Assembly (NCBI GenBank): GCA_902586125.1
Contig: CACIGI010000009.1
Coordinates: 1-53,098, forward strand
Direction of reading: 5' to 3'
DNA: 53,098 nucleotides
From: an uncultured Pelagibacteraceae bacterium
GTDB lineage: Bacteria > Pseudomonadota > Alphaproteobacteria > Pelagibacterales > Pelagibacteraceae
Under the pieces are notes generated by a model. It worked only from the letters and a program-made list of their open reading frames with translations. It was not told where the DNA came from and ran no database searches. Each line of letters opens with the position of its first letter. Position 1 is the first letter of the stretch. Position numbers and translations under genes: made by a program. Positions 1-53,098 of the stretch are shown piece by piece.

Positions 1-859
1 AATTAATTGATAAAGGTTTAAAAATTGATGCTGCAACACCAGGTCGATCTTTTACACCGACTAAAGTAACTTTTGCATCATTATGCGTTAAGGAAATTCC
101 TGTGATAATTCTATTATTATTTAAATTTGTTCTTTTTGTAATTAATGTTCCAGGTTTTTTAATAAATGAAGATTTTACCTCAATACCAATTCTATTTAAT
201 CTAGCATCTTGAATTGAAACAGGCTGCATAACTTTGGCACCTAAAGATGCCATTTCTAACATTTCCTCATAAGAAATTACTTTAATCTTTTTTGCTTTTT
301 TTAATTTGTTTGGATCAGTTGTGTAGATGCCCTCTACATCTGTGTAAATAATACATCTTTGTGCTTTAAAGAATTTTGCAATCATAATTGCACTTGCATC
401 CGAACCTCCTCTACCTAACGTGGTTACCCTCTCGTTGATATTTATCCCTTGAAAGCCAGTGATAATTGGAATGCCTCCTTCTTTCAGAAATCTTAATAAT
501 TTATTTTTATTTACCTGTTGAATTCTGGAGTTTGAATAAGGACCGCTCGTAAAAATTGGAACTTGCCAACCTAGCCAAGATCTTGATTTGAAACCTTTAT
601 GGTTCAATCTCCCAGCTATCAAAGAACATGCAACTTGCTCACCTGATGATACTAAAACATCATACTCAGAGCCTAAGAAATTGTTACTAATCTGTTTTGA
701 TTTTTTTATTAAATCATTTGTCACACCACTCATAGCTGAGGAGACAACTATTACTTTGTTTTTTTTCTTTTTATATTCGATAATTATATCAGTAACTTTT
801 TTGATTTTTTCAATTGTACCAACTGATGTTCCACCAAATTTTAATACCACAATTTTCAT
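1..859 (-). CDS. lysC: Aspartate kinase, 3' end cut off by window edge
   Basis: Phosphorylates aspartate, the first step toward lysine/diaminopimelate, threonine and methionine, in the cytoplasm. Reading down from the ATG at 857-859 gives 286 uninterrupted residues before the window ends. The amino-acid kinase domain shows KFGGTSVG at residues 7-14, GRGGSDAS at about 149-156 and TDVEGIYTTDP at about 173-183. The start of the regulatory ACT region follows (VTLVGVKDRPGVAAS near residue 270), so about 120 residues should be missing. It is divergent from ubiG, with a 65-base spacer that must hold both promoters. The ACT region suggests feedback control by end-product amino acids, as is usual in this family. 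Confidence 0.95.
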   Translation of the reverse strand, partial: MKIVVLKFGGTSVGTIEKIKKVTDIIIEYKKKKNKVIVVSSAMSGVTNDLIKKSKQISNNFLGSEYDVLVSSGEQVACSLIAGRLNHKGFKSRSWLGWQVPIFTSGPYSNSRIQQVNKNKLLRFLKEGGIPIITGFQGININERVTTLGRGGSDASAIMIAKFFKAQRCIIYTDVEGIYTTDPNKLKKAKKIKVISYEEMLEMASLGAKVMQPVSIQDARLNRIGIEVKSSFIKKPGTLITKRTNLNNNRIITGISLTHNDAKVTLVGVKDRPGVAASIFKPLSIN

Positions 860-924
860 GATAAATATTTTTTTAATTAAAAATTATTGATAAAATACAT
901 CTTCAATATATTGTCAACCTTGTA

Positions 925-1653
925 ATGAAAACTAGCACAATAAATAAAAAAGAAATAGAAAAATTTTCTAGAATTGCAGAAGAATGGTGGGATCCTACTG
1001 GAAAATTTAAACCATTACATAAATTTAATCCTATTAGAATTTCATATATAAAGGAAAAAATAATTGATAGTTTTAAACTTGAAAATTCAGATAAACCGTT
1101 ACAAAAAATTAAATTATTAGATATTGGATGTGGTGGTGGTTTATTATCAGAACCTATGTGTAGATTAGGAGCAGAAGTTACTGGCATAGATGCATCAGAA
1201 AAAAATATACAAGTTGCTAAACTTCATGCAAAAAATAATAATTTAAAGATTAATTATCTAACTGCCTCACCAGAAAATTTAAAAATAGAGAGAAAATTTG
1301 ATGTAATTTTGAATATGGAAATTATTGAACATGTTGAAGATATTGATATTTTTTTGAAATCATGTTCATTGCTATTAAAAAAAGGTGGGATAATGTTTGT
1401 TGCAACAATAAACAAAACTTTAAAATCTTATCTATTTGCAATAATAGGTGCGGAGTATATTTTAAGATGGCTACCGATTGGGACACACGAATGGGATAAA
1501 TTTATAGATCCAAATAAATTAATTAAAATTTCTAAAAAATATAATCTTCAATTACAAAATCTAGATGGAATGAAGTTCAATATTATTACCGATAAATGGT
1601 CTATAAGTTCAGATAAATCCATTAATTATATTGGAAAATTTAATAAAGTTTAA
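925..1653 (+). CDS. ubiG: Ubiquinone biosynthesis O-methyltransferase UbiG
   Basis: SAM-dependent methyltransferase that carries out both O-methylations in ubiquinone synthesis. The 242-residue product has the expected length. It shows the family N-terminus (FSRIAEEWWDPTGKFKPLH, residues 14-32), FNPIR at 34-38, SAM motif I LLDIGCGGGLLSEP at about 64-77, the acidic GIDAS after the second strand, and MEIIEHV. The ATG at 925 is supported because the conserved N-terminal region begins within ten residues. It is divergent from lysC and its stop overlaps the stop of the convergent DUF1178 gene by 4 bases. No strong Shine-Dalgarno sequence is visible, as for most genes here. Confidence 0.93.
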   Translation: MKTSTINKKEIEKFSRIAEEWWDPTGKFKPLHKFNPIRISYIKEKIIDSFKLENSDKPLQKIKLLDIGCGGGLLSEPMCRLGAEVTGIDASEKNIQVAKLHAKNNNLKINYLTASPENLKIERKFDVILNMEIIEHVEDIDIFLKSCSLLLKKGGIMFVATINKTLKSYLFAIIGAEYILRWLPIGTHEWDKFIDPNKLIKISKKYNLQLQNLDGMKFNIITDKWSISSDKSINYIGKFNKV

Positions 1654-2078
1654 TTACTCTTATCTTCAATCCACGGTATCATTTCAGCCTCAACTCCTTC
1701 TTCCTTAAGCTCTTGAATTTCATTTTTTGTAGCTGTACCGTAAATACCTTTTTTCTTATTTTTTTGGTTGTAGTGTAATGTTCTAGCTTCGTAAGCAAAA
1801 TTTTCACCAACATAATCAAAATTACTTTTAATAAATTTTTGATACTCTCTAATCTTATTTTTTATCTCATTTAAATTTGTGTTCTTTTTTTCAAGATTAT
1901 AAATGCTATCTCTATTAATTAATTTAGGAGCCATTAAAGTTTTTTCAACTTTTTGAGAATTGCATTTATGGCAATTTAAAAAGTTTTTACTTTTGAGTTT
2001 TTCATACTCTTTAGAGGAAGCAAACCAGCTATCAAATGAGAAATTACAATTTTTGCAAATCAACTTATATTTGATCAT
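1650..2078 (-). CDS. DUF1178 family putative zinc-ribbon protein
   Basis: Small 142-residue cytoplasmic protein of a family widespread in alphaproteobacteria whose function is not established. The N-terminus holds a zinc-ribbon-like pair of CxxC motifs (Cys8/Cys11 and Cys36/Cys39) with the family-typical FDSWFASSKEYEKL between them. The C-terminus ends in GTATKNEIQELKEEGVE and a PWIED segment also typical of the family. It lies downstream of argJ on the same strand with 44 bases between, including a small inverted repeat, so it may be co-transcribed. Family assignment is fairly secure; function is unknown. Confidence 0.8.
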   Translation of the reverse strand: MIKYKLICKNCNFSFDSWFASSKEYEKLKSKNFLNCHKCNSQKVEKTLMAPKLINRDSIYNLEKKNTNLNEIKNKIREYQKFIKSNFDYVGENFAYEARTLHYNQKNKKKGIYGTATKNEIQELKEEGVEAEMIPWIEDKSN

Positions 2079-2096
2079 ACCAATTATTTAGTGATA

Positions 2097-2118
2097 GTTC
2101 TATAAATTTCAATAGAAC
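2097..2118 (-). repeat. Inverted repeat between argJ and the DUF1178 gene
   Basis: A 7-bp perfect inverted repeat (GTTCTAT / ATAGAAC) encloses an 8-base loop in the 44-base gap after the argJ start-side neighbour. It is not followed by a T-run on the minus strand, so it does not look like a complete intrinsic terminator. It could act as a weak processing or attenuation hairpin. Confidence 0.4.
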
Positions 2119-2122
2119 AAAT

Positions 2123-3424
2123 CTAACTTCGATAATCTCCGTTAATCTCAATGTATTTTTTTGTCAAATCCATCGTGTAAACTTTGAAACTTTTGGAACC
2201 GCAGGAGATATCAACATTAATATCAATGCTATCACTTTTCATATATTCGGACACTTCGTCCTCATTATAATTAGAATTCAGCTTTCCATTAAAAACAACA
2301 CTTATCTCACCAAATTTAATAGACAATTTTTCATGTTTAATTTGTACACCTGCTTTTCCTATTGCCATTACCACTCTTCCCCAGTTGGCATCTTCGCCTG
2401 AGATAGCTGTTTTTACTAAAGGTGAATTTGCAATTGAGAAAGCAATTTTTTTTGCATCATCTTCATTTTTGCACCCCTGAATATTAACAGTTATAAATTT
2501 TGAAGCACCTTCACCATCAGCTACAACTCTTTTAGCTAGATTTAATAAAATCTTATTTAAAGCATTATCAAAATTTTTAATTTTTTCATCATTAACATTT
2601 TTAATTTTAGGATGTTTTGATTTACCTGTTGAAAAAATTGAGACCATATCATTAGTGCTAGTATCACTATCACAGCTAATAGCATTAAAAGTATTAGAAA
2701 TATTTTTCTTTAAGAGTTTTTTAAGTACATCATTTGATAAATCAGCATCAGTAAAAATGTATGCTAAGGTTGTAGCCATATCAGGTTGTATCATGCCTGA
2801 GCCTTTAGCAATCCCAAATATCTTAATATCACTTCCACCAATTGAACATTCTTCCATTGCCATTTTAGGCTGAGTGTCAGTAGTCATTATCCCTAATGCG
2901 GACTTCATCCAGATATACTTATTTTGTGTGTATTTTATTTTCTCAATTAGTTCAGGGATTTTATTGATTATTTTTTCCTCAGGAAAAATCTCGCCAATAG
3001 TTCCAGTACATCCAAAAATTATTTCCTTTGAATTAATTTTTTTTGGTTGATCTTCATCCTCTTTCTGTTTTTGTGTTAATTTTTGAGAGATAATTTCTGC
3101 AATTTTTTCGAGACTTTTATAACCTTGTTTTCCAGTGAAACAATTAGCATTTCTTGTATTCACTATTAATGAAAAAATTTTTTTGGCTTTTTGATTTAAA
3201 TTCCATTTTATATTTTCAGAAATTATTTTAGATTGAGTATAAACCGATGCATAGTTAACTCCATCTCTAAAATAAAACATAACTAAATCATCTCGAGAAC
3301 TATTATATAATTCAGCACTAATCGTGGAAATAGCTACACCATCAACATGATCAAGATCTTGAAATTCGTTTAATCTCTTGCTTTTTGATTTAGATGAAAG
3401 AAAATTTGTTAAATTAATACCCAT
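2123..3424 (-). CDS. argJ: Bifunctional glutamate N-acetyltransferase / ornithine acetyltransferase ArgJ
   Basis: Recycles the acetyl group between N-acetylornithine and glutamate in the cyclic arginine pathway. The precursor is normally cleaved autocatalytically into alpha and beta chains before a Thr nucleophile. Here the cleavage region GSGMIQPDMATT lies at about residues 208-219, placing the Thr at about 218. Other family segments are NARNANCFTG-like NTRNANCFTG near 89-98 and the late SGEDANWGRVVMAIGKAG. The 433-residue length is slightly longer than usual because of an extra N-terminal stretch of about 20 residues before the conserved start region. It is divergent from secA across 65 bases. 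argB, argD and argF are elsewhere in the window rather than in an operon with it. Confidence 0.93.
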   Translation of the reverse strand: MGINLTNFLSSKSKSKRLNEFQDLDHVDGVAISTISAELYNSSRDDLVMFYFRDGVNYASVYTQSKIISENIKWNLNQKAKKIFSLIVNTRNANCFTGKQGYKSLEKIAEIISQKLTQKQKEDEDQPKKINSKEIIFGCTGTIGEIFPEEKIINKIPELIEKIKYTQNKYIWMKSALGIMTTDTQPKMAMEECSIGGSDIKIFGIAKGSGMIQPDMATTLAYIFTDADLSNDVLKKLLKKNISNTFNAISCDSDTSTNDMVSIFSTGKSKHPKIKNVNDEKIKNFDNALNKILLNLAKRVVADGEGASKFITVNIQGCKNEDDAKKIAFSIANSPLVKTAISGEDANWGRVVMAIGKAGVQIKHEKLSIKFGEISVVFNGKLNSNYNEDEVSEYMKSDSIDINVDISCGSKSFKVYTMDLTKKYIEINGDYRS

Positions 3425-3489
3425 TCTATTTAAAATAATTATTTAATGATTATATAAATGGTTATAAGTAAATAATAAATCAAAAATTG

Positions 3490-6048
3490 ATGCTAAATCC
3501 ACTTAACTTTTTCTCAAAACTAATTAAATCCAATAATCAAAGAGAACTTGATAGAATTACCAAAATTGTAAACAAAATTAATTCATTAGAAAATCAAATC
3601 AAAAATTTAAAAGATGAGGACTTTCCTAAAAAAACTATCGAATTTAAAGAAAAAATTAAAAAAGGAGAAAAAATTGAGCAGATATTGCCTGAAGCTTTTG
3701 CATTAGTAAGAGAAGCTTCAAGAAGAAAGAGAGGAGAAAGACATTTCGATGTACAATTAATAGGCGGAATAGTCCTACAAGAGTCTAAAATTGCCGAGAT
3801 GAAAACTGGTGAAGGAAAAACACTTACTATTACTCTTGCAGCATATCTTAATGCTCTACATGAAAAAGGGGTCCATATCGTTACAGTAAATGATTATCTT
3901 GCTAAAAGAGACTCACAAGAAATGGGAGAAATTTATAATTTCTTAGGATTAAGATCTGGCTACATTAACAATGATCAAGATGATGCTCAAAGAAAACAAA
4001 ATTATAATTGTGACATTACTTACGCAACTAATAGTGAGCTAGGATTTGATTATTTAAGAGATAATATGAAATTTTCAAAAGATGAGATGGTACAAAGGAA
4101 ACATTTTTTTGCTATCGTTGATGAAATAGACTCTTGTTTGATAGATGAGGCCAGAACACCACTAATTATCTCTGGGGCAGCAGAAGATAGAACAGCACAA
4201 TATTTAGCTATCGATAAATTAATAAGACTTTTAAAAGATAAAGACTACGAGATTGATGAAAAAGACAAAAATGTACTTTTAACTAATGATGGAATAAACA
4301 ATATTGAAAAAATTTTTTCAAATGCGGGAATTTTAAAAAATAATAACTTTTACGATCCTGAAAACTTAAATTTAGTCCATCATGTTAATCAAGCTTTACG
4401 AGCAAATCATTTATTTCAAAAAGACAAAGATTATATCATTCAAGATGATGAGCTGAAAATTATAGATGAGTTAACTGGTAGAATTCTTGAAGGAAGAAGA
4501 TTTGGAGATGGACTTCATCAAGCTTTAGAAGCAAAAGAAAGAATTCCTATAAAAAATGAAAATCAAACTTTGGCGTCAATTACTTATCAAAATTATTTTA
4601 AATTATATGATAAAATTTCTGGGTGTACTGGAACAGCAGTAACAGAGTCTCAAGAATTTTATGAAATATATAATCTTCCAGTGGTTGTCATTCCGACTAA
4701 TAAAAAAATGATTAGAAATGATTTTAATGACCAAATATTTAGAACAGAAACTGAAAAAAATGATGCTATAATTAAAAAGATCAAAGAGTGTCATTTAAAA
4801 GGTCAACCTTTGTTAGTATTTACCTCGAGTGTTAACAAATCAGAAATATATTCAAATCTTTTAAAAAAACAGAATATTAAACACGAGGTGCTTAACGCTA
4901 AAAATCATGAAAATGAAGCTGAAATAATTGCAAATGCTGGTAAAGAAAATTCTGTAATCATAACTACCAGTATTTCTGGTAGAGGAGTAGACATTCAGCT
5001 TGGTGGAAAAAAAGGCTCGATGTCAGATGAAAAATTAAAGCTCAACAAAGAAAAAATTAAATCACTTGGTGGATTGTTTGTAATTGGAACTGAAAGAATG
5101 GAATCGCGAAGAGTTGACAATCAAGCAAGAGGTAGATCTGGACGTCAAGGTGATGAAGGAAATTCCATTTTTTATGTAAGTCTTGAAGATGATTTAATGA
5201 GAATATTTGGATCAGAGTCGATGAATAATATATTACAAAAACTTGGCCTTAAAAATGGTGAGAGCATTGATCATCCATGGATAAATAAAGCTTTAGAGAG
5301 AGCTCAGCAAAAAGTAGAGGCTCGGAATTTTGACATAAGAAAAACATTAATTAAATTTGATAACGTCTTAAATGACCAAAGAAATATAATTTTCAGTCAA
5401 AGAGAAGATGCAATGAATAGTGATAAAATTTTTGATTATTCAAATAGTTTTTTAAACGATATAATTGATGATCTGATAAGGTCTAAGATAAAGAAAAAGT
5501 CCAATCCAAAAAGCACTGATTTCGAAAACAAAATAAAATTAATTTTAGGGAAAAATTTTATATATTCATATTTGGAGGAACTTAATAATTTTAATGATAA
5601 AGACTTTAGAAAATCATTAAATGAAAAATTTCAACACTCTAGAGAAGAAAGAGTAAAATTATTAGGTAAAGACAGATCTCAAGATATAGAAAAAAGAATT
5701 TTTTTACAAACTATTGATATGAATTGGAAATCCCACATTCAATATTTAGAGCAGCTAAGACAAGTTATTGGGCTTAGATCTTATGGTCAGAGAGATCCTT
5801 TGGTGGAGTATAAAAAAGAAGCATTTCACTTATTCGAAAGTTTGTTAAATAGATTAAAACTTGATTTCACAACAATACTAATGAATCTTACATTGGTTAA
5901 GTCACAAACAAAAAATTTACAAAAAACTAAAACAAAATCTGATAACGCTAAATGTTTATTGGCCTTAAACAATGGCAGAAAAATTTCAAGAAATGAAAAA
6001 TGTGAGGCTACAGGAAAAAAATTTAAACATTGTTGTGGAGCTTTATAA
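3490..6048 (+). CDS. secA: Preprotein translocase ATPase SecA
   Basis: Cytoplasmic and membrane-associated motor that pushes unfolded secretory proteins through SecYEG. I place the start at the ATG at 3490, directly after an in-frame TTG, giving 852 residues. The nucleotide-binding fold has Walker A MKTGEGKT near 104-111, the DEAD-like VDEIDS and IDEARTPLIISG, and motif VI with RGRSGRQGDEG. The C-terminal SecB/zinc tail is present (RNEKCEATGKKFKHCCGAL), but where most relatives have CPC this protein has Cys-Glu-Ala, so one of the four usual zinc ligands is missing. The stop overlaps the stop of convergent accA by 6 bases. Confidence 0.97.
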   Translation: MLNPLNFFSKLIKSNNQRELDRITKIVNKINSLENQIKNLKDEDFPKKTIEFKEKIKKGEKIEQILPEAFALVREASRRKRGERHFDVQLIGGIVLQESKIAEMKTGEGKTLTITLAAYLNALHEKGVHIVTVNDYLAKRDSQEMGEIYNFLGLRSGYINNDQDDAQRKQNYNCDITYATNSELGFDYLRDNMKFSKDEMVQRKHFFAIVDEIDSCLIDEARTPLIISGAAEDRTAQYLAIDKLIRLLKDKDYEIDEKDKNVLLTNDGINNIEKIFSNAGILKNNNFYDPENLNLVHHVNQALRANHLFQKDKDYIIQDDELKIIDELTGRILEGRRFGDGLHQALEAKERIPIKNENQTLASITYQNYFKLYDKISGCTGTAVTESQEFYEIYNLPVVVIPTNKKMIRNDFNDQIFRTETEKNDAIIKKIKECHLKGQPLLVFTSSVNKSEIYSNLLKKQNIKHEVLNAKNHENEAEIIANAGKENSVIITTSISGRGVDIQLGGKKGSMSDEKLKLNKEKIKSLGGLFVIGTERMESRRVDNQARGRSGRQGDEGNSIFYVSLEDDLMRIFGSESMNNILQKLGLKNGESIDHPWINKALERAQQKVEARNFDIRKTLIKFDNVLNDQRNIIFSQREDAMNSDKIFDYSNSFLNDIIDDLIRSKIKKKSNPKSTDFENKIKLILGKNFIYSYLEELNNFNDKDFRKSLNEKFQHSREERVKLLGKDRSQDIEKRIFLQTIDMNWKSHIQYLEQLRQVIGLRSYGQRDPLVEYKKEAFHLFESLLNRLKLDFTTILMNLTLVKSQTKNLQKTKTKSDNAKCLLALNNGRKISRNEKCEATGKKFKHCCGAL

Positions 6049-7140
6049 AAAGTAAAAAATTAATCCTATAATAAAAATTGATATTCCAACTCCAGCAAAA
6101 AATATTTTTTTAGATTTTAAAACATGATTAAAATTACTTTTATCTGAATTTAACGAACTTAATTTGTTTAAATTACTCATAAATCCTTTGCTTCTACCTA
6201 TTCTTAAAAATTTATTTTTTCTGCCATCAAATATTTCCTCTGGGGTCATGAGTTTAAAATTTTCTAAATTTTTATTTAAAGCATTTCTAACATTTTCAAG
6301 TATGAGGTCTTTATCCCTGTGCGCACCGCCAGATGGCTCTGGTATAATTTCATCTATTATCTCAAGCTCTAGTAAATCTTTAGCCGAAAGCTTCATCGCT
6401 TTAGCGGCATCAAGCATTTTTTTTGGATCTCGCCATAAAATTGTTGCACATCCCTCGGGAGAGATAACTGAGTAAATTGCATTTTCTAACATTAAAACTT
6501 TATTAGATGATGCGAGAGCGATTGCACCTCCTGAACCACCTTCTCCAATAACAATTGCAATAGTTGGGACTTTCAATTTCATACAACATTCTATTGATTT
6601 TGCAATTGCTTCTGCCTGACCTCTCTCCTCCGCACCAACACCAGGATAAGCGCCCGGAGTATCAATAAATGATATTATTGGTATATTAAATTTATCAGCT
6701 AGTTGCATTAATCGAATAGTCTTTCTGTAACCTTCTGGCCTCATCATGCCAAAATTTCTTTTGATTCTTGAATCTAAATCTTCTCCCTTTTCTTGTCCAA
6801 TAACTAAAACTGATAATCCTTTAAACTTTGCAAACCCACATAACACTGAAAGATCCTCGCCATAAAAACGATCTCCTGATAAAGGGATGAAATCTTCAAA
6901 CAAATTATCAATAAAAAATTTTGATTTTGGTCTATCCTCATGTCTAGCTACCATCGTAATTTGCCAAGGGTCTAGGTTTGAATATACCATTTTTAATTTT
7001 TCATCTAATTCATTTTGTATCTGAGAAATTTTTTGTGTATCTACCTCTGAAAGTCCACTTTGATTATAAGGATCTTTTAATTTATCAAGTTCAATTTCTA
7101 AATCCTTAATTTCAGTCTCAAAATTTAAGTAATTTTTCAT
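6043..7140 (-). CDS. accA: Acetyl-CoA carboxylase carboxyltransferase alpha subunit, with C-terminal membrane segment
   Basis: Pairs with AccD (28544-29470 in this window) to transfer the carboxyl group from carboxybiotin to acetyl-CoA, the first committed step of fatty acid synthesis. The 365-residue product carries family features: the coiled N-terminus, FIDTPGAYPGVGAEERGQ, GEGGSGGAIALA and SVISPEGCA. Usual AccA proteins are about 315-325 residues. This one has about 45 extra C-terminal residues ending in a strongly hydrophobic, helix-length stretch (IFFAGVGISIFIIGLIFYFL, about 346-365) preceded by lysines, which reads as a C-terminal membrane anchor. The ATG at 7138-7140 fits the family start. 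The anchor is unexpected for a soluble enzyme. Confidence 0.94.
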   Translation of the reverse strand: MKNYLNFETEIKDLEIELDKLKDPYNQSGLSEVDTQKISQIQNELDEKLKMVYSNLDPWQITMVARHEDRPKSKFFIDNLFEDFIPLSGDRFYGEDLSVLCGFAKFKGLSVLVIGQEKGEDLDSRIKRNFGMMRPEGYRKTIRLMQLADKFNIPIISFIDTPGAYPGVGAEERGQAEAIAKSIECCMKLKVPTIAIVIGEGGSGGAIALASSNKVLMLENAIYSVISPEGCATILWRDPKKMLDAAKAMKLSAKDLLELEIIDEIIPEPSGGAHRDKDLILENVRNALNKNLENFKLMTPEEIFDGRKNKFLRIGRSKGFMSNLNKLSSLNSDKSNFNHVLKSKKIFFAGVGISIFIIGLIFYFL

Positions 7141-7215
7141 AATCTGTTTATAGCGAATAGTTTAAGTATAAAAAAGTCAATAAAAAGATGTAAAAAATAT
7201 AACAATTCTTAATAA

Positions 7216-7241
7216 TTGACTTAATTCTTTTAACAGATAAA
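7216..7241 (+). promoter_or_regulatory. Possible promoter upstream of the glycine riboswitch
   Basis: TTGACT at 7216-7221 is a good -35 match and GATAAA at 7236-7241 is a weak -10 candidate. The 14-base spacing is shorter than optimal. Transcription starting about 7 bases later would begin just before the first aptamer. The -35 is convincing; the -10 is not. Confidence 0.35.
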
Positions 7242-7248
7242 ACCTTGA

Positions 7249-7393
7249 TATCGGGAGAGACTAATAATAGCGCCGAAGGAGCAACCACCCCGGAAACTCT
7301 CAGGCAAAAGGACCGATTAAAGCATAACACTCTGGAAAGAGATTAATTTCCGCCGAAGGAGTAAAACTCTCAGGCAAAAATACAGATGGGGGT
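7249..7393 (+). promoter_or_regulatory. Tandem glycine riboswitch controlling malate synthase
   Basis: Two glycine aptamers lie back to back. Aptamer I (about 7249-7320) contains GGGAGAGAC, CGCCGAAGGAGCAA, ACTCTCAGGCAAAAGGACCG. Aptamer II (about 7331-7393) contains CTGGAAAGAG, CGCCGAAGGAGTAA, ACTCTCAGGCAAAAATACAGA and a G-rich end. The repeated GCCGAAGGAG and CTCTCAGGCAAAA blocks are the conserved core of the gcvT-type glycine riboswitch class. The G-run closing aptamer II (7388-7393) sits 13 bases before the likely glcB start and could serve as its ribosome binding site, so ligand binding may control translation directly. Glycine riboswitches on malate synthase have been described for SAR11. 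Confidence 0.93.
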
Positions 7394-7406
7394 GATTAAA
7401 AGTGCT

Positions 7407-9569
7407 ATGCGAGAAAAATATATTAAAATTAGCAATCTAAAAGTATCTGAGGAATTATCAAAGTTTATTAATGATGAATTACTAAAAGACACTAGTGTAA
7501 CTATAGAAAAATTTTGGTCAGGACTAGAAAAAGCATTAAATGAATTAGTGCCAAAAAATAGAGAATTAATTAAATTTAGAGAAAATTTACAAAAAAAAAT
7601 TGATGGTTGGCATATTAAAAATAAAGGTAAAGAAATCAATTTAGATGAATACAAAAAATTTTTATTTGAAATTGGTTACTTAAAAAAAGAAGGACCTGAT
7701 TTTAAAATAGAAACTGAAAATGTCGACGAAGAGATAAGAAATATTGCAGGTCCTCAGTTGGTGGTGCCTGTAATGAATGCAAGATATACTCTCAATGCTG
7801 CAAATGCAAGATGGATGAGTTTATATGATAGTTTGTATGGAACTGATATAATTGAACAATCCGAAGATAGTGTGTCTGAAAGATACGATCCTTTAAGAGG
7901 AGAAATGGTTATAAAATATGGGAGAGATTTTTTAGATAAATATTTTTCATTAGCAGGTTTAAGCTGGAAACATATCACAAGCTTAGCAGTTAAGCATGGA
8001 AAATTAAAAGTTTTAAAAGGAGCTGATATCTTTGATTTACAAGATGAAAATAAATTTGTAGGGCATAGAGGAGAAAGTGATAATCCCTCAGCAATAATTT
8101 TGAAGAATAATAATTTACACATCGAGGTATTAAAAGATACAAGAGCATTTGCAGCTCAACAAGATCACGCTGGTATAAGTGATATAATATTAGAATCCGC
8201 AGTAACAACAATTTGTGATAACGAAGATAGTGTAGCCGCAGTCGATTCAGAAGATAAAATTATTTGTTATCGAAATTGGTTGGGCTTAATGAAAGGAAAC
8301 CTTAAATCCAAATTTGAAAAAGAAGGTAAATTATTTGAGAGAAAACTTAACCCTAACAGGAGTTATATTTCAAAAGATGGCAAAGGTTTAAAGCTTCATG
8401 GTAGAAGCCTTTTACTTGTAAGAAATGTTGGCCATCTAATGACCAACTCCTCAATTTTATTAAGTGATGGCAGTGAGGTGCCTGAAGGTATAATGGATGC
8501 TTTCATAACTACAGCTGCTGCATTGCATGATATTAAGAATAAAACAAATTCTAGAACTGGTTCTGTATATATTGTTAAACCTAAAATGCATGGCCCAGAA
8601 GAAACAGCATTTACAGATTTAATTTTCTCTAAAGTTGAGGAAGTGTTAGGTTTAAAGAGATATACTTGTAAAATTGGTATTATGGATGAAGAAAGAAGAA
8701 CATCTGTAAATTTAAAAGAATGTATTAGAAGCTTAAAAAATAGGGTTTTCTTTATTAACACTGGTTTTCTAGACAGAACTGGTGATGAAATGCATACATC
8801 TATGGAAGCTGGCCCAATGATTAAAAAAGGGGATATGAAATCATCAAAGTGGATAAGTGCATACGAAAATAATAATGTAGACATTGGTTTAAAGTGCGGG
8901 TTTTCTGGTAAAGCTCAAATAGGAAAAGGAATGTGGGCTATGCCTGATAAAATGAAAGATATGATGGATCAAAAGACTAGCCACTTAAAAGCAGGTGCAA
9001 ATTGTGCATGGGTCCCTTCTCCGACTGCAGCTGCATTACATGCATTACATTATCATGATATAAATATTTTTGATGAACAAAAAAAAATATTAGATAGGGA
9101 TAAGGCTAAACTTGACGACCTATTAACAATTCCAACTGCAAATAGACCAAACTGGTCCGTGGAAGAAATAAATAAAGAAATATGTAATTCTGCTCAAACT
9201 TTGTTGGGATATGTTGTTAGGTGGGTTGATCAAGGCGTAGGTTGTTCTAAAGTTCCTGATATTAATAATGTTGGTTTAATGGAAGACAGAGCGACTCTAA
9301 GAATTTCATCTCAACATATCGCCAATTGGATACATCACGGAATAACAACCAAACTACAGGTTACTGAGATAATGAAAAATATGGCTAAAATAGTAGATGA
9401 TCAAAATAAAAATGATCCTAATTACATCAGAATGAGTGAAAATTATGATAAATCAATAGCATTTAAAACTGCATGTGATTTAGTATTTATGGGTAAAGAA
9501 CAGCCTTCAGGTTATACAGAGCCTCTTCTGCATTTAAACAGAATAGCAAAAAAGTCTAGTTTGAATTGA
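7407..9569 (+). CDS. glcB: Malate synthase G
   Basis: Condenses glyoxylate with acetyl-CoA to malate, feeding two-carbon units and photorespiration or glycine-derived glyoxylate into central metabolism. From the ATG at 7407 the product has 720 residues, matching the usual G-form length of about 723. It begins MREKYIKISNLKVSEELSKF, which aligns with the family N-terminus. An in-frame ATG at 7386 lies inside the second riboswitch aptamer and is less likely. Family segments include GPQLVVPVMNARY, RSLLLVRNVGHLM, FINTGFLDRTGDEMHTSM, CAWVPSPTAAALHALHYH and ATLRISSQHIANWI. Expression is probably controlled by glycine through the upstream riboswitch. The 3' end overlaps convergent recR by 14 bases. 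Confidence 0.96.
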   Translation: MREKYIKISNLKVSEELSKFINDELLKDTSVTIEKFWSGLEKALNELVPKNRELIKFRENLQKKIDGWHIKNKGKEINLDEYKKFLFEIGYLKKEGPDFKIETENVDEEIRNIAGPQLVVPVMNARYTLNAANARWMSLYDSLYGTDIIEQSEDSVSERYDPLRGEMVIKYGRDFLDKYFSLAGLSWKHITSLAVKHGKLKVLKGADIFDLQDENKFVGHRGESDNPSAIILKNNNLHIEVLKDTRAFAAQQDHAGISDIILESAVTTICDNEDSVAAVDSEDKIICYRNWLGLMKGNLKSKFEKEGKLFERKLNPNRSYISKDGKGLKLHGRSLLLVRNVGHLMTNSSILLSDGSEVPEGIMDAFITTAAALHDIKNKTNSRTGSVYIVKPKMHGPEETAFTDLIFSKVEEVLGLKRYTCKIGIMDEERRTSVNLKECIRSLKNRVFFINTGFLDRTGDEMHTSMEAGPMIKKGDMKSSKWISAYENNNVDIGLKCGFSGKAQIGKGMWAMPDKMKDMMDQKTSHLKAGANCAWVPSPTAAALHALHYHDINIFDEQKKILDRDKAKLDDLLTIPTANRPNWSVEEINKEICNSAQTLLGYVVRWVDQGVGCSKVPDINNVGLMEDRATLRISSQHIANWIHHGITTKLQVTEIMKNMAKIVDDQNKNDPNYIRMSENYDKSIAFKTACDLVFMGKEQPSGYTEPLLHLNRIAKKSSLN

Positions 9570-10167
9570 TTTCAGATCTATTTTTGAAAGCAGAGAATAA
9601 TGTGCCATCGTCAAGAGTTTCTATTTCACCACCAACAGGTAAACCTTGTGCTAATCTTGTAACTTTAGTTTTTGTTTCTTTGAGACTATCTTGAATGTAA
9701 AAAGCTGTAGTTTGGCCTTCTACAGTAGCACTTGTAGCTAAAATTACTTCTTCAATTTTGTTTTTTTTAACCCTTTCTACTAAAGAATTTATCAATAATT
9801 CCTCTTTATTTTGTCCAATAGAGGAAATGTTTCCTCCTAGAACGTGAAAATAACCTTTATATATATTTGAACTTTCTATGCTCCATTGGTCAGAAATATT
9901 TTCAACAACACAGATTCTTGCATATTTTTCTTTTGCAATTTTACAAAAATCATAATTACACTCAATCGAAGTAGCCTTTAAGATCCCACAAATTTTACAC
10001 CTTGAGATGTTTTTATATACATCTAAAAGTGATTTGGTTAAAGGTTTTACCAACTCATCACGATTGTTTATTAACTTTAAAACAATTCTTTTAGCCGATT
10101 TAGGTCCTAAACCTGGCAACTTTGAGATTAATTTTATTAGTACATCAATTTCACTTATATTTTGCAT
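9556..10167 (-). CDS. recR: Recombination mediator protein RecR
   Basis: Works with RecF and RecO to load RecA on single-stranded gaps. The 203-residue product has the N-terminal helix-hairpin-helix (LPGLGPKSAKRIV, about 17-29), a zinc finger (Cys57, Cys60, Cys70, Cys75) and a Toprim domain starting at ICVVENISD, with VLGG and the late RLAQGLPVGGEIETLDDGTL. The zinc finger spacing differs from the usual CxxC-x8-CxxC: the second half here is C-x4-C. It is the last gene of the conserved dnaX-ybaB-recR cluster, 3 bases after ybaB, and overlaps the end of glcB by 14 bases. Confidence 0.94.
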   Translation of the reverse strand: MQNISEIDVLIKLISKLPGLGPKSAKRIVLKLINNRDELVKPLTKSLLDVYKNISRCKICGILKATSIECNYDFCKIAKEKYARICVVENISDQWSIESSNIYKGYFHVLGGNISSIGQNKEELLINSLVERVKKNKIEEVILATSATVEGQTTAFYIQDSLKETKTKVTRLAQGLPVGGEIETLDDGTLFSAFKNRSEINSN

Positions 10168-10170
10168 TAA

Positions 10171-10488
10171 TTATAATGGCCATTTAAAGCCAGGAATTCC
10201 AAATCCACCAGCTGTTTTAGAAATCTCTTCGTTAGTTTTTTCTCTCAATTTTGATTTTGCATTATTGTGAGCAGCAGTAATTAAATCCTCTAAAACAGAT
10301 TTATTTTCTTTTAATGTCTCATCTGAGATTTCTATTTTTTGCATTATGCCTTCTCCATCCAAAATAACTTTTACTGAATTAGCTCCTGATATGCCCTCTA
10401 CTCTAATCTTTTTAATATTTTCCTGACTTTCTTTCATTTTTGCCTCAAGTTCTTTAGCCTTATCTAATATTTTAGTAAAATCTGTCAT
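10171..10488 (-). CDS. ybaB: YbaB/EbfC family nucleoid-associated protein
   Basis: Small DNA-binding protein that forms tweezer-like dimers and associates with the nucleoid. The 105-residue product has the family layout: an N-terminal amphipathic helix rich in Lys and Glu (ILDKAKELEAKMKESQENIKKIRVEG), a beta section SVKVILDGEGIMQKIEIS, and the C-terminal glycine- and proline-rich tail GGFGIPGFKWPL. It sits between dnaX (4 bases upstream) and recR (3 bases downstream), the neighbourhood that defines this family in most bacteria, so the three are surely one operon. Confidence 0.92.
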   Translation of the reverse strand: MTDFTKILDKAKELEAKMKESQENIKKIRVEGISGANSVKVILDGEGIMQKIEISDETLKENKSVLEDLITAAHNNAKSKLREKTNEEISKTAGGFGIPGFKWPL

Positions 10489-10492
10489 TTAA

Positions 10493-12157
10493 TCATTTTT
10501 CTTTTTTTGGGTTGACGTCAATTAAATCTGCATCAGGAAATTTTTCTATAAAATTTTTATATAATTCAGATTGTTTAGCGTTATTAATATTTTCAATTTT
10601 TTTATTTTTTTGTCTATCTTTTATCGTTAATTCACCTTTTGTTTTACTTAGTGTGATAATCCATCTATTTCCAGTCCATTCAAAAAGTTTTAAAGATAAA
10701 TCTTTAATGAAATTTTTATCTAAATTATCGTTAAAAGATATTTCAACATAATTGTTTTCAAAATGAACTAAATTTACGTTTTTTTCTAGTTCATACTTAA
10801 GCTTAATCTCCTTTTTTTGATTACAAATTTTTAAAAGTTGACTAAATGAATTTATATTTAGCTTTTCGCCTGCTTTAATTGGTTTATTTTTTTCAATTTT
10901 TACTTCTTGCTCTTGTGAAATATTTTTAACTTGACTAATTGTTTCATTTTTTTTTTCTTTCACTACGATTTTTTCTTCATCTTGCTTTTTGAATTGATCG
11001 ATTTTATTCTCATTCAAAGGTGAGTGCTCTTTAATTATTGAAGACTTTAAATACATTAATCTAATTAGAAACATTTCAACTGATAGATTTTGATTGTTAA
11101 TAATCTCTAACTCCCCAAGAGTTTTTAGAGTGAACTGCCAGAATAATATTAATGTTTCATTGTTAACTTCGTTAGCTATTTTTTTTATTTTTAAAAACTC
11201 CTCATCATTCAAAGTAAAATTCGTACTCTCCATATTTAATGAATTAATATTTTTAAAGTAATAAACCAGCTCTAAAAAATCATTTATAAATACTCTCGGT
11301 TCAACCCCTTGCTCATAAATTTTTCTGTATGTTTCTATGGCTTTTTTTTCTTCTCCCTTTAAAATTAATTCGAATAAATCAATTAATTGTGATTTATCAA
11401 AATATCCAAAAATTTTTCGAGCACAATTTAAATCTAGTTCTTCATCTTTTTCCAAACTTAATAAGGCTCTATCGAGTAAAGATAATGCGTCTCTGACAGA
11501 ACCCTCTGAAATTTTTACAATTAATTTTAAGGCATCATCTGATATTTTTCCCTTTTCTTTGTCTTTAATTTTTTTTATAAATTCAAATAATTCAACTGAT
11601 TTAACTCTTGATAAGTCAAATCTCTGGCATCTGGAAACCACAGTTATAGGAATTTTTTTAATTTCTGTAGTAGCAAAAATAAATTTTAACCCACCTCCAT
11701 TCTCATATTGAGGAGGTTCTTCTAAAGTTTTTAACAAAGCGTTGAATGCCTGTTTGCTTAACATGTGTACCTCATCAATAATGAAAATTTTATGTTTAGC
11801 TGAAGATGGTCCATATCTTGAAAATTCAATTAAATCTCTAACATCATCTACTCCTGTTTTACTAGCTGCATCCATTTCAAGTACATCTATGTGACTTGAA
11901 TTAGTAATCTCATCACAATTTTCACACTTAATTTTACATTTGTTATCCACACCATTTGTACAATTAAGAGCCTTAGCAATAATTCTTGCTATTGTAGTTT
12001 TTCCGACACCCCTTATTCCGGTGAACAAATACGCATTAGGTATTTTGTTTGCCTTAATTGAGTTTATAATAGTTTGGGTAACAACTTCTTGACCAATTAA
12101 ATCATCAAAATTTTGTGGCCTATACTTCAGAGCTAATACTTTAGAATTTTTATTCAT
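10493..12157 (-). CDS. dnaX: DNA polymerase III subunits gamma and tau
   Basis: ATPase core of the clamp loader; the tau part tethers polymerase to helicase. The 554-residue protein has the family start LALKYRPQNFDDLIGQ, Walker A GIRGVGKTT at 47-55, a four-cysteine zinc knuckle (Cys66, 74, 78, 81), DEVHMLSKQAFNALLKTLEEPP, the sensor ATTEIKKIPITVVSRCQRFD, and a Lys/Glu-rich linker before a C-terminal tau-like domain. I see no obvious slippery-site frameshift signal, but several A-runs in the linker would be candidates. It follows the SRP RNA gene on the same strand, a common alphaproteobacterial order. Confidence 0.95.
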   Translation of the reverse strand: MNKNSKVLALKYRPQNFDDLIGQEVVTQTIINSIKANKIPNAYLFTGIRGVGKTTIARIIAKALNCTNGVDNKCKIKCENCDEITNSSHIDVLEMDAASKTGVDDVRDLIEFSRYGPSSAKHKIFIIDEVHMLSKQAFNALLKTLEEPPQYENGGGLKFIFATTEIKKIPITVVSRCQRFDLSRVKSVELFEFIKKIKDKEKGKISDDALKLIVKISEGSVRDALSLLDRALLSLEKDEELDLNCARKIFGYFDKSQLIDLFELILKGEEKKAIETYRKIYEQGVEPRVFINDFLELVYYFKNINSLNMESTNFTLNDEEFLKIKKIANEVNNETLILFWQFTLKTLGELEIINNQNLSVEMFLIRLMYLKSSIIKEHSPLNENKIDQFKKQDEEKIVVKEKKNETISQVKNISQEQEVKIEKNKPIKAGEKLNINSFSQLLKICNQKKEIKLKYELEKNVNLVHFENNYVEISFNDNLDKNFIKDLSLKLFEWTGNRWIITLSKTKGELTIKDRQKNKKIENINNAKQSELYKNFIEKFPDADLIDVNPKKEK

Positions 12158-12167
12158 AATTTAATGA

Positions 12168-12249
12168 GGAGACTAGACCCGTTCCACTTTTAGTTCGGCT
12201 GCTGAATTTCTTCCCTGACCGGTTTCATGAAGCAAACGCCCTAGCCCCC
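12168..12249 (-). ncRNA. ffs: Signal recognition particle 4.5S RNA (small bacterial type)
   Basis: RNA scaffold that binds Ffh and targets nascent membrane proteins to FtsY. Read on the minus strand, the 5' end GGGGGCTAG pairs over 9 bp with CTAGTCTCC at the 3' end. The apical part reads GGTCAGG, then a GAA/TTC stem closed by a GAAA tetraloop, then AGCAGCC. That is the conserved Ffh-binding asymmetric loop (GGUCAG / AGCAG) with GAAA in place of the E. coli GGAA loop. At about 82 nt it is a short form. It sits just upstream of dnaX, with its own promoter upstream. Confidence 0.93.
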
Positions 12250-12255
12250 AAAACT

Positions 12256-12285
12256 ATTATAGCAGGTATAATTTCCAGTCTACAA
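12256..12285 (-). promoter_or_regulatory. Promoter of the SRP RNA
   Basis: On the minus strand a perfect TATAAT lies at 12261-12256, preceded 18 bases upstream by TTGTAG (12285-12280). Start of transcription 7 bases downstream falls at about 12249, exactly the first G of the SRP RNA. The agreement of -10 position and RNA end makes this the best-supported promoter in the window. Confidence 0.7.
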
Positions 12286-12298
12286 GAAAAGATTATTT

Positions 12299-13129
12299 TT
12301 ATTTTCCTCTTATTTTGTCTGCCTCAAAAACACCTAAGACGTGAAAATCTTGGCAATGTAATCCTAATTCCTCTAGGGATTTTTGAACTTTTATATCCTC
12401 AATATGACCATCAAGATCACATAAAAAAAAGAAAGAGTCGAAAGTATTTTTTTCTGGATAACTTTGAAGTTTTGTTAAATTCACACCATTAATAGCGAAA
12501 CCACCTAAAGATTGATATAAAGCTGCAGGTTTACTTTTAAGCTTAAATAAAAATGATGTAATATATTTTTTATTTCCATATTCTGGTTGAGATATATTTT
12601 TTCCCATAATTAAGAATCTTGTAAGATTGCCTTTTTCATTTTCAATATTTTTTTTTATTATTTCTAAATTATATGTTTTAGCACTCAAAGATGAAGCTAT
12701 TGCAGCTTTTGTTTTATCTTTTGTTTTTGAAACCATTTCTGCGGATCCAGCTGTATCAGCCCTCACATGCTCAATTAAGTTATTGGATTTAATAAATTTA
12801 GAACATTGAGAAAGTGCTTGTCCATGAGAATAAACATCCTCAATGTCCGTAATTTTCGTGCCCGGCAAACCTAATAAGTTATGTTCTATTTTCTGAAAAT
12901 ACTCAGAATAGATATTAAGTCTATATTTAAAGATTAAATATTCAATTCCAATATTTCCAGTAATTCTATTTGACTCTGGAATAATAATTTTTGAATTATC
13001 ATCTTTTAAGGCTTTTAAAAAACATTCATCAAAAGTTTTACATGGAATAATTTCAGCATCTTTAAAAATTGATAATGCTGCAAGATGTGAATAGGCACCA
13101 AATGTACCTTGAAAATAAATTTTACTCAT
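12299..13129 (-). CDS. pheA: Prephenate dehydratase
   Basis: Converts prephenate to phenylpyruvate for phenylalanine synthesis. The 276-residue monofunctional form starts with IYFQGTFGAYSHLAALSIF, continues with IIPESNRITGNI and SHGQALSQCSKF, and has the dehydratase-type NLTRFLIMG at about 167-175. A C-terminal ACT regulatory domain follows (TSFLFKLKSKPAALYQSL, then NLTKLQSYPEKN near 217-228), so feedback by phenylalanine is expected from the family. Its ATG shares one base with the kdsB stop (TAATG), so the two are translationally coupled, as in other alphaproteobacteria. Confidence 0.94.
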   Translation of the reverse strand: MSKIYFQGTFGAYSHLAALSIFKDAEIIPCKTFDECFLKALKDDNSKIIIPESNRITGNIGIEYLIFKYRLNIYSEYFQKIEHNLLGLPGTKITDIEDVYSHGQALSQCSKFIKSNNLIEHVRADTAGSAEMVSKTKDKTKAAIASSLSAKTYNLEIIKKNIENEKGNLTRFLIMGKNISQPEYGNKKYITSFLFKLKSKPAALYQSLGGFAINGVNLTKLQSYPEKNTFDSFFFLCDLDGHIEDIKVQKSLEELGLHCQDFHVLGVFEADKIRGK

Positions 13130-13863
13130 TAAGATTTGTTTTCCATGATTTTTTTTACAGCTTCTAAATCCTCTTCTGAGTCTACACCTATAGGGGCAAA
13201 CTTTGCAAAAGCAACATTAATTTTTATATTATTATCTAACGCTCTGAGTTGCTCAAGTTTATTTTTGATCTCACTAGTAGATTGATTTAATGAAACAAAT
13301 TTCTCAAGAGTATCTTTGTTATATGAATATACACCTAGATGATGATAAATGTTTTCTTTTTCTTCAGTAATATTTCTCATAAAATTTAATGCCTCAGGAA
13401 AATTTGTTTGATTTAAATTTTTTTTGGTCAAAACCTTAACTACATTTGGGTTTTCTAATAGAGCTTTGTTCTGAATTTTGGAAGCTAAAGTTCCTAATTT
13501 TGAGGAACTTTCAATCATCTTTTTATTCAGGTTTCTAATATCATCTATATTTATTAAAGGTTCATCACCTTGAAGATTCATTACTAAATCAATTTCTGCT
13601 GAATTGATTTTTTGAAACACCTCATAAATCCTATCTGTACCTGTTTTATGCTCATTTTTTGTTAAAATTGCTTGTCCACCATTTTGTTTAACATCGTCAA
13701 CTATCTCTTGGTCTTCTGCTGCAACTATTACCTCTCCAATATTTGCTTCCTCTGCTTTTTTAAAAACATGCGAAATGATTGACAATCCTTTAATTTTCAT
13801 CAGGGGTTTGCCCGGCAATCTCTGGGCAGACAATCTAGAGGGAATTATTACCAAAGTTTTCAT
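13129..13863 (-). CDS. kdsB: 3-deoxy-manno-octulosonate cytidylyltransferase
   Basis: Activates KDO as CMP-KDO for the inner core of lipopolysaccharide. I place the start at the ATG at 13861-13863, giving 244 residues that begin MKTLVIIPSRL. The open frame runs 17 codons further upstream, but that part has no family similarity. Nucleotide-binding signature PSRLSAQRLPGKPL at 8-21, then NLQGDEPLI at about 99-107, HLGVYSYNKDTL, and the late EQLRALDN all fit. It overlaps pheA by one base. Its upstream region faces the cytochrome c gene across 106 bases. It agrees with kdsD and the lpt genes elsewhere in the window that the cell makes LPS. Confidence 0.94.
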   Translation of the reverse strand: MKTLVIIPSRLSAQRLPGKPLMKIKGLSIISHVFKKAEEANIGEVIVAAEDQEIVDDVKQNGGQAILTKNEHKTGTDRIYEVFQKINSAEIDLVMNLQGDEPLINIDDIRNLNKKMIESSSKLGTLASKIQNKALLENPNVVKVLTKKNLNQTNFPEALNFMRNITEEKENIYHHLGVYSYNKDTLEKFVSLNQSTSEIKNKLEQLRALDNNIKINVAFAKFAPIGVDSEEDLEAVKKIMENKS

Positions 13864-13969
13864 TATTTTTTTAACTATGAGCACAATATAAACAGAGGCA
13901 AAATTGTACATCAAAATATATGAGCAATTTTAAATTTATAGTGTTATATGTTCAAAATATTTTAATTAA

Positions 13970-14512
13970 ATGGATTCTTTTGAACTAAACAAGATAATCG
14001 CTGCTGTTTTATTGGTTGCTTTAATCATTATTGGTATTGGAAAACTTTCCGATGCAATTTTTTATGTAGAAAAACCTACAACCCCAGGATACATCGTAGA
14101 GGTAGAGAAAGCAGTAACTGCTAGTACAGAAACTAAATCAGACACATCAATAGAAAAAGTTGATATTGCAGCCTTGATGGCGATGGCAGATCTTGCTCAT
14201 GGAGAAAAAGTTTTTAAAAAATGTGCTGCATGTCACTCGATTGTCAAAGGAGGGAAAAATAATATTGGACCTGCACTTTACAATGTAGTTAATAGACAAG
14301 TTGGAGTTGTCTCAGATTATAAATATTCTAAAGCACTTACTGAATATGGGAAGAATTGGACCTTTGAAGAATTAAATGGTTACCTTGTAAGACCTGCAAA
14401 ATGGATTAAGGGAACTAAAATGGCTTTCGCTGGATTGAAAAAAGAGAAAGATAGAGCCTCAGTTATTTTATATTTGAATCAAAATTCTGATAACCCACTT
14501 CCATTACCTTAA
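13970..14512 (+). CDS. cycM: Membrane-anchored c-type cytochrome (CycM type)
   Basis: Single-haem electron carrier held to the inner membrane and facing the periplasm, likely linking the bc1 complex to a terminal oxidase. The 180-residue product has an uncleaved N-terminal hydrophobic helix (about residues 9-26), a linker of about 50 residues rich in Thr and Ser, then a class I cytochrome domain with CAACH at 85-89 and the Met ligand in KGTKMAF (Met151). The adjacent kdsB-pheA pair is the neighbourhood of cycM in rhizobia and relatives. The stop overlaps convergent argF by 9 bases. Confidence 0.9.
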   Translation: MDSFELNKIIAAVLLVALIIIGIGKLSDAIFYVEKPTTPGYIVEVEKAVTASTETKSDTSIEKVDIAALMAMADLAHGEKVFKKCAACHSIVKGGKNNIGPALYNVVNRQVGVVSDYKYSKALTEYGKNWTFEELNGYLVRPAKWIKGTKMAFAGLKKEKDRASVILYLNQNSDNPLPLP

Positions 14513-15430
14513 CTTTCCAAGACAATAAAGTAGTATTGATTTTTGTACGTGAACTCTATTTAAAGCCTGTTGCCAAACTTTTGAATGTTTGCTTTTAAAA
14601 ACATTTTCGTCAACTTCGCCTCCTCTTGGAAGGCAGTGCAAGAATATAGCTCTTGGACATTTTTTTAGAAGATTTTTATTAATCTTAAAATTTTTAAAAT
14701 CACTTAATTTTTTTTTTTTATCAACTTTATCATTCATTGATATTACTTTGTCTGAAAAAATTACATCGGCTCCTTCAACTGCTTTTTTTGGGTCATTACA
14801 AATTGTAATTTTATTTTTATTTTTTTTGATATAATTCATAATGCTCTTACTAGGTTGATATTTTTTTGGACAACCAACTTTTAATTTAAAAGAAAATTTA
14901 ATTGAAGCAGCAATCAAAGAATTTAGAACATTGTTTGAATCTCCAATCCAAGTAATATTTAATTTTGATATTGGTTTTTTTTTAATTTCCTCAACTGTGA
15001 ATACATCTGACAAGATTTGTGTTGGGTGAGAAGACGGGCTTAATCCGTTAATAACTGGAATTGTTAAATGCTTTTTAAATTCCTCCAGCTTTTCATCGTT
15101 ATCGGTTCTTAACATAAAAGCATCACCAAAACTTGATAATATTTTAGCGGTATCTTCAATACTTTCGCCTCCTTTAGATAAATGCAGTTCATCTGGTCTA
15201 AGTGTTAAAGTTCGACCAGAGAGTTGTGAGATAGCTAAGAAAAAGGACAAGCGAGTTCTTAAACTAGATTTTTCAAACATTTGTATCAATAATTTTCCTT
15301 TTAATGGCGCACCTTTATCGTGATCAAGATTGTTAAATTTCTTTCTCGCTTTTTTTCTTTTTTTTGCATCAATCAAAATTCTTCTAAGATCTTTCGCTGG
15401 AATATCTTTTAGATTAATAAAGTGTTTCAT
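14504..15430 (-). CDS. argF: Ornithine carbamoyltransferase
   Basis: Makes citrulline from ornithine and carbamoyl phosphate in arginine synthesis. The 308-residue length is typical. The carbamoyl-phosphate site SLRTR is at about 56-60, HPTQ follows in the hinge (SSHPTQILSD), and the ornithine-loop FLHCLPRGGEVDENVF is near the end, distinguishing it from aspartate carbamoyltransferase. It lies one base after argD on the same strand, so argD-argF form an operon. The C-terminal half is unusually lysine-rich, which matches the AT bias of the genome. Confidence 0.94.
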   Translation of the reverse strand: MKHFINLKDIPAKDLRRILIDAKKRKKARKKFNNLDHDKGAPLKGKLLIQMFEKSSLRTRLSFFLAISQLSGRTLTLRPDELHLSKGGESIEDTAKILSSFGDAFMLRTDNDEKLEEFKKHLTIPVINGLSPSSHPTQILSDVFTVEEIKKKPISKLNITWIGDSNNVLNSLIAASIKFSFKLKVGCPKKYQPSKSIMNYIKKNKNKITICNDPKKAVEGADVIFSDKVISMNDKVDKKKKLSDFKNFKINKNLLKKCPRAIFLHCLPRGGEVDENVFKSKHSKVWQQALNRVHVQKSILLYCLGKLR

Positions 15431-15431
15431 T

Positions 15432-16595
15432 TTATTTTAGTTCTGTGCAAACTTTATTGATAATCTTAAGAGCCGCATCTAACTCATTTTTTTTAACATT
15501 TAATGGGGGTAAAATACGGATAACATTTTCTGCAGCTCTAATAGTTAATAACTTTTTATCCATAAGTTTTTGAATAAATTTTGTTTGATCTTTATAAAGC
15601 TGAATTCCTATTAAATAACCTTCTCCTCTAATATCTTTGATAACTTTGGGATACTTTTCCTTAAGTAAGTTTAAATTTGAAAAAAAGTATTTAGATAATT
15701 TTTTAATATTATTCAAAAATTTTTTGCTTGAGACTATATCCATCACAGTATTTCCAACTGCCATTGCCAATGGATTTCCACCAAAAGTAGAGCCATGAGT
15801 TCCTGGGGTCATTCCTGCAGCAACTTTTTTATTCATTAAAACTGCTCCAATTGGAAATCCACCTCCAATACCTTTTGCTATTGGAACTATGTCTGGAATA
15901 CATTTTGATTTTTCAAAAGCAAAAAAATTCCCTGATCTTGAAATACCACATTGAACCTCATCTAAAATAAGTAATATTTTCTTCTTATTACATAATTTTC
16001 TCAATTCTTTTAAACACCAATGTGGGACAACTTTAATACCACCCTCACCCATTATAGGTTCTATCATAATTGCAGCTGTGTTTTTGGTTATCTTTTTTTT
16101 TAAAGATTTGTGATCTCCAAAAATAAAATGATCAAAACCACCCACATGTCCAAATCCTTCTGTCATTTTCTTAGATCCACTTGCAAAAATTGTAGCTAAA
16201 GTTCTTCCATGAAACGAGTTTTTTACGCACAAAATTCGTGTCTTATTTGGTTTACCTATTGAATAAAAGTATCTTCTTGCAATTTTAATAGCAGCCTCAG
16301 TAGCTTCTGCACCACTATTTTGAAAAATTACGTAATCTGCAAAAGTTTTTTGACATAATTTTTTTGCTAGTTTTTCTCCTTCAGGAATTTGAAAGGCATT
16401 AGATACATGCCAAAGCTTTTTTGATTGTTTATTTATAGTTTCAATTAATTTTGGATTAGCATGACCTAAACAATTAACTGCTATACCTTGTACAAAATCT
16501 AAATATTTAGCTCCAGTCGCAGTATAGAGATAAGATCCTTTGCCTTTTACAAATGAAATTTTTTTTCTGTTATAATTTTTTGCTAGATAGCTCAT
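15432..16595 (-). CDS. argD: Acetylornithine aminotransferase
   Basis: PLP-dependent class III aminotransferase making N-acetylornithine; relatives often also act on succinyl-diaminopimelate precursors, which would connect to dapD and dapE here. The 387-residue protein shows FVQGIAVNCLGHANP, NSGAEATEAAIKIAR, the SFHGRT segment, ILDEVQCGISRSG and the PLP lysine in PIAKGIGGGFPIGA (near residue 241). HGSTFGGNPLA follows. A perfect TATAAT on the minus strand at 16639-16634 lies about 40 bases before the start codon and may be its -10 element. Confidence 0.94.
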   Translation of the reverse strand: MSYLAKNYNRKKISFVKGKGSYLYTATGAKYLDFVQGIAVNCLGHANPKLIETINKQSKKLWHVSNAFQIPEGEKLAKKLCQKTFADYVIFQNSGAEATEAAIKIARRYFYSIGKPNKTRILCVKNSFHGRTLATIFASGSKKMTEGFGHVGGFDHFIFGDHKSLKKKITKNTAAIMIEPIMGEGGIKVVPHWCLKELRKLCNKKKILLILDEVQCGISRSGNFFAFEKSKCIPDIVPIAKGIGGGFPIGAVLMNKKVAAGMTPGTHGSTFGGNPLAMAVGNTVMDIVSSKKFLNNIKKLSKYFFSNLNLLKEKYPKVIKDIRGEGYLIGIQLYKDQTKFIQKLMDKKLLTIRAAENVIRILPPLNVKKNELDAALKIINKVCTELK

Positions 16596-16777
16596 ATTTT
16601 TTTTATTAATTTAAACTTTTTATAAATAATCACATTATATACAAGCCTGGATTGAATATTTCTATTTTACCTATCAAGTTATTTTTGTTGATAACTAAGA
16701 TTAATTACTTGTTTAAATAAAAATTATGTCAGTATATTGTGTATAATATAATATTTAATACTAAATATAGATTGATC
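16596..16777. promoter_or_regulatory. Divergent intergenic region between argD and gcrA with two -10-like sites
   Basis: This 182-base gap is one of the longer non-coding stretches. It has a minus-strand TATAAT at 16639-16634 pointing at argD and a plus-strand TATAAT at 16742-16747 pointing at gcrA, about 31 bases before its start. Neither has a convincing -35 hexamer at 16-18 bases. I see no clear operator repeat, terminator or RNA fold. Confidence 0.4.
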
Positions 16778-17278
16778 ATGAGTTGGACAGATGAAAAAGT
16801 AGCCAAACTTAAAGAATTATGGGGTAAAGGCAATACTGCAAGTCAAATTGCAGAAATAATAGGCGGTATAAGTCGAAACGCAGTTATTGGTAAGGCTCAC
16901 AGATTAAACCTGTCTGCAAAAATAAAAACTAGGTCTGCAACCTCTAATGAAAATTATGAAAATTCAATTGATAATAAAAATATTAAGTCTAAGGGAAGTA
17001 GAAGAAGTAGATTTAAATCTTTAATAATTGAAAAAGATTTTGAGCCTGAAAATCCTAAAACACTTGAAGAATTAGACGAAAGCTCTTGTAAATGGCCAAT
17101 TGGTCATCCCGATGAAAAAAATTTTTACTTTTGTGGAAGAACGTCTTTAAAAGATTTTTCTTATTGTAGGCTTCATTTACTCTATGCATATCAACCTAAG
17201 GGTAAAAAAGATGACGTCACCGAAAAAGACAAGGATGAAGTGCCAGAGTTTATAGAAAAAAAAATTAAATCAGCTTAA
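16778..17278 (+). CDS. gcrA: GcrA family cell cycle regulator
   Basis: Alphaproteobacterial transcription factor that in Caulobacter binds sigma70 and acts on promoters carrying methylated GANTC sites. I start at the ATG at 16778, giving 166 residues that begin MSWTDEKVAKLKELW; an upstream in-frame ATG would add 13 unrelated residues. The N-terminal helix-turn-helix (SQIAEIIGGISRNAVIGKAHRL, about 20-41) is highly characteristic. The C-terminal part has the cysteine-containing segment CKWPIGHP, CGRTSL and YCRLHLLYAYQP. Convergent with the NDUFA9-like gene, 11 bases apart. Confidence 0.92.
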   Translation: MSWTDEKVAKLKELWGKGNTASQIAEIIGGISRNAVIGKAHRLNLSAKIKTRSATSNENYENSIDNKNIKSKGSRRSRFKSLIIEKDFEPENPKTLEELDESSCKWPIGHPDEKNFYFCGRTSLKDFSYCRLHLLYAYQPKGKKDDVTEKDKDEVPEFIEKKIKSA

Positions 17279-17289
17279 AAACAATATTC

Positions 17290-18243
17290 TTAAGAGGTAT
17301 TTTTTTTTGAGTATTCACCACCTTGTTTCCACATATAGCAATATTTTTCTACCTCTTCCTCAAATAAACGTTTTGCTGGAAAGCCAATATCAATGTTAGT
17401 TTTATATTTACCTGAGGAAATATTATCATACTTTAAAAGCCTAAGTTGATCCTCAGTAAGTAAAGGTTCTGGAAATAATTGAAAAAATTTCGCAGTTAAC
17501 TTACCGAAAAAAAGCGGAATGGGAAGTAAAATCCTTCTTTTATCGATTAAATAAAGTAGCTTTTCAATTATTTCTTTAAATGACAAAGTCTCAGGTCCTA
17601 CACATTCAATTATCTGTGAATAAATATTCTTTGAAATTACATTATAGATAATGTCAACTAAATCTGAAGAATGGATTGGCATAAATTTTGTTTGTCCATT
17701 ATAGTAAAGCGGAAATAATGGAAGTCTATTTAACAGTGTCATAAAATTAGTCGTAAAATTATCATCGACTGAATAAACTACTGATGGCCTTAAGATTGTT
17801 GATAGAGGAAAGTTTTTAAGTATTTCTTTTTCACCATCAAGTTTACTCTTAGCATAATAAGAATCTGTCGCATCATTAATACCCAAGGCTGACAAATGTA
17901 TTAAATTCTTAAAGTTATTTTTCTTACAAAGTTTCGCCAATACTGATGGGAATAAAGTATGAATATTTTTGAATGAATTTCTTTTTTTTTCATACAAAAT
18001 ACCAATTAAATTTATGCATATATCCGCTCTTTCAAACAAACTTTTTATTTTTACTTCATCAAAAATATTTGCTTCTACAACATCAATATAACCAGCATTT
18101 CCCTGTGTTTTAATAATGTGACCCTTTTGATGTATATTCCTAGTAACGACAATAACCTTGTAGTCATTTTTTGTTAACTTTCTAATGAGATGACGTCCAA
18201 TTTGACCACTTCCACCAAAAATTAGACAATTTTTTCCTTTCAT
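17290..18243 (-). CDS. NDUFA9-like NAD(P)-binding protein (complex I accessory / atypical SDR)
   Basis: Rossmann-fold protein of the extended, atypical short-chain dehydrogenase group related to the complex I accessory subunit NDUFA9, common in alphaproteobacteria. The 317-residue product has GGSGQIG at 10-16, VVTRN at the end of the second strand, INLIGILYE, the HLSALGIND segment, a YxxxK-like YAKSKLDGE, and STILRPSVVYSVDDNF. Its role in bacteria is not settled; a part in complex I assembly or quinone-linked chemistry is inferred only from the mitochondrial relative. Its start is 18 bases from the divergent RNase D-like gene. Confidence 0.8.
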   Translation of the reverse strand: MKGKNCLIFGGSGQIGRHLIRKLTKNDYKVIVVTRNIHQKGHIIKTQGNAGYIDVVEANIFDEVKIKSLFERADICINLIGILYEKKRNSFKNIHTLFPSVLAKLCKKNNFKNLIHLSALGINDATDSYYAKSKLDGEKEILKNFPLSTILRPSVVYSVDDNFTTNFMTLLNRLPLFPLYYNGQTKFMPIHSSDLVDIIYNVISKNIYSQIIECVGPETLSFKEIIEKLLYLIDKRRILLPIPLFFGKLTAKFFQLFPEPLLTEDQLRLLKYDNISSGKYKTNIDIGFPAKRLFEEEVEKYCYMWKQGGEYSKKNTS

Positions 18244-18261
18244 ATATATAAGTCTTTAAAA

Positions 18262-18873
18262 ATGAATATAGATATTAAACTTCACAAAAATGACTTACCA
18301 GATGATTTAGATTTAGGCAACGTAATAGCTGTTGATGGTGAATTTATGGGTCTAAATGTTAGACGAGATCCACTCTGTTTAATTCAAATTTCGTCAGGAA
18401 ATTCTGATGCACACATAGTCCAACTTAATAGATCAAATTATCAAGCTCCAAACTTAATAAATATATTAAGTGATAAAAAAATTACAAAAATTTTCCACTA
18501 CGGCAGAGCCGACATGGCTCACATCAAATATTATTTAAAAACAGATACAAATAATATTCTTGATACCAAAATCGCGAGTCGTTTGGCGAGAAGTTATGCA
18601 GATAATCACTCGCTTAAAACTTTGATCAAAGAATTTATAAATATAGATATAAGTAAACAATTTCAGAATTCAGATTTTGGCGGCGAATTAACACCTGCTC
18701 AAATGAAATATTGTGCAAATGATGTAATTTATCTTCATAAAATTCATTCTGAATTAAATAAAATTTTAGAAAGAGAAAAAAGAATTGATTTATATAAAGA
18801 TTGCCTTAAATTTTTAAAAACAAGAGTAGAACTTGATTTAGCTTTATTTAAGGATGATATATGGTCACACTAA
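18262..18873 (+). CDS. RNase D-like 3'-5' exonuclease
   Basis: DEDDy-type exonuclease probably acting on RNA ends such as tRNA precursors. The 203-residue protein is the short form without the C-terminal HRDC domains of full RNase D. Exo I is VDGEFMGL with Asp25 and Glu27, Exo II includes HYGRADMAHI, and Exo III is YCANDVIYLHKI with the Tyr and Asp of the DEDDy class. It is the first gene of a plus-strand run; its stop overlaps kdsD by 13 bases, so it is probably co-transcribed with the LPS genes, an arrangement seen in other alphaproteobacteria. Confidence 0.87.
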   Translation: MNIDIKLHKNDLPDDLDLGNVIAVDGEFMGLNVRRDPLCLIQISSGNSDAHIVQLNRSNYQAPNLINILSDKKITKIFHYGRADMAHIKYYLKTDTNNILDTKIASRLARSYADNHSLKTLIKEFINIDISKQFQNSDFGGELTPAQMKYCANDVIYLHKIHSELNKILEREKRIDLYKDCLKFLKTRVELDLALFKDDIWSH

Positions 18874-19841
18874 ACAAAAACAAAAGATTTATTAAAATTG
18901 CTAAAGAAGTAATTGATCTTGAAATTAAGGCCTTAATCAAATTAAAAAATAGTATTAATAAATCATTCAACCTTGCAGTTCAACAAATTTTAAAATGTCA
19001 ATCAAAAGTAATTTTATGTGGAGTTGGAAAAAGTGGATTAATAGCAAATAAGATTGCCTCAACATTATCATCGGTTGGTACCCCAGCTTTTTATCTTGCA
19101 GCTAACGACACATCTCATGGGGACTTGGGAAGTATTTCAAAAAAAGATGTTTTGATTTTAATTAGTAATTCTGGAGAAACAAATGAGTTAAAAAATATTA
19201 TTCAATTTGCTAATAGAAATAAAATTTTATTGATAGGTATTGTTTCACAAAAAAATTCAGTGCTCTATAGATCAGCTGATATAAAACTTTTAATACCTAA
19301 AGCGATAGAGGCAGGTAGTATTATACCAACTTCCAGCACAACTTCTCAATTGGCTTTAGGTGATGCGTTAGCTATAGCAACTATGAAACAAAAAAAATTT
19401 AATAAAAAAGATTTTAAGAAGATCCATCCTGCTGGAAGCTTAGGTGCACAATTAAAAACTGTTGAGGATATTATGCTAAAAAATCAAGCAATCCCGTTTG
19501 TCAATGAGAACTTAAAAATGAAGAATGCACTAAAGGTTTTGAACTCTAAAAAATTAGGTTTCTTACTCGTAAGAGATAAAAAAAAAGTTACTAAAGGTAT
19601 TATCACTGATGGTCAGCTAAGAAGGTTTACCCAAAAAAATCAAAATCTCCATAATATTAATGTCAAAGAAATTATGACAAAAAACCCTATCGGAATTGAT
19701 AAAAATGAATTGGCAGCAAAAGCCTTATCCATAATGAATAATAAAAAGATTACATCTTTATGTGTTTTCGAAAAAAAAAATAAATTAAAAACAATAGGTG
19801 TTCTACATATTCATAACATACTACAATCAAATATTTCTTAA
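18861..19841 (+). CDS. kdsD: D-arabinose 5-phosphate isomerase (KdsD/KpsF)
   Basis: Converts ribulose 5-phosphate to arabinose 5-phosphate, the precursor of KDO. The 326-residue protein has an N-terminal SIS domain (GVGKSGLIANKIASTL at about 54-69, HGDLGSI with His86, SNSGETNEL at about 102-110) and two CBS repeats from about residue 205 (DIMLKN, ITDGQLRR, then IMTKNPIGI and a second CBS). It overlaps the upstream RNase D-like gene by 13 bases and shares a base with lptC (TAATG). With kdsB it completes part of the CMP-KDO pathway in this window. Confidence 0.93.
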   Translation: MVTLNKNKRFIKIAKEVIDLEIKALIKLKNSINKSFNLAVQQILKCQSKVILCGVGKSGLIANKIASTLSSVGTPAFYLAANDTSHGDLGSISKKDVLILISNSGETNELKNIIQFANRNKILLIGIVSQKNSVLYRSADIKLLIPKAIEAGSIIPTSSTTSQLALGDALAIATMKQKKFNKKDFKKIHPAGSLGAQLKTVEDIMLKNQAIPFVNENLKMKNALKVLNSKKLGFLLVRDKKKVTKGIITDGQLRRFTQKNQNLHNINVKEIMTKNPIGIDKNELAAKALSIMNNKKITSLCVFEKKNKLKTIGVLHIHNILQSNIS

Positions 19842-20443
19842 TGAAAAGAAAAATCATTTTAAGCACTTCTCTCTTAATCTTTTTTTTTACTTTTTTAATT
19901 TTCTTCTATACTAAATCAAGTAATGATAAAAATTTAATTGAAAAAGAAAAAGTAGTAAAACTAGTTGAAAATGAAAATATAGAAATCTTAAATGAAAAAA
20001 TTGAAAGTTTAAATATTATTGAAGATGTCAGTTATTCTGCGAAAGATGTAAGAGGAAATGAGTATTTTCTGAAAGCCCGTGAGGGAACTATTGATCAAAA
20101 TGAAAGTAATTTTATTTTTTTAAAATCCGTTAAGGCAATAATTGATTTAAAAGATTATAAATTAATAGAAATTTCATCAGACTTTGGTAAATATGATATT
20201 AATAATTATGATACTATTTTTTCAAAAAATGTAATTATAACTTATTTAGATAATATAATAACTGGTGATTACTTAGACTTCTCATGGGATAAAAATTTAA
20301 TGTTAGTTTCAAGAGATGTAATTTTAAAAAATAACAAAAATTCACTTCAAGCTGATGTAATTGAAATGGATATTGAAAAAAGAGACATTAAAATATTTAT
20401 GTATGAAGATAGTAAAAAAGTTAATATAAGAACATTTAAATAA
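19841..20443 (+). CDS. lptC: LPS export ABC transporter periplasmic protein LptC
   Basis: Bitopic inner-membrane protein that receives LPS from LptB2FG and passes it to the periplasmic bridge. The 200-residue product has an N-terminal membrane helix (about residues 6-24) and a periplasmic beta-rich domain with repeating strands (YSAKDVRGNEYFLKAREG, LIEISSDFGKYDINN, NVIITYLDNIITGDYLDF), the LptA/LptC fold. The context, between kdsD and lptB, fixes the family. In most proteobacteria lptA lies between lptC and lptB; here only 6 bases separate them and no lptA is present. Confidence 0.85.
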   Translation: MKRKIILSTSLLIFFFTFLIFFYTKSSNDKNLIEKEKVVKLVENENIEILNEKIESLNIIEDVSYSAKDVRGNEYFLKAREGTIDQNESNFIFLKSVKAIIDLKDYKLIEISSDFGKYDINNYDTIFSKNVIITYLDNIITGDYLDFSWDKNLMLVSRDVILKNNKNSLQADVIEMDIEKRDIKIFMYEDSKKVNIRTFK

Positions 20444-20449
20444 AAAAAT

Positions 20450-21232
20450 ATGTCCACATCAATTAAAAAGTTTAGAATTATTAAGTTTAAAAAAGAAAAC
20501 CCTATTATCGAATTTAAAAATGTTTCATTTGCATATGGAAATAGACTGATCCTAGACAATATAAGCTTTAAAATACAATCCAGCCAGGTTTTTGGAATGC
20601 TCGGCCCAAATGGTGCCGGAAAATCAACGATTTTTAATTTAATTTGTGGCTTACTTCACCCTAAGCAGGGTAAAATATTCATTGACGGAAAAGATGCAAC
20701 GAATTTTCCGATTTACGAAAGATCAAAAACATTCTTGATTTCATATTGCCCACAAACTGGAGGCGCGTTCTCTGATCTCACGACAAAAGATAATCTTAAA
20801 GCGATAAGTGAAATTGTAATAAATGATAAGGCCTTAAGGGACGGAAGAGTTGAATATCTACTTTCTAAATTTGAGCTTGAAAATGTGAAAGATATAAAAG
20901 CTAAACATCTCTCTGGTGGCCAACGACGTAAGTTAGTTGTAGCACTAGCATTGTTGAGAAAACCAAAAATACTTTTACTCGATGAACCATATAGTGCCAT
21001 GGATGTAATTTCTGTGAGAATGTTACAAGAAATAATTGTTAATCTTCAGCATGAAGAGCAAATAACTGTACTCGTAACCGACCACCAAGCAAAAGAGTTA
21101 CTTTCGGTAACAGACTCTGCCATGATATTAAGTAATGCTAAAATTATAGCTCAGGATACACCAAATAATTTATTAAAACATCAAGAGGCAATTAGATCTT
21201 ATTTTGGTTCTAGCTTTAAATTGAACTCATAA
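20450..21232 (+). CDS. lptB: LPS export ABC transporter ATP-binding protein LptB
   Basis: ATPase of the LPS extraction machine at the inner membrane. The 260-residue protein has Walker A GPNGAGKST at 52-60, the Q-loop SYCPQTGGAFSDLT typical of LptB and branched-chain-type ATPases, signature LSGGQRRK, Walker B ILLLDEPYSAMD and the switch histidine in VTDHQAKE. About 18 residues precede the usual start (FKNVSFAYG), a slightly long N-terminus. It directly follows lptC and its stop abuts the aroA start region, so it is in the middle of a long co-directional run. Confidence 0.93.
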   Translation: MSTSIKKFRIIKFKKENPIIEFKNVSFAYGNRLILDNISFKIQSSQVFGMLGPNGAGKSTIFNLICGLLHPKQGKIFIDGKDATNFPIYERSKTFLISYCPQTGGAFSDLTTKDNLKAISEIVINDKALRDGRVEYLLSKFELENVKDIKAKHLSGGQRRKLVVALALLRKPKILLLDEPYSAMDVISVRMLQEIIVNLQHEEQITVLVTDHQAKELLSVTDSAMILSNAKIIAQDTPNNLLKHQEAIRSYFGSSFKLNS

Positions 21233-21235
21233 TTG

Positions 21236-22555
21236 ATGCAAAATCAGATAGTTATCAAAAAAAAAATAAAGAACTATAATAAAAAAATTATTATTCCAGG
21301 TGATAAGAGCTTAAGTATTAGATGGGTCCTTATTTCATCTCTTGCAAATGGTATTTCTACGGCAAAAAACTTGCTAATGTCTGAGGATGTGATCGCAGCC
21401 ATAAAAGCTATAAGAAAACTTGGAGTAAAAGCAAAAATTAATAATACAATTTGTAAAATTTATGGTGTTGGTATTGATGGATATAAATACAGAAGAGGGC
21501 TTACTATAAATGCACAAAATTCTGGAACTCTTGGAAGACTTTTAGCAGGTTTATTAATAAATTCTCCACATCCTATAAAAATTATAGGAGATAAAAGTTT
21601 GTCAAAAAGAGATTTTAAAAGAATTGCAAAACCCTTAAGAAAATTTGGCGCACATTTAAAACTTAAAAAAAATTATACTTTACCCTTAATTATTAAAGGT
21701 TCTCAAAATTTAAAACCCATAAGATATTTAGAGAATAAAGGAAGTGCACAGGTAAAAAGTAGCATCATTTTTGCAGGTGCAAGAACTAGTGGCAGAACAA
21801 TAATAAAGTCTAAAAAAAGTAGAGATCACACAGAAAGACTTTTTAAATATCTCAGGTTACCAATTAAACTAAAAAATAAAAAAAATTTTGATTTGATTGA
21901 AGTAAATAAAGTAAAAAAAATTGAACCACTAAATTATAAAATTCCAGCAGATTTAAGTTCTTGTGCTTTTTTTATAGCTCTTACAGCATTATTAAAAGAC
22001 TCAAAATTAACAATCAAAGATGTGAACATTAATCCCACTAGAACAGCTGCACTTATTATCTTAAGAAAAATGGGAGTAAAAATTTCTCTGGTTAATAAAA
22101 AAATTTACAAAGGCGAACAATCAGCTGATATTTGTATTAAAAGTCCTAAAATTTTAAAATCAATCAATTGTCCTACTTATTTAAATAGTGGCGCTATAGA
22201 TGAATTTCTAGTTATTTTTTTAGTAGCTGCTAAAGCGAAAGGTATATCCTATTTTAAAAAATTAGATGAACTTAACAAGAAAGAAAGTCCAAGATTAAAA
22301 TGGGGTTCAAAAATTTTAAAAAAGATGGGTATAAAAGTTATTACAACCAAAAATTCAATAAAAATATTTGGTAATCCCAAATTAAAAATAGATAAAAAGA
22401 TTGTAATTCAAAAATATTTAAAAGACCATAGAGTTTTTATGGCAAGTGTTATAGCAGCATTGTCTTTTGGAGGCGAGTGGCACATTTCTGACAGGGATGC
22501 TGTTAACACCTCATTTCCGTCCTTCTTAAAAATTATAAACCAATTTATGAGATGA
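21236..22555 (+). CDS. aroA: 3-phosphoshikimate 1-carboxyvinyltransferase (EPSP synthase)
   Basis: Sixth step of the shikimate pathway, joining phosphoenolpyruvate and shikimate 3-phosphate. I use the ATG at 21236 (439 residues); an in-frame TTG lies one codon before. Substrate-binding segments are kept: PGDKSLSIRW, NSGTLGRLLAG, GSAQVKSSIIFAG, RDHTERL, NPTRTAAL, KKESPR and KDHRVFMAS. Two positions differ from common forms: the usual RVKESDR reads NKKESPR, and the His of SISHR is Ile. The stop overlaps the cmk start by 4 bases (ATGA). The aroA-cmk-rpsA-ihfB order is common in proteobacteria. Confidence 0.93.
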   Translation: MQNQIVIKKKIKNYNKKIIIPGDKSLSIRWVLISSLANGISTAKNLLMSEDVIAAIKAIRKLGVKAKINNTICKIYGVGIDGYKYRRGLTINAQNSGTLGRLLAGLLINSPHPIKIIGDKSLSKRDFKRIAKPLRKFGAHLKLKKNYTLPLIIKGSQNLKPIRYLENKGSAQVKSSIIFAGARTSGRTIIKSKKSRDHTERLFKYLRLPIKLKNKKNFDLIEVNKVKKIEPLNYKIPADLSSCAFFIALTALLKDSKLTIKDVNINPTRTAALIILRKMGVKISLVNKKIYKGEQSADICIKSPKILKSINCPTYLNSGAIDEFLVIFLVAAKAKGISYFKKLDELNKKESPRLKWGSKILKKMGIKVITTKNSIKIFGNPKLKIDKKIVIQKYLKDHRVFMASVIAALSFGGEWHISDRDAVNTSFPSFLKIINQFMR

Positions 22556-23208
22556 ATAATAAAAAAAAATTTATCAAAATTGCAATTGACTCTCCCGCTG
22601 CTGCTGGAGCAGGAACTTTAGCTAAATCTATATCAAAACATTATAATCTTTTGTATTTAGATACAGGCAAAATTTATAGAATGCTAGCCTATATAAAAAT
22701 TAATCAAAAAAAGAAATTTAATAAAAAATTCTTAAGAAAAAAAATCAAAAGTTTAAATTTAAAAAGCCTCCAAAGTAAGAAATTATTATCTGATGATGTT
22801 GGTACTGAAGCATCTTTGATTGCCAAAGATAAAAATATAAGACAACTCGTTCATTCTTTTCAAATTAATTGTGCCTATAAACCACCAAAAAAATTTAATG
22901 GTTCTTGCTTAGACGGTAGAGATATAACCTACAAAATTGTTCCTGATGCAGATTTTAAATTTTTTGTTACAGCAAGTTTGAAAGTCAGGGCTAAAAGAAG
23001 ATTTGAAGAGTTAAGAAATTTTAAAAAAAAATTATCATATTCAGAAGTCCTAAAAAGTATCAAAAAACGTGACAAAAGTGACTATAATCGGCGAATATCA
23101 CCTTTAAAAAAAACTAAAGATTCTATATTGCTAAACACATCAAATTTATCTAAAAAAGCGTGTTTTTTAAAAATAAAAAAAATTATAGACAATAAATTAA
23201 TTTATTAA
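22552..23208 (+). CDS. cmk: Cytidylate kinase with an altered P-loop
   Basis: Phosphorylates CMP and dCMP. The 218-residue protein aligns along the family: IAIDSPAAAGAGTLAK at about 10-25, LYLDTGKIYR, LDGRDITYKIVPDADFKFFVTAS, VRAKRRFEEL, KKRDKSDYNRRISPL and ILLNTS. The P-loop is abnormal. Relatives read GPAxSGKGT, whereas this one reads SPAAAGAGT, so the first glycine is Ser and the invariant lysine is Ala (codon GCA, read directly). The rest of the protein, its position between aroA and rpsA, and the TAATG overlap with rpsA look intact, so this is not simple decay. Confidence 0.9.
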   Translation: MNNKKKFIKIAIDSPAAAGAGTLAKSISKHYNLLYLDTGKIYRMLAYIKINQKKKFNKKFLRKKIKSLNLKSLQSKKLLSDDVGTEASLIAKDKNIRQLVHSFQINCAYKPPKKFNGSCLDGRDITYKIVPDADFKFFVTASLKVRAKRRFEELRNFKKKLSYSEVLKSIKKRDKSDYNRRISPLKKTKDSILLNTSNLSKKACFLKIKKIIDNKLIY

Positions 23209-24947
23209 TGGAAATTTATAGAAATTTATCAGATCCGGCCTCAAAAGAATTCGAGAAATTATTAAATTCAAAGCTTTCAAAGACCAAGATAGAAGAAGGA
23301 AAGATTATTGATGGAAAAATTAATAAAATTACCGATAAATTTGTTTTTCTATTTGTGGAAGGGCTTAAAAGTGAACCTGTACTAGATATAAACGAATTAA
23401 AAAGCATGGGATTAAGTGAAAAAATTAAATTAGGTGAGACAATTCCTGTTTTGCTCGAAAAGATAGAAGATAAAAACGGTGAAGTTTTAGTTTCTGCCAA
23501 CAAAGCTAAAAAAATAAAAGGCTGGGACACTATAGTTTCTCATTATGAAAAAAATGAACCAATAAATGGTAAAATTATTAACAAAGTCAAGGGTGGCTAT
23601 ATAGTCGAGCACATTGAGACTGGGAGTTTAGCATTCCTTCCTGGGTCACAAGTAGATATTTCACCAGTTAAAGATGTTTCTAAACTTATGAATGTTGAGC
23701 AAAAATTCGCTATCATAAAGCTCGATAAATTGCGTGGGAATGCATGTGTTTCAAGAAGAGAAATAATCTCATCATTTAATAAACAAGATAAAGCTAAAAT
23801 AATAGACAAGTATAAAGTTGGAGACATAATTAAAGACGCAGAGGTTAAAGGCTATAGTACGTTTGGGTGTTTTTTCAGTGTTAATAATGAACTTGATGTT
23901 TTGGTTCATTTACAAGAAATTTCATATAGCCGTGTGAATCACCCTGATGAAGTATTTAATATTGGTGAAAAACACGATCTTAAAGTTATATCAGTTGATA
24001 AAGAAAAACTTCAGGTTGGTTGCAGTCGGAAACAACTTTCGCCTGATCCATTCGAAAAAATTGATAACTTTGAATTGAACAAACCTTATAAATTTAAAAT
24101 AATTAAACTTACAGATTATGGTGCCTTTTGTGAAAAATCCGATTTACCAGGATTGTCCACTTTACTTCATAACAGTCAAATTTCATGGTCCAAAAAAAAT
24201 ATCACAGCTAAAAAAATGTTTAAAGTCAATGAAGAGATTGATTGTGTAATAACAGAAGTAGACAAGGATAAGAGACGTGTTGCAATCTCACATAAACTTA
24301 CTAAAGCTTCACCATTCGAAGAATTTGAGAAAAAACATCCTATTGGCAGCATTGTTGAAGGTGAAGTGGTAAATAAGAACGAGTATTCTTTATTTGTTCA
24401 AGTAGATAAAATAGATGCTGATATTTTTGTACATATTAACGATTTAAGTTGGTCAAATAATAATGATGAAGAACTTAAAAATTATAAAAAAGGAGATAAA
24501 ATAAAAATTAAAGTATTAGAAATAAATTTGCAAGATCAGAAACTTCGGGGCGGAGTGCGTCAGACCAAACCAGATCCATTTTTTGAATATTTCAAAGATA
24601 AAAAAATTAAACAAACTATTACTGTCAAGATTACCTCAACAGACTCAAAGGGTTTAATAGTAAGACCTGAGGGTACAAATTTAGACTTCCCAATTAAAAA
24701 AACAAATATTGCTATCAATGCTCAAGATGCTAGGAGTTCTCGCTTTATTAATGGGGACAGAATTGATTGCGCTATTCAAGAACTACAACTCGAAAATCGG
24801 AAAGTAACTTTAAGTATAAAACTTCTTGAGGAACTCGAACGTGCTGAGGCTTTAGAAAAATTCGGAACATCAGAAGGGTCTGGAAAGTCGCTTCCATTCA
24901 AGAGCCTTGCGGATGACCTAAAAAAAAAGAAAGACAATAAAAAGTAA
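23208..24947 (+). CDS. rpsA: 30S ribosomal protein S1
   Basis: RNA-binding ribosomal protein that helps mRNAs without strong Shine-Dalgarno sequences to bind the 30S subunit, which suits this genome where few genes have one. The 579-residue product contains about six S1 repeats: two divergent N-terminal ribosome-binding repeats (GKINKITDKFVFLFVEGL; GKIINKVKGGYIVEH) followed by more typical ones (VGDIIKDAEVKGYSTFGCFF, KITDYGAFC-like KLTDYGAFCEKSDLPG, GSIVEGEVVNKNEYSLFVQV, ITVKITSTDSKGLIV). Starts by TAATG overlap with cmk. ihfB follows after 10 bases. Confidence 0.95.
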   Translation: MEIYRNLSDPASKEFEKLLNSKLSKTKIEEGKIIDGKINKITDKFVFLFVEGLKSEPVLDINELKSMGLSEKIKLGETIPVLLEKIEDKNGEVLVSANKAKKIKGWDTIVSHYEKNEPINGKIINKVKGGYIVEHIETGSLAFLPGSQVDISPVKDVSKLMNVEQKFAIIKLDKLRGNACVSRREIISSFNKQDKAKIIDKYKVGDIIKDAEVKGYSTFGCFFSVNNELDVLVHLQEISYSRVNHPDEVFNIGEKHDLKVISVDKEKLQVGCSRKQLSPDPFEKIDNFELNKPYKFKIIKLTDYGAFCEKSDLPGLSTLLHNSQISWSKKNITAKKMFKVNEEIDCVITEVDKDKRRVAISHKLTKASPFEEFEKKHPIGSIVEGEVVNKNEYSLFVQVDKIDADIFVHINDLSWSNNNDEELKNYKKGDKIKIKVLEINLQDQKLRGGVRQTKPDPFFEYFKDKKIKQTITVKITSTDSKGLIVRPEGTNLDFPIKKTNIAINAQDARSSRFINGDRIDCAIQELQLENRKVTLSIKLLEELERAEALEKFGTSEGSGKSLPFKSLADDLKKKKDNKK

Positions 24948-24957
24948 AAAAATTAAA

Positions 24958-25248
24958 TTGGCTATTGTAAAATCAGAGCTTATAAAAGAACTAAAAAAAT
25001 CCTACCCTAATTTTCTAACCCGCGATTTAAACAAAGTGGTTGAGATAATTCTTAAAGAAATCAAGGAGACCCTTAATAGGGGTGAGAGTGTTGAACTAAG
25101 AGGTTTTGGTACTTGGAGGACAAAAATTCAAAAAGCCTCGATTAGACGCAATCCGCGGACATCTCAAAAAATTAACGTTCCAAAAAAAAGAAATATCAAA
25201 TGGAAAATGTCAAAAGACCTGTTTAAAAAGTTAAATAATGACTCATAA
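24958..25248 (+). CDS. ihfB: Integration host factor subunit beta
   Basis: DNA-bending protein of the HU/IHF family, used in nucleoid organisation, replication and promoter architecture. The 96-residue product follows the family throughout: KSELIKELKKSYPN, the RGESVELRGFGTW segment in the body, and the DNA-intercalating arm region IRRNPRTSQKINVP. The beta assignment rests on position after rpsA and on the LRGFGTW style. No ATG is available before the conserved region; TTG at 24958 is the only sensible start. No Shine-Dalgarno sequence is visible. It overlaps pyrF by 11 bases. Confidence 0.9.
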   Translation: MAIVKSELIKELKKSYPNFLTRDLNKVVEIILKEIKETLNRGESVELRGFGTWRTKIQKASIRRNPRTSQKINVPKKRNIKWKMSKDLFKKLNNDS

Positions 25249-25909
25249 AATTTTCGTAGCGTGTGATAGCAAAAATATTTCAAAAGTTAAAAAAATTATT
25301 AAAGAAACGCAAAATTCTAAATTAAAAATCGGTTATAAATTTGGACTTGAATTCCTTAATTCTAAGAATGGAAGATTGTTTTTATCTAAATTAAAGAATA
25401 AAATAATCTTTGCAGATTTAAAACTTCATGACATACCCAATACTTGTGCTTCAGCAATCAAAGCTATAAATGATTTGAACATTAATTATTTAACAATACA
25501 TATCAGTTCAGGTTTAGAGGCTCTTAAAGCTGCAAAAAGAGTATCAAATAAAATTCGTTTAGCTGGCGTATCTATTCTCACTTCGTTAGATAATAAATCC
25601 TTAAAAGAAATTGGATTTAATAAAGATGTAAAAAAATTAGTTTTACTACAGGCAAAATTAGCAACCAAGGCAAAACTAGATGCCATTGTATGCAGCGCTC
25701 AAGAGGTAAAAATAGTAAGAAAAGTATTTAAAAAAGAAATTATCACCCCTGGAATTCGATTTACCTCAAAAACAAATGATCAAAAAAGAGTTTTAACTCC
25801 CAAAGAAGCCTATAAAAATGGAAGTAATTGGCTTGTTATAGGGCGACCTTTAACAAAAGGAAACATCAAAAAAAACTTTCAAATATTAATTGACCACTTA
25901 AATCAATGA
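25238..25909 (+). CDS. pyrF: Orotidine 5'-phosphate decarboxylase
   Basis: Final step of UMP synthesis. The 223-residue TIM-barrel protein carries the catalytic ADLKLHDIPNTCA (Asp-Lys-His-Asp set), GLEALKAA, AIVCSAQE, TPGIRF, and the phosphate-binding WLVIGRPLTK near the C-terminus. Overlaps ihfB by 11 bases and joins trpF through ATGA, so it is tightly packed within the same transcript. Confidence 0.94.
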   Translation: MTHKIFVACDSKNISKVKKIIKETQNSKLKIGYKFGLEFLNSKNGRLFLSKLKNKIIFADLKLHDIPNTCASAIKAINDLNINYLTIHISSGLEALKAAKRVSNKIRLAGVSILTSLDNKSLKEIGFNKDVKKLVLLQAKLATKAKLDAIVCSAQEVKIVRKVFKKEIITPGIRFTSKTNDQKRVLTPKEAYKNGSNWLVIGRPLTKGNIKKNFQILIDHLNQ

Positions 25910-26529
25910 TTAAAGGTTTAAAAATTTGTGGGGTCTCAGATCCTAAGACTTTAAATTTTATTTTAAATCATAATCAAAGGCCTGCTATGATTGGTTTCAT
26001 AACAAATTATGAAAAAAGTAAAAGATTTGTTGAATACGAAAAATTAAAAAGTCTTATTAACTTTAATAAAAAAGATGTAAGCTTTGTTTCAGTGCTAGTA
26101 AAACCAAATGATGAGATCTTGGAAAAAATAAAAGATTTAGATTTTGATTATTATCAACTTTATGATGTAAGTCCTGAAAGAACGAAAGAAATAAAGTCAA
26201 AATTTTGTAAAAGAATTATTACGGCCCTTACCATTTCCAGTAAAGCTGATGTGATAAAATATAAAGATTATTCAGAAATTTCAGATATAATTTTATTCGA
26301 CTCAATAGGTTACCATAAGTCTGAAAGTTTTGATCATAGTTTACTAGATGACTTGCCCCGTGAACTAAATAAAATGATTGCAGGAAATATCCAAATTGAT
26401 GATATACATAAATTTAAAAATAAGGATTTTATAATTGATCTCAGTGGAGCGCTAGAAAACTCCCATGGGAAAAAAGATATTAATAAAATTGATAAATTGT
26501 TAAATTTACAAAAAAAATATGAAACTTAA
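25906..26529 (+). CDS. trpF: Phosphoribosylanthranilate isomerase, divergent
   Basis: Expected to isomerise phosphoribosylanthranilate in tryptophan synthesis. The 207-residue protein keeps the family N-terminus LKICG with the catalytic cysteine at residue 8, the Arg of the SPR motif (as SKR), the acid in ILFDS, and a late IIDLSGALE followed by GKKDINKI. Other hallmarks are changed: the phosphate-loop GGTG after the LLDS strand is absent (it reads DSIGYHKSESFDH), VQLHG is YQLYD, and LAGGL is IAGNI. The position pyrF-trpF-trpB-trpA-accD-folC is the normal alphaproteobacterial locus, so orthology is likely but activity is uncertain. Confidence 0.78.
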   Translation: MIKGLKICGVSDPKTLNFILNHNQRPAMIGFITNYEKSKRFVEYEKLKSLINFNKKDVSFVSVLVKPNDEILEKIKDLDFDYYQLYDVSPERTKEIKSKFCKRIITALTISSKADVIKYKDYSEISDIILFDSIGYHKSESFDHSLLDDLPRELNKMIAGNIQIDDIHKFKNKDFIIDLSGALENSHGKKDINKIDKLLNLQKKYET

Positions 26530-27754
26530 AAAAAAAATTCCAGTCATTGACCAAGGAAATTCGCATGGATTTTGGGGGGGTAAATTTGGTGGAAACTTTG
26601 TGCCTGAAACTTTAAAAAAACCAATCGAAGATTTAGAAATTCTATTTAATAAACTTAAAAAAGATAAAAAGTTTATCGCTGAGAGAGATAAATATTTTCA
26701 AAATTGGGTTGGGGTACCTACAAGATTTATAAAACTTAAAAATATCACAAATTATATCGGTGGTGCTCAAATTTGGTCTAAAGTTGTATCAGATGCCAAT
26801 GGAGGAGCTCACAAAATTTATAATGCAACTGTACATTGTTTACTTGCAAAACGATCTGGAAAAAAAATTATATGTGGTGATACCGGTGCTGGATATGCGG
26901 GCAAAATGTTAAGTATGGCTGCCAAAAAATTTGGATTGAAATGCAAAATATTTATGGGTGCAAAGGATATTGCCAGACAACAGCCAAACGTAAAAGCAAT
27001 AAAAAGAAATGGAGCAGAAGTGATACCCGTCTACTCTGGAAGTCAAACTCTTGTAGATGCTGTCTCAGAATGCATGCGATTTTGGGTTGCTAATTGTGAT
27101 ACGACAGCAATGTGTGTTGGTAGCACAGTAGGACCAGCGGTTTTTGTTCGAATATGTGGGTGGAGTACTAGTCAAATTTCAAGAGAGTTAAAAGTTCAAC
27201 TAATAAATGAATTTGGATCAATCCCAAGAAAACTTAAATTGTACAATTGTGTAGGAGGTGGAAGTTCAAGTTTTGGTTTTTGGAATGAATTTATGGATTA
27301 TGACAAAAAACAAGTTGAGTTTATAGGAGTAGAGGCTGGAGGACCTAAAAAAAGTAAAAAACATGCAGCACCTTTAACTTATGGTTCAAAGATTGGTATA
27401 CTTCATGGTGCAGCTCAGTACGTAAATCAAAACTCAGATGGACAAATAGAAGAGACAGAGTCGATTTCAGCAGGACTTGATTATCCAGGAATTTCACCAC
27501 TTCATTGCTTTTTAAAAGATACCAAGAGAGCTAGGTATACTGCTGCAAGTGATGAAGAAGCTTTGAGGGCATATAAACTTATAACTAAATTTGAGAAATT
27601 AAGACCTTCCTTAGAACCAAGCCATGCTTTTTTTGTTGCTCTTAAAGAAGCGAAAAAACTTAGCAAAGATACTGTAGTAGTAATAAATAGTTGTGGCGAT
27701 GCATATAAAGACAAAGAAATTTTAGAAAAAAGATTAGGTAAAAAATATGTTTAA
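26519..27754 (+). CDS. trpB: Tryptophan synthase beta subunit, highly divergent active site
   Basis: Fold-type II PLP enzyme that normally joins indole and serine. The 411-residue protein is collinear with TrpB: GNFVPETL near 25, GGAHKIYN with the PLP lysine at Lys99, DTGAGYAG at 121-128, RQQPNV, GAEVIPVYSGSQTL, a GGGSSS phosphate cup, and SISAGLDYPG. Measured from Lys99 (Salmonella Lys87), key positions differ. Glu109 is Asp121; Gln114-His115 of the carboxylate loop are Tyr-Ala; Lys167 at the alpha interface is Val179; Asn236 is Ser; Ser377 in SGRGD is Cys in SCGDAYKD; and REDLNHTG before the PLP lysine is VVSDANGG. Overlaps trpF by 11 and trpA by 8 bases. Confidence 0.83.
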   Translation: MKLKKKIPVIDQGNSHGFWGGKFGGNFVPETLKKPIEDLEILFNKLKKDKKFIAERDKYFQNWVGVPTRFIKLKNITNYIGGAQIWSKVVSDANGGAHKIYNATVHCLLAKRSGKKIICGDTGAGYAGKMLSMAAKKFGLKCKIFMGAKDIARQQPNVKAIKRNGAEVIPVYSGSQTLVDAVSECMRFWVANCDTTAMCVGSTVGPAVFVRICGWSTSQISRELKVQLINEFGSIPRKLKLYNCVGGGSSSFGFWNEFMDYDKKQVEFIGVEAGGPKKSKKHAAPLTYGSKIGILHGAAQYVNQNSDGQIEETESISAGLDYPGISPLHCFLKDTKRARYTAASDEEALRAYKLITKFEKLRPSLEPSHAFFVALKEAKKLSKDTVVVINSCGDAYKDKEILEKRLGKKYV

Positions 27755-28547
27755 TCCAATTAGTGCTGCATTTAAAAAAGCAAGAGTAGAAAATAGACCA
27801 GCTTTATTAACCTACACTGTTGCTGGTGATGGCTCAAAAAAGCAATCCTTGGATATCTTAAAATCTATATCTAAAAATGCAGATATTTTAGAAGTAGGTG
27901 TGCCACATAATACTCCTGTTGCAGATGGAAGCCAAATTCAAACTAGCGCATATAGGGCAATTAAAAGAGGAATTAAAATTAATGATATATTTAAAATTGT
28001 TAAAGATTTTAAAAAATTCGATAAAAACAAGCCTGTTATTTTAATGGGTTACTATAATATGATCTTTCAATATGGAGATAATAATTTTTTAAACAAATGT
28101 AAAACTTCAGGAGTAAATGGATTAATCGTTGTAGATTTACCTTGGCCAGAAAATAAAGATTTCGCTAAAAAATGTAAAAGCAAATCAATTTATTTTATTC
28201 AACTTTTATCACCTACAACAACAGGTAAAAGGCTAAAAAAAATTATAAAAGACTCACATCCGATGAATTATTTCATTTCAATGTTAAGCACTACAGGTGG
28301 TAAGTTAAAAGTATCACCTCAAGAGATACTTAAAAACTATCATAGAATTAAAAATATTAATCCAAAAAAAGAGATTGTGATTGGTTTTGGGATTACAGAT
28401 AAAACAATTGGAAAACTTAAATCTGCTGATGGATTAGTAGTAGGAAGTGCTATTTGTAAAGAAATTACGAGAAGTTTAAATAGTAGACAAAATCCTGTCA
28501 TAAATGTAGGTAGGTTAGTAAGAAAATTAAAAAATAAAATAAAATGA
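27747..28547 (+). CDS. trpA: Tryptophan synthase alpha subunit, divergent
   Basis: Normally releases indole from indole-3-glycerol phosphate. The 266-residue TIM barrel keeps catalytic Glu49 (LEVGVP) and Asp60 (VADG), LMGYYN, GLIVVDLP, the phosphate-binding GFGITDK and GLVVGSAI. The loop between the catalytic acids, usually PFSDPLADGP, reads PHNTPVADGS, so the interface Asp56 is Thr. The loop SRSGVTG is MLSTTGG, keeping Thr183 and Gly184 but not the preceding residues. These changes mirror those in the TrpB partner. The stop overlaps accD by 4 bases (ATGA). Confidence 0.85.
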   Translation: MFNPISAAFKKARVENRPALLTYTVAGDGSKKQSLDILKSISKNADILEVGVPHNTPVADGSQIQTSAYRAIKRGIKINDIFKIVKDFKKFDKNKPVILMGYYNMIFQYGDNNFLNKCKTSGVNGLIVVDLPWPENKDFAKKCKSKSIYFIQLLSPTTTGKRLKKIIKDSHPMNYFISMLSTTGGKLKVSPQEILKNYHRIKNINPKKEIVIGFGITDKTIGKLKSADGLVVGSAICKEITRSLNSRQNPVINVGRLVRKLKNKIK

Positions 28548-29470
28548 ATTGGATTACTAAAATAATCAAAGCAGGAGAAAAAATTAAATCTGCCATTCAC
28601 AAAAGAGCATCCAAAGAAGATATTGCAAATAGTGATTGGACTTCTTGTTGCAAGGGTCCAATATTAAAAAAAAATTTAGAGGAAAATCTTTGGGTTTGCC
28701 CTGATTGTAATAAACACCACAGAATTAAACCAAAACAACGATTTGATATTTTATTTGGAAAAAATAATTATGAGATATTTCAAACACCCATTCCAAAAGA
28801 TGATCCTTTAAACTGGACAGATTCAAAATCCTATAAAGATAGATTAAAATCTGCTAGAAAAAAAACTGGTATGGATTGTGGCATGATGGTTGTAAGCGGT
28901 ACAATAAATGATATTAAAATTACTGCAGTCGCATCTGATTTTGATTTCTTAGGTGCATCAATGGCAGCTGCAGAAGGAGAAGCTTTCTTATACGGTATCC
29001 AGCATGCAATTGAAAATAAAACTCCTTTTTTATGTGTAAGCGCAGGAGGTGGAATGAGAATGATGGAAAGTTTAATTTCTTTATCTCAAATGACAAGAAC
29101 CACACTAGCAATAAATGAATTAAAAAATAATAATCTTCCATATCTTGTTTGTATAACAGACCCAACCGCTGGGGGTATTACTGCTTCTTATGCAATGTTA
29201 GGGGATATTCATATAGCTGAACCAGGAGCGCTAATTGCTTTCGCTGGAGCAAGAGTAATTCAAGGAACTGTTAAAGAGGAATTACCAGATGGTTTTCAAA
29301 AGAGTGAATACGTTGAAAAGACAGGATTCGTTGATTTAATTGTTGAAAGAAAAGATCTAGCTGAAAAAATTGGAACTTTATTGTCAATATTGTTAAAGAA
29401 AAATTCTGATATAAGCACTGAACAAGATGAAACTACAGAAAATACTCAGTCGCTTTCTAAAATTGCATAA
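28544..29470 (+). CDS. accD: Acetyl-CoA carboxylase carboxyltransferase beta subunit
   Basis: Partner of AccA. The 308-residue product has an N-terminal zinc-ribbon region, then the crotonase-like carboxyltransferase domain (MDCGMMVVSGTINDIKI, DFDFLGASMAAAEGE, SAGGGMRMMES, TDPTAGGITASYAMLGDI, AFAGARVIQ, LPDGFQKSEYVEK). The ribbon usually has CxxC then CPxC. Here the first pair is an adjacent Cys-Cys (WTSCCKGP), while the second, VCPDC, is normal, so zinc binding may be altered. It overlaps trpA by 4 bases and folC by 44 bases, the standard alphaproteobacterial order. Confidence 0.94.
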   Translation: MNWITKIIKAGEKIKSAIHKRASKEDIANSDWTSCCKGPILKKNLEENLWVCPDCNKHHRIKPKQRFDILFGKNNYEIFQTPIPKDDPLNWTDSKSYKDRLKSARKKTGMDCGMMVVSGTINDIKITAVASDFDFLGASMAAAEGEAFLYGIQHAIENKTPFLCVSAGGGMRMMESLISLSQMTRTTLAINELKNNNLPYLVCITDPTAGGITASYAMLGDIHIAEPGALIAFAGARVIQGTVKEELPDGFQKSEYVEKTGFVDLIVERKDLAEKIGTLLSILLKKNSDISTEQDETTENTQSLSKIA

Positions 29471-30692
29471 AAAAGAAATTGATCTGAAATTAGATCGAAT
29501 TATTCACCTTTGTGAGAAACTTGGTAATCCCCAAGATAAAATCAAAGCCATTAATATTGTTGGGACAAATGGTAAAAACTCTACGATTCAAGCTTGTTAT
29601 TCGATTTTAAAGGAAGCAGGAATAAAGTGTAACGTTTACACCAGTCCTCATATTCAAAAAATAAATGAAAGATTTGTTTTTAACAACCAGCAACTAAGAG
29701 ATGATGAACTGTTATCTTTATTTGAGGAAGTTGAAAAAGTAAATGATGATAAACCAATAACATTTTTCGAAATTTTGACTGCATGTTTTTTTCATAAGGC
29801 TGCTCAATATCCTGATAATCTAAATCTAATTGAGGCAGGTTTATTTCATAGATTTGATGCAACGAATATCTTAAGAAATAATCTTGCAAGTATTGTAACT
29901 TCTATATCAAAGGATCACTTAGACTGGCTTCCAGAAAATGAGAGAACAATCGATAAGATTGTTTTTGAAAAAACTTCAAAGCTTTTAAATTCAAATATTA
30001 TTGTTGCAAAACAATACCCTATTTCAACATTAGAAAAGATTAAAAAAACTATTCATCAAAATAAATCTAATAAGTATTTTTTTAATGATGATTTTTCATT
30101 CTCAAAGGGAGAAAATGAATTCTTCTATTATGAAGATAAATTTGGTGAATTAAAACTACCAAAACCAAATGTATTAGGCCAATTTCAACAGGAAAATATT
30201 TCAACAGCTATTGCAACCTTACGAATTTTAGATCTGGGCATTGAAAACCATCATATAAAAAAAGGTATTCAAAAAATCGATAATATTGCAAGACTTCAAA
30301 AAATTGAGTCAGGTAAATTAAAAGATTTAGTAAAAGATAATCTTTTTTTAATATCAGGAGATCATAATGAGGATGGGGCAAGAGTATTAAATGAATATCT
30401 AAAAAGCCTGGATTGTAAAAAACATGTCATTATTGGTATGATGGATAATAAAGAACATAAAAAATATATTAACCACTTTAAAGATATTGCCTCAATAACA
30501 ACTGTAGATATTAAAAATCAGCCAAACGCAATTAGTGGAATGGAATTAAAAGAAAAATTTAAAAATATGCCAAACGTAAGTTATAAAAAAAGTATTGAGG
30601 ATGCGATCAAAAGCATAAATCTTAATCAAGGAGATCTACTGCTGATAACTGGATCTTTATATCTTTGTTCTGAAGTTTTGAATTTAAATTAA
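29427..30692 (+). CDS. folC: Folylpolyglutamate synthase / dihydrofolate synthase
   Basis: Mur-ligase-family enzyme adding glutamate to folates. The 421-residue protein starts inside accD with a family-like FLKLHKKEIDLKLDRII, has the P-loop GTNGKNST at 46-53, TSPHIQKINERF, LIEAGLFHRFDATNI, ITSISKDHLDWL-like TSISKDHLDWL, and late ISGDHNEDGARVL and TGSLYL. In most relatives the P-loop is GTNGKGST; here the residue after Lys is Asn instead of Gly. The 44-base overlap with accD implies coupling. Convergent with trxA, overlapping it by 4 bases at the stops. Confidence 0.92.
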   Translation: MKLQKILSRFLKLHKKEIDLKLDRIIHLCEKLGNPQDKIKAINIVGTNGKNSTIQACYSILKEAGIKCNVYTSPHIQKINERFVFNNQQLRDDELLSLFEEVEKVNDDKPITFFEILTACFFHKAAQYPDNLNLIEAGLFHRFDATNILRNNLASIVTSISKDHLDWLPENERTIDKIVFEKTSKLLNSNIIVAKQYPISTLEKIKKTIHQNKSNKYFFNDDFSFSKGENEFFYYEDKFGELKLPKPNVLGQFQQENISTAIATLRILDLGIENHHIKKGIQKIDNIARLQKIESGKLKDLVKDNLFLISGDHNEDGARVLNEYLKSLDCKKHVIIGMMDNKEHKKYINHFKDIASITTVDIKNQPNAISGMELKEKFKNMPNVSYKKSIEDAIKSINLNQGDLLLITGSLYLCSEVLNLN

Positions 30693-31006
30693 ATATTTTT
30701 TTCTAAAAATTCTTTCATATTACTCTCAGGTACACCGCCAACTTTTCTATCTACTTCAACACCTTTTTTATAAATAATTACAGTTGGCACCCCTCTTATT
30801 CCAGCGGCACTACCAGTATTTATTCCACCTTCTTCAATGTCAGCATAATAAAATCCTGCTTTATCTTTATACTCAACAGCTAGTTTATCCATAATTGGTT
30901 TTAAAGCTTTACACGGTCCACACCACGCAGCTGAAAATTGAATTACAGAAATATCCTCGTTTTTAATTTTGTTATCAAAATCTTCGTCTTTAAAATCTGT
31001 TAGCAT
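30689..31006 (-). CDS. trxA: Thioredoxin
   Basis: Small cytoplasmic dithiol reductant for ribonucleotide reductase, peroxiredoxins and others. The 105-residue product has the classic active site WCGPCK at 28-33, KPIMDKLA, the cis-proline GVPTVIIYKKG and the C-terminal helix MKEFLEK. No signal peptide. It sits 35 bases downstream of the exonuclease I-like gene on the same strand and overlaps folC by 4 bases at the 3' end. folC-trxA is a familiar alphaproteobacterial neighbour pair. Confidence 0.95.
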   Translation of the reverse strand: MLTDFKDEDFDNKIKNEDISVIQFSAAWCGPCKALKPIMDKLAVEYKDKAGFYYADIEEGGINTGSAAGIRGVPTVIIYKKGVEVDRKVGGVPESNMKEFLEKNI

Positions 31007-31041
31007 TAAATCTTTTCTATAATTTACTAATACAAAGTCAA

Positions 31042-32478
31042 CTATGCAATTTCATATTTTTTTTCAATTGACATAATAAATTCGTTTATTTCATCTAACT
31101 TTGTTAATTCTTCCTCATCATCTCTATTAGATGCTTGATCTCTTAAATAGTCAATTTCAGTATAAGCCATATTAACAGTTTGCCACTTTTCCTTATTTTT
31201 ACTCAAAATTCTTCTAGCAATTTCACTTTTGATATTTTTGTAAAGATCAGGTGGTAAAATTTGTGGTGCTTCTTGATAAATAATTTTTTGGCCGAACCAG
31301 CTACATCTTTTATCTTGAAACTTATCTAATAGTCTCAATTTGTCTTCCCAAGATGAGCTATGCCATGTTTTAAATAATGCAGTATCTTTATTCGGAATAA
31401 ATTTTTCATAAAGAGTTTCCTCCGGTAGTAAATCTTCTTGAGTTTTTGTTTGTTCCTTTTCTTCTGCAGCTTCTCTATTTATGATCTGAATATTTTTACA
31501 AAAATTTTCACTTTCCCTAACAAGTTTAGCCCTTCTTTGAATCATTGCTAAATCTAAATCGGAATAAGGTTTTTGTTTGAGAGCAAATTGTTTATCTAAA
31601 ATTACTGGAGCTTTATTGGTTTTTAAAACTCTTAAAGCCTTAGGGCTATATTTTTTTAATACGTCTCGTAATTGATTTATTGGCAAATTTAACAAAGGTT
31701 CTGGATCCCTTCTTAAGTCCCAAACATATCCCCAAGATGCATAAGATGGATGAAAGCAATGATTTGGATGCAATGTACCGGTAAGATACATCATGTTTCT
31801 ACCTTTCACGTTTTCAAATATTGAGTATATACCTTCATTTTTTAAAAATGTTTCAACACTTGTCTTTGTTGATGTCTTTAAAAATGTATCCCAATTTTCT
31901 TCATGTTTGTCTTTTATAATTCTTAAAACCTTCAGTGAATTCTGTGCATCAACATAGGCCGTATGGCTAGCTGAAGTGTCAAAACCCTGCATTCTAGACA
32001 AAGATTCCAATGCAAGACTTGGATTACCTGCTTCAGTTAGTTCTGTTTTTAAGGTCTCTGAGTTTAATGTTTGAGCTGCTCTGGCTATATGCAAACCATC
32101 ATGTTCACTATTTGGCGATGAGTGCGTGGCATAAGGATACCGATTACCCTTAAAAAAATTAAAATGAAACATTCTTCGATCAAAATTTAGATTTGACCAA
32201 CCCATAAATACTGCAGGAGCACATTTTGTAAAAAAATTTTCAACAGTACCTAAGAAATCATAATGTGAATAATTGCCTTTGGTAAGTAAATCAATGCTAG
32301 TTGAATTAACAAGTAAAGCCTTTGCACTGGGCACCTCTCCCTCTGGCATTCTGCCTCTGATATTTAATTTTCCAATCTCTTTAAGATTTTTATCAACTAC
32401 GACAGCACCTACTTCAATTATTGATCCCCAAATGGTGCTATTGGTTGTTTCGGTATCATAGATTACTATTTTATCCAT
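31042..32478 (-). CDS. sbcB: Exodeoxyribonuclease I-like DEDDh exonuclease
   Basis: Probably digests single-stranded DNA 3' to 5', in recombination and repair. The 478-residue length matches exonuclease I (about 475). Exo I is YDTETTNS, Exo II includes GWSNLNFDRRMF followed by FKGNRYPYATHS as in exonuclease I, and Exo III is ASHTAYVDAQ with the DEDDh His and Asp. The C-terminal half corresponds to the SH3-like and helical domains by length only. Exonuclease I is mostly known from gammaproteobacteria. It is 8 bases downstream of an MGME1-like nuclease and near rmuC, suggesting a DNA-processing operon. Confidence 0.82.
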   Translation of the reverse strand: MDKIVIYDTETTNSTIWGSIIEVGAVVVDKNLKEIGKLNIRGRMPEGEVPSAKALLVNSTSIDLLTKGNYSHYDFLGTVENFFTKCAPAVFMGWSNLNFDRRMFHFNFFKGNRYPYATHSSPNSEHDGLHIARAAQTLNSETLKTELTEAGNPSLALESLSRMQGFDTSASHTAYVDAQNSLKVLRIIKDKHEENWDTFLKTSTKTSVETFLKNEGIYSIFENVKGRNMMYLTGTLHPNHCFHPSYASWGYVWDLRRDPEPLLNLPINQLRDVLKKYSPKALRVLKTNKAPVILDKQFALKQKPYSDLDLAMIQRRAKLVRESENFCKNIQIINREAAEEKEQTKTQEDLLPEETLYEKFIPNKDTALFKTWHSSSWEDKLRLLDKFQDKRCSWFGQKIIYQEAPQILPPDLYKNIKSEIARRILSKNKEKWQTVNMAYTEIDYLRDQASNRDDEEELTKLDEINEFIMSIEKKYEIA

Positions 32479-32486
32479 TATTTACA

Positions 32487-33173
32487 TTACTCCGAATTTG
32501 TGAGTTCATTAAATTTTTTAAGTCTTCCAAGAAATAAATTTTGATAAGTTACTAATTCAGATCCTTGAATTTTAAACTCTTGAAACAAATTATCTACTGT
32601 GCAAACAAGAATAACGCAAGCATTGATATTTGAATTATAAACAACATTGTGAGCTAAGGAATAAGCGGCTGTTTGAAGGAACCAAGAATCAATATATTCA
32701 GCTTTTTTTGGTTTATTCGATTGTTTGAAATCAATAATAGTTTCTTTTCCCTCATAAACACCAACGCAATCTGCTGTACCTGCATATCTTTCAGGATAAT
32801 GCATTGTACATTCCACACCATATATTTCCTCCAACCTATTTGTTAAACCTTTATCAATTATTTCTTTTGCCATTTTTTTATATTGTTCATTATCCTCAAA
32901 AAAACTTAAATTTTCTCTTCCTAAAAGAAATGACTCTAAATAGCTGTGCATCTGAGAACCTCTACTACTGGCTGCTTTTGTAATTGCTTCAGCTTCTTTA
33001 TGGCCAGTTCTTTCTCGCCAATTTGCTAAGGCTGCTTTATCCTCCTCTGACTTTGTTGCATCAAGTATTGAAGTTACACTTGGTAATTTTGCTTCTCCTA
33101 AAACATATCTTCTTACTCCATCTTCGGTAGCTCTTGAACTTAATGGATAGTTGTATTTTTTGTTCCAACGCAT
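32487..33173 (-). CDS. MGME1-like PD-(D/E)XK exonuclease
   Basis: Nuclease related to mitochondrial genome maintenance exonuclease 1 and to exonucleases of marine T4-like and T7-like phages. From the ATG at 33171-33173 there are 228 residues; the frame can be extended upstream to a TTG inside rmuC, less likely. It shows LPSVTSIL (about 30-37), RGSQMHSYLE with His76 and Glu80, the metal site AGTADCVG (Asp135), IIDFKQS with Asp148 and Lys150, and QTAAY (Gln167). These follow the RecB/Cas4-type nuclease order. The phage-like flavour raises the possibility of old transfer, although base composition matches the neighbours. Confidence 0.78.
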   Translation of the reverse strand: MRWNKKYNYPLSSRATEDGVRRYVLGEAKLPSVTSILDATKSEEDKAALANWRERTGHKEAEAITKAASSRGSQMHSYLESFLLGRENLSFFEDNEQYKKMAKEIIDKGLTNRLEEIYGVECTMHYPERYAGTADCVGVYEGKETIIDFKQSNKPKKAEYIDSWFLQTAAYSLAHNVVYNSNINACVILVCTVDNLFQEFKIQGSELVTYQNLFLGRLKKFNELTNSE

Positions 33174-33210
33174 TTGATTTCTTATAGTCGGTAATATGTG
33201 AAAAAAGAAA

Positions 33211-34308
33211 TTATTTTTTAAACTGTTTATTTCTCTCAACAAATTTTTCAACGTTCTCTGTCAGTACAGCTTTTTCAACTTGCTCGGGATCTTTTATATT
33301 TTCTAAAGTTCTAGTTATTGATCTTGCATCAGTACCAAACTTATCGACTACATTCATAGCCTCTTCTAGCTTTTTTCTTAAAACTATGACGTTGTCAAAA
33401 TGCTTTGCAAACCTTGTACTAATTGTTTTTAAATGGTTATAAATTTCTGTTGCACCCTTTTGAACCTTAAGAGATTGAAATCCCATATGTAAAGACTGTA
33501 AATAAGCTGAGAGGGTATTGGGGCCACAAATTACTATTTTATATTTTTTCATTAATTCTTGGGTTAATAATTCTTTTGTGCTTGGATCTTGATACTCAGT
33601 TAACTCTTTATAAAGACTTTCGGTTGGTGCATACACTATTGCAAAATCAGTTGTTTTTGGTGGAACAATGTATTTTTCCATGACACTTTTTGCTTTGGCC
33701 TTAAATGCACTGGCTAACTTTGTTCTAGAATCTGCAACTGCTTTTTTATCATCTGCATCATATGCATCAGTGATGGTTTTGAATTTTTCTACTGGAAAAT
33801 GAGAGTCTACTGGAACCAAGACATCTCCTTGAAGCTTGATTGCAAATTCTACGTTTTCACTAGTGTCCTCTTTCATTTTGACATTAGTCATAAATTGAGA
33901 TGCTGGTAACAAATCTTTGATTAGAGCATCTAAAGAATATTCAGCCAAAGTTCCATACTTTTTAACCCCTGCTAAAATTTTAGTAATCCCCTCTTGGCTT
34001 TGATTTAATAATTTAACTTGCTCATTAAAGTTACCAACCTTCTCATCTACTTTGGTTAAAGCCTCAGTCATATCCTTTGTAACACCGGTTGATAAAGAGT
34101 TAAATGAAGTAGACATTGAACTAAGCGATGTATTGATTGTAGAATTAAGACTATCTTTTAACCTCACTATTTCAGCATTTAAATTAGCTAATTCCTCAGC
34201 TTCTTTATTCTCATTCTCACCTTTAGGTTTTGACCTTAAATTTAAGTATAAAATACCTAAAGTTGCACCAAGTAGTATAACTAGAATTATTAATAGAATC
34301 GTATCCAT
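33211..34308 (-). CDS. rmuC: DNA recombination protein RmuC
   Basis: Membrane-tethered protein thought to limit inversions and process DNA ends through a restriction-like nuclease core. I use the ATG at 34306-34308 (365 residues, starting MDTILLIILVILLG); a longer version would start at TTG. An N-terminal membrane helix at about 3-22 is followed by a coiled-coil stretch rich in Ser, Asn and Leu (about 35-110) and the RmuC domain (VPVDSHFPVEKF, VPPKTTDFAIVYAPTESLY, VICGPNTLSAYLQSL). It heads the rmuC-nuclease-exonuclease I group on the minus strand. Confidence 0.9.
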   Translation of the reverse strand: MDTILLIILVILLGATLGILYLNLRSKPKGENENKEAEELANLNAEIVRLKDSLNSTINTSLSSMSTSFNSLSTGVTKDMTEALTKVDEKVGNFNEQVKLLNQSQEGITKILAGVKKYGTLAEYSLDALIKDLLPASQFMTNVKMKEDTSENVEFAIKLQGDVLVPVDSHFPVEKFKTITDAYDADDKKAVADSRTKLASAFKAKAKSVMEKYIVPPKTTDFAIVYAPTESLYKELTEYQDPSTKELLTQELMKKYKIVICGPNTLSAYLQSLHMGFQSLKVQKGATEIYNHLKTISTRFAKHFDNVIVLRKKLEEAMNVVDKFGTDARSITRTLENIKDPEQVEKAVLTENVEKFVERNKQFKK

Positions 34309-34408
34309 TTTTTTTAAAGATATACGTGTTTTAATGGAAATCAACTTATTACTAGATTACTATGAGATAGTAAGATTGGTTATTTTTTTTAAAAAATAAT
34401 TAATAAAT

Positions 34409-34540
34409 ATGGATTTTTTTTTGGTTTTAAAAATATTGTTTGTTATTGGGTTGATGATCGCTCTATATGCGATAATTAAAAATTTAGATATAATAAAGAT
34501 TATTTTAATTTACTTTAAAGATAAATTACTTGGAAAGTAA
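34409..34540 (+). CDS. Possible 43-residue membrane microprotein
   Basis: An ATG at 34409 opens a 43-codon frame ending with TAA at 34538-34540. The product is one hydrophobic helix (about residues 4-23, containing LKILFVIGLMIALYAII) followed by a basic tail ending KDKLLGK. It fills the gap between divergent-side rmuC and convergent hisG, overlapping the hisG 3' end by 15 bases. I recognise no family and see no Shine-Dalgarno sequence; the coding call rests on gap filling and a plausible single-span membrane protein. Confidence 0.4.
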   Translation: MDFFLVLKILFVIGLMIALYAIIKNLDIIKIILIYFKDKLLGK

Positions 34541-35212
34541 TTTAATTAAATTGATTAATCGCTTTTTCTTCACATTTTTTTTTGAAGTTAAAAGACAAGC
34601 TTCAGATTTTAAAATTTCACCATCCTTTAAGATGCGTAGATTATTTGCTTTTAAGGTCTCACCTGTAGATGTAATATCAGTAATCAATTCAGCAGATCCA
34701 GTAAAAGGATAAGCCTCAGTAGCTCCTAGACTTTCAACTAACCTAAATTGTGTAACACCTTTTGAGAACAAAAAATCTTGTGTTAAATTTGGATATTTAG
34801 TTGCAACCCGAATTCTTTTTTTTTTAATATCTCTAAATTCAAAAGCAATTTCCTCAAGATCAGCAATAGTCTGAACATCAATCCAAGGATCTGGAATTGC
34901 TACCACCAAATTTGCTCTTCCAAAATTAAGTTTTTTGGCAACATTTATTTTATTTTGGACATTTATTCCGCTTTCTTTTAATAAATCAAAACCAGAAAAA
35001 CCAATATCTAAAGAGCTATCACCTAGTCTTTCAATAATTTCTCTAGCATGTAGATATAAAATCTTAACATATGGTTTATTTTTAATTGATGCAATTAAAT
35101 CTCTTTCGCCTCTTTCAGATATAATTCTTAATTTTTTTTTCTTAAAGATTTTTAAAACATCTGCCCTAAGTCGACCTTTGCTTGGAATACCTATATTGAT
35201 TAAATTATCCAT
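34526..35212 (-). CDS. hisG: ATP phosphoribosyltransferase catalytic subunit, short form
   Basis: First step of histidine synthesis. The 228-residue length is the short HisG type, which lacks the C-terminal ACT-like domain and needs HisZ. It shows IGIPSKGRLRADVLKIF at the start, LDIGFSGFDLLKESG, RVATKYPNL, and the PRPP loop region ESLGATEAYPFTGSAELITDI. hisZ ends one base before its ATG, so the two are coupled in the order hisS-hisZ-hisG. Confidence 0.94.
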   Translation of the reverse strand: MDNLINIGIPSKGRLRADVLKIFKKKKLRIISERGERDLIASIKNKPYVKILYLHAREIIERLGDSSLDIGFSGFDLLKESGINVQNKINVAKKLNFGRANLVVAIPDPWIDVQTIADLEEIAFEFRDIKKKRIRVATKYPNLTQDFLFSKGVTQFRLVESLGATEAYPFTGSAELITDITSTGETLKANNLRILKDGEILKSEACLLTSKKNVKKKRLINLIKLLSK

Positions 35213-35213
35213 T

Positions 35214-36266
35214 TTAATAAACTAAATTTAAAGCAGCACCAACTGCTGGAGTTTGTTTTTTTGAACCAAGGTCGGAAATCAATTTGTCATATCGGCCGCC
35301 ATTGCAACAATTAATAATTTTTGATTTGGACCTAATATCTATTTTAAAAACCATACCCGTGTAATACTCAAGCTGTCTGCCAAAAGCAGCTGAAAAAGTC
35401 ACATTTAATTTATTAATTTTATTTTTTGAGAATGGAAAATATCTCTGATCTACTAATAAATTAATTTTATATTTCTTGAAAAACTTATTTAATACTTTGG
35501 CTGCATTATTTATTGGACATTTAATTTTCAAAAACTCCTTAATAATTTTCGAAATATTTCTTCCTTTACTAGGTCTCCTTGGATCTTTAATCTTTTTATC
35601 AAATCTACTTAAAATTTCGTCAATTGTTCTATTTGCTATAATGGTTGATTGATCATTTTTTAACATTCTAAAATATCTTTTTTTATCGATCTCAACTATT
35701 GTTGGATCAACATCTGAATTGGTCTCTAATCTTTTGAGAAGATCATTAAAATAATCTTCTCTCCAAAAATGCCTTGAAAGTCTTAATTTCCATCTTTTAG
35801 GAATATCTAATTTAGATATAAGAAGATTAAATATTTCTACATTCCCAATTGTGATCTCACCCGATGAATAATTTAAATTTTTTAAACATCTTAATGAAGT
35901 ATTTATTATTTCCTTATCATCATTTTTCTCATTTCGTGACCCTATTATTTCAAAACCAACTTGATTTCTTACAATGGAGTCCTTTTTGTTTTCAGATTTA
36001 CGATATGCTTGACCATTATAAAATATCTTCTCCTTGCCTTTTAGATTATTTTCTAAATATCTAAGACAAGATACAATTGTTAGATCTGGCCTTAAACAAA
36101 GTTCATTTCCTCCTTGGTCAGTAAATGAGAAAATAAATTTTCGAAAACTTTCACCAGATCTTTGTACGATATGGTTAGCCTCAATTACTGAGGGTAATTC
36201 AATATATTTAAAACCATTTGATTTAACAGTTTTAAGTATGCTGTCAGATAAATTTTTTGATTTCAT
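35214..36266 (-). CDS. hisZ: ATP phosphoribosyltransferase regulatory subunit
   Basis: HisRS-like protein without aminoacylation activity that forms the hetero-octamer with short HisG and conveys histidine feedback. The 350-residue product has a class II synthetase-like core (LPSVIEANHIVQRSGE, LCLRPDLTIVSCLRYL, RKSENKKDSIVRNQVGFEIIG, YYTGMVFKI, CCNGGRYDKLI). It begins inside the end of hisS with a 23-base overlap, so HisRS and its paralogue are translated from the same mRNA. The HisRS-like motif 2 and Gly-rich GGRYDKLI are present, but the length is short for a true synthetase. Confidence 0.9.
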   Translation of the reverse strand: MKSKNLSDSILKTVKSNGFKYIELPSVIEANHIVQRSGESFRKFIFSFTDQGGNELCLRPDLTIVSCLRYLENNLKGKEKIFYNGQAYRKSENKKDSIVRNQVGFEIIGSRNEKNDDKEIINTSLRCLKNLNYSSGEITIGNVEIFNLLISKLDIPKRWKLRLSRHFWREDYFNDLLKRLETNSDVDPTIVEIDKKRYFRMLKNDQSTIIANRTIDEILSRFDKKIKDPRRPSKGRNISKIIKEFLKIKCPINNAAKVLNKFFKKYKINLLVDQRYFPFSKNKINKLNVTFSAAFGRQLEYYTGMVFKIDIRSKSKIINCCNGGRYDKLISDLGSKKQTPAVGAALNLVY

Positions 36267-37641
36267 TTACTAAATTTTCTTTTGAAAAGGTGATTTGATT
36301 ATCTTCTCCCTTAACACCTAGGAGGTTCTTAAGTGTAATTTTATTATCTTTCAATTCATTTTCCCCACAAATAACTGCAATCGGGCACCCTCTTTTATTT
36401 GCATATGTCAGTTGTTTCCCAAGATTTTTCTTACTATCTAAAAAAATTTCTGAATTAATATTATTTTTTCTCAAGATATCTAAAATTTCGTAATAATTTT
36501 TTAAATATTTTTCATCCATTACGCAAACAATGACTGGTTTTTGATCATCTAATTGGACTTGATTTATTTGAGACATAGCAAACAAAAGTCTATCAACCCC
36601 GATGCTAACACCTGTTCCAGGTATATCGACACCTTTAAATCTTGAAATTAACTTATTATATTGCCCGCCAGAGCATACGCTGCCAATATCAATTTCCTTA
36701 CCTTTACTATTTGTTGTTTTAAAATTTAGATTGGTCTCAATACAAAAACCATCATAATACGCTAATCCTCTAACTATTGTGAAATTTGTTTTGACTAACT
36801 CAGAATAATTTCCAAAATCTAGCACCTCAAATAAATCCTCAAGCTCTTTAATCCCTTCTTGTGTAAGGGTATTTTTAAAATCTTGTTTGAGTTTTTTTAA
36901 ATCTTGAATTTTTAAAAAATTTAAAATTTTTGAAACTTGATCATCATTAAGATCAGCTCCTTTAGTTATCGCACCGCTTTTATCTTTTCTCTCTTTTTTT
37001 AGTAGATCTTCAACTCCTTTAATTCCAAAATCTGCTTTCTCTAATTTATCAATGGCTCTCATCACCTTGATCTCTTTATTTGCAGGAATTTTCAGATCTT
37101 GAATTAAACCTTGAATAATCTTTCTATTACTTACATTAATTGTAAATTGATCTTTTTTTAGTCCGCATTCAATTAGAGTGCTTGCAACCAGATTACATAA
37201 TTCAGCATTTGCTTGTGCTGGATTTACGTTGCCTACAATATCGCAATCGGCTTGAGTAAATTCTCTGAAACGTGCATTACCAGACTTTTCATTTCTAAAT
37301 ACATTTTGAATGGCGTATCTTTTATAAATTGATGGAAGCTCCTGATTATTTTGGGCAACAAATCTTGCTAAAGGACTGGAAAGATCGTATCGAAGAGTAA
37401 TATTCTTTTCACCATCATTAAAAGAAAAAACATCAGACATAGGATTACTATCATCCTCTGCAAGAAAGGATCCTATATTTTCTGCAATTTCAAATGATGG
37501 GGTTTCTAAAGGATCGAAACCATATTTAATAAAATTATTCTCAATGACTTTTAATAGTCTTTTTTTGAGAATTAATGTTTTATTCCATCTATCTTCAAAA
37601 CCTGAAGGTAATCCAGGAATTAATTTATTTTTTTCACTCAT
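36244..37641 (-). CDS. hisS: Histidyl-tRNA synthetase
   Basis: Class II synthetase charging tRNA-His. I start at the ATG at 37639-37641 (465 residues, beginning MSEKNKLIPGLPSGFEDRW); the frame continues upstream into the tRNA-His gene, which is not coding. Motif 2 (YRYAIQNVFRNE-like KRYAIQNVFRNEKSGNARFREFTQADCDIVG), the histidine A motif region RGLAYYDGFCIE and SGGQYNKLI are present. The alphaproteobacterial HisRS branch is known to recognise tRNA-His with A73 and no extra G at -1, which agrees with the tRNA here. The tRNA ends 4 bases before the start codon. Confidence 0.95.
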   Translation of the reverse strand: MSEKNKLIPGLPSGFEDRWNKTLILKKRLLKVIENNFIKYGFDPLETPSFEIAENIGSFLAEDDSNPMSDVFSFNDGEKNITLRYDLSSPLARFVAQNNQELPSIYKRYAIQNVFRNEKSGNARFREFTQADCDIVGNVNPAQANAELCNLVASTLIECGLKKDQFTINVSNRKIIQGLIQDLKIPANKEIKVMRAIDKLEKADFGIKGVEDLLKKERKDKSGAITKGADLNDDQVSKILNFLKIQDLKKLKQDFKNTLTQEGIKELEDLFEVLDFGNYSELVKTNFTIVRGLAYYDGFCIETNLNFKTTNSKGKEIDIGSVCSGGQYNKLISRFKGVDIPGTGVSIGVDRLLFAMSQINQVQLDDQKPVIVCVMDEKYLKNYYEILDILRKNNINSEIFLDSKKNLGKQLTYANKRGCPIAVICGENELKDNKITLKNLLGVKGEDNQITFSKENLVNEIKKFI

Positions 37642-37645
37642 TTTT

Positions 37646-37719
37646 TGGTACCTTGAGTAGGTTACGCTCCTACGACTTCGGATCCACAAACCGACGTGAT
37701 ACTATTTCACCATCAAGGC
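37646..37719 (-). tRNA. tRNA-His (GTG), unusual elbow
   Basis: Minus-strand cloverleaf of 74 nt. The acceptor GCCTTGA pairs with TCAAGGT (G1 with T72 as wobble), the discriminator is A73 and CCA is encoded. The D stem is GTGA/TCAC with a short 7-base loop AATAGTA. The anticodon arm is TCGGT-TTGTGGA-TCCGA with anticodon GTG and one T-T mismatch. The T stem is GTAGG/CCTAC with loop AGCGTAA. The D loop lacks the GG pair and the T loop lacks the usual TTC-A pattern, so the normal elbow contacts look lost or rearranged. A73 without a G at -1 fits alphaproteobacterial tRNA-His. It lies just upstream of hisS. Confidence 0.85.
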
Positions 37720-37788
37720 ATATCCTTTTTTGTTTTATCTTATTTTTTTGTTATTTAAAATTATAATATAAATGATTATTCGCTAGCT

Positions 37789-37890
37789 TTAGCCAGCATG
37801 GAAGTGAGCGTGCGCAACTCTACTAATTCCTTTAAGAGCTTTTCTTAAAGTACTTTTTGTTGCAAATTTGTTTATCTCAAGTTTTTTCAT
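37789..37890 (-). CDS. Possible 33-residue basic peptide
   Basis: Between tRNA-His and cspA is a gap of about 270 bases. An ATG at 37888-37890 on the minus strand opens a 33-codon frame whose product is basic and begins MKKLEINKFATKSTLRKALK and ends RVAHAHFHAG. A 6-bp hairpin (GCTGGC-TAAA-GCTAGC) overlaps the stop codon. I do not recognise a family, and there is no ribosome binding site. The gap also contains the cspA terminator; otherwise I see nothing else in it. It could instead be the body of an untranslated small RNA. Confidence 0.35.
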   Translation of the reverse strand: MKKLEINKFATKSTLRKALKGISRVAHAHFHAG

Positions 37891-37935
37891 TGAATGCTTT
37901 TTAAACAAAAAAAATGATAATGCAACCCCTTAAAG

Positions 37936-37976
37936 AAAAAGGACGTATATCCAGTAAAAGATATATCGCCCTTTTT
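37936..37976 (-). terminator. Intrinsic terminator after cspA
   Basis: On the minus strand a long hairpin pairs AAAAAGGGCGATATAT with ATATACGTCCTTTTT (about 14 bp with one bulge) around a loop of roughly ten bases and ends in five T. It begins 15 bases after the cspA stop codon. Because the arms carry both A- and T-runs, it could also stop transcription in the opposite direction. Confidence 0.75.
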
Positions 37977-37990
37977 ATGATTTTAGAAAA

Positions 37991-38203
37991 TTAGTCTAAT
38001 TTTTTTAAATTTACTGCTGATGGACCTTTAGGACCATCTTCAAGGGTAAATTCTATTTTATCACCCTCATTAAGATATCTCATACCCGCTGCTTTAACTG
38101 CGCTTGCATGTACAAACGCATCTTTTTCTTTATCGTCTCTTTCTATAAAGCCGTAACCCTTTTTGCCGTTAAACCACTTTACTTTTCCTTGTATTGTACT
38201 CAT
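37991..38203 (-). CDS. cspA: Cold shock family protein
   Basis: Single-domain nucleic acid chaperone of 70 residues. RNP1 KGYGFIER and RNP2 DAFVHASAV are both present, as are the N-terminal [11 protein letters not shown] and the end [11 protein letters not shown] Shine-Dalgarno-like AAAGGA lies 13 bases before the ATG at 38201-38203, and a perfect TATAAT on the minus strand at 38235-38230 may be its -10 element with a leader of about 20 bases. The leader is much shorter than the long thermosensing leader of E. coli cspA, so regulation probably differs. A strong terminator follows. Confidence 0.94.
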
Positions 38204-38278
38204 CTTATTTACTCGTCCTTTTGTTATTTATTATAATATGAGGTTAGGTTCTTTTAAATTAATTTCAAGATGTTTTGA

Positions 38279-38353
38279 TGGTGCCTCGGGAAGGATTCGC
38301 ACCTCCGACACAAGCCTTTTCAGGGCTCTGCTCTACTCCTGAGCTACCGAGGC
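38279..38353 (-). tRNA. tRNA-Phe (GAA)
   Basis: Minus-strand cloverleaf of 75 nt: acceptor GCCTCGG/CCGAGGC, D arm GCTC-AGGAGTA-GAGC, anticodon arm GAGCC-CTGAAAA-GGCTT with anticodon GAA, T stem GGAGG/CCTTC with loop TGCGAAT, discriminator A and encoded CCA. The T loop has G in place of T at position 55. It starts 6 bases after the infA stop codon on the same strand, so it is likely cut out of the infA transcript and defines its 3' end. Confidence 0.95.
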
Positions 38354-38359
38354 AAAAGG

Positions 38360-38575
38360 TCAACCTCTAAAGATTATTCTGCCTTTTGTGAGGTCATATG
38401 GAGTCATTTCAACCGTCACATTATCACCTTGTAATACTCTAATTCTGTTTTTTCTTAATTTGCCCGCTGTATGTGCCGTTACAACATGACCGTTTTCAAG
38501 CTGAACTCTAAACATGGCATTTGGAAGTAAATCAGTTACCTTGCCTTTGAATTCAAGTAAGTCTTGTTTTGACAA
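38360..38575 (-). CDS. infA: Translation initiation factor IF-1
   Basis: Small S1-fold protein that occupies the A site during initiation. The 71-residue product follows the family closely ([47 protein letters not shown]). No ATG is available; the start is TTG at 38573-38575. It is preceded by AAGGAG ending about 10 bases upstream, a textbook Shine-Dalgarno sequence in a genome where most genes have none, which confirms the start. It lies 2 bases after hisD and just before tRNA-Phe. hisD-infA linkage is common in alphaproteobacteria. Confidence 0.95.
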
Positions 38576-38577
38576 AT

Positions 38578-39861
38578 TTATTTTCTCCTTATTCTTTTTT
38601 TTACAGATTGAGCATGTCCTGCTAACCCTTCATAATTTGCAAGAGTTATAACTGATGGACCAAGACTTTCAATACCCTTTTTTGATAAGTTTATGTAAGA
38701 AATTCTTTTATAAAATTCATTAACACTTATACCACTCGAATATTTAGCAGAGCCATTAGTTGGCAATATATGATTTGATCCAATGTTGTAATCTGTCATT
38801 GCCATAACAGCATATTTTCCTAAGCATATTGAACCAGAATTTTTAATTTTTGGTATAAAAGATTTATAGTTTTTAACATTTAATTCCAAGTGTTCAGGTG
38901 CAATTTTATTTACGATATTTATTATTTTACTATCTTTAGCTACATACATTAAAATTCCATTTCTCTTTAAACTTTTTTTTGCCACAGACTTTCTTGGAAT
39001 ATTTTTTAATTGTTTTGAAACTTCCATCTGGACTTTACTGATTAGTTTTTTGTCTTTTGAAATCAATATACATTGTGCTTGAGGATCATGTTCTGCTTGG
39101 CCGATTAAATCACTTGCAGCCCATTCAGGATTTGAGAATTTATCACAAACAATAGTTATTTCAGAAGGCCCTGCAGTCATGCCTTCGATTCCAACATCTC
39201 CAAAAACTTCTTTTTTTGCAGCTGCTACATATGAATTCCCAGGTCCAACTATTTTATCAACTCTTTTAATTTTTTTAGTTCCATAAGAAACAGCTGCTAT
39301 AGCAGATGGACCACCAATAGAGTAAATCTCTTTAATTTTACATTTTCTTGCTGCGTATAAAACAGCCGGATTCTGGTTTCCCTTGAAACCTGGGTTTATC
39401 ATTACAATTCTCTTAACTCCCGCAACAATTGCTGGTATAGCATTCATAAGCACACTTGATGGATAAGATATAAGTGAACCAGGAACATAAATTGCCACAG
39501 ACTCTAATGGCAAATATTTATATTCAAGTTTGTTTTTAAATTTATCCGTATAAGAAATATTCTTAAATTTTTGCAAAGAATGAAATTTGAAAATTCGATT
39601 ATAGGCTGTGTCGATCGCTTTTTTGACCTTAGGATTTAAAGACTTTATTAACTTAGAAATTTTTAAAGCACTAGGAACGATTATAGAATTTTGATTAAAT
39701 TTCTTTTCATATTTAATCAATGCTTTATCACCATTTTTTTTTACGTCATTGATAATATTAGTTACAGAGACTTTGTCAGATTTAATGCTTTTTCTCCTCT
39801 TAAAAATTAAATAATCCAAATTTTTATCGAAATTTTTAGTTTTACTATTTAATATTTTCAT
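38578..39861 (-). CDS. hisD: Histidinol dehydrogenase
   Basis: Zinc enzyme performing the last two oxidations of histidine synthesis. The 427-residue product shows [65 protein letters not shown] and [15 protein letters not shown]. Length and motifs are standard. It follows the DUF2948 gene by 2 bases and precedes infA by 2 bases, so murA-DUF2948-hisD-infA-tRNA-Phe probably form one transcript. The remaining his genes apart from hisG, hisZ and hisS are not in the window. Confidence 0.96.
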
Positions 39862-39863
39862 AA

Positions 39864-40256
39864 TTATTTAATTTCGTTTTGATCCTCAAGCCTCGCCTCA
39901 ATAGTTTCTGTTGTTAAAGCTATGTGGGCATTATTATTAAAAATAAGATTTATTTCATAATCATCATTATTTTTCAAATAATCAATTCCAATTAATTCTA
40001 AAACTAAATCTTTGTTTGATTGACTGATATTTTTTGATCTTACTTTATCAACAAAATCAAATCGACAGATACTATTGATTTTCTTACCCTCTTGATCGGT
40101 TTCGATTTTAGTTCTTTCAATTGATAACAAAAAAACCTTATTAGATGCCAGATACTTTATATCTGTCACTTTAACTTTTGCGCCAGAACTACAAGCAGAA
40201 ATCATTTGTAGCCCCTCTTGATCATTCGCAATTATTTTTGTTAAATATTTACTCAT
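39864..40256 (-). CDS. DUF2948 family protein
   Basis: 130-residue cytoplasmic protein of unknown function. The beginning (IIANDQEGLQMISACSSGAKVKVTDIKYL) and the middle FLLSIERTK and ICRFDFVDKVRSKNI fit the alphaproteobacterial family that almost always lies between murA and hisD, which is exactly the case here. No membrane helix or metal motif is seen. It overlaps the murA stop by one base (TAATG type) and is followed by hisD after 2 bases. Family assignment relies partly on this position. Confidence 0.75.
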   Translation of the reverse strand: MSKYLTKIIANDQEGLQMISACSSGAKVKVTDIKYLASNKVFLLSIERTKIETDQEGKKINSICRFDFVDKVRSKNISQSNKDLVLELIGIDYLKNNDDYEINLIFNNNAHIALTTETIEARLEDQNEIK

Positions 40257-41515
40257 TATTTTAATCTTTTAATTTTAACACCAATTTTTTGTAATTTATT
40301 TTCAATATTTTCATATCCTCTCTCTAAGTGATAGACTCTTCCAACAATACTTTTACCATTCGCCACTATTGCGGCTAATACTAAAGCAACACTGGCTCTT
40401 AAGTCACTAGACATTAATTCAGCACCAATAAATTTGGTATTGCCCTCAATCAACGCTTTATTATTTTGAATGTTTATTTTAGCACCTAGTCTTTGCAACT
40501 CAGCAACATGCATAAATCTATTCTCAAAAATACTTTCAGTTATAGAACTTTTCCCAATGCTCTTGCACATTAGAACCATTAATTGAGCTTGAAGATCTGT
40601 TGGAATGCCTGGAAACTCTTTAGTTTTTATATTTTTAATAGGTTTGATTTTGTCAGGTCCTTTTATAAAAATTTTGTTACCCAAAGTTTTGATCTTTGCC
40701 CCAACTTTTTTTAATAGCTCTATTTCGGTATTAATTATATTTGGGTCTAAATTTTTAATTTGTAAATTACCTTTAGTAAGCGTTGCCGCTACACAAAAAG
40801 TTCCCGCCTCTATTCTATCAGCCATAACTGTGTGACTTGTTTGATTGAGAGAATTAACTCCTATGATAGTGCAAGTTCTTCCAGACCATTTTATATTTGC
40901 ACCTGCTTGACTTAAGAATTTTGTTAAATCTTTAATTTCAGGTTCCACGGCACAATTTTTTAAAATTGTTTTGCCTCTAGCTAAACATGCAGCTATTATA
41001 GAATTTTCTGTAGCGCCTACACTAATTTTAGGAAAATTTATTTTTTTGCCTTTAAGTCTTCCATTTGATTTTGCTAAAATATAACCATCTCGTATTTTAT
41101 ATTCCATTCCCAACTTCTTTAATGCACTAAGGTGATAATTTACAGGTCTCGCACCTATAAGACATCCACCAGGCAAAGATGTTTTAGATTTATGAAATTT
41201 AGAAATTAATGGACCCAACACTAATATTGAACCTCTCATTGTTTTTACAAGTGAATAACTTGCAAAAGTTTTCATATTTTTTTTATTAATAATTTTTGCA
41301 GTTTTTCTGTCTTTAGATAAAATTATTTTTGATCCAAGAGATTTTAATAAATTAAGCATAGTATCTATATCTCTTACTCTAGGTAAATTTTTAACAATTA
41401 CTGGTTTGTCAAATAATAAAGTTGCTGCAAGAATTGGTAGAGATGCATTTTTAGAACCCGATATCGAGACTTTACCCTTGATTTTACAAGGACCATTGAT
41501 CAGAAATTTATCCAT
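40256..41515 (-). CDS. murA: UDP-N-acetylglucosamine 1-carboxyvinyltransferase
   Basis: First committed step of peptidoglycan synthesis. The 419-residue protein has ISGSKNASLPILAATLL at about 18-34 with the Lys-Asn pair, the catalytic loop PGGCLIGARPV with Cys118 (the fosfomycin target in cysteine-type enzymes), EPEIKDL, DRIEAGTFCVAA, GIPTDLQAQLM, ENRFMHVAEL and SSDLRASVALVLAA, and ends with HLERGYENIENKL. It is 3 bases downstream of dcd and is the second gene of its run. Confidence 0.96.
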   Translation of the reverse strand: MDKFLINGPCKIKGKVSISGSKNASLPILAATLLFDKPVIVKNLPRVRDIDTMLNLLKSLGSKIILSKDRKTAKIINKKNMKTFASYSLVKTMRGSILVLGPLISKFHKSKTSLPGGCLIGARPVNYHLSALKKLGMEYKIRDGYILAKSNGRLKGKKINFPKISVGATENSIIAACLARGKTILKNCAVEPEIKDLTKFLSQAGANIKWSGRTCTIIGVNSLNQTSHTVMADRIEAGTFCVAATLTKGNLQIKNLDPNIINTEIELLKKVGAKIKTLGNKIFIKGPDKIKPIKNIKTKEFPGIPTDLQAQLMVLMCKSIGKSSITESIFENRFMHVAELQRLGAKINIQNNKALIEGNTKFIGAELMSSDLRASVALVLAAIVANGKSIVGRVYHLERGYENIENKLQKIGVKIKRLK

Positions 41516-41518
41516 AAA

Positions 41519-42079
41519 TTACTTTTTTATTTTAGCAACCTGTATGGTGGTTTGTCCCTGATATTTACCGTTTTTTGATTTGTATGTCGTTTCTGGCTGG
41601 GTATCTGATTTAAAAAATAAAAATTGAGCAATACCCTCGTTTGAATAAATCTTTGCAGGATTAGGAGTTGTGTTGCTTAATTCGATAACAATATTACCTT
41701 CAAATTCATTTTCAATTGGCGTTACATTACAAATAATTCCTGTTCTCGCATAAGTACTTTTTCCAACACAAATACAAAGGACATCCTTTGGAATTCTAAA
41801 ATATTCAATGGTTTTTGCCAAAACAAATGAATTTGGTGGAATTATACAGTATGGCCCCTTTCGCTCAATAAAGTTTTCATCAGAAAAGTTTTTTGGATCC
41901 ACTAGCGAACTATTAACATTTGTAAATATTCTATACTCATCAGAAATTCTGACATCGTACCCCATGCTACTTAGTCCATATGATATTTTCCCCTCAGAGA
42001 CTTGATGATCTAAAAATGGTTCGATCATCTTGTGCTCTTTACACATTTTTTTTATCCAAGAGTCTGGTTGAATGGACAT
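41519..42079 (-). CDS. dcd: dCTP deaminase
   Basis: Deaminates dCTP to dUTP for thymidylate synthesis. The 186-residue protein has [10 protein letters not shown] at the start, [14 protein letters not shown], the active-site [27 protein letters not shown] with the catalytic Glu, and the C-terminal [12 protein letters not shown] that folds over nucleotide. The length fits the monofunctional deaminase rather than the bifunctional deaminase-diphosphatase. Its ATG shares a base with the stop of an upstream 33-residue gene (TAATG). Confidence 0.94.
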
Positions 42080-42180
42080 TATTTTGTTTTCTTTTTATTT
42101 TTTTTTTGAAAAATTTTTCTCTTTTTTAAATTTTTCCTAAGCGCAATGCTCATGCGCTCATTTTTATTTTTAGTAATCAT
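42079..42180 (-). CDS. Small basic 33-residue protein linked to dcd
   Basis: From the ATG at 42178-42180 to the TAA at 42079-42081 there are 33 codons. The start overlaps the upstream 66-residue gene's stop as ATGA, and the stop overlaps the dcd ATG as TAATG, so both ends are locked to neighbours. The product is very basic and contains [15 protein letters not shown], resembling the short ALRxNLxRRK proteins encoded in many alphaproteobacteria. Function unknown. A hairpin that looks like a plus-strand terminator is actually within this coding sequence. Confidence 0.72.
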
Positions 42181-42377
42181 TCTTTATTTGGATTGGTAAG
42201 GAAATCTAAAGTTATTGGTTTAGATGCATCTAAAGCTTTATCCTTATTATCATCTTTTTTAGGGCCTTCTTTTGCTAATCTTTTTGCTTTTTTTTCAGCA
42301 AGTTTTCTTTCCCGTTTCGCTTGCTTTTCCATGAGCTTGGCACTTTTGGTTGATTTATAATCGTAATGAATACCCAT
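42177..42377 (-). CDS. Hypothetical Lys/Ala-rich 66-residue protein
   Basis: Unrecognised small protein. The N-terminal half is a predicted charged helix with repeated Lys, Ala and Glu (about residues 11-37). The second half is an acidic-basic linker ending in a conserved-looking [13 protein letters not shown]. An AAGGAA Shine-Dalgarno sequence 6 bases before the ATG supports the start. It overlaps the 33-residue gene by ATGA and so probably heads the transcript that continues through dcd, murA, DUF2948, hisD and infA. It could bind nucleic acid, but that is only a guess from charge. Confidence 0.65.
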   Translation of the reverse strand: MGIHYDYKSTKSAKLMEKQAKRERKLAEKKAKRLAKEGPKKDDNKDKALDASKPITLDFLTNPNKE

Positions 42378-42477
42378 AAAATTTCCTTGGTAAGATATAA
42401 ATCATATTAATCAAAAAATTAAGGCAATAATTTGGAAAAAATGCTCTATTATCAATAAAAGTAGAATTGATCCAAAT

Positions 42478-42551
42478 GCTCCTATAGTTAAATGGCATAA
42501 CGTGTCCATGGTAAGGATAAATTCCAAGTTCGATTCTTGGTGGGAGCACCA
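42478..42551 (+). tRNA. tRNA-Thr (GGT)
   Basis: Plus-strand cloverleaf of 74 nt: acceptor GCTCCTA/TGGGAGC, D stem GTTA-type with AAATGGCAT loop, anticodon arm TGTCC-ATGGTAA-GGATA giving anticodon GGT, T arm CCAAG-TTCGATT-CTTGG with a standard T loop, discriminator A and encoded CCA. The final base of CCA (42551) directly abuts the stop codon of the convergent TVP38-family gene at 42552, with no spacer. Confidence 0.95.
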
Positions 42552-43274
42552 CTAATTTTTATAAAAAGACTTTCTAAGAAAAATTGTAATCAAGACTAAA
42601 CTAAAAAAGGCTAAAATCGGAATATATATTTCAGGTGAAAAAATTATATCTGTAATTTTAGGAATTTGTGAATTTTGTTCTATTACTTTTTCCAGACCAC
42701 TGCCTAAAGAAACAGCTAAAAAAATTTGAGGTATAATTCCTATTAATGATGCGAAAAAAAAATTTTTTACCCTAACATCAAAAATTGTAGGCAAAATGCA
42801 GCTAAGTTGCCAAGGTATTCCTCCAATAAATCTATATACTAATAGATAATAAAATTCAGACTTTTTAAATTTTCTCTCTAGATTTTGATATCTATTTAAA
42901 AATTTATCTCTAATTAAATCTTTTAAAAAATAGTTTCCAAAAATATATAGAAATGTTGCACCAACACTCATACCTATGACCACAATTATAGTACCCAGCC
43001 ATTTGCCAAAAATAAATCCTCCTAGTAATGCAATTGGAGAACCAAAACCTAAAAATGGGAAAACCCATAATATTGTGAAAATTAAAAAAATTATGGATAT
43101 TAAAAACAAATTAGAATTTTTTAATTTTAGAAAATACAATCTGTTTTCTTTAATGAAGTCATAAGAAGTAATTTCTTGGATACTAAATTTTGAAAAAAAC
43201 AATAACACAAATATAGTAAGTAAAACTAAGTATGATAAACCTATAATTATTTTAGTTTTCTTAGCTTTTTCCAT
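42552..43274 (-). CDS. TVP38/TMEM64 (VTT/DedA-like) family membrane protein
   Basis: Inner-membrane protein of 240 residues with about six hydrophobic segments (near residues 9-25, 55-75, 80-105, 150-165, 175-195 and 215-233). The VTT-type core appears as FPFLGFGSPIALLGGFIFGKWLGTI and the late YRFIGGIPWQLSCILPTIFDVRVKNFF. Relatives are linked to lipid scrambling or membrane homeostasis, but no specific substrate can be read here. It is divergent from rpmH across 91 bases and ends at the tRNA-Thr. Confidence 0.85.
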   Translation of the reverse strand: MEKAKKTKIIIGLSYLVLLTIFVLLFFSKFSIQEITSYDFIKENRLYFLKLKNSNLFLISIIFLIFTILWVFPFLGFGSPIALLGGFIFGKWLGTIIVVIGMSVGATFLYIFGNYFLKDLIRDKFLNRYQNLERKFKKSEFYYLLVYRFIGGIPWQLSCILPTIFDVRVKNFFFASLIGIIPQIFLAVSLGSGLEKVIEQNSQIPKITDIIFSPEIYIPILAFFSLVLITIFLRKSFYKN

Positions 43275-43304
43275 AATGGATCATGGTATTTATAAATCTT
43301 CTAT

Positions 43305-43333
43305 TTGCTATTTATATATTTAATTATTATAAA
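43305..43333 (+). promoter_or_regulatory. Promoter of the rpmH-rnpA-yidD-yidC operon
   Basis: TTGCTA at 43305-43310 and TATAAA at 43328-43333 are separated by exactly 17 bases. Start of transcription would be near 43340, leaving a leader of about 26 bases before the rpmH ATG. No other good hexamer pair is visible in the gap. Confidence 0.55.
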
Positions 43334-43365
43334 GGGCGAAATTTTATATAAATTTAACCGCTTTT

Positions 43366-43527
43366 ATGAAAAGAACATATCAACCATCTAGGAAAAAAAG
43401 AAGTCGAACCCATGGTTTTAGATCAAAAATGAAAACTAAGGGAGGCAGAAAACTTTTAAAAAGAAGAAGAGCTAGAGGAAGAAAAAATTTAACAGTATCC
43501 TCAACTGTTAAAAGAAGAAGAAAATAA
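43366..43527 (+). CDS. rpmH: 50S ribosomal protein L34
   Basis: 53-residue ribosomal protein. The start [20 protein letters not shown] and the middle [16 protein letters not shown] are typical for L34 across bacteria. The tail is extended by several residues ([13 protein letters not shown]) relative to the 44-46 residue E. coli protein, as in other alphaproteobacteria or close to it. Followed 10 bases later by rnpA, the near-universal bacterial arrangement. Confidence 0.96.
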
Positions 43528-43537
43528 AGCCAACTCA

Positions 43538-43879
43538 ATGAAAAGCAAAATTGTTGCTCTTTCAAAGAATGAAGACTTTAAAACTTTGCTCAAAAAGAAA
43601 AAAGTATCAAACAGATATGTAACAATTTTTTTTGGTAATATTAATAAAAAAAATAATCAGAAACTTAATATTTCTTTTGTAACTAAGAAGAAGATAGGAA
43701 ATGCTGTAAAGAGAAACAAGATAAAGAGGAGACTAAGGAATATTATGAATGATGCTGTTAAAGAAATATCTCTAAAATATCACTATTCATATCTTGTTAT
43801 TGCTAAGTCAACTATGCTAAATAATGAATTTAAAATTATAAAAGAGACCTTATTTCAGGATTTTAAAAAAATTAAATAA
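43538..43879 (+). CDS. rnpA: Ribonuclease P protein component
   Basis: Protein cofactor that helps the RNase P RNA remove tRNA 5' leaders. The 113-residue product shows a central basic block typical of the family ([21 protein letters not shown] at about 47-67), flanked by beta strands ([15 protein letters not shown]) and a final helix ([15 protein letters not shown]). Position after rpmH and overlap by one base with yidD (TAATG) support the call. Confidence 0.93.
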
Positions 43880-44118
43880 TGAACATTTTTACAATTATAT
43901 TTATAAAATTAATTCAGGCTTACAAATACCTAATAAGTCCATTACTAGGTAACTCTTGTAGGTACTTTCCATCTTGTTCCGATTATAGCATTGGGGCATT
44001 AAAAACTTATGGTTTTTTTAAGGGTGGATATTTAAGTTTAAAAAGGATTCTTTCATGCCACCCTTTTAAAGAAGGTGGAATTGATCCTGTAAAAAAAGAA
44101 ATAAAAGTTAAAAAATAA
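43879..44118 (+). CDS. yidD: Membrane protein insertion efficiency factor YidD
   Basis: Small amphipathic protein that sits at the inner face of the membrane and assists YidC-dependent insertion. The 79-residue product carries the family signature [19 protein letters not shown] with its conserved cysteines, [15 protein letters not shown], and ends GGIDPVKKE. Both ends overlap neighbours by a single base (TAATG), rnpA upstream and yidC downstream. Confidence 0.95.
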
Positions 44119-45797
44119 TGGACTCTAAAAATACAATAGCAGCTATAGCTTTATCATCTGCTGTAATTGTTTTATGGGCATTATTCTTTGTTCCAGAAAA
44201 ATCAACAATGGATCAAAATATTGTTGAAAAAGAAAAAATTGAACAAAGCGGTGATGCACCAAGTTTAGAGCAAAAGGAAACGCAAATTACAATTTCACGA
44301 GATGATGCATTAAAACAAAGTGAAAGAATTCAATTTGAAAATGAAAATATTATAGGTTCAATATCATTAAAAGGTGCATCAATAGATGATTTAACTTTTA
44401 AGAATTATAAATTAACCCTTGATAATGAAGAGAGAGTAACTTTATTAGGACCTCGAAATATTAAAGAAGGATATCTAATAGATAGTGGTTTTGTTACTTC
44501 TGATAAAAATGTTGATGTTCCTAACTCAGATACAATTTGGTCAATAGAAGGTAACAACAAACTCACAGATGGGTCTCCAATAAAACTATCATGGTTCAAC
44601 GAACAGGGCCTAAAATTTGAAAAAATAATATCGTTAGATGATAAATATCTTTTTACAGTTAAACAAAAAATAATTAATGAGAGTAATAATAAATATGATT
44701 TTTACTCATATGGACAAATAATTAGAAATGAAATTCCGGAAATAATTGACTTTTTAATTCTTCATGAAGGACTCATTGCAACTTTAGATGATGAGTTAAT
44801 AGAGGAGGATTATGATGATATTCAAGAAAAGAAGTTTACTAAAGTAGCTAATAAAGGGTGGTTAGGTATAAGTGATAAATATTGGATTACTTCCTTAATA
44901 CCACCAAAAGATAAAGAGTTTAAAACAACATTCGACTATAAAAATAAATTTAGAGCAAATTTTATTTCTACAGATCCTTTGGCATTAAATGAAAAAAGTT
45001 CAATTGAAGAAGAATTACAAATTATCGTTGCTGCAAAAAGAGTGGATGTAATAGACGGATATGCTGAAAAACTCAACATAGATAAATTTGATTTAGTTAT
45101 TGATTGGGGATTTTTATACTTCATAACCAAACCTCTATTTTATGGAATTGATTATTTCTTTAAACTACTTGGAAACTATGGTTTGGCAATTATAGCTATC
45201 ACTATTTGTATTCGTTTAGTTTTTTTCCCATTAGCTAATTTCTCATTTAAAAGCATGGCAAAAATGAAAGTTCTTCAACCAGAAATGGTTCGTTTAAAAG
45301 AGCTGCACAAAAATGATAAAATGAAACTTCAACAAGAAATGATGGCTCTTTACAAAAAGGAAAAAGTAAACCCTATGTCAGGTTGTTTGCCAATTCTTGT
45401 TCAAATACCTGTATTTTTTGCATTATATAAAGTTTTGTTTGTCACTATTGAAATGAGACAAATGCCATTCTATGGATGGATTCATGATTTAAGTGAGAGA
45501 GATCCTACAAGTATATTTAATATTTTTGGTTTATTACCCTACGACGTACCAAGTTTCTTGGTTATTGGAGCTTGGCCAGTAGCAATGGGAGTTTCAATGT
45601 GGGTGCAACAAAAACTAAATCCCGCACCTACTGATCCAATGCAGGCTAAAATTTTTGCTTTCTTCCCGCTTTTCTTAACTGTAATACTCGCACCATTTCC
45701 AAGTGGGCTAGTTATTTACTGGACCGTTAATAATATTTTAACAATGGCTCAGCAATTATTTATTATGAGAAGAACAACAGTCAAAACGACAACCTAA
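44118..45797 (+). CDS. yidC: Membrane protein insertase YidC
   Basis: Inserts and folds inner-membrane proteins, alone or with Sec. The 559-residue protein has the N-terminal membrane helix (about residues 5-26), a large periplasmic beta domain (about 45-320) and the C-terminal five-helix insertase core: the helix around 340-370, FPLANFSFKSMAKMKVLQPEMVRLKE hairpin, NPMSGCLPILVQIPVFFALYKVL, and FPSGLVIYWTVNNILTMAQQ. In many alphaproteobacteria engB follows; here argB follows directly after 21 bases. Confidence 0.96.
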   Translation: MDSKNTIAAIALSSAVIVLWALFFVPEKSTMDQNIVEKEKIEQSGDAPSLEQKETQITISRDDALKQSERIQFENENIIGSISLKGASIDDLTFKNYKLTLDNEERVTLLGPRNIKEGYLIDSGFVTSDKNVDVPNSDTIWSIEGNNKLTDGSPIKLSWFNEQGLKFEKIISLDDKYLFTVKQKIINESNNKYDFYSYGQIIRNEIPEIIDFLILHEGLIATLDDELIEEDYDDIQEKKFTKVANKGWLGISDKYWITSLIPPKDKEFKTTFDYKNKFRANFISTDPLALNEKSSIEEELQIIVAAKRVDVIDGYAEKLNIDKFDLVIDWGFLYFITKPLFYGIDYFFKLLGNYGLAIIAITICIRLVFFPLANFSFKSMAKMKVLQPEMVRLKELHKNDKMKLQQEMMALYKKEKVNPMSGCLPILVQIPVFFALYKVLFVTIEMRQMPFYGWIHDLSERDPTSIFNIFGLLPYDVPSFLVIGAWPVAMGVSMWVQQKLNPAPTDPMQAKIFAFFPLFLTVILAPFPSGLVIYWTVNNILTMAQQLFIMRRTTVKTTT

Positions 45798-45818
45798 ATT
45801 TTAATTTAAAATAAATTA

Positions 45819-46667
45819 ATGGACTTAAAAAAAATTCTTCCTGAAAATGGGCCCCCAATAAACGAGGTTAATAAATACATAGAAAAATATAAAAATGACT
45901 TGATTGTCATTAAATATGGAGGAAATGTTTTAATTGATAGAAATATCTTTGATAATTTTATTACTGATTTAAGTATCTTAAATAAATTAGGTCTTTCGGT
46001 TATTGTAGTTCATGGTGGAGGTCCAAGGATCAAGAGAGAATTAGATAAATCTAATATTCAATCAAAATTTATAAGAGGGTTAAGAGTCACTGATGAAAAA
46101 ATTATAAGTATTGTTGAATCAGTCTTAATAGATTTTAACAATGATATTGTAAGCTCTTTGAACAAAAAAAATACAAAAGCGGTCTCCATCCACACTAAAA
46201 AAGATAATATTATTGAGGTCGTACCAGAGGCAAAAGAACTAGGTTTTGTTGGTCTACCAAATAAGATTAATAACGATATTTTATTGGATATAATTCGCCA
46301 AAATAAAATACCGATTATTTCACCACTGGGCTTAGATAAGAACAATCAAACACATAATATTAACGGTGATACTGCGGCAATGGCTGTAGCCAAATCTGTC
46401 AAATCAAGGAGATTACTATTGATGACAAATGTTGATGGTGTTTTAAATAAAGAAAAAAAACTTATAAATGAAATATCCTCATCCGAAATATTAGAGATGG
46501 TAAAAGATGAGACAATTACTGAAGGAATGATACCCAAAATAAATGCTTGTCTAGATGCTGTTAATAACGGAGTTACAGCAGCAGGTATAATTAATGGCAC
46601 AAAACAGCATTCTTGTCTATGGGAAATTTTCTCAGACAAGGGATCAGGTACATTAATAAGAAAATGA
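45819..46667 (+). CDS. argB: Acetylglutamate kinase
   Basis: Second step of arginine synthesis. The 282-residue product shows IKYGGNVL, VVHGGGPRIKRELD, NGDTAAMAVAKSVKS, LLLMTNVDGVL, GMIPKINACLDAVNNGV and a C-terminal IINGTKQHSCLWEIFSDKGSGTLI. It belongs to the type often feedback-inhibited by arginine, judged by family only. It joins the HAD phosphatase gene through ATGA. With argJ, argD and argF four arginine genes are dispersed through this window. Confidence 0.95.
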   Translation: MDLKKILPENGPPINEVNKYIEKYKNDLIVIKYGGNVLIDRNIFDNFITDLSILNKLGLSVIVVHGGGPRIKRELDKSNIQSKFIRGLRVTDEKIISIVESVLIDFNNDIVSSLNKKNTKAVSIHTKKDNIIEVVPEAKELGFVGLPNKINNDILLDIIRQNKIPIISPLGLDKNNQTHNINGDTAAMAVAKSVKSRRLLLMTNVDGVLNKEKKLINEISSSEILEMVKDETITEGMIPKINACLDAVNNGVTAAGIINGTKQHSCLWEIFSDKGSGTLIRK

Positions 46668-47353
46668 ACTTAAAAGAAAAAAAATATTTGCTACTTGATC
46701 TTGATGGTGTTTGTTATGGAAAGCATAATAACTATTCTTTAGAGCGTGTATTTGGTCAAGTTTCAAAGAGGATGACTCAATTTATATCTGAAAAACTTAA
46801 AATTGATAAAGATAAAGCTAAAGAATTACAAACAAATTATTTCTATAAATATAATACATCATTAAGAGGATTGATGGTCCATAATGGAATATCACCAGAT
46901 GAATTTTTATCTTACGTCCATGAGATTGATTTATCATTTATGAAAGAAGATAAAATTATGAGAAATGAGCTTAAACAATTAGATATGGAAAAATTTATCT
47001 TCACCAATGGTAGTGCTGAACATGCTGCTAATATTTTAACTCACTTGGGTGTGTATGATTTGTTTGGAAGAGATAAGGTTTTTGATATTAAAGACGCTGG
47101 TTATGTACCTAAACCAGAAGCAGAAACCTTCGACTTAATGGTAAAAAAATTTGGTATAAATCCAAAAGAGACTATTTACATTGAAGATATAGCTAAAAAT
47201 TTAAGTATAGGTCACGAACGAGGTTGTACAACCGTTTGGTTAATTAATGATGAGCATTTTGGAAAAATAGATGCAGACAAAGATTTTATTTCACACAAAA
47301 TTGAAAATCTGTCTTTATTTCTAAAAGAAATAAGGCTATTAAAAAGTAATTAA
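46664..47353 (+). CDS. HAD-superfamily hydrolase, pyrimidine 5'-nucleotidase type
   Basis: Phosphatase related to the yeast SDT1/PHM8 and alphaproteobacterial pyrimidine 5'-nucleotidases. I start at the ATG at 46664, which overlaps the argB stop (ATGA); an earlier in-frame ATG inside argB would add 17 residues lacking similarity. The 229 residues show motif [12 protein letters not shown] with Asp12 and Asp14, motif [11 protein letters not shown], motif III lysine in GYVPKPEAE, and motif [11 protein letters not shown]. The argB-HAD-dapD-dapE order is found in many alphaproteobacteria. Substrate is inferred only from family. Confidence 0.85.
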
Positions 47354-47355
47354 TT

Positions 47356-48183
47356 ATGTCTTTAGAAAAAATAATCAATGATGCTTGGGAAAATAAAGAT
47401 CAGATAAACCAAAATTCTGATCAAAATTTAAAAGATGCTGTTAACCAAGTTATTGCTGATTTAGATAGTGGTAAATCAAGAGTTGCTGAGAAAATAAATG
47501 GAGAATGGGTAACTCATCAGCACCTTAAGAAAGCTATAATGTTAAGTTTTAGAATTTACCCAATGGAAAATTTAAATGGTCCTTATAGTAGTTGGTATGA
47601 TAAATCACATTTATTAAAAGGTAAAACTGCAGGATGGACCAAAGCTGATCATGAAAAAGCAGGTTTTAGAATGGTTCCGAACTCACCAGTAAGAAAAGGT
47701 TCATTTGTCGGAAAAAATGCTGTTCTTATGCCATGTTATGTAAACATTGGAGCATATATTGACGAAGGAACGATGATAGATACTTTTGCAAGAGCTGGTA
47801 GTTGTTGTCAGATAGGTAAGAATTGCCATATTTCTGCTGGTTCGGGTGTTGGTGGAGTTCTAGAGCCCGCGCAAGCTTTACCAACAATCATAGAGGATAA
47901 TGTATTTCTTGGAGCGATGTCAGAGGTAGTTGAAGGCGTAATTGTTGGAGAAGGTTCAGTTTTAAGTATGGGTATGTATATTGGTCAATCAACTAAAATA
48001 GTTGAAAGGAAAACTGGGAAAATTACTTATGGTAAAATACCACCTTATTCAGTTGTAGTTCCAGGCTCGTTGCCTGATAAAAATAATACCTCTGCACCCT
48101 CTTTGTATTGTGCAGTAATAATTAAACAAGTTGATGAAAAAACAAGATCTAAAACTTCTATTAACGACCTCTTAAGAGACTAA
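47356..48183 (+). CDS. dapD: Tetrahydrodipicolinate N-succinyltransferase
   Basis: Succinyl branch of lysine/diaminopimelate synthesis. The 275-residue protein has a helical N-terminus ([15 protein letters not shown]), RIYPME, then left-handed beta-helix hexapeptide turns ([74 protein letters not shown]). It lies 2 bases after the HAD gene and 2 bases before dapE. lysC at the window start feeds the same pathway. Confidence 0.96.
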
Positions 48184-48185
48184 AA

Positions 48186-49343
48186 ATGAAAACTTTAAAT
48201 GAGTTAAAATTAGCTAAAGAGCTAATCAGATTTCCTTCTATCACCCCAGTTGATGCTGGTGTAATGAAATTTTTAGAAAAAAAATTAAAAAAATTAGGTT
48301 TCAAAACAAAAATATTGGAATTTAAAGAAAGAGGATTTCAGCCTGTGAAAAACTTGTATGCAAGATTAGGATCTAAGAAACCGAATTTTATGTTTGCAGG
48401 ACATGTTGATATTGTCCCTCCAGGAAACATTAAGGATTGGACAGTAAATCCATTTAAACCATCTATCAAAAAAGGCCATTTAATTGGGAGAGGTGCAAAT
48501 GATATGAAAAGCTCTGTTGCAGCTTTTGTGTCTGCTGTAAGCACTTTTTTATCAAAAAATAGAAAATTCAACGGATCAATAAGTTTACTTATTACAGGAG
48601 ATGAAGAAGGTGATGCAGTAAATGGCACCAAAAAAGTTGTAGATTATTTAAAAAAAAGGAAAGAGAAAATTAACTTTTGTCTTGTTGGTGAACCAACAAA
48701 TCCAAATAAATTAGGTGAAATGATAAAGATTGGACGTAGGGGTAGTTTAACTGGTAAATTAAATATTTTTGGTCAGCAGGGCCATGTTGCATATCCTCAT
48801 AGAGCTAATAATCCCTCAACTATAATTGTAAAAATTTTAAAAGAATTGAAAGATATTAAATTTGATAGAGGATCAAAAAACTTCCAACCTACAAACTTAG
48901 AGGTTACAAAAATAAATATAAATAATAACGCTGATAATGTTATCCCGGCTATGGCTGAGGCAACATTTAATATAAGGTTTAATAATAAACATTCGTCAAA
49001 TTCTATTAAAAATAGACTTAATAAAATTTTTAAAAAAATAACCAAGAAAAATAAATCAAAATTTGAAATTAATTATAGAGTTTCAGGGGAGGCATTTCTA
49101 ACAAAGCCAAATGAAACAACGCACATGATACAAAATATCATAAAAAAAGTGACCAAAATTAAACCAAAGCTATCTACTACAGGTGGAACCTCAGATTTAA
49201 GATTCATAAGAAAAATATCACCTGGATTAGAATTTGGGCTTGTTGGAAAAACAATGCATAAAGTTGATGAAGCCGTATCTTTAAAAGATTTGAAAAATCT
49301 TAAGAAAATTTATGAAAACATTTTAATAAATTATTTTAAATGA
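48186..49343 (+). CDS. dapE: Succinyl-diaminopimelate desuccinylase
   Basis: Dinuclear zinc hydrolase in the lysine/peptidoglycan pathway. The 385-residue protein has FAGHVDIVPPG with metal ligands His73 and Asp75, GRGANDMKSSVAAFV, the DEEGDAVNGT segment with the catalytic Glu pair, GEPT, GRRGSLTGKLNIFGQQGHVAYPH, and GGTSDLRFI near the end. Adjacent to dapD; the ATG of the next gene overlaps its stop. Confidence 0.95.
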   Translation: MKTLNELKLAKELIRFPSITPVDAGVMKFLEKKLKKLGFKTKILEFKERGFQPVKNLYARLGSKKPNFMFAGHVDIVPPGNIKDWTVNPFKPSIKKGHLIGRGANDMKSSVAAFVSAVSTFLSKNRKFNGSISLLITGDEEGDAVNGTKKVVDYLKKRKEKINFCLVGEPTNPNKLGEMIKIGRRGSLTGKLNIFGQQGHVAYPHRANNPSTIIVKILKELKDIKFDRGSKNFQPTNLEVTKININNNADNVIPAMAEATFNIRFNNKHSSNSIKNRLNKIFKKITKKNKSKFEINYRVSGEAFLTKPNETTHMIQNIIKKVTKIKPKLSTTGGTSDLRFIRKISPGLEFGLVGKTMHKVDEAVSLKDLKNLKKIYENILINYFK

Positions 49344-50263
49344 AAACAGCAATCATAAATTCTGACTCCTATGAGAAACATAACACTGGCGATGGTCATC
49401 CTGAGCAGCCTAAAAGAGTAATTGCTATAAAAGAAAAGTTAAAAAAAAGAAAAGACCTAATATGGGATAAGCCAGATAATGTTCCTGATGATATATTGTC
49501 TATGACACATTCAAAAGATTATATAAATAATTTAAAAGATTCTTTTCCTCAAAAAGGCCTTAAGTTTCTAGACGGCGATACTGTTGTATCACCCGAAAGT
49601 AAAAAAGCAGTTTTTGATGCTGCTGGTTCAACAATAAGAGCAATAGATGGAATAGAGAGTAATCAATTTAAAAATGCATTCTGTTTGGCTAGACCACCTG
49701 GGCACCATGCTGAAAAAAATAAAGCTATGGGATTTTGTTGTATATCAAACGCGGGAGTAGCAACAAACTATTTAGTGTCAAAATATAAATACAAAAAAAT
49801 TGCCTGTGTAGATTTTGACGTGCACTGGGGTAATGGAAATTATGATGTCATGCGTAATAATAAAAATTCATTATATATTTCTACACACCAATATCCTTTT
49901 TATCCTGGGGGTGGAACAGATATGGATAAAGGAGACTTTAATAATTCATTGAATATCCCTTTGCCCGCTGGGACAAACTCCGAAGAATACTTTAATGCAT
50001 TTGATAGGGTGTTAGAAAGATTAGTTCAATATAAACCAGATTTTCTGATATTTTCAGCAGGTTTTGATGCACATAAAGATGATCCATTAGCTCAATTTCA
50101 ACTTAGTTCAAAAGATTTTTATGAAATTACTAAAAGAACATTAGCGGCTACTAATAAGTTTACCGCAGGTAAAGTTGTTTCTATACTTGAAGGTGGATAT
50201 GATTTAAATGCTTTAGCAGAAAGCGCTAACGAACATGTTAATGCATTGGTAGAATTCAATTGA
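49340..50263 (+). CDS. Histone deacetylase-like (AcuC/APAH-type) amidohydrolase
   Basis: Arginase-fold zinc amidohydrolase of the class II histone deacetylase-like group; bacterial members act on acetylated lysines, acetylpolyamines or similar substrates. The 307-residue protein has NSDSYEKHNTGDGHPEQPKR at the start, the catalytic His pair in RPPGHHAEKNKAMGFC, the zinc site VDFDVHWGNGN (Asp and His) and FSAGFDAHKDDPL (second Asp), and EGGYDL near the end. All catalytic residues appear intact. It overlaps dapE by ATGA, so it may act with dapE or only share the transcript. A SET-domain gene follows after 30 bases. Confidence 0.9.
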   Translation: MKTAIINSDSYEKHNTGDGHPEQPKRVIAIKEKLKKRKDLIWDKPDNVPDDILSMTHSKDYINNLKDSFPQKGLKFLDGDTVVSPESKKAVFDAAGSTIRAIDGIESNQFKNAFCLARPPGHHAEKNKAMGFCCISNAGVATNYLVSKYKYKKIACVDFDVHWGNGNYDVMRNNKNSLYISTHQYPFYPGGGTDMDKGDFNNSLNIPLPAGTNSEEYFNAFDRVLERLVQYKPDFLIFSAGFDAHKDDPLAQFQLSSKDFYEITKRTLAATNKFTAGKVVSILEGGYDLNALAESANEHVNALVEFN

Positions 50264-50293
50264 TAAATATCTAGACCATCATAAATCGACTTC

Positions 50294-50788
50294 ATGAAAC
50301 TATACAAAATAAGAAAATCAAAAATTGATAATAAAGGTCGTGGACTTTATGCTACTAAAGACATCACAGAAGGTACAAAAATTATTAACTACTTAGGGAA
50401 AATAATTACAAATAAAGAAGTTGAAGAGTCAGACAAATATGACAATAAAAAACCTATTTATTTATTTACTCTAAATAAAAAATATACTTTGGATGGTGAT
50501 TTCTCATTTAATATTGCTGGATTAGTAAATCATAGTTGTGATGCTAATGCACGTTATGATGGTAAGGGTTTAAAAATTTGGATAACAGCTGATAGAGATA
50601 TTAAGAAAGATGAGGAGATAACTTGCGATTACGGCTTTAGTTTTGACAAAAAAGATTACAAACAATTTCCTTGTAAATGTAGATCAAAAAATTGTTGCGG
50701 TTTTATAATTCGTGAAGAAAGTCGTTGGAGAATTCATCGTAAATTTGCGATGGGTAATAAAAAAAAATTAATAAATAACTCTCGTTAA
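50294..50788 (+). CDS. SET-domain protein, putative protein lysine methyltransferase
   Basis: Small stand-alone SET protein of 164 residues, probably transferring methyl from SAM to a lysine side chain. It begins with KSKIDNKGRGLYATKDI, then INYLGKII, the pseudoknot motif NHSCDANA at 79-86, EEITCDYGFSF at about 107-117, and a post-SET-like cysteine cluster CKCRSKNCC (Cys127, 129, 134, 135) that would bind zinc. The basic C-terminus contains RWRIHRKFAMGNKKK. Such proteins are known in some bacteria but the target is unknown. It follows the deacetylase-like gene and overlaps convergent truA by 21 bases. Confidence 0.88.
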   Translation: MKLYKIRKSKIDNKGRGLYATKDITEGTKIINYLGKIITNKEVEESDKYDNKKPIYLFTLNKKYTLDGDFSFNIAGLVNHSCDANARYDGKGLKIWITADRDIKKDEEITCDYGFSFDKKDYKQFPCKCRSKNCCGFIIREESRWRIHRKFAMGNKKKLINNSR

Positions 50789-51508
50789 ATACAGTCCTTG
50801 TGATGGTGCAGGTGGCGCACATAACTCTCTTTTTTTAGACTCCATTGCATTTATAAATTTTTTTAATGTCCATTTTTCTTCCCCAACATATTTTAAACAA
50901 CCAACCATAGACCGTACCTGTTGTTGCAAGAAAGATTGAGATCTAAATTCTATTTCTATCTTGTCTTTTATAGATTTAATTTTTACAGATTTTATGGTCT
51001 TTATTGGACTTTTTGCCCTACAGCTCGATTTTCTAAAAGTACTGAAATCTTTAGTACCAATCAATTTCCTTGCAGCACTTTTCATCAATTTTAAATCAAG
51101 ATTTTTTATTACATGCCAGCCTCTATTTTCATCTAAAACTGGTCCACTAATCCGATTAATAATCACATAATTATAGACTCTTATCTTGGCTGAGAATCTT
51201 GCATGAAAATCATTACTCCTTTTTTTAATTTTAAGTATTGCTATTCCATCTTTATTTAAAAAATGATTGATTGATTTTAAAAATCTACCAAATTTTACAA
51301 TCTTATTTTTACAATCAAAATGTGCTGATTGTTCTTTAGCATGTACACCAACATCTAATCTTCCAGCTCCATATATTATAATTTTTTCTTTTAAAAGTTT
51401 TGAAATTTTGTCCTGTAATAATCCCTGTACAGTTTTTCCTTTTTTTTGAATTTGCCACCCCCTAAAATTAGTACCCTCATATTCAATTAATATCTGATAT
51501 CTAAACAT
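50768..51508 (-). CDS. truA: tRNA pseudouridine synthase A
   Basis: Makes pseudouridines 38-40 in the anticodon arm. The 246-residue protein has YEGTNFRGWQIQ, GRLDVGVHAKEQSAHFD with the catalytic Asp52 (commonly GRTDAGVHA), FHARFSA, the RKSSCRAKSPIKTI segment, and FLQQQVRSMVGCL. It overlaps fmt by 8 bases and is the third gene of def-fmt-truA. Confidence 0.94.
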   Translation of the reverse strand: MFRYQILIEYEGTNFRGWQIQKKGKTVQGLLQDKISKLLKEKIIIYGAGRLDVGVHAKEQSAHFDCKNKIVKFGRFLKSINHFLNKDGIAILKIKKRSNDFHARFSAKIRVYNYVIINRISGPVLDENRGWHVIKNLDLKLMKSAARKLIGTKDFSTFRKSSCRAKSPIKTIKSVKIKSIKDKIEIEFRSQSFLQQQVRSMVGCLKYVGEEKWTLKKFINAMESKKRELCAPPAPSQGLYLTRVIY

Positions 51509-52433
51509 TTAATAATTTCGAGCCCTTTTTTATTAGGGAGCCCGACATGAATTCGCTAATTTTTTGTGGCCTTTTTCCTTGTCTTTGAATTTCAAGTATC
51601 TTAATAGATTGATTGTTGTTACATGCAACTTCTAACTGATTTGAAATAATTTCCCCAACTTGGCCTTTACCATTACTAATTGCAGCCCTTAAAATTTTAT
51701 ATCTTTCACCATTAAAACTAAAGAAAGCCCCAGGGGAGGGAAATAATCCGTTTATTTTTCCTATAATTTTAGAAGCATCATCACCCCAATCAATTTGAGA
51801 CTCCTCTTTATGAATTTTTTTTGCATAAGTTGCTTTTGAATGATCTTGATCAATAAATTTTGCTTTATCTTTAAGTATATCATCCACGTTATCTAAAATT
51901 TTTTTTGCAGCTAAAGCCGATAGTTTTTCTGAAATTTCTTGAGCATTTTGATTTTGATCTATTTTCATTCTATAGATATTACTAACTGGCCCACTATCTA
52001 ATTCTTCAGTTATTTTCATTATGCTTATTCCAGTTTCAGGATCTAAATTCATAATCGATCTTTGAATTGGTGCTGCTCCTCGCCAGCTTGGAAGTATTGA
52101 AGCATGAATATTAACAAAACCTTTTTTGGTTAAATCTAAAAAATTTTTAGGAATAATTTGTCCATATGCACACACTATTGCAAGATCAGCATTTAACTCT
52201 TTTAAAAATTCATACTCTTCATGATTATCCATGAGTGTCTTGGGTGTTCTATAATCTATATTTAAAGTTTCAGAGATACCCTGGATCGGACTCTTGTTAA
52301 TTTTTTGTCCTCTATGAGATTTTTGTGGTGGTTGAGTAAAAACCACAGAAATATTATAACCATTTTGATATAGAGATTTTAAAATAGGAACACAAAATAT
52401 TGGTGTACCCATAAAGATAATCTTATTTGCCAT
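51501..52433 (-). CDS. fmt: Methionyl-tRNA formyltransferase
   Basis: Formylates initiator Met-tRNA. The 310-residue protein has IIFMGTPIFCVPIL at the N-terminus, AYGQIIPKNFLDL, NIHASILPSWRGAAPIQRSI, IMKITEELDSGPV and SQIDWGDDASKI, followed by the C-terminal tRNA-binding domain (LFPSPGAFFSFNGERYKIL). It is 2 bases after def, so the two enzymes that add and remove the formyl group are made together. Confidence 0.96.
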   Translation of the reverse strand: MANKIIFMGTPIFCVPILKSLYQNGYNISVVFTQPPQKSHRGQKINKSPIQGISETLNIDYRTPKTLMDNHEEYEFLKELNADLAIVCAYGQIIPKNFLDLTKKGFVNIHASILPSWRGAAPIQRSIMNLDPETGISIMKITEELDSGPVSNIYRMKIDQNQNAQEISEKLSALAAKKILDNVDDILKDKAKFIDQDHSKATYAKKIHKEESQIDWGDDASKIIGKINGLFPSPGAFFSFNGERYKILRAAISNGKGQVGEIISNQLEVACNNNQSIKILEIQRQGKRPQKISEFMSGSLIKKGSKLLNV

Positions 52434-52435
52434 CT

Positions 52436-52957
52436 TTAAACTACTATTCTATCCGGATTTCTTTTAAGTTTAGAAATTTTTTTAATGATAAAATGTTTTT
52501 TTAACTTTGATAAATGATCAATAATTAATTTTCCATCTAAATGATTTATTTCATGTTGTATACAAGTGGATAAAATTCCATCACTCTTAAGATTTTTTTT
52601 TAAACCATTTTCATCGATATATTCAACTTCACATATTTTTGGTCTTTCAATTTCAATAAAAGTTTCGGGTATTGATAGACAACCCTCTTCGTACACCGAT
52701 GTCTCTTTACTTAAATTTTTTATTACAGGATTGATTAATGCAATGGGTTGTTTTTTTTCATCTCTATTTGAAACATCAACAACCAAAACTCTTTTAAGTA
52801 TGCCTACTTGAACCGCAGCTAGGCCAATTCCATTTGAGTGGTACATTGTTTCAAATAAGTCTCCAATTAATTTTTTTTCATTAATTCCAACTTTTTCAAT
52901 TGGATCAGAAATTTTTTTTAATATTTCATCTGGAACAGTAACAATTTCTTTAAGCAT
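52436..52957 (-). CDS. def: Peptide deformylase
   Basis: Metalloenzyme removing formyl groups from nascent proteins. The 173-residue product has motif 1 GIGLAAVQVG at 43-52, motif 2 EEGCLSIPE with the metal-ligand Cys93, and motif 3 QHEINHLDG with His135, Glu136 and His139. It is preceded on the same strand by the end of another gene 23 bases upstream. Confidence 0.96.
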   Translation of the reverse strand: MLKEIVTVPDEILKKISDPIEKVGINEKKLIGDLFETMYHSNGIGLAAVQVGILKRVLVVDVSNRDEKKQPIALINPVIKNLSKETSVYEEGCLSIPETFIEIERPKICEVEYIDENGLKKNLKSDGILSTCIQHEINHLDGKLIIDHLSKLKKHFIIKKISKLKRNPDRIVV

Positions 52958-52980
52958 TATGTAAATAATTAAACTAATTT

Positions 52981-53098
52981 TTAAACTTTTAAAGGAAGAA
53001 CTTTAAGTAATATCTTATTTCTCATCCAATCAATATTTAGCTTATTGAGAGCTATGATTATAAAATAAATTGTATCTTCATCTATTTTCTCAATCTCA
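52981..53098 (-). CDS. C-terminal end of an unidentified protein
   Basis: On the minus strand an open frame enters from beyond the window and stops with TAA at 52981-52983. The 38 visible residues end WMRNKILLKVLPLKV and include IYFIIIALNKLNIDW. They are hydrophobic and helical in character but too short to assign. The spacing to def (23 bases) suggests the same operon. Confidence 0.55.
   Translation of the reverse strand, partial: EIEKIDEDTIYFIIIALNKLNIDWMRNKILLKVLPLKV

Follow-up and report, generated by a model that had tools for sequence, protein, structure and literature searches.

The window analysed here, a stretch of 53,098 nucleotides from an uncultured Pelagibacteraceae bacterium, encodes a trpB and a trpA whose products differ from the familiar enzyme at catalytic, substrate and subunit-contact residues, which raises the question of whether such a pair still makes tryptophan. 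Tryptophan synthase is a textbook allosteric complex in which the contacts of Glu109, Lys167-αAsp56 and Arg141-Asp305 are treated as near-fixed, and few organisms on Earth are as abundant as SAR11 bacteria. We consider it highly probable that trpBA is the cell's tryptophan synthase acting by the mechanism proposed below, that it represents a SAR11-wide type and that its two genes were replaced together in place.

The trpB gene (positions 26519–27754, forward strand, as are all features below) was assigned by profile matches and fold to the tryptophan synthase beta chain; its product has 411 aa and defines what we call type I. The AlphaFold model of window TrpB has a mean pLDDT of 95.0, and the best PDB match of this predicted structure is a TrpB (6cut_A; Z 65.5, rmsd 1.0, 384 residues). 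TrpB2 and trpB_rel (TIGR01415, NF009057) share the fold superfamily with window TrpB, which scored 89 bits against TIGR01415 (curated cut-off 518.85, not exceeded) and 82 bits against NF009057, compared with 370.6 bits against TIGR00263. The last score lies under the curated equivalog cut-off of 392.45, which was passed by 8 of 30 compared genomes, including G026 (403.5 bits); 16 of 24 genomes with a full-length trpB fell below it in a hand-picked set, and 77 of the 247 genomes of the order reached it in a profile search. The curated cut-off misses the sole TrpB of many SAR11 genomes, and we draw attention to this as a warning.

Residues were numbered by aligning window TrpB and TrpA to those of E. 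coli MG1655, and the alignment agreed with every replacement named in a preliminary description of the locus. The PLP lysine Lys99 (= Lys87; 26813–26815) is kept and is preceded by VVSDANGG in place of REDLxHxG (26783–26806), which comprises R77V, L80D, H82N and neighbouring changes. Asp121 (26879–26881) stands for catalytic Glu109, Tyr126-Ala127 (26894–26899) for Gln114-His115, Val179 (27053–27055) for Lys167 of the inter-subunit salt bridge and Ser250 (27266–27268) for Asn236 of the phosphate loop. For comparison we used 67 type I sequences and a canonical set (n = 34) made up of E. coli TrpB and 33 alphaproteobacterial sequences (the sister SAR11 family contributes three), the 33 being the best-scoring TIGR00263 matches. 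Asp121, Tyr126, Val179 and Ser250 recur in 67/67 type I sequences and Ala127 in 65/67, while Glu109 is present in 34/34 canonical ones. Window TrpB differs at 51 of the 129 columns invariant in the canonical set, a column count that is likely too high because best-scoring matches lean to the consensus, and 13 of those 51 columns carry a single fixed replacement across all 67 window-type sequences. Cys392 for Ser377 (27692–27694), which had been counted among the unusual residues, was ruled out as a special change, being ordinary in alphaproteobacteria (Cys in 25/34 canonical sequences). Window TrpB further retains the GGGS phosphate loop, and across 42 aligned sequences of all types K99, G246, G248 and S249 are invariant and G247 is conserved in at least 90%. 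Arg153 (= Arg141) and Asp321 (= Asp305; 27479–27481) are likewise kept, and this closing pair is R-D in 67/67 type I sequences.

Such a large distance from canonical TrpB could be taken as relaxed selection or decay of a barely used enzyme. This is contradicted by the pairwise dN/dS between window TrpB and 29 relatives, which ranged from 0.037 to 0.063; the frame is intact and the 13 replacements are fixed, and decay is therefore extremely improbable. The residue changes in window TrpB are real and old. As judged from sequence comparison, the protein belongs to a class that is found across SAR11 and on which purifying selection acts strongly, and the altered invariant columns together with the low dN/dS bear out the description of the pair as a fast-evolved tryptophan synthase.

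The trpA gene (27747–28547), overlapping trpB by 8 bases, encodes an alpha chain of 266 aa (TIGR00262, 203.7 bits, cut-off 102.35) that retains E49, D60, T183 and S235. The segment from Glu49 to Asp60 (27891–27926) aligns with both catalytic acids kept, and the same two acids are present in all 64 type I loci having an adjacent TrpA, the other three of the 67 showing none within the stretch read. Inside this segment Thr56 (27912–27914) replaces Asp56, the partner of beta Lys167; type I complexes pair Val with Thr (43/64) or with Ala (21/64), and the Lys167-Asp56 salt bridge is absent. Comparison of 144 complexes revealed Lys/Arg at beta-167 with Asp/Glu at alpha-56 in 62 and Val/Leu with Thr/Ala/Cys in 82, with no mixed combination. 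The joint loss of the salt-bridge partners noted earlier thus extends across all 144 complexes; as to how often it arose, a single clade for Lys167 loss was not rejected by the AU test (p = 0.32), so that the joint loss may stem from one ancestral event. By the same test, two independent losses of Lys167 are unsupported. The two positions do change together in the complexes compared, possibly through a single ancestral loss. The claim that the subunits co-evolved, as opposed to sequencing error or decay, is upheld by the lack of mixed complexes, the 13 replacements fixed in 67/67 sequences and the dN/dS range.

The preliminary description had also suggested that the pair may have been recruited to a different beta-replacement reaction, with another nucleophile and loss of the tryptophan role. 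In favour of this, many conserved TrpB positions are altered, and the fold matches include engineered forms of TrpB, for instance the tyrosine synthase TmTyrS1, indicating a scaffold able to change its nucleophile; against it, the TrpA catalytic acids are kept, TrpA co-varies with TrpB, and the window genome retains trpE, trpD and trpC beside trpA. Profile searches, which covered the further trpB and the trpE, trpD and trpC that had been proposed for checking, found one full-length TrpB in this genome (G000), an 82% complete assembly from which a second trpB could be absent; the only other match (28 bits, profile positions 40–163) is probably another PLP enzyme. G026 and G035, which we take to be strains HTCC1062 and HTCC7211 and whose TrpBs belong to the 67 type I sequences, carry the listed TrpB changes, except for Glu instead of Asp in VVS(D/E)ANGG, and Thr56 in TrpA, and the profile search gave no second full-length TrpB match in either. 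According to the available text of PMC8437039, both strains can be grown on an artificial seawater medium supplied with pyruvate, glycine, methionine and vitamins, no tryptophan being added, and the accessible part of Kagan et al. 2008 (PMC2395257) gives HTCC1062 a single trpB in the same gene order as the window. Tryptophan-independent strains thus seem to carry the changes with no other full-length TrpB match, the outcome that the preliminary description had itself named as counting against a new function. The window trpBA very probably still functions as a tryptophan synthase, though a heavily remodelled one, and its recruitment to another reaction is very improbable. Six genomes (G156, G174, G274, G276, G280 and G044) gave no trpB; we read these absences as assembly gaps and not as losses, because five of the six also lack a match to the window accD and the G280 stretch ends at the 5' end of trpA.

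Glu109 of TrpB contacts the nucleophile, and its change to Asp in Salmonella TrpB, described by Brzovic in 1992, reportedly lowers the beta reaction about 27-fold, which counts against the synthase reading. Asp occupies this position in all type I and type II sequences compared, which would fit an enzyme that makes tryptophan and has in addition acquired a broader nucleophile range, a multifunctionality of the kind proposed for streamlined SAR11 and argued in the available text of PMC8437039. This is distinctly unlikely, given that other TrpBA types at the same locus keep Glu109. For trpBA as the cell's tryptophan synthase, we propose that TrpA, with its kept Glu49 and Asp60, would cleave indole glycerol phosphate, and that serine would be converted to aminoacrylate on the PLP of TrpB Lys99, where indole would arrive. 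Asp121 would stand in for Glu109, and Arg153-Asp321 would still close the active site. Between the subunits Val-Thr would replace the Lys167-αAsp56 bridge, from which a weaker or different alpha-beta signalling is predicted.

Alignment with relatives, foreseen in the first description, showed the changes to be family-wide in type I and other SAR11 species to hold other TrpBA types in the same place. Besides type I, the SAR11 chromosomal trpBA position harbours four further types, each altered at other residues, and a canonical one; in genus g4 trpB is split, with a GDT|GAG junction. The order trpB-trpA-accD-folC was found in 48/48 regions of all types, regions chosen to span the types and hence not a measure of population frequencies. 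Divergence of TrpB followed that of TrpA (r = 0.97) and not that of nine neighbouring genes (−0.01 to 0.34). The fewest genus-label changes were 17 for trpB and 14 for trpA versus 7–11 for the nine neighbours, and type-label changes were 5 and 5 versus 12–22. The tree of upstream trpF (25906–26529) tracks genus and not TrpBA type, and that of downstream accD (28544–29470) tracks genus better than type. Moderate or weak correlation with other neighbours was also seen for accD, folC, trxA and pyrF, which makes trpBA an extreme case and not the sole gene out of step. TrpB identity was 74% within a type across genera and 37% between types within one genus, from which trpBA seems to have been replaced in place; one-clade placement of g1 TrpB was rejected (p = 2.5e-8), and deep relations among types are unsure owing to long branches, about which the tree program warned. 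The sequences of trpB and trpA thus show a joint history unlike that of genus and neighbouring genes, best read as replacement together and in place.

Many of the genomes are fragmented drafts, and G010, which carries two type I TrpBs, has a listed contamination of 8%, which might suggest that the types arose artificially through misalignment, chimeric assembly or contamination. Gene order is identical for all types, and type III occurs in strain HTCC9565, 30 other named records and the single-contig genome G078, leaving an artefact next to no chance. A type III donor outside SAR11 was rejected, since 31/31 loci found in the type III search are Pelagibacteraceae or Pelagibacter, and one pattern scan of IMG/VR for a viral origin gave no relative of window TrpB. 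More tentatively, trpBA might be a multi-allele system in which ancient, functionally equivalent types, each differently rewired, circulate across genera, swapped in place as a two-gene unit, because rare versions are favoured, such as by escaping a natural inhibitor or a phage factor that binds the enzyme; we consider this unlikely.

Part of this was already known. Judging from the accessible part of Kagan et al. 2008 (PMC2395257), their Sargasso Sea SAR11-like trpB_1 cluster, flagged as distant from the usual trpB_1, is the same cluster as the window type (HTCC1062 trpB, gene order, single trpB), whereas the residues, the several types and trpBA exchange among SAR11 lineages are not treated in that part. 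PMC2217521, in its available text, describes SAR11 with high recombination and high allelic variation and makes no mention of trpB or tryptophan. No earlier report of SAR11 TrpBA residues or swapping was found in the literature searched, including the available parts of these two papers; searches for E109D, or for the residues of the salt bridge by name, in tryptophan synthase gave no matches, and those for programmed frameshift with SAR11 or trpB no related report. The distant cluster has thus been known since 2008, and the residues and the swapping are apparently unreported in the literature searched, as far as its accessible text goes.

If exchange is true, a whole two-subunit enzyme has changed hands with trpF and accD staying, which would be a clear example of a complex transferred whole. 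Lateral transfer is said, in work of Xie et al. from 2004, to have displaced trp operons and replaced trp genes by foreign ones; here, in contrast, the two genes of one enzyme would have been replaced in place while the neighbours stay. With the Salmonella and E. coli TrpB1/TrpA the window pair has in common the fold, the PLP lysine, the GGGS loop, Glu350, Arg141-Asp305, TrpA Glu49/Asp60/Thr183 and adjacent trpBA, and it differs in TrpB at Glu109 (Asp), Gln114-His115 (Tyr-Ala), Asn236 (Ser) and Lys167 (Val) and in TrpA at Asp56 (Thr). Natural SAR11 complexes lacking different subsets of these contacts make the need for each in catalysis, channelling or signalling directly testable. Laboratory mutants of Salmonella TrpB hit the same sites, namely beta-K167T (7lt4/6duc), beta-Q114A (6d0v/6dzo), beta-Q114N (2j9y) and beta-S377A (6xe3/7jhw); unlike these, the changes in window TrpB are natural, combined and accompanied by a matching change in TrpA.

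In alignment with their E. coli MG1655 counterparts, whose numbering yields Lys87, Glu109, Lys167, Asp305 and Ser377 in TrpB and Glu49, Asp56 and Asp60 in TrpA, the products of the window pair (trpB, 26519..27754, +; trpA, 27747..28547, +) displayed every altered residue named in the preliminary description. The proteins carry PALP and Trp_syntA Pfam domains, respectively, and have the TrpB and TrpA models as their top NCBIfam matches; TrpA exceeds the cut-off of its model and TrpB, at 370.6 bits, is under that of TIGR00263 (392.45). A TIGR00263 search of 289 genomes of the class gave no match in 53, only weak matches in 8 (E 7e-8 to 8e-4), a distant match in three genomes of family f55 (E ~1e-44), E 1e-111 to 1e-118 in four genomes of the window's family, and E 4e-174 or better in the remaining 221. 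Three genomes of the family also encode a further TrpB-like protein that is only distantly related, scoring 147-152 bits against TIGR00263 (G290:C14:22224-23258, G002:C1:93183-94217 and G006:C10:36022-37059).

For comparison, 151 distinct TrpB sequences (179 loci, identical cores removed) plus E. coli were sorted, from residues 109-115 and the tree, into a canonical set and types named here I (the window's own), I', II, III, IV and V. The window TrpB deviates at 51 of the 129 columns invariant in the 34 canonical sequences (30 loci from the class survey, three from an order-level survey, and E. coli), a set drawn from best-scoring matches and thus biased toward consensus. At 13 of the 51 columns a single replacement is fixed in 67/67 type I sequences: Q94H, E109D, Q114Y, K167V, N171S, Y186M, T190S, A192V, V201C, E220F, N236S, G310S and A348S. 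Ser377Cys, previously listed as a notable change, is not one, Cys being present in 25 of the 34 canonical sequences.

The window TrpBA is very likely still a tryptophan synthase. The searches proposed in the preliminary description recovered trpC, trpD and trpE, adjacent in a row on another contig of the window's genome (977 kb, 82% complete), and, by profile search of this 82% complete assembly, a single full-length TrpB. Two further genomes, of 1,308,759 and 1,456,888 bases, which we take to be strains HTCC1062 and HTCC7211, respectively, encode type I TrpB with the same listed residues, except Glu for Asp in VVS(D/E)ANGG, and TrpA with Thr56; neither contained a second full-length TrpB match. 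The Glu109Asp replacement is reported to cost ~27-fold in Salmonella, which counts against assignment as tryptophan synthase. HTCC1062 and HTCC7211 both grow in an artificial seawater medium to which pyruvate, glycine, methionine and vitamins are added (PMC8437039). Kagan et al. 2008 (PMC2395257) had already described a distant SAR11 trpB cluster, and had noted that HTCC1062 has one trpB and in what order its genes lie. Pairwise dN/dS between the window trpB and 29 relatives was 0.037-0.063, at dS of 0.59 to 1.98, the upper values being close to saturation. The AlphaFold model of the window TrpB (mean pLDDT 95.0) superimposed on a solved TrpB over 384 residues with an rmsd of 1.0 (Z 65.5); a type IV model also adopts the TrpB fold (pLDDT 92.8), and this shared fold is by itself no demonstration of function.

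The other types depart differently. Type III TrpB (n = 30) keeps Glu109 and His115 in 30/30 and Gln114 in 29/30; its β305 is Gln, Thr, Met or Asn, and it is paired with a TrpA in which Glu replaces the catalytic Asp60 (30/30). Type IV (n = 8) keeps Glu109 and Asp305 with Lys141, Leu167 and an altered 113-115 loop, and type V (n = 3) has Ala114, Leu141 and Asn305. Among the fetched loci, type I occurred in genera g1, g2, g3, g4, g5, g9, g10 and g12 and in g231 of the sister family f143, type II in g1, g2 and g9, type I' in g1 and g231, type III in g1 and g4, type IV in g1, g2 and g4, and type V in g232; three f143 genomes, two of g234 and one of g232, have canonical TrpB. A search of named genomes found 31 loci of type III, all titled Pelagibacteraceae or Pelagibacter. 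One is strain HTCC9565, and most of the other 30 carry AG/AH names, presumably single-cell genomes, though seven titles read MAG. One g10 genome (G010, 8% contamination) has two window-type TrpBs, on C38 and C69, 74% and 78% identical to the window's.

At the subunit interface, 144 complexes with both subunits were compared, E. coli included, leaving aside five canonical and three type I rows in which the stretch read contained no TrpA beside TrpB. β167 Lys/Arg accompanied α56 Asp/Glu in 62 (canonical, K-D 29; type V, K-E 3; type III, K-E 24 and R-E 6), and β167 Val/Leu accompanied α56 Thr/Ala/Cys in 82 (type IV, L-T 8; type I, V-T 43 and V-A 21; type II, V-C 10, two of which are I', with Met-Ala at 114-115 and apart from type II in trees). 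The absence of any mixed pair among the 144 bears out the earlier claim that both salt-bridge partners were lost together; a tree test did not reject a single origin (p = 0.32), so this strong association may represent only one or two events.

Several lines of comparison suggest that trpBA has been swapped in place. In 48 regions (the window and 47 fetched to span types) the order trpB-trpA-accD-folC was identical. The TrpB tree, for which the program warned of long branches, leaves the deep order of types unsettled; III, IV, V, II and I' each formed one group with starred support, and type I a single group at only 78/58. Forcing g1 TrpB together was 1343 log-likelihood units worse (p = 2.5e-8). 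In FastTree gene trees (38-48 rows, 8 or 9 genera, three split trpB omitted from that of trpB), the minimum genus-label changes were 17 for trpB and 14 for trpA, versus aroA 9, cmk 10, rpsA 8, ihfB 8, pyrF 11, trpF 7, accD 10, folC 10 and trxA 10, and type labels required 5 changes each for trpB and trpA versus 12-22 for neighbours. Within the family, TrpB and TrpA identities correlated at r = 0.97 (666 pairs) and either with neighbouring genes at r -0.01 to 0.34; aroA, cmk, rpsA, ihfB and trpF correlated mutually at r 0.76-0.89. Between genera sharing a type TrpB is 74% and rpsA 39% identical; within one genus with different types the values are 37% and 69%.

trpF was undetected in 10 of the 48 regions, one truncated by a contig end and nine with none between pyrF and trpB (L122, L238, L241, L244-L248 and L259), including 5/5 g2 regions; it may have been lost, moved or diverged too far for the search. 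The complete genome G040, presumably IMCC9063, has (at L126 and G040:C1:930231-930997) trpC in two overlapping frames and a trpA match spanning just 157/266 residues; these genes may be broken or mis-sequenced.

pyrF (25238-25909) is also out of step, with r 0.07-0.38 to every other gene in the 48 regions, and is perhaps a second exchanged gene beside trpBA, which weakens the case for selection specific to tryptophan synthase. trpF, lying between pyrF and trpB, tracks genus. In seven g1 genomes (L113-L119) accD is 44-69%, folC 28-46% and rpsA 51-74% identical to the window's; accD and folC trees fit genus better than those of trpBA. PMC2217521 has already stated that SAR11 shows high recombination and high allelic variation, and gene exchange is therefore no novelty in itself.

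In 14 of 169 g4 genomes (L222-L235), a conserved single-base insertion splits type I trpB precisely at the catalytic GDT|GAG motif, likely a programmed +1 frameshift. The site is invariant (GTGGGGGATACC[A/C]GGC): GTG GGG GAT ACC, then A in 13 and C in one, then GGC. Outside this site the two halves do vary at synonymous positions (mean pS 0.49 and 0.57), purifying selection acts on each of them (median dN/dS 0.067 and 0.051), and two of the 14 share the same C-half protein. This coding was absent from 70 unsplit type I genomes, seven of them g4, and split and unsplit trpB intermingle in the g4 tree with weak support. A slightly broader pattern matched only G163 and G169 among 397 genomes of the order; the remaining 12 split genomes were outside that draw, so the search shows only that no non-g4 case occurs among the 397. 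Re-initiation is a possible alternative, given a second-frame TTG 15 bases upstream in 13 of the 14. For the likely frameshift, a G-run immediately precedes the shift and the next codon is AGG or CGG, used less than AGA, an arrangement somewhat resembling the prfB frameshift site.
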